This document shows positions 1-26,035 of a DNA stretch of 26,035 nt, piece after piece. This DNA comes from Cochliopodium minus. Lineage: Eukaryota; Discosea; Himatismenida; Cochliopodiidae. Position 1 is the first letter of the stretch, and every line of letters begins with the position of its first letter. A program made the position numbers and the translations under genes. The stretch covers positions 108,843-134,877 of the forward strand of contig JAMYWO010000038.1 in NCBI GenBank assembly GCA_024220525.1, in the 5' to 3' direction. Under the pieces are notes generated by a model. That model saw only the letters and a list, made by a program, of their open reading frames with translations. It was not told where the DNA came from and ran no database searches.

Positions 1-72
1 TAAAAAATAAAAAATAAAAAATAAAAAATAAAAAATAAAAAATAAAAAATAAAAAATAAAAAATAAAAAATA
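1..72. repeat. (TAAAAAA)n microsatellite at the left edge
   Basis: About nine head-to-tail copies of the 7-mer TAAAAAA, decaying into irregular A/T sequence near position 72. It lies inside the intron that follows the catalytic-loop exon of the left-edge kinase (donor at 103 on the minus strand). The same 7-mer reappears at 11327-11398, also inside an intron of a minus-strand kinase gene. Confidence 0.9.
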
Positions 73-103
73 CAAAAACAAAAATGAAAAATAAAAAAAT
101 TAC

Positions 104-1328
104 CTTTTACTTGCCATTTGTTTGTGATTAAAAAATTTTTGGTTTTGATGTCCCTGTGATAAATTTTGGGGATCCATTTGTGAAGGGCATTGACAGAAAG
201 GGCGGCGTCGATGAGAAAGTCAATTCCCATCTCCATATTGAGCTTTATTTCTTTGTCATTTAAAACATCATATAAAGAACCCCGGCTAAAAAAAAAATAA
301 TAAAAAAAATGATACAAATAATGAAAAAAAAATATAAATTAAAAATTAATTAACAAAAAAAATTAAAAATTAAAAAATTAAAAATAATCAAATTTAAAAA
401 AAAATGAAAAATAAAAGAGAAAGAAATAAAAATGAATAATAAAAAAAAAATTTAAAAAATAATAATTAAAGATTAAATAAAATAAAATAAAATAATAAAA
501 AAAGATTATTTAAAGAAAAAATGTTTTTAAAGAAAAATTGACAGCAAAAGTACCTCAAAAATTCAGTGACAAGACACAACTTATCGTTGTCATCAAAACA
601 AGCACCAAAGAAAAAGACGACGAGAGGAGACCTGATAGAAATGAAAATTTCAAACTCTTTGATGAACTGATCCTTGTATTTGGGATCCGTCTTGTTGAGC
701 TCTTTGATTGCGACAGGCTGTCCTCTATAGGTTCCTTTGAATACTTTAGATGAAACGCCTTATTTTTTTAAAAAAATAAAAGATTAAAAATAAAAATAAA
801 ATAAAAAATAAAATAAAAAATAAAATAAAAAATAAAATAAAAATAAAACAAAAATTGATTTAATAAAAAATAAAAATGAATTAAATGAAGAATGCAAAAA
901 AAAAATTATTTGGGTAAAAATCTAAACAAATTTGAAGTAAATAATGATTATTTAAAAAATTGATTTAAATAAAAAAAATTTGATCATTTAAAAAATTTTT
1001 TTAAATATTTATTTAAATAATTTTTGAAATAAAACCTAAAGAGAACAAATAAAATAATAAAAGGAATTAAACTTACCTTCACCAATACAATTTTCGTATT
1101 TCAACTCACTTTTCTGTATGCTCCACTTCTCAGTCTGCAAAAAGTGGTTGTTGGCGAGACTCTGCTTTTGACTGTCCAAGTCCAACTGATGAGAGGTCCC
1201 ATTCAAAACGTGGATTTGGCTGTTCAAATTTGTGACAACGTTTGTGTTGTTGTTTGCATTATTATTATTATTTGTGTTGTTCCCGAATATTTCTGTTATA
1301 TTCTTTACATTTTCAGGAAACAAATTTC
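104..1328 (-). CDS. TKL-family protein kinase, partial (runs off left edge)
   Basis: A protein kinase of the tyrosine-kinase-like group. Three exons are visible on the minus strand: 1077-1328, 554-758 and 104-285, with phases 1 and 2 at the two junctions. The first holds an Asn-rich linker and the glycine-loop start (ENCIGEG). The second continues VSSKVFKGTYRG, then the VAIK lysine (PVAIKEL) and the N-lobe up to LVTEFL. The third has the alpha-E helix and catalytic loop YHRDIKTKNFLITNKW. DFG, APE and the C-lobe lie beyond the window. The kinase call rests on these motifs and is firm. No in-frame ATG is present between 1077 and 1664, so the 5' end is unknown. The exon at 1328 starts in a phase that fits a splice from the last exon of the neighbouring FHA kinase, so both may be one gene. 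Confidence 0.85.
797..850. repeat. 12-mer TAAAATAAAAAA tandem repeat
   Basis: About four copies of TAAAATAAAAAA lie within the intron (759-1076) that splits the glycine loop of the left-edge kinase. This is one of several different A/T satellites in introns of this region, and nothing indicates a function. Confidence 0.7.
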
Positions 1329-1664
1329 CTGTTTGCAAAAAAAAAAAGAAAAAAAAATTAACGAGAATAATAAAAATTAAAAAAATAAATAAATAAAAAA
1401 AGAATTTAAGTTTATATATTCGAAATTTAATTGGATGCAATGTAATTAATTGTTTGTCTAATATTGGAATAAAATATGAAATAGTTAATGTTATAAAAAA
1501 TTAAAATAAAAAACAAATCAATAAAAAATCGGACAAATGTACACTCTTAACAAGAAAAAATTTTGAAAAAATTTTTATAATCAAATCAAAAATTATAAAT
1601 TTAAAAATAATAAATAAAAAACAAAAAATAAAAAAATAAAAATTTTAAAGTGAAAAAAAAAATA

Positions 1665-4218
1665 TTAACTACTAATTTGATGTTCAACAGATTTAGGTTC
1701 CACAAAAGTTTTTCGAGTCTTAATATTGGTATTTTCTTCGGGATCCAATAAATTGACGAGAGATCTTTTGAGAGAGTCCTGGCGAGAAACCCTTTTGTTG
1801 AGAGAAAATTCATTGCTTTCCAGCTCTTTGAGTCTTAAAAGAATACTGTCAAAAGACGATCTTTTTTCTAAAAAGAAACAATAATACAATAAAAAATATA
1901 AATAAATAAAAATTAAAAATCAATAAAAATTAAAAATCAATAAAAATTAAAAAAAAATAAAAAAATAAAAAAATAAAAAAATAAAAAAATAAAAAAAAAA
2001 TTATGATTACCAGGATCATGTTGCTTTAATTTTTTATTTTAAAAAAATTATAATAAAAATGGTGTTGGAAGATATCTTTTTTCTTTGTTACCCAACACTC
2101 AATAATCAAATTTTTATAAAACTCATGGACATTCACATCTATTTTTGGTCTAAAATTTTTTTCTGCAACATCGATCAATATTTTTCCTTTACAATAACAA
2201 AAAAAAAAAAATAACCAAAAAAATGTCAAAAAAATTTCATGAAAAAAAAAAAAAAAAAATTTTTTTTACCCGCAGGACTGTCGCCGTAAGGATGATCCAT
2301 GTGGCAAATTTCCCACAAACAAATAGAGAAAGAGTAAACGTCCGCTTTAGGACCATATGTTTTGGACATTATCACCTCTTTTTTAAAAAAAAAAAATTGT
2401 CAAAATGATTAATATTAATTGTCAAAATGATTAATAAAAAAAAAAAGATTACCAGGTGCACAAAAAGCTGCAGTTCCACAAAACGTGGATGCTACATCAT
2501 TCACCTGCTTTGAAACCCCAAAATCAGAAACTTTAACTGAAAAATATTCAAATGGTAAATTTATTTATTTCAATTTATTTCAATTTATTTTAATTTATTT
2601 AAAATTTATTTAAAATAAAAAAAAATTTGTAATTACATTTTTTTTTATTTTTATTTATTTTATTCATTTTTATTTATTTTCATTAATTTATTTTATTTAT
2701 TCCATTATATTATTCTTTAAAACTTACCAGTCCAGTGTTCATCCACCATCAAGTTGCTAGTCTTGAGATCTCTGTGCAAAATAGGAGGGTTCATGTTGTG
2801 TAAATAATTCATGGCGGAGGAAATATCGATGGAAAACTTGAGAATAGTTTGGAAATTGATGTTGATTTTGGAGTCGATGAGTTGTGAAACGTTGAACTTT
2901 AGAAATTCTGTCACGAAAGCACAATCACTCCCTTCTAAAATACCCCTTTAAGGAAAAAAATCAAATGAAAAATTTTAATAAAAAGATAAAAATAATTGAT
3001 AAATTTAAATTTTAAATTGAACAATGTAATCAATGATTTTTTTTTTTTGATGTTGAAGAATTTAACTGAATAAAACTTAATTCTTTTGTAATTACTAATT
3101 CAGCAATTTATAAACTTGTTTTAAAAATTTTTTTACATGAACAAAATGATATTTGGGTGTCTCACTTTCATGAGTATTTGTGTTTCTGTTGTAAAATTGT
3201 TCTGGTTGTTCCCAATGAGGGGCTTGAAAATTTTTTTGACAGCCACTTTCGTGCCTCTCCATAACCCCTCACATACCACCCCAGAGCTTCCCATCCCAAC
3301 TTCCCTGAGTATTTGAACTGTCGGAAAAAAAAATTATTGAAAAATAAATTTATCAAAATGACATTAATTTTGAGTTCACAAATTTAATTCATGAAGGAAT
3401 ATTTTAAGAAATTAATAATATTTTAAGAAATTAATTAATATTTTAAATAAAATTTTATTTTATTAATTTATCTTAATCATAAGATGATAAATAAATTTAT
3501 TCATTAGGTGTGCATTTATGATGCTCAATAAATTATTTAATATGCTGCATATGTGAATATCTTTAATATATATTTTGCTTTTTCTTTTCTTTTTATTATT
3601 TACCTTCATTGGATTTGATGATACCATTCGATTCGGATCTCTTTTGATTTACTTTTTGTCTTGGACTCTTTGATGATTCTCTCCTATCATTATGCCTATC
3701 ATACATTTCATTTCCCTCTATGGGCTGTGTTTTATCTTCTTCCTGTGTCAACGAACCCTCAATTATATTTGAGATCACATTGATGTTGATCATATAATCA
3801 TACTTTCCATTATCATCTTTCAACAGACATATCGTATCCCCATTGTGTAATCTCTGTGGTGAATTCTTCTCCAGTGTTATCTTCTTCAATTTGTTCTTCA
3901 AGAAGATTGGATTGTTGCTTATTCTCTGTATTGATATCACCCCAAATTCTGATACATTGATTTCTGCATGATTCCTTGATATTCTCTTCTCCTAAAAGAT
4001 ATTGGGAAAAAAAAAGATTTGGGAATTTAAAGAGAATATCTATTTGAATGGATCTTATAATAATCCAAATTTATGAATAATATATTCCCATAATATCAAT
4101 TCACCTTTAATTTGAGATTATCTCTCCCTATCACATTATTCCCAATCACCAATGGAAATTCCTCTTTTCCATCTGGACTTATTAATTTTGCATCTACAGC
4201 ATCAATGCTTTTGTTCAT
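1665..4218 (-). CDS. FHA domain plus TKL protein kinase
   Basis: Nine exons on the minus strand (4105-4218, 3604-3991, 3137-3317, 2728-2945, 2453-2536, 2270-2377, 2092-2186, 2011-2023, 1665-1867) join in consistent phase to 467 residues. Residues about 10-110 form an FHA phosphothreonine-binding domain: VIGRDNLKLK, then EKRISRNHAEI across an intron (the R..S..H signature), then beta-strands. The kinase follows: glycine loop GMGSSGVV, VAVKKI, HPNIILFMG, HRDLKTSNLMVDEHW, SDFG, APEVIM, DVYSFSICLWEI and ECWQHDPEKRSSF. All catalytic residues are present, so it should be active. The FHA domain probably recruits it to phosphorylated partners (family inference). ATG at 4218 was chosen as the first in-frame Met; the frame stays open upstream to an AG near 4310, so an extra 5' exon is possible. 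The C-lobe needs a 13-nt exon to be complete. Confidence 0.88.
1905..1998. repeat. 17-mer and 8-mer A/T tandem repeats in kinase intron
   Basis: Three copies of a 17-mer (AATAAAAATTAAAAATC) are followed by several copies of TAAAAAAA. They fill most of the intron between the last exon of the FHA kinase and its 13-nt microexon. Confidence 0.75.
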
Positions 4219-4637
4219 TCTGATATATATATTATTATTATGATAAATATCAGTTGTGGGATGTATTTTTTTGACCAATGGTTTTAGTTTGGTCCTTTCT
4301 CGATTCTGATTAATTTTTTTTTTTTATTCTTCAATGATTTTTATTCTTCAGATCATGTTAAAGATCATTAACAAAATGTACTCAATCAATTTCAAAATAT
4401 CAATAATTTCTTTTTTGAATGTAAATAAATTTATTTTCAGATAAAAATAATTCAGAAAAATGTTGATGTCCACTTTAATAATAAACTTTAAAAAAAGAGT
4501 GAGTTGTTGGATATATTTGATAAAATTACTTATTTCTCTTATTTGTTATTATTTGTTTATTTTGAAAATTTGATATAATTACTAAACAAATCAAATATAT
4601 ATAATAAAAATAAATATTAAAAAAATAAAAAAAATTG
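4219..4637. other. Divergent intergenic region, FHA kinase / CIAO2
   Basis: An A/T-rich stretch of about 420 nt between the Met chosen for the minus-strand FHA kinase and the ATG of the plus-strand CIAO2-like gene. It should carry both promoters. The first 100 nt next to the kinase stay open in the kinase frame (NRERTKLKPLVKKIHPTT) and may be coding or 5' UTR. No distinct promoter motif could be picked out from the A/T background. Confidence 0.5.
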
Positions 4638-5200
4638 ATGAGAAAAAGACAATGCAATCAAAGTTATACATGCGTAGATAATCATATAAATAAAAAAAGA
4701 AATAAAGGGTGTATAATCACAACCAAGTTAACAAAAAATGAAGTATATGGTAAAAAAAAAATTTCAGAAAATTTATCGAAAAAAATTTCATTAAATGATC
4801 GATCAAATAAATAGATGCCATAAAAAATATAAAGGATCCAGAACATAGCTATACTTTGTCTGATCTGAAAATAGTATCTGAAGATAGAATAGTTGTTGAG
4901 AACATACCAAATGAAGAGAATTTCAGCATAAAAGTAGAGTTCACCCCCACAGTGCCACATTGCACATTTACAAGTATCATAGGATTGTGTATATGGGAGA
5001 AATTGAATCGATTATACAGCGAATATTGTAAAATAGAATTATTTATTACTCCTGGTTCTCATTATTCTTATAGAGAGCTTACCAAACAAATCAATGATAA
5101 GGAGAGAGTATTATCAGCGAGGGATAATCTCCAATTGATGAATATCATCAATGATTGTTTGAAGGGGCTCAATAATGATAATGACAATAATATCAATTGA
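4638..5200 (+). CDS. CIAO2: CIAO2/MIP18-family cytosolic Fe-S assembly factor
   Basis: Member of the MIP18 (DUF59) family, the subunit of the cytosolic iron-sulfur assembly targeting complex that hands Fe-S clusters to nuclear and cytosolic apoproteins. Two exons, 4638-4749 and 4815-5200, join in phase 1 around a 65-nt intron and give 165 residues. The splice joins NEVY to DAIKNIKDPEH, the expected start of the domain. The family hallmarks follow: LSDLKIVSED, EFTPTVPHC with the conserved Cys at residue 87, IIGLCIWEKL, ITPGSH, and KQINDKERV. From memory it is nearer the A-type paralogue (EVYD, INDKERV) than the B-type, which would need alignment to settle. The first 30 residues are basic and not recognised, and the upstream ATG there is a reasoned choice. 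The C-terminus ends in an Asn/Asp-rich tail. Confidence 0.93.
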
Positions 5201-5500
5201 AGGAAAAAAGATTATAATTTATATATTTTTTTTCATTTCACAAATATCAAAATATTTATAATATTTTAATGTCGTGTTGTATAAAAAGGATAAAAAAAAA
5301 AAATTAAAGTTCTTTTGTTTAAAACATTTTCTATTGATCAACTTTTTTTTTTTTGCCTTCGTAATCATTCATCAAACTTATTTAAATCTAATTTTTCGGT
5401 ATATTTCAATTCCGATGTTTTTTTTTTATAATTTTTAATAAAACTTTAAAATTTCCAATTATTTACGAAGAAAAACCCCAACTCCAATCATTCATTCATT

Positions 5501-7903
5501 TTAAATAATTTTACGCAAGTTAGAACTAGGATCAGATTTAATTTCAAGCATGGTATCACTCAGAGTAATTTTTCCAGCAATATCAACATCAACATCAAAA
5601 GGAGCCAATAATTCGCAAATTTTGGGAGAAATAGATTCATATTTCTCTCTTTTGTCCTGACTAACAGACTTTCCAATCCACTTGGCGTAAATGAAACGAG
5701 GAAGTTGGATTTTGACGAGGATGATGACGATCTGATCATCTTTGAGCTGATTTTTAAATTCATCGACCCCCCCAGAACCATTCCCGATCAACTCAAAATC
5801 AAGATTGTTGTTAAACCCGAAAGAAATCCACCCTGTGCGACAAGTGAGAGATCTTAGCCCTTGTGAGAGATTATCAAACTGCACTTTGTTGGAGAGGATG
5901 GAGGAGCTGTTGGAGTTAGTTGAGGTGGAGAGAGAGTTGAGGTTGGAGGCAGTAGGAGTCTTTTTGATGACTCTCTTAACCACCTTTTTAACTACTTTTT
6001 TAGCAGTTTCCTCATTGCTATCGTTAGTAGACACTTTATTTTCAGGAACAGGGTTGGTTGTACTATTTGTATTATTATTTGAATTAATATTTGTATTTGT
6101 TGTAGTTTTTGATGTGTTACTAGTGGTTTTAGTATTATTTGTGATATTATTATTGTTGGTAGTGTTAGTAGAAGGGTTATCAGAGGAACTGTTAGTATTA
6201 GTATTGTTAGTATTAATACTATTGGTGTTGTTACTAATAGTGGTACTACTAGTATTGGTATTAGTGGGGTTTGTGTTTGTGGTAGGAGTAGTTGTAACGG
6301 AAGAGGTGGGAGGCTTACGAGCATACTTTTTCTGACAGGTCTGACACTGGAGAGAAGTTTCGCTGACTATATACAGAGGAACTTTACACTTGGGACACTT
6401 GGTGGAGGAAAACTCCTCCTTCTTGGGAGCATTCGAAGGAGAATCACCAACCAACTGAGACTTTGAACTATTATTGTTATTAGTAGAAGTATTAGTAGTA
6501 TTATTAATAGTAGTATTAGTTGAAGTGTTAGGCAAAAGATTGGTGGAAGAATTTGTTTTGTTGAGATTATTTTTCAAAGTTAGATTGGGCGTTGTTTTGT
6601 TCAAAGTCGGTATGGTCGGTGTTGTGTTTGGTGTGGGCGTTGTCGAGGTGGTAGAAGGGGTGGTGGTTAAGGAGGTGGTGGAAGGGGTGGATTTGGAGAG
6701 GAGATTGGTCTCGGAGGGCTCCTTTTGTATTGAGGGAGTCTTGGTGGCTGTCTTCATCATTTTTATGGGTCCGCTGTTTGCTTTTTTGAGGGGAGCGACG
6801 TTGGAGGGAGTTTTGGGCTTGCGAGAATATTTTTTCTGGCATTTCTCACAGATGAAGGTGGCCTCGTTTAAAATGCTCAATAGTTGTTGGCAGGTGGGGC
6901 ATTTGGATGTGGTCTTTTCTGTTGATGTTGTTGAGGAATCCTTGTTCCCATTTATCTCTGTATTCTGATCGTTCTCATTATCATTTGTTTGAGAAGTCAT
7001 CCCTATAGTTTTATTATCAACAATGATTTTGCTATTGGTGGAAGTGGTGGGAGTCTCATTGCCTATCAAAGGAGAGGGAGTAATAATCTTGCTTCCACTA
7101 TTATTATTGTTATTGGTGGGTTTGTTGATAGTAGGGGTGGAAGATATATTATTGGTATTTGTATTAGGATTATCAACACGAGGAGAATAGATCTTGCTGC
7201 CCTTATTAGAAGAATTGGTCTCTGTGATAAAGATCTTGCTGCCTGTTTTGTTGGTGGTTGGAGTGGAGGTGAGATCCATTCTGGGTGAAGAAAAAATCTT
7301 GCTGCCTCCACCATTAGTGGACATATTGATCTCCAAATTGACAGAAGGGATGTTGTTGATCATTATTTTGCTACCTCCATTCGTTTTGGTATTAGTTGCA
7401 CCATTCTCAGTTGTTGTTTTAGCTGTTGAGATTATCTTACTACCTCCCACTGATTTATTGTTTAGTGTGGATTGTGTATTAGTTGTATTTGTTGCTACAT
7501 TACCATTTTTTGATGTTGTACCAATCTTTTTGGTATCTTGTATCTCTGATTTACCATTTGTTGTAGTGGTTGGATTGGATGTGGTTGGATTTGTTTTTTG
7601 TGGGGTATCAGAAGTCTTCTTCGCCACTTTTTTGACGACTTTTTTTACTGTTTTCACCACTTTCGTTGGTGTTGTTTTCTTTGGAGCATTATTTGTTGAC
7701 ATTGGTGTCAATGGTTGCAATTCATCATCTCCTCCATCATCGGTGTGTATCTGTGAATTGTATCTTGCATCATTTTCTTGGGGATCGTTTTCCATCATCT
7801 CTGATAGTTCTTTTTCTAATAATGATAGTGAATCTAATTGATTATCTGCTTTTTTATTGAAATATCCTTTTTCTACTCTATCGAATAAATCATCATCTTC
7901 CAT
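5501..7903 (-). CDS. Low-complexity protein with two zinc ribbons and a coactosin-like ADF-H domain
   Basis: A single 800-residue exon. Residues 1-60 are acidic (MEDDDLFDRVEKGYF). Most of the rest is Thr/Asn/Ser-rich. Embedded are two basic Lys/Val blocks (81-97 and 634-649), seven copies of a [GN]SKI[IMFY] motif between 154 and 294, and two near-identical zinc ribbons with CxxC, 13 residues, CxxC spacing (C335/338/352/355 and C503/506/520/523), each followed by QKKY.RKP. Residues about 675-795 resemble an ADF-H domain of coactosin type: GWISFGF, FELIGNGSGGVDEF, FIYAKWIGKSVSQDKR. ADF-H proteins of this class bind actin filaments, so an actin-associated scaffold is a fair inference. What the zinc ribbons bind is unknown. 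The long plus-strand open frames across this region are antisense shadows of its repetitive codons. Confidence 0.85.
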   Translation of the reverse strand: MEDDDLFDRVEKGYFNKKADNQLDSLSLLEKELSEMMENDPQENDARYNSQIHTDDGGDDELQPLTPMSTNNAPKKTTPTKVVKTVKKVVKKVAKKTSDTPQKTNPTTSNPTTTTNGKSEIQDTKKIGTTSKNGNVATNTTNTQSTLNNKSVGGSKIISTAKTTTENGATNTKTNGGSKIMINNIPSVNLEINMSTNGGGSKIFSSPRMDLTSTPTTNKTGSKIFITETNSSNKGSKIYSPRVDNPNTNTNNISSTPTINKPTNNNNNSGSKIITPSPLIGNETPTTSTNSKIIVDNKTIGMTSQTNDNENDQNTEINGNKDSSTTSTEKTTSKCPTCQQLLSILNEATFICEKCQKKYSRKPKTPSNVAPLKKANSGPIKMMKTATKTPSIQKEPSETNLLSKSTPSTTSLTTTPSTTSTTPTPNTTPTIPTLNKTTPNLTLKNNLNKTNSSTNLLPNTSTNTTINNTTNTSTNNNNSSKSQLVGDSPSNAPKKEEFSSTKCPKCKVPLYIVSETSLQCQTCQKKYARKPPTSSVTTTPTTNTNPTNTNTSSTTISNNTNSINTNNTNTNSSSDNPSTNTTNNNNITNNTKTTSNTSKTTTNTNINSNNNTNSTTNPVPENKVSTNDSNEETAKKVVKKVVKRVIKKTPTASNLNSLSTSTNSNSSSILSNKVQFDNLSQGLRSLTCRTGWISFGFNNNLDFELIGNGSGGVDEFKNQLKDDQIVIILVKIQLPRFIYAKWIGKSVSQDKREKYESISPKICELLAPFDVDVDIAGKITLSDTMLEIKSDPSSNLRKII

Positions 7904-8050
7904 CTATATTTTAAAAATCATTTCAAGATTAACTTGCTTTTTATATTTATAGTTTTATAGGTGGTATTTATTTTGTCAGATTAGATATTTAGCAATATAT
8001 ATTTCAAAAATAAAATTTATACAGGCTATTTATTTATTTTTTAATATTAT

Positions 8051-8209
8051 TTAAATTACTATTTTGATAGGATCTATGTATATTGATTGTCTTTCAGCAT
8101 TATTATCCTTTATCCCCAAATAATTCATTAAATCATTAACTTCAACTTCTTCTTCATATTCAGGATAGCTTTCTTCATATTCCTCCAAATTTTCATCATC
8201 TTCACTCAT
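8051..8209 (-). CDS. Small acidic protein, 52 residues
   Basis: An intact ATG-to-TAA reading frame of 53 codons. It starts MSEDDENLEEYEESYPEYEE and ends in a less acidic tail (NDLMNYLGIK ... IDPIKIVI). It sits between the zinc-ribbon/ADF-H gene and the Rab-like gene in otherwise A/T-only DNA. Its codon composition stands out from the flanks, with 15 Glu/Asp codons in the first 26 positions and then an amphipathic-looking segment. No family was recognised. Its size and acidity recall small subunits of large complexes, but none of those I know matches. A coding role is likely, not proven. Confidence 0.6.
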   Translation of the reverse strand: MSEDDENLEEYEESYPEYEEEVEVNDLMNYLGIKDNNAERQSIYIDPIKIVI

Positions 8210-8471
8210 ATTTGTAACAAATATTTTAAATTTATTTCAATTTTTTTTTTATATACTTTGAAAAAAGTAAAATTGAGTTTATTTTGAAATATAATTAAAT
8301 GCAAGATCTCATAAATCAAGATATATAGAATACAAATCATAGTTTTTAAATTTATAGTTTTGTGGTTGCTGATATTTTTATATTTGGATATAAATAAAAA
8401 AAAAGTTTTAGAGATTTTTTCAAAATATATAATATCTATTCCTCAATTATTAAAACCTATATAACAAAATA

Positions 8472-9256
8472 ATGAGTGTGGAAGATAATAGTGAAGATGA
8501 GAAACATGTTTCTTTAATATTGCGTGGTGATCAATCTGTTGGAAAAACTTCTATCATGCTCAAATTTTGTGAAGGAGAATTTTCTGACAATCCCATTTCA
8601 AAGATCGAGACAAATTTCAAGAAAAAACAATTAAATATAAAAGGCAAGAATGTGGAGCTACTTGTGACCGATGTTGGTCCTATATCACATGTAAAAAATT
8701 AAAAACAAATTATAAATTTATAATTTCTCATGATCAAATTATAAAATTGAAAATAAAGAGTATAATTTAAAAAGGATAAAATCATATTTACATATTTATT
8801 TCTCCTAAATGAAAATAAAATATTAAAATTTTATTTTTCTACCTTCAGGAAAATGAAAAAACATCAACATATCAAGATGCTCAAGGAATAATATTGGTAT
8901 ATGATGTGACTAGACCAGAAACATTCGAACGTTTAGATTATTATTTAAAAGAAGCAGAAAGATATATGACTCAAGATTCATCCAAAATCTTGATATTGGG
9001 CACCAAACTTGATCTTGGCGTAAATGTTGATATTAATAAGGTAAATGATTATGTTGATGAAAGAGAGCTCTCCCATTATCATGTCTCCTCTAAAAATGGG
9101 GACAATTTAGAAAAGGCTTTTATAAATATAGTGGGATGTATTCTTAACGAAGACTCCTCATTCAATAATACAAACAAAACCACCAAACCTCAAATTGATC
9201 CCAAACCTATCATTCCTGATGAAAAGAAAAAGAAGAAGGCTTGTTGCATTATTTAG
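8472..9256 (+). CDS. Rab-like small GTPase with degenerate switch II
   Basis: Two exons (8472-8690 and 8849-9256, phase 0) give 208 residues. G1 is intact (GDQSVGKTS, 19-27). The central strand continues ILVYDVTRPETF, G4 is GTKLDL (TKxD form) and G5 is SSKNG. The C-terminus is a lysine run followed by ACCII, a dicysteine prenylation-type end that would anchor it to membranes. Switch II is unusual: where Rabs have WDTAGQE this protein has VTDVGPI. The DTAG Asp is displaced and the catalytic Gln is Pro. The distance from this point to GIILVYDVT equals that in normal Rabs, so this is not a missed exon. GTP hydrolysis is probably poor. The Rab-family call is firm; the subfamily is unknown. Confidence 0.9.
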
Positions 9257-9611
9257 AAATTATAATAAAAATAAGAAAGATTGGAAATATATATATTTTT
9301 TTTCACTCAAAAAAAAATTTAAATTTAGCATTCTCCCAAATCAAACTTTGGTATCATTTATTTGAGGAATTAGATCGATTGATTTTAAATTATAGTCCAA
9401 TTTCTTCCTAAAATGTTATTATATATTTTTTTTTAACCCAAGTAAATTATTATTATTATTAAAAAATCCTCTTCAATAATTAAGCATGAGGATTTTTTTA
9501 TTCTGAAAGTTCCTCATTTAAGAATGGGATACTTGATTTCACAAACTTTAAAAGTATTTCTCTTTTAAATTTTTTTTGAAATAAAAAAATTGAAAGCCCA
9601 TAATTTCAAAA
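9257..9611. other. Intergenic region between Rab-like and F-BAR genes
   Basis: About 355 nt of A/T-rich sequence between two genes on the same strand. It contains the 3' end region of the Rab-like gene and presumably the F-BAR promoter. The only clear structure is the inverted repeat at 9461-9498. Confidence 0.6.
9461..9498. repeat. 11-bp perfect inverted repeat (hairpin)
   Basis: AAAAAATCCTC (9461-9471) pairs perfectly with GAGGATTTTTT (9488-9498) across a 16-nt loop. It lies about 205 nt after the Rab-like stop codon and 115 nt before the F-BAR start. Its A/T outer half is cheap in this genome, but the TCCTC/GAGGA core is not. It might be a 3'-end or boundary structure; the role is unknown. 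Confidence 0.6.
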
Positions 9612-11196
9612 ATGAGCTACGGTGAAGATTTATGGTTTGAAGATAAAAAAATTTTTCAGCATTTTGAGGGTGGATCTGTCGAATTGACTGATATGTGCAA
9701 ATTATTCAGAGAAAGAGCTGAATGTGAAGAGAAATATAGTAGTTCTGTAGGAAAATTAGGATCTGGATCCAAGAGGTTTTTAAAATAAGAATAAAAATAG
9801 TATCATATATGCAAGAATATAAAAGAATTTTTTTATCATTTATTTTTTGAATAATAATTTTTATTAGTATTTTCTTGATATCTTTGTTAACCCATCACAA
9901 GAGTGCGGGTGATATACATGGAAATAAGGCCAAAGAAATTAGATCCCAATGTATTGTCCCAACAGAGGAATTCGTGAAGAATGAGAACAACCAATATAAA
10001 AAACTGAAGAATGATTTGAACGAATTGGAGAAGAAAATGAAGGTAGCGAACGATGAAATGGAAAAATCCAAAGAGAAATATTTAAAGGTAAATTTAAAAA
10101 ATAAAGGAGAAAGTAAAAATATAATTAATATACATTATTTAAGCAAAAATAAAAATAAAAATAATTCTTGCATTCAATTGAAATCATTTTATAAAAGATA
10201 AAATATGAGATAATAAAATAGATTTTATATCCTGATCTATTTTCTTTTTTATTTGAAATTTATTTTTGTCATTAGGCAGCAGATCTCCATGAACTAAGCG
10301 AAAAAAAGCTGAAAAATGCAAAGCTGCAAATGGAAGATGATACTAACTTGGAGTTTGGCAAAGAAAGATACAACGAGATGGAGACCGCCTACAAGAACGA
10401 CGAGAAAGACAGCAAGGAGTTGGAGAACCAATACAAAGAAAAGATAAAACAAGCTAATGAAATCAAGAAAGTATATGTCCCTGAAAAAAAAAGAATCCTT
10501 AATGTAATTTTTTTTTTTTTGATTTATTCTCATTTTTTATGAATAAAATGTTTTTTAGTTTACTTTTATAACGATTTTATTTCAAAAATTTTTAAAAATT
10601 TTCTTTTTGTTAATTTTTTTTTATTTGTTAAATTTTTTTTGGTTTAACAGGCATTCCAAGATTTAGAAGAGAAGAGAATTGTTTTCCACGAGAATATTTG
10701 TGGAGTTTACGGAAAAGTTACTGGTATCGGTGGTAAATTTTTATATTTTTTTCAAAAAATTAAATCTTATTTTACAAATCAGATTTTAATTTAAAATATT
10801 CTTTAACAAAATTTTTATTGAAGATTTTTTTTTTAAAATTTTAAATTTATTATGAAATTTTTAATTTTTTTTTTTATTTAATTATTAATAATGTTTAATT
10901 AATTTTTTTGTATTCAAATGTTGATTAGATGAGATTTGAATTAGATATATTGTTTTAATTTTTTTTTTTTTAAAATTTTTCCTATTTAGGGAATCACCAA
11001 AGCAACGGTAAAGCAGAGCTCCAAAAGTGGATCCAACAGAACAAAAGCAAGGAGAAACCCAACCTGGATTTGTTCGAGTTTGTTGCTTACAAGCCCCACT
11101 ACCCTGATATCCCCTATGAGAAGAAGGGCTTGCCTGATGTCGATCTCACCACTACTCTTATTTCCATGTCCGAGTTCATGGACAACATTATTGCTG
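9612..11196 (+). CDS. F-BAR domain protein, 3' end lost in assembly gap
   Basis: Five exons (9612-9775, 9868-10087, 10276-10503, 10651-10732, 10990-11196) join in phase to the first 300 residues. Residues 1-56 match an FCH region (MSYGEDLWFEDKKIFQHFEGG ... RAECEEKYSSSVGKL). Next come helical segments with H-K and K/E-rich coiled coil (KKLKNDLNELEKKMK, NEMETAYKNDEKDSKELE) and QDLEEKRIVFHENI, typical of the long F-BAR helices. F-BAR dimers bind and bend membranes and often link to actin through C-terminal SH3 or RhoGAP domains. Any such domain is missing because the sequence runs into a (ATTTTTTT)n satellite and the N at 11326. Donors at 9776 and probably 11197 read GTTTTT rather than GTAAGT-like. 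Confidence 0.85.
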
Positions 11197-11249
11197 GTTT
11201 TTATTTTTTATTTCATTTTTATTTTTTATTTCATTTATTTTATTTTTAC

Positions 11250-11325
11250 TTTTATTTTTTTATTTTTTTATTTTTTTATTTTTTTATTTTTTTATTTTTT
11301 TATTTTTTTATTTTTTTATTTTTTT
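11250..11325. repeat. (ATTTTTTT)n microsatellite left of gap
   Basis: An 8-mer tandem array (A followed by seven T) that runs up to the N. It appears to lie in an intron of the plus-strand F-BAR gene, just after the donor at 11197. The unit length differs from the 7-mer on the other side of the N. Confidence 0.85.
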
Positions 11326-11326
11326 N
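11326..11326. other. Assembly gap (single N)
   Basis: One N separates a T-rich 8-mer satellite from an A-rich 7-mer satellite. A plus-strand gene runs into it from the left and a minus-strand gene from the right, and both lack their 3' ends. The real distance and even the adjacency of the two sides are unproven. Confidence 0.9.
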
Positions 11327-11398
11327 AAATAAAAAATAAAAAATAAAAAATAAAAAATAAAAAATAAAAAATAAAAAATAAAAAATAAAAAATAAAAA
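11327..11398. repeat. (TAAAAAA)n microsatellite right of gap
   Basis: About ten copies of the same 7-mer found at 1-72. It lies in the intron after the HRDLKSLNVL exon of the minus-strand Roco gene. Confidence 0.88.
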
Positions 11399-11446
11399 AA
11401 AAACAAAAAATACAAAATAGAAAATAAAAAAATAAAAAATAATTAC

Positions 11447-14400
11447 CAAAACATTTAAACTCTTGAGATCTCTATGTGCGATGATGGGCTCATTAGAGTG
11501 TAAAACATTCAAAGCACCGGCGATATCTTCACCGATCTTGTATTTTTCGGAGAGGGAAATTTCCGAAAGGGGAGACTTGAGAAACTGCGAGAGATCTCCG
11601 TACTCTGCGTATTCCATCACAATGGAGTATGGTTCGAGCGTGTAGCCTTTGATTTCGATGATGTTTGGTTTTCCTTTCAGCATGAACAAAAGATTCACTT
11701 CTCTCCTATTTAAAATTTAATAAAAAATTTATATATCAATAAAATTATAAAATTAAAATAAAAAATAAAAATAATCAAAAGAAAATTTGAATTCCTTAAT
11801 ATAAAAAATTGAAAAAAAAAACCTGAAACTATCAATCTTGTGATAGATACTCTCGTGAGTGTTGATTGAGTGATCTCTAAAATCAGAAGGAACCTCAATC
11901 TCCTTGATGGCGACGGTGTGATAAAAGAGGTTGGCCTTATAAACGATTCCGCAGCTGCCACTGGAAATCTCCTGCTTGTTCTCGATGTTCTTGACAGAGA
12001 TGAGATCATCTTGGAACTGCTTGAGGTAAAGGTAAGGAGCAATTTGATGGCACTTCAAGATGTGAGGTATATTTTCTTCTTTACAAGCGGGACATTGGAT
12101 GGTGTGTCTCTTTTCGATGGAGGAGATTTCGAGTTCCTTCTTTTCGATGAAAGTCATTTCGTTAAAGTCGAAATAGGGAATCAAACCGCGAAAAATGGGA
12201 AGTTTGGCAGATTTGAAGGTGTAATTGGCGATGGAATCGATGATATCATTCATGATGAAAAAGTAGATGTGTGCATTCCTTCCACGCGCCCTAAATTTGA
12301 TGTAATAACCACTCTCTTCGCCAGGAAATAAGCCCAGAACAAAAGTGGTTGACTCTATGTTCCACACCACCATGTTCTTCCACAGACGCAAGATCTCAAC
12401 AGAAGGAAGACGCAAGATTTGAAACATGATTTTGTTCATTAGAGTCAAAGATTGAATTTCAAAGTAATACCACTTTTCGACGAGCGTTTTGTTGTTTTCT
12501 TCAATAATGGAAGAAATCGTCTCGGATTCTTTGTTGATTGCCTCCTCTTCGTTTTTGGGGTTTCTAAACAAGAATACTGGAATTTCTTTTTCGTTACTCT
12601 TGTATGAAAAGGTATCCCAAAGATCTATCACCATTTCCCAGTTGTAAGGAGACACAGGAAGTTTGGAAAACAAAATGAGGATCTTCTTCTGGGATATATC
12701 CACCAAATTTTCGGTCAAAGTTTTTCTGTACTGGAATACGATAGAGTTGTTTGTGTTGAGATCAAACAAAAGCTCTGTTCTTTGGAGGAACTGAACAAAC
12801 GATAAAATCCACAAGGGAGATAACAACAAGTTCTCATTGTAAGAGATCAATTCAGAGTAACAATCTGACAAGTTTAATATTCCGTTTGTTCTTTCTGTGC
12901 ACTCGAGAACATGTCTTAGAATCGAAACGAGAATGTAAGGATGTGTGAGAATCAATTTATTGTCTCCCCAGTTGCTTGAATTAAAATAAGTGATCATACC
13001 GTAGTTGTGAAAAAACTCCATCACTACCTTTTTGTTGGGTTGTTTGGTTGAGTAGCATCCCTCAATGATCCTCTCAAACTCTGGATATTTGATAAACTGG
13101 AATACTGATAGTTTCGACTCTGCCATGATCTGGTTTTCTACCTGGGATTGATCATAAGTTATCTTGTTGAACTTTGATACTTCCTTCGATAACAACACGA
13201 AAAAAGATCTTGCGTTTAGAGAAGTGAAATAGGAGACAGATACAATTTGTTTGTAGATGATGTTGAGTTTTTTGGAAACAACAAACTCCATCTCCTTTTT
13301 CTTTTTTCTATCCAATTGATTTGAATTAGTTCCAAAAATGAAGATCGGTCCGTTTTGGGTAGATCTGATGGTGTGAACCATCGAGCTCAACTTTTCATAA
13401 TCTCTTCCGAAATCTGATAAAATCACAAAAACCAATTCTGAATTTTGGTTGATGACATGAGAATAGTAAGAAAAGAGCTGCTTTGTTTCGAAACCAAAAA
13501 TCTTCAATTTTAAATCAAACTCTGGAATTTCCACCTCTTTGTACCATCTGTCAAAGAAGTTCTCTCGATCTCTTTTGAACAAGCTTTTGGAGATCTGTTT
13601 CTTTGTGAAAGCATGGATTTGTTCGTTGGAGATTACTTTTTCATCAATATCATTGTCGAAATAAAAATTGAGATTTCTGGATTCCATCGAAAGGTTCTTC
13701 CTTTTCTTGATCAAAACAGGAGAAGATTCTCTAAAATTTCCAGTTAGCTCCACCTCGATCAATCTATTTTCTACGGAATTATTCACCAAATAATCGTTCA
13801 CAAAATAGAGAAAATCAGAATAGTTCTCGCAAAGAATACACATTGTAATATTTTTCATTGGGGTTTCTTTGTCCTTCAAGTTTTGAAGGAAATTGACAAG
13901 CACAGAAGGCTGGTTGTTGTAATCTTTAGGAAGTTTAAGATTGGGATTCCCAGACAACGAGAGAACTTCGAGATTTGTTAGGATGTTGCACATTTGAAGA
14001 GGTAGTTCCACCAATTCGTTGTTTCTCAAATCGAGTTTCTTGAGATTTGTTAGGTAAGATATGTGAGAGGGAAGATATCTGAGTTTGTTATTGCTGAGAT
14101 CCAACTCGGTCAATTCCTGCATAAGATAAATATCATAAGGAAGATGCTCTATTTTCTTGTAAGAAAAATTTGCATAGTTTGTTTTGCTTCCCCAAATTTC
14201 GTAGCACTCTTTCTTTAAAGGATGAAACATGTTTTTCGAAGCAGTCAATTCATTGAGGGTTTTCACATTATCGAGCAAGTCAACAGGAATACTGTACAAG
14301 AAATTGTTGTGTAGAGTGAGGATTTCCAAGTTTGTTAAATTTCCAAGGATACAAGGTCTGATGTAATGGATGTTGTTGAAATGAAGATAGAGTTCTTTGA

Positions 14401-17400
14401 GATTGGTTAATTTTGAAATTATGACGGGAATTCTAACAATCAAATTGTTTTTGAGATCCAAGATCCTCAAGTTATCTAGGGAGCAAAGATTCTCATGTAT
14501 TGTTCCTATCTGATTTTCTCCCAAATACAATTCTTCCAGGTTTTTTAATTCAAAGATGTTTGGGACCTCCAACAACTCATTGTTTGAAAAGTCAAGTATC
14601 TTCAAGTTTTTTATATTCAAGTATTGAACAGAAAAAAGATTCTCGGAGAGATGTTCATTCTTTAGGCTTAACCAAGAAAGATCAATTTTGTCAGGTTTTG
14701 AATCAACGAACGTGGAAGTGTTTTCTAGATGGCAAAAAACAGGATGTGCAATGGTGCCCTTGATATCAAGATTCAGGCTTTGACTCTTTGACTTTGATTT
14801 GTTGATTAATTGATCAAAGATGATCTCACATTCATTTGAAAGCTTTTTGTTATTTGATACAATGTTGTAAATGATACTCACGGACAAACTGGAAGAGGGA
14901 ACGAAATTTTCGATGGTATCGTCACAAGAAGCACCCTTTTCAAGAATATTCTTGAACATATAAGATCTGATCAAGTTCCTTCTGTTTCTGGCCAATAAAA
15001 TGCAAATTTTTTGTATCAATTGTACAGGCAAAGAAAAGGCAGAGCAAGTAAAGTTGCAAAGAGGAAGAGTATTGTTGATTTCCGCTATTTGGATGAGATT
15101 TCTCATAAACAAAGATGACACTGTGTTTCCTGATATATCAAGTGTTCTCAGATTGTTACTGAATCTTAACAAAAAGTTGTTGAGTGACATCAAATCTTTT
15201 TCAACTAATCCACAATTTGATAAATACAGTTCGGAGATGGTCGCACTGTTAGCAGCAATATCCGCAATTTGCCTCACACTTTCTTCATCCATTATATTTT
15301 TGGAGAAATCAAGACAAACAAGGGTGGTATTTTGAGATATTGGAGTAATCAATCTCAAAATATCCTCTGCTTTTAATTTGAGATTAATCAATTTCAGGTA
15401 TTTAATGTTGCACTTTGGTTGAATGAGAAGATTTCCTAATTCATCCAAGCATTCCAAAGGAAACATACCACCTGATATCAACAGATACTCCAAAGGAGAT
15501 GATTTGATTTGAGATAAAATCAGATTTAAGAATTTTGGCTTGAAAATCTTCTTCAATCCAACCAATTCTAATCTCTTTAGCATCTTTGGAAAATTGAATC
15601 CACCTGTTTGATAAAACTTGAATGTTTTGAGATTCTTAATCACTAAAGTGGAAGCTTCTTTTGGGAGAGCTTGCATAAAATCAAGTTTGCTGAAACTGAT
15701 ATCCATATTGTCGATAGAAGCAAACAAGTTCTTGACAGATTCCTCAGAATCAGATGCGAAAATGACTTGTGATCTCAACTGGTAAGAAAAATTGGGAATG
15801 ACCTTCAAGATTTGATTTGTTATGGAAACTCTATTCAAAGATTTATTGTTGTCACATTTGTTAATAACTACAGTGATTGGTACATTCCCGTATATTGTAT
15901 CTTCGTTGCTCAAAAATTTGCATCTCACAAGACTTTTCAAAACCTCCATACTGAACCCGTCAACCACAGATCCATTGGTAAAGTTGTTGCAATCAGTGAA
16001 AAAAAGAATCCCATTCAAATCTGAAAACTCATGATACCAATCCAAATCTCTCCAAGAAAATGAATCCGCTTGATGAAGAACATTCAACAACCTAGTACTC
16101 TTTTTGAAAGAAACACCTTCCATGTTCTCCAAGTTTCTCTTGATCTTCTCAGTACTGTTATTATCATCTTCCAAGCTTGATTCTAATTCAGGAAAGTCAA
16201 GAACCATAAACCTGTATCTCTTGTTGTCTTGGTGAGCTTCAAAAATACTCATTTTGTTCCCATTCATCAATATCTCAACCGGCTCTGCAACTTGTTCCAA
16301 AAGGACTTTTTCAAGCATGCCTTTGATGAGTGTCTTCTTGCCACTGTTTGGATTCCCAACCACAAGAATATTGAAATTCACAATATTTTGAAGGGAAAGA
16401 CCTTTGTTCAAAGACAATTTGAAGTTTTTCCTGTGTGTCTTTCCACTTCCAGAAGAACTCAACTTTTCTTTGTTAAACAAAATATCAGAAGATATAGAAA
16501 ACGTTGATTTTATCAACTTTGTTAGTTTTAGTGACTCTATTTTTTGAATCGTGAACAAAACTTGAGAAGGAACCACATTAAACCACTCTAGCTCGCTAGA
16601 GCCTATCGATGGCAATTTCTTTTCGAGCCATTCACTTTGGAGACAGTCAAATATTGTTGGTCTTTTGTTAAAATCTTTCTCTAGTAGTCTCGAGATAAAT
16701 TCCCTGGCGTTCCTAGAAACCACAGCTAATGCATTTCCTGGAAAAGTGAGTTTTTTGGACAAGATATCGCTTTTCAATCCCTCTTCTGATTCAATAGAAA
16801 AGGGGAAGCATCCAAACAAAAGAATGTACAAGAGTATTCCAACGTTCCAGATATCTGATGCAGTGCTATACTGTCCCGATAATACTTCTGGTGCTGCATA
16901 TAGAATCATTGTTTTTGCTTTAAAACGACTGTCTTTTTTTTGTATTAAGATTAATTAAAATTTTTTTAAATTGAAAAGAATTACTAAAAAGTGATGTAGT
17001 GACACAAAACTTTTTCTCCAATGAAACAGCAATGTGTTCCAAAGTCATGTTACCAAAAATAACTAAATGAAATAAATAATAACCAAAGTATTTAAAATTA
17101 TTTTTTTTTTACTTCCTTGTTTGTGAAGATAAGACAGATAAGAAAAAATTGAGGAAGCAATTTTTTTGACAAGATTCTCATTATAATTGTTAATTTCGTT
17201 GTTAATCAAACCCTTTTGCTTTTCAACACGGAACAGATGGTCAAAACTGCTTTTTTTGGAAAAGTGTTTAAGAAGTTCAATCAAAGAAATGCTCTTTCTA
17301 TCTTGGGCAAATATAAAAAAATTCCCTTCTTTAAAGTTACAATGGATGCCCTATAACAAAATAATTTTTAAAAAAAAATGTTTTATAATTTTTTTTTTTA

Positions 17401-18518
17401 TTTCCTTACCAAATGATTTTGATGGTGGAAAGTTCTCCATAGTTTAAACTTGGTTTGCCACTTTTTGGATTCCTTGATTTCTATATACAAAAACATAAAC
17501 TCTTCAGAAGATACTTTCAGAACAGCTTGCTTAGACTTTATATGTGTGTCTTCAAAGATAAACTCCATTCCTTGGTCCGAGAAAGAAAAATCTTCTATTT
17601 TCGAAGGGTACCACAAGTAATAGTACTCTTTATCACTGTCTTGAAAATCTCGAGAAATATTCACATTCCTAAATAATTTTCTATGCAAAAGAAGATAAAA
17701 AAATTAAAATGTTAATCCCGAATCCGGCTTACTCTATTATCATTCTGTTCCCAATTTCAACGGATTGATCCCTTGTTAACCATTGCTTCTTTTCCAACCA
17801 ATCAGTTATTGATCTACCAGAAACGCTGTTTTTGTACACTATCCCGTAGATTGGATCAAAGTTACTTGTGAGCGATATCTGGCTTTTCATCTGGCTAAAT
17901 GTAATCAAAAATGATGATATTTGTTCTGTATTTTTCAAGAATTTCATCAAGAACGAAAACTCTCTAAGATCTATAGATGTTTCTGACTTTGTATTAAAAA
18001 AAAAATGAAAAAAAAAGATTCTCAAAATTTAATTCAAATGAAATAATCAATTTTAATTATAATTAAATTTATAATTTAAATTATATTATTTGTAACGATA
18101 TAATTTTTCTCTTTTTCTTACCAATTTATAATAGGAATTCTCTTTCAATTTCTTATCTTGATCCAATAAGGATTCAATCCATTCATTCTCAATCATCTTT
18201 TGAAATAAATTCATCGAATCTTCCTTTGATATCTCGTATTTGATTTTGAAGAGCATTATTGCCTCTCTCAATTTGAAGCTATATTTATATATCTCTTGCT
18301 GTTTCTTGTCTTTATTGAAGATGATATCCAATATAAAATTTTTGAATAAAATCCTCTTGATACATAAATAATTAACAATATGAAATATGAGATTATTTGA
18401 ATTCAAATACCAAATCATATCCCAATATAGATATTGTGTCCCTTTTATTTCTTCTGGGTGAATATATCGGACCCAATTTTTGATTGTCCATGAATTTTAA
18501 CTCGAAATCGGTTTCCAT
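11447..18518 (-). CDS. Giant Roco protein: DEP - pseudokinase - G domain - LRRs - degenerate ROC - COR - TKL kinase (3' partial)
   Basis: Eight exons (18411-18518, 18122-18355, 17733-17986, 17410-17680, 17113-17350, 16985-17062, 11823-16917, 11447-11705) join in phase to 2179 residues before the gap. Residues about 65-114 look like a DEP C-terminal half and 135-215 like a DEP domain (GRSITDWLEKKQWLTRDQ). Residues 240-497 are a kinase fold with K254, but HRD is FGN (371-373) and no DFG is seen; YAAPEVL and ASDIWNVG are kept. A G domain follows at about 577-790: GNPNSGKKT, VLDFPE, VINKCDNN. RI-type LRRs come next, then about ten SDS22-like LRRs (to 1395). In the ROC position (1415-1640) the P-loop is gone (CENYSDFL). 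COR lies at 1659-1977 (FFHNYGMITYF), then CPACKEEN...C, then an intact TKL kinase (SSGSCGIVYKA, VAIK, HRDLK at 2170-2174). Roco proteins are dimeric signalling kinases; partners here are unknown. Start ATG 18518 is chosen by phase. Confidence 0.88.
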
Positions 18519-18757
18519 TGAAACCTTTTTTGTATCTCAAAAAATTATAGACAATATTTTTTTTAAATTTTTACAAAAAATTTAAAATCCCTCGTAACAC
18601 ACTGATTGTCCAATCTTTGAATTGTACCAATCTTCTTTATAATTTTATGAATAAAATATAAAAAATTATCCTAAAATATAAATTAAAATAATATTTTTAT
18701 TCTACTGAAAGAGATGCATTTCAATGTTCAATTTCCTATGAAAAATATAAAATAAAA
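18519..18757. other. Divergent promoter region, Roco / GH65
   Basis: About 240 nt of A/T-rich DNA between two divergently transcribed genes. It must hold both 5' UTRs and promoters. No specific motif is distinguishable. Confidence 0.5.
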
Positions 18758-21700
18758 ATGAGATCGTATAGAACTTTCTTTTTTTTCTTTATTTGTTATT
18801 CTTATGCGGTAATCCCAAATGATTGGGTAGATAGAATAAAAGGATCCCAAATGATATATTCTGCAAATGAACCAAGCAATAAAGTATACATGCCAGAAAT
18901 TGGGAATGGATATATTGCGACAGTTTGTGATTCAGATACAATGCATAGTATATTGATCTGCATTAATATTATTAAATTATAACCATTAAATTTAGTTGGT
19001 GGAGTTTATAATGGGAGAAATTCTACAACACCATCTCATCGTGCAAGGTAAAAAGTTTGCATTTAATATTTGCTTTGAAATGAAAGTATATTATATAGAA
19101 TTCCATCCACTAATTCCGTCAATCTAACAAATGGGCAATTATATGCAACAGCATTGGATATAGAAAGAGGAGCATACTTTAGAAGATGGATAGTATCATC
19201 ATCCAACATAGAACAGACATCTTATGCACACAGAAAGTATAGGAATGTACTCATCACATCTTTGGAATTGCTAAACAATACTAATAATGAGATCACTGTG
19301 AATCTCAGCGTAAATAGGGGAAATAGCAGCCAAGATTTTTCATTCACAACTATGAATTCTCCAATAAAGGGAACCACCCTTATTTATGGTTGTATATTAA
19401 TCACAGAAGAAGAAAATAGGTAAGAAAATTTCAGTTTAAAATTTATTTTAATATTTCCGTTCAATCATAGTGGTAAAAAACTTTTCAATTCTAGAATTAA
19501 AAAATATAGAAACAAAAAGGAATGAAAATTTTTTAGTAAAAATGATTGTTAATAGGATCAATATTAATCATTTGTATATGTTGATTAATATTGATCAATT
19601 ATATAGTATCTTTTGTTGAGATATAAAAATTGATCCAAATTATATGGCCCAAATTAAATTCTCAAAAAAATTTTCAATATCAATTTAAACATATAATTAT
19701 GATTTTAATTCTTATATGCATATAATTCACTCTGTACAAACAGAAAGAGTTTGTGTGGCGTACATATACACCAATATCGACCAAGCAGTCAAAATATCAA
19801 GATCAAACCCCTACCAACTCTTCTACTCAGTATTCAGAACAACCTTAGACAGCCGCGATTTGATCAATGATGTGGTTGAAGATTACAGAGAAGTAGCTTC
19901 GATAAACCCAGAAAGATTGTGGGATGAACATGTTCGCGAATGGTCCAAGTTATGGAATTCAGGAATAGAAGTGGATAATCCTTCCATCGCTCAAAGGGTA
20001 AATGCAAGTATCTATGCACTTTATTCTAACTTGAGGGAAGATTGGAAATATGGCATTTCTCCATGGTAAGTACTTTTTTTTAAAAAAGTTTACAAATTAT
20101 TTGAACATTTAGTCTTTTTTTTTTTATTTTTTTTTTTTTTTTTTGTTAATTGGATTTTTCATTTTATATCTTCATTTAATTCATTAATTAGTGGAATAGC
20201 CACTAACGGATACAACGGCCATGTGTTCTGGGACTCCGAAACATGGATGTACCCCAACTTTTTGTTGTTAAATCCTTCCCTTGCTTCAAGTCTTTTGAAA
20301 TATAGATTGGACAGATTGCCACTTGCCTTCTCCAAAGCGCAAGGACTCGGTTTTGAAGGAGCCTTGTTCCCAGTAAAACAATTTTCTAGAGTTTAAGAAG
20401 AAATTGATCCATTTAAATTTAATTAATTTTTTAGTGGGAAAGTGCGTAAATATTTTTTAAAATTCATTTTAATTTTTTTTAAGGAAAAATCTATTTTTAA
20501 AACAGATTTACAGGCGTTGAGTGTTGTAAGTTAAATCCATTTTTTTTTTTACATAATTTTCATTTCAAACTTGAAAGGTCCTGTTTGGGCTCCAGAAGGT
20601 ACTTATGAACAAGTAAAAAAATTTTTTTTTAATTATCAAAATTCAATATAAAGTAAGCATTCTAAAAAGCTTTTCTCATTAATTAAATTAAAAAAAAATT
20701 AGCATATCAGTGGCGATATTGCACTTGCAGTTATGCAGTACTATTATTCCACAGGAGACAGAAATTGGATGTCCAGCGTAGGATTCAACTTGATAGAATC
20801 CATCGCCAAGTTTTGGGAAAGCCGTGTCCTTTACAACGAGACTGAAGATTTGTTTGTAATCAACAAAGTTATTTCTCCTGACGAAAATGCTGGTAAAATT
20901 AGAAATAAAATTAAAATTTTAAAACATCTGCTCAAAATTTAAAATTTTTATTTTTTAATAAAGGAATTGTGAACAATTCCTGTTATACTAACATAATTGC
21001 ATCAATGTCGCTTTCCTTTGGGATTGAAGTATACAAAATGTACGGGATAACTCCGCCCGCAACCTGGTCTATCATCATTGAGAAAATGAAGATACCTTTC
21101 GACAGCAAGCTTCAAATTCACCTCGAATACGACGGTTATGCAGGCACTAGCATCAAACAATCTGATGTTGCTCTTTTGCAATACCCTTTGATGTATTCTA
21201 TGCCCCGCAGTGTCGCCTACAACGACTTAGTTTATTATCAAAATAGAACCGGTTTTTTTTCCTAATTTTAAATTGATTTTTATTTTATTCTATTCTAATA
21301 ATAATTTTAATTTTCTTTAATAACATCCTTTATTCATTTTTTTCGTTAGTTTTTGGAGGAGTTTTTATGGCTGCCAGTTCATACTCGATAATATGGCTCA
21401 CCTTCAGAAACACTACCATGGCGAACCAACAATTCCAAAAAGCGTTCGAATATATGATAGCACCTTACTGGGTAATAATAATTTAGCCATACATTTCTAC
21501 TTTAATCTAATTTTTATTTAAATTTTGAACATTGTCTATATCTCGCATATTTATATTCATTCAAACACAATAATAATTTAACCTTTATAATTTTAAACAC
21601 TTTTTTCTTATTATATTTTTTTTATTTACCCTTTTTTAGGTTTTTAACGAAACTATTAACGGAGATGGAAATACTCATTTTCTTACCGGAACAGGTGGAT

Positions 21701-21990
21701 TCATCCAAAACTTCTTGTACGGCTATGGTGGAATGAGGTTTTTCAGCAACTTTACCCTTTTATTGAATCCTATCCTCCCTGAAAATGTCAACTATCTCAA
21801 ATACAGAAACATCCATTTCTTGCACACTATTTTTTCTTTCTCTTTTGACTCCAACTTCATTTACCTCGAAAGAACAGACTCCAATCTTGATATCAAGTTG
21901 AATGTTTACTCTCCTTCTAATCAGTCATACGTTATACCTTTTAACAGCCCTCTTCGTTTGCCAATCGATACTTATCAAGTTAGATCTTAA
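18758..21990 (+). CDS. Secreted GH65-family glycosidase (acid trehalase / PGGHG-like)
   Basis: Twelve exons join in phase to 692 residues: 18758-18947, 18996-19047, 19099-19419, 19748-20065, 20192-20372, 20435-20445, 20506-20525, 20578-20612, 20703-20892, 20964-21251, 21350-21471, 21640-21990. A short signal peptide (FFFFFICYSYA) precedes the GH65 N-terminal beta-sandwich (IGNGYIATV, GGVYNGRNSTTPSHRARIP). The (alpha/alpha)6 catalytic domain carries NGYNGHVFWDSETW (Asp308), EGALFP-WESAFTGVEC-CPVWAPEG spread over four exons, and VISPDENAG (Glu437), the likely general acid by comparison with human PGGHG. The enzyme should hydrolyse an alpha-glucoside such as trehalose or a glucosyl-galactosyl linkage, in the secretory pathway, lysosome or outside the cell. 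Which of these it prefers cannot be told from motifs. Two exons are only 11 and 20 nt long. The donor at 21252 is GTTTTT. Exon 4 start (19748, after AAAG) was set by phase. Confidence 0.92.
19556..19596. repeat. 15-bp perfect inverted repeat in GH65 intron 3
   Basis: GATCAATATTAATCA (19556-19570) and its exact reverse complement (19582-19596) flank an 11-nt loop. It lies in the 328-nt intron 3, the longest of the GH65 gene. It may be an intronic hairpin or the remnant of a small inverted-repeat element. No target-site duplication is evident. Confidence 0.75.
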
Positions 21991-22189
21991 AGATTGCCAA
22001 ACTTTTTTTTAATTTTAAAATTAAAACAATATTTTTGAAATTATTTGATTTTGAAGCTAAAATAGAACTATCAAATAAAGAAAAAGTTATCATTTTGACA
22101 GACAATTGTTGAAATTCTTTAGGAAACTTATCTGGTTAACTTTGGACCAATTTGAAGACGAAAGATTATATTTAAAATAAAAAAGACAA

Positions 22190-23859
22190 ATGAATTCAGC
22201 CAACATAGATAAAGATACTCTTATTCTTCATTTTGATATCAATAAAACGATAATCGTATCTGATCCTGTCGCCAATAGAAGTGTAGAAGACATTCTCAAT
22301 TCTATTGTGGCAGATAATGTTTATGGCACAGTGCAGTACAAGGATGATCAAAAGATATTTGTTCCTGTGGATGATGATCTCCATAATACTAAGCCCAATA
22401 AAGATTCCATGTTATATTACGATTTTGTAGAGGATTTATATCCCCATCCCACCCATATCGAGAATGAAGAGGAGAGAATAAAAGTGGCAAAAGAAAATAA
22501 AAGATTAAGGCATGAAGGTAATCAAATATGAGATTAATAAAAATATTTTCATAAATTTGAGGATATAATGATTGTTCAAATAATAGATTTTTCTTTCATA
22601 CTTTCCATAGAAGAAAGATTTGCAAAATATATGCGATATTTGAAATTTCTTCGCATCAAATTTTATTTAAGAAAAGATCAGTTTATATGACCCAGAATAA
22701 CAAATCTTAATTAGAAAGTAAAATAATTTATTGTGTTTAAAACCAATATCCTTGATAAAAGCCACAGGAAATTTCACCAAAACATTCCCACAATTCAGAA
22801 AATATTACGAGACACTAGCAGAATCACTTACTTACGAGGATAAAGATAAAAAAAAGAAAGAACATTACATCCTCCCATCATTCTTCCACATGCTTGAAAG
22901 TCTCCTTCAACACAAGAAAAAGTTTGTCATCATTTTCCGCACTTTCGGCGAAGATTTGCCCCTTATTTTGGATCATTTCAATGGGTTTTTTCGAGGCGAT
23001 CATTCTTGTCCTTCTTTTGGAAGCTTGAATAGTGGTTTGTTGGAATTGTTCCAGAATTCTAGAAATCATCTTGTAAAATAAATTTATTTAATTTAATTTT
23101 TATTAAGTTTTAATTGATAAAAAAAATTAATATTTAATGAAATTTTGTGAACTTTGAAATATTTTTCTTAGATTTTGTTATTTTTTATTTTTTTTCATTA
23201 TTTTTGATTTTTTTTTTTTGGTTTAGATAGAAGGACAAGAAAAGATGCATTGTTTTTACAGAGATAAAGAAGGGGTACATCTGATCGAAGGAACCACCAC
23301 AGTGGTCACCAATCACAATGATGGCCTTTCTTTCTACGAAACGCACAACAAAAAGACGAAAATCATCAGCGGATTTCAAGACATTTACTCCGATATGATC
23401 AACAAAGTAGAAAAATGTATTAACGAAGGTGGAAATTTAGCAATGAGAGGTTTTTAATAAATTTTTTTTTTAATTTTTTTTTAATTTTTTTTTTAATTTT
23501 TAATTTGTAATTTAATTTTTTTAATAAAAAGACTATTACTGTTTTTGGGGACCTCTCAACCAAGAACGCCCAGAATGTGGCAAAGTTTTCTTGATCGACC
23601 CCGAAGATTCTAAGTACCATCAAATATTCTTTGATGATAATATTTATTATGAAAAAAAAACTTCGATTATTGTACTTTTTTTTAAAATTTTATTTTTTTT
23701 TCAATTTTTAATTCTTTAAAGGATGTGAGAAACAAAAATGGATCCATAATTCCTTATTCCGAAGTGAGAGACAAGCACATTGTAAAGGTGGATACCTACC
23801 AAGCAATTTCTAATCTTAATTACTTCTTTGAAAGAATAAATCATTGTTTGAATAATTAA
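22190..23859 (+). CDS. HAD-superfamily-like conserved eukaryotic protein
   Basis: Five exons (22190-22517, 22762-23072, 23227-23449, 23532-23671, 23722-23859) join in phase to 379 residues. Motif I is LHFDINKT (Asp16, Asn18, a DxNxT version of the HAD DxDxT), followed by VSDPVANRSVEDILNSI. Then come KENKRLRHE, LPSFFHMLESL, motif II FVIIFRTFGEDLP (Thr170), AMRDYYCFWG, and motif IV HQIFFDDN (Asp322, Asp323). I recognise the same order of blocks from uncharacterised protist proteins annotated only as HAD-like; the substrate is unknown. HAD enzymes use the first Asp as nucleophile, usually on phosphate esters. Asn at the second motif I position departs from the phosphatase pattern and makes the chemistry uncertain. 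The junction of exons 1 and 2 could use AG at 22761 or 22767, both in phase. The donor at 23450 is GTTTTT. Confidence 0.85.
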
Positions 23860-23956
23860 AAAAAATTGTTTTTAATATTTTTTAGATTTTTGTGTATAAA
23901 ACAATTTGAAATATACTAAAGTTTTATTACAGAAACATTATTTTTTTTTCATTATT

Positions 23957-25386
23957 TCATCTGAAGTGGTGGGAAATAAGGTTGGAGATGAACAGCTGGA
24001 TGACTTTGGGAACGATCACCTTGTTCTCGTTCTTCAACCTCTTGAAACACAACAATAAATTGAAAATGTTGCTTCTGAACAAAACAGGCCAATGTTGGTT
24101 CTCTTCTTTTTTCCACTCCTTATTTATTGAACTAAAAGGATACAATTTAGTTTTAAACATTCAAAAATGAAAAGAAAAATTTCTCATACAAGAGTATTGC
24201 CAAAAAAAAGAAAAAAAAGAAAAAAAAAAATAATATAAAAAAAAATAACTAAAACACTCAAAATTTCTTTAGTTCAAAAAAATTTAAAAAATTATGTGAA
24301 CTCAAAAAAAAAATTACTTAATAAAGTTTCTCATCAGGATAATGGGCATTTTAGAATAATCACTATTTATACAGTAAACATATCCTTTTCCGAATTTCCT
24401 TCTTGCGATGACAGGATACTCCATGTCTCCCAACAAAATCTCCGCGTCATTACAAATAGTCGTTATTTTTTTCCCCACTTTTCTCGTCTTTATTACTTCC
24501 CCTTCTTTCAATCCCTTCAAATAAATGTTTTCATGGCAATTCCAACATGTATAATCATCATAAGCACTCAATGTCCCTAATTATTGAATTTTAAAAAAAA
24601 AAATTATTTCGATCATTTTCGAATTTTATTTTAGAAACTATATCGAGCAATAAAAACCAAGAATCTCATCGATATTAAAACATAAAAAATAAAAACGTTT
24701 TATTTTCAAATAAGCAATGTTATTCAGGGCTTAATGAACTCCCAAAATTTTTTTTAATAAAAATAATTTGGATTGTTGATAAAGATATTGCGATTTCAAT
24801 TATACAGTAATCATCATGATTTTTTTATCCATTATACTGCTCGAAATGATCTCATGTAAACAGAACTCAATAATTTGATTCAAAGAAATTCCAAATAATT
24901 CAAGATTTTTGAAATTTTAAAATATATAAATATTATATATATATATAGTTTTATACCTTGCACCACTTGCAATTTCTCATGATACCATCTTCCCTTTGGA
25001 CCATAATCGCTATTGGCGACATTATTGAATCCCAAAGTGCATACCTTTCCCCCTCCCTCGATATAACTGGCGATATTATCACCTAACTCTTTTGCTAAGC
25101 CATTATCCTCATATCCATTTCCCCCATCAAGAAAGATGAGATCGAAATCATTCAATTTCACATCCCCATTCACTTTCTCATGCTCCTTGATGATATCCCT
25201 CTCATTCTCAGAGTAGGTATCCTCAGATACTTTGAAATAATTGTAGATCTTGAAATTGGGATTCTGCTTGAAGATTCTCCCTGGCATATCGAAACTGGTG
25301 TAGATATATGCTATCCGTATCACTTCCTTTATCCTCCATTCTTCTTCTATCTCCATCTTTTTATTTGCTGCATTTTCGGGATCCAT
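23957..25386 (-). CDS. ThuA / class-I GATase-like protein (copy 1)
   Basis: Three exons (24957-25386, 24318-24576, 23957-24131) with phases 1 and 2 give 287 residues. The N-terminal part reads VIRIAYIYTSFD, then NDFDLIFLDGGNGYED, LGDNIASYIEGGGKVCTLGF and GRWYHEKLQVV. This alternation of hydrophobic strands, an IFLDGG turn and a YIEGGGKV strand resembles the GATase1/ThuA-like flavodoxin fold. After the first intron come TLSAYDDYTCWNC, YPVIARRKFGKGYVYCIN and a C-terminal helix near LFRSNIFNLLLCFKRL, as in proteins where an effector layer closes the site. No catalytic Cys-His-Glu triad could be assigned. The fold call is moderate and no function is claimed. It is convergent with the HAD gene (97 nt apart) and has a tandem paralogue upstream. 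Confidence 0.7.
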
Positions 25387-25606
25387 TCAAAAAAAATGAA
25401 TATTATATAATGACTGGTATATATGAAAAAATAAACTTTCAATTTTTTTTTATTTTTTTCATTAAATTTTTAAAGTTTTATCTATAAAATGTATAGGAAA
25501 AAAACTAAATTGAAGAAGATGCGATAGGTAAGAACCAACTTAATTTTTTGATAGAGATACAATCATTTATTTAGTATTCCACTTTTTTTAATTATCTTTT
25601 TTTTTT

Positions 25607-26035
25607 TCATTTGAAGTGAAGGGAAATGTATTTCGAAATCAACAGGAGGATGACTTTAGGAAGGATGACTTTGTTCTCAACCTTCAATCTCTTGAAAAAC
25701 AAAAATAAATGAAGAATGTTGCTTCTGAACAAAAAAGGCCAATGTTGGTTCTCTTCTTTTTTCCACTCCTTATTTATTGAACTAAAAGGATACAATTTAG
25801 TTTTAAACATTCAAAATGAGAAGAAAAATTTCTGAGTATTGCCAAAAAAAAAAGAAAAAAAAATGATCAATAACTAAAACACTTAAAATTTCTTTAGTTC
25901 AAAAAAATTACTTGATGAAGTTTCTTATTACTATAATTTGCATGAATTCATAATCACCATTTATACAGTAAACATATCCTTTTCCGAATTTCCTTCTTGC
26001 GATGACAGGATACTCCATGTCTCCCAACAAAATCT
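25607..26035 (-). CDS. ThuA / GATase-like protein, tandem copy 2 (3' part, 5' end off right edge)
   Basis: The terminal exon (25607-25781, 175 nt, exactly the length of its counterpart) and the 3' part of the preceding exon (25912-26035) of a second copy in the same orientation. The splice phase (ATC AA|G) and reading frame are conserved: ILLGDMEYPVIARRKFGKGY, then INGDYEFMQ, then SINKEWKKEENQHWPFLFRSN to a stop. The first half of the last exon and the adjoining intron sequence are almost identical to copy 1, whereas the last 35 residues differ at roughly a third of positions. Both copies keep open frames and splice sites, so both are probably functional. The rest lies outside the window. Confidence 0.8.

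Follow-up and report, generated by a model that had tools for sequence, protein, structure and literature searches.

Predicted giant Roco-type kinases of Cochliopodium minus in which a pseudokinase and an extra G-like domain accompany a Roc position devoid of a P-loop

One spliced gene on the minus strand of a 26,035-nucleotide stretch of the Cochliopodium minus genome (assembly GCA_024220525.1, contig JAMYWO010000038.1, positions 108,843 to 134,877; this whole stretch is what we call the window) encodes, in the order DEP-DEP-pseudokinase-G-like-LRR-LRR-Roc-like-COR-like-kinase (TKL-type), what appears to be a giant LRRK2-like kinase that also carries another kinase, now dead, and an extra G-like domain. 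The same order recurs in relatives, and in all of them that can be read the Roc switch has, to judge by its motifs, been lost. The explanation that we tentatively prefer, while granting that it falls somewhat short of an even bet, is of a lineage-expanded, Roco-derived kinase family with a dead Roc, a regulatory module made of pseudokinase and G-like domain, and the C-terminal kinase as output. In LRRK2-type proteins, the way in which the nucleotide state of Roc governs the kinase is still under debate. A whole gene family that lacks the Roc P-loop but keeps a COR-like region and a kinase amounts to a natural experiment: what is left for Roc-COR to do when there is no nucleotide cycle, and could a different G domain step in?

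Joining eight exons gives 2184 codons without a stop, and the seven introns are all GT-AG, AT-rich and 50-135 bases long. A single open frame of 1733 codons runs from the C-lobe of the pseudokinase through to the N-lobe of the C-terminal kinase. Paralogue gene models were built with a spliced aligner that was blind to intron places; a phase-0 intron after the first DEP, directly behind YKL, is nevertheless present in 9/9 models reaching that point, and a phase-2 intron that splits WRREV or FRREV after its first residue, ahead of helix C of the C-terminal kinase, is found in most of the models that extend so far. Since introns recur in paralogues and the domain order is identical in two database proteins, P0002 and P0003, we regard this as a single gene, as the initial annotation had proposed, and reject a division into two separate genes.

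Where the gene ends is another matter. The initial annotation closed it at 11447, and this does not stand: the final coding exon stops at HRDLKSLNVL, a GT comes next, and T-rich DNA then continues up to a single N, so that the gene runs into an assembly gap which truncates the C-terminal kinase of the window copy ahead of its DFG. The C-lobe of the P0002 kinase, searched by tblastn, found only chance-level matches in the window and the adjoining locus L020 (E 0.003 or worse), and scored 1.75e-32 in L010 and 6.6e-28 in L019. Single Ns also interrupt the family loci L016, L017 and L019. Beyond the N in the window, an open stretch on the plus strand (10990-11208) likewise passes into T-rich sequence.

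Table 1. Features of the gene and its predicted domains (positions within the window).
Feature	Position	Strand	Basis or remark
Gene, as far as the assembly allows	11447..18518	minus	spliced model; intron positions common to paralogues
Exons	18518-18411, 18355-18122, 17986-17733, 17680-17410, 17350-17113, 17062-16985, 16932-11823, 11705-11447	minus
First DEP-like domain, exon 2	18122..18355	minus	Pfam DEP, two stretches; this one placed by eye
Second DEP, residues 163-220, split by intron 17732-17681	17617..17842	minus	Pfam DEP E 6.6e-13
Predicted pseudokinase, residues about 230-497	16625..17589	minus	Pfam Pkinase 4.3e-20
Pseudokinase HRD position, FGN	17057-17049	minus
Pseudokinase DFG position, TTS	17000-16992	minus
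Upstream G-like domain, residues 580-800	15716..16378	minus	profile comparisons
P-loop variant GNPNSGKKT, residues 587-595	16331..16357	minus	family motif table
G4 motif NKCD, residues 752-755	15851..15862	minus	family motif table
First repeat array, ribonuclease-inhibitor-like LRR (subtype by eye)	14936..15628	minus	sequence; aligned in relatives
Second repeat array, LRR_8/LRR_4 type	13910..14617	minus	Pfam
Roc-position domain without P-loop	13136..13846	minus	profile comparisons, motif table
LCENYSDFLYF at Roc P-loop position	13834-13802	minus
COR-like region, COR-A sub-threshold	12146..13141	minus	Pfam
C-terminal kinase, N-lobe to catalytic loop, truncated, split by intron 11822-11706	11447..11980	minus
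C-terminal kinase VAIK	11914-11903	minus
C-terminal kinase HRD	11476-11468	minus
Single N, assembly gap cutting off the remaining kinase	11326	none

Relatives were sought in the genome that contains the window (44.65 Mb in 598 contigs). Among the best candidates scored, related stretches lie on contigs C12, C99 and C6 (two places each), C235, C398, C147, C29 and C186, and C221 holds a DEP-DEP-pseudokinase piece; with the two on C6 taken as one, this makes at least 10 further family loci. The spliced-alignment script yielded seven full-length paralogue models (L009-L015, 2283-2452 residues) plus partial ones, and all seven share the domain order with P0002 and P0003. Identities among members within the genome are 27-59%. 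With the window's long exon, P0002 shares 31% identity and P0003, whose C-terminal kinase is truncated, 38%; between P0003 and L009 the figure is 51%. A tree of 10 rows puts P0002 on a long branch and gives the window protein no firm placement. A database search with the Roc-COR part of P0002 returned P0002 itself as the sole match, and its N-terminal part returned P0002, P0003 and four others that cover only 27-30% of the query (two are named as muscle kinases) and are left out of our counts. A set of the loci analysed, which are gene-rich picks, has a G+C content of 29.3%, and Rfam gave nothing at gathering scores.

Motif states were tabulated over 13 rows, of which 12 are readable at each site, or 11 in the case of the HRD of the C-terminal kinase. 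That the states return at matching alignment columns in 12 members speaks against chance. L016 is counted at N-terminal sites only and L017 at C-terminal sites only (the two lie on the same contig, each interrupted by its single N, and could belong to a single gene), and P0003 does not count for the HRD and DFG of the C-terminal kinase. Outside the table stand L019, a 3' kinase fragment, and L040, whose model has DEP-DEP-pseudokinase and no G domain; the model of L018 includes one frameshift. L020 enters only through the tblastn search with the C-lobe, and L041 contributes to none of the results.

The domain series given in the initial annotation largely holds, but two DEP domains had been overlooked. 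In Pfam, the window protein matches LRR_8 at 3e-16 and, in its C-terminal kinase, PK_Tyr_Ser-Thr at 3.5e-15, and the arrangement of an LRR before the Roc position and a TKL/MAPKKK-type kinase after the COR-like region is present, although in the window itself this kinase is truncated.

The N-terminal kinase-like domain, with its kinase match and without catalytic motifs, is on its sequence best described as a pseudokinase. The absence of HRD and DFG that had been remarked on in the window extends to the whole family, each motif being found in 0 of the 12 readable members, which also disposes of wrong splicing as the cause. An aspartate at the catalytic position occurs in L009 only, and the beta-3 lysine is not conserved across the family. 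The JAK pseudokinase has HGN at this place, which the FGN or YGN seen here resembles. By profile, the closest matches are CAMK-type kinases (STK33 at 1.1e-25, calmodulin-domain kinases and STK17B). The C-terminal kinase of P0002, searched against the PDB, first matched a chain labelled EGFR and then kinases including LRRK1, MLTK, TAK1 and Roco4, and so the two kinases differ in origin. At this C-terminal end the VAIK and HRD claimed for the window were both read there, and the family agrees (VAIK lysine 12/12, HRD 11/11). At the DFG site, however, 9 of 10 readable relatives have DFE and a single one has DFG, so that catalytic activity is predicted at most, a point that we have counted against our preferred explanation.

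At the Roc position, GxxxxGK is found in 0/12 members and is replaced by Asp followed by Phe (11) or Tyr (1), so the P-loop loss described for the window appears to be a family-wide loss of the Roc switch. Indeed, canonical Rocos occur in the same genome, with GxxxxGKT P-loops (the pattern is present in 6 of 10 loci fetched), which indicates that the loss is specific to the DEP-DEP-pseudokinase Roco family. The assignments themselves are weak by sequence. A COR-like region does lie where the initial annotation expected COR, but in the window COR-A scores no more than 19.1 bits where 35.3 are required, and none of the five family loci listed reaches that threshold either; the best family member gives 3.4e-6. 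Against the PDB, the Roc-like profile alone matched only LRRK2 Roc, at E 0.23-0.28, and with COR added the Dictyostelium MCU (E 0.0046) came out ahead of LRRK2 Roc (0.099-0.13), a match that we take as chance, yet one that speaks against a firm Roc-COR assignment. Compared by hhalign with the canonical Rocos of its own genome, Roc plus COR gives only 43.6% (E 2.4e-4, 179 columns), and the Roc-like part gives 1.1% with Rab/Rho.

What kind of domain lies upstream is harder to say, and we call it G-like, with its subfamily unsettled. For a profile of seven upstream domains, G-alpha chains made up most of the top 60 out of 402 PDB matches, within which the best whole-sequence E value was 1.5e-6 (for a two-copy chain), the segments shown reached 0.01 at best, and bacterial Roco chains stood at 0.0015-0.0018. 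The Pfam G-alpha family, at E up to 0.1, was matched by 5/7 members. A full G-alpha was rejected, since the window scores 20.2 bits against a cut-off of 48.8 and hhalign with two G-alphas of the same genome gives 5.7%. With own-genome Rab/Rho-type GTPases hhalign gives 94.2%, but over only 28 columns around the P-loop, and with canonical Roc-COR 72.5% over 45 columns. Searching the genome with the G part found family loci only, among the best candidates listed (E up to 0.001).

In this domain GxxxxGK is kept in 10/12 members (the exceptions being P0002 and L014) and NKxD, including the NKCD correctly noted for the window, in 8/12 (exceptions P0002, L011, L014 and L015); the two occur together in 8/12. 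Ranked by column conservation within the domain (12 rows, with P0003 set aside), G587 falls in the top 4%, D755 in 6%, K593 in 7%, G592 in 9% and N752 in 11%, as expected if binding were selected in most members. To call the domain intact, the counterpart of a dead Roc, goes too far: where the alignment would place DxxG, the motif is absent from 11 members and likewise from P0003, read by eye (the window has DFPE there), and the residue after GK, a lysine in 6/12 and in the GKKT of the window, is Ser/Thr only in L012, which combines a canonical GKTT P-loop with NKVD. GKKT P-loops do occur elsewhere, in replication factor C subunit 3, and replication factor C subunits of this type bind nucleotide.

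How might such a protein work? With a P-loop-less Roc in the window gene and its relatives, such kinases would have to be controlled in some other way. We suggest that catalysis is likely in the C-terminal kinase alone, which would be the output, and that Roc acts as a pseudo-GTPase which, with no nucleotide cycle of its own, would keep COR in place and aid dimerisation or coupling. The pseudokinase and the upstream G-like domain would together form a regulatory module that may control the kinase, while signals from membranes or partners could come in through DEP and LRR. GxxxxGK and NKxD make it probable that nucleotide is still bound by the upstream domain of most members; canonical Mg2+-dependent hydrolysis is unlikely, because Ser/Thr is missing after GK in 11/12 and there is no DxxG. 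It might therefore serve as a nucleotide-loaded scaffold or a slow sensor instead of cycling as a switch.

The most serious competitor, though we consider it unlikely, is that everything upstream of the C-terminal kinase is structural, with the pseudokinase and both G-like domains binding no nucleotide and control exerted through DEP and LRR partners and COR dimerisation. The members that have lost the upstream P-loop or NKxD are in keeping with this, as are the missing DxxG and the unconserved beta-3 lysine of the pseudokinase, and we accept from P0002 and L014 that not every member needs nucleotide sensing at this place. Against it stand the frequency of both motifs and the high rank of their residues, for a neutral remnant would not be expected to retain GxxxxGK and NKxD together.

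Rather less probable, in our opinion, is the initial proposal that nucleotide sensing has moved, the upstream G domain being a working switch that replaces Roc and drives the kinase via COR. Part of this survives, in that a Roc P-loop lost in every readable member beside an upstream domain that retains both motifs in two-thirds of them does fit nucleotide binding kept upstream, and L012 even looks canonical. The absence of DxxG, the confinement of Ser/Thr after GK to L012, the two members devoid of an upstream P-loop and the lack of any sign of coupling between the upstream domain and the kinase all tell against a working switch. A more specific version, to which we give slightly less credence again, has sensing passed from Roc to a G-alpha/Ras-like domain that serves as a Mg2+-independent, non-hydrolysing sensor and, with the pseudokinase, gates the distant LRRK-like kinase. 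In half of the members, the GKK P-loop puts a second lysine where the Mg2+-binding Ser/Thr belongs. Finally, that two genes or an assembly chimera have been read as one is most improbable, for although there is a gap at 11326 and single Ns do interrupt other family loci, the pseudokinase C-lobe and the kinase N-lobe share one long open frame and the introns and order recur in other loci and two database proteins.

In the open-licence literature that we searched, no protein with this combination and order of domains was found, and several known systems resemble the family in part. The pseudoGTPase domains of p190RhoGAP, a protein without Roc or kinase and unrelated to those discussed here, are reported to be G-domain folds retained after GTPase function was lost (PMC5593906). 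In Trichoplax Rocos, a Ras-like domain lies N-terminal of Roc, and Roc-COR is suggested by the authors to be a nucleotide-dependent dimeriser (PMC4104024); both these proteins and ours thus have two G domains per chain, and ours differ in a P-loop-less Roc and a kinase output. A chain in which an inactive kinase precedes an active kinase is familiar from dual-domain kinases of the JAK and GCN2 type, an arrangement said to have arisen several times in a passage that names no Roco among them (PMC1420674); here roughly 1500 residues, G-like domains and LRRs among them, separate the two kinases.

The Roco/LRRK kinases (LRRK1, LRRK2, Dictyostelium GbpC and Roco4) share with the window gene the succession from LRR to Roc position, COR or COR-like region and TKL-type kinase, but here the Roc P-loop is missing from all 12 readable members, and upstream come two DEPs, a pseudokinase and one more G-like domain. 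A precedent comes from the Entamoeba and Dictyostelium IMLRK proteins (inactive myotubularin-LRR-ROCO-kinase). These are reported to have an inactive enzyme domain upstream of an LRR, a Roc that has degenerated and a kinase that is probably active, and the authors remark on the departure from the usual Roc control (PMC2927912). A dead Roc with a live kinase has thus already been described, in Entamoeba. Myotubularin gave no match in Pfam scans of the window protein (families up to E 1). What the two families have in common is an inactive enzyme upstream, an LRR, a degenerate Roc and retained kinase residues (with DFE in 9/10 here), and where ours departs from the IMLRK plan is that its inactive enzyme is a kinase instead of a myotubularin and that an extra G-like domain has been added.

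At the Roc P-loop position of this Roco-like family, where GK[S/T] would be expected (window 13811-13816 and the aligned positions), an Asp followed by Phe or Tyr is found in all 12 of the 12 members, which marks a conserved replacement rather than the product of random decay. In the activation segment of the C-terminal kinase, nine of the ten readable members (loci L009-L014, L017 and L018, together with P0002, a database protein of the same domain order) carry DFE at the DFG position, and locus L015 is the only one to carry DFG itself. A related locus on another contig, L040, has a model in which no G domain or Roco part was found behind the pseudokinase, and this could be either a shorter relative or a broken copy.

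Features of the window, and the related locus L040
Feature	Position	Strand	Match
Open frame, 800 codons	5501-7903	-	weak Pfam matches only
Ras/Rab-type small GTPase gene	~8480-9256	+	Pfam Ras 1.8e-15, second part of gene
Open stretch reaching, from the opposite side, the assembly gap that interrupts the kinase gene	10990-11208	+	
Multi-exon gene with glycosyl hydrolase family 65 segments	~18760-24000	+	8.4e-18 and 1e-6
DEP-DEP-pseudokinase piece L040	G000 (this genome) C221:43000-52999		

Elsewhere in the window, the glycosyl hydrolase gene begins with a hydrophobic, signal-like stretch, the long open frame matches Zn_ribbon_6 (7.8e-5) and Cofilin_ADF (0.001), both below cut-offs, and a Pfam scan of the stretch entering the gap gave no match. 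Across the whole genome, the Roc profile returned 155 matches, the best-scoring of which lie in short Rab-like frames; COR-A matches number 60, about 20 of them above the cut-off, a large predicted Roco repertoire for this amoeba.
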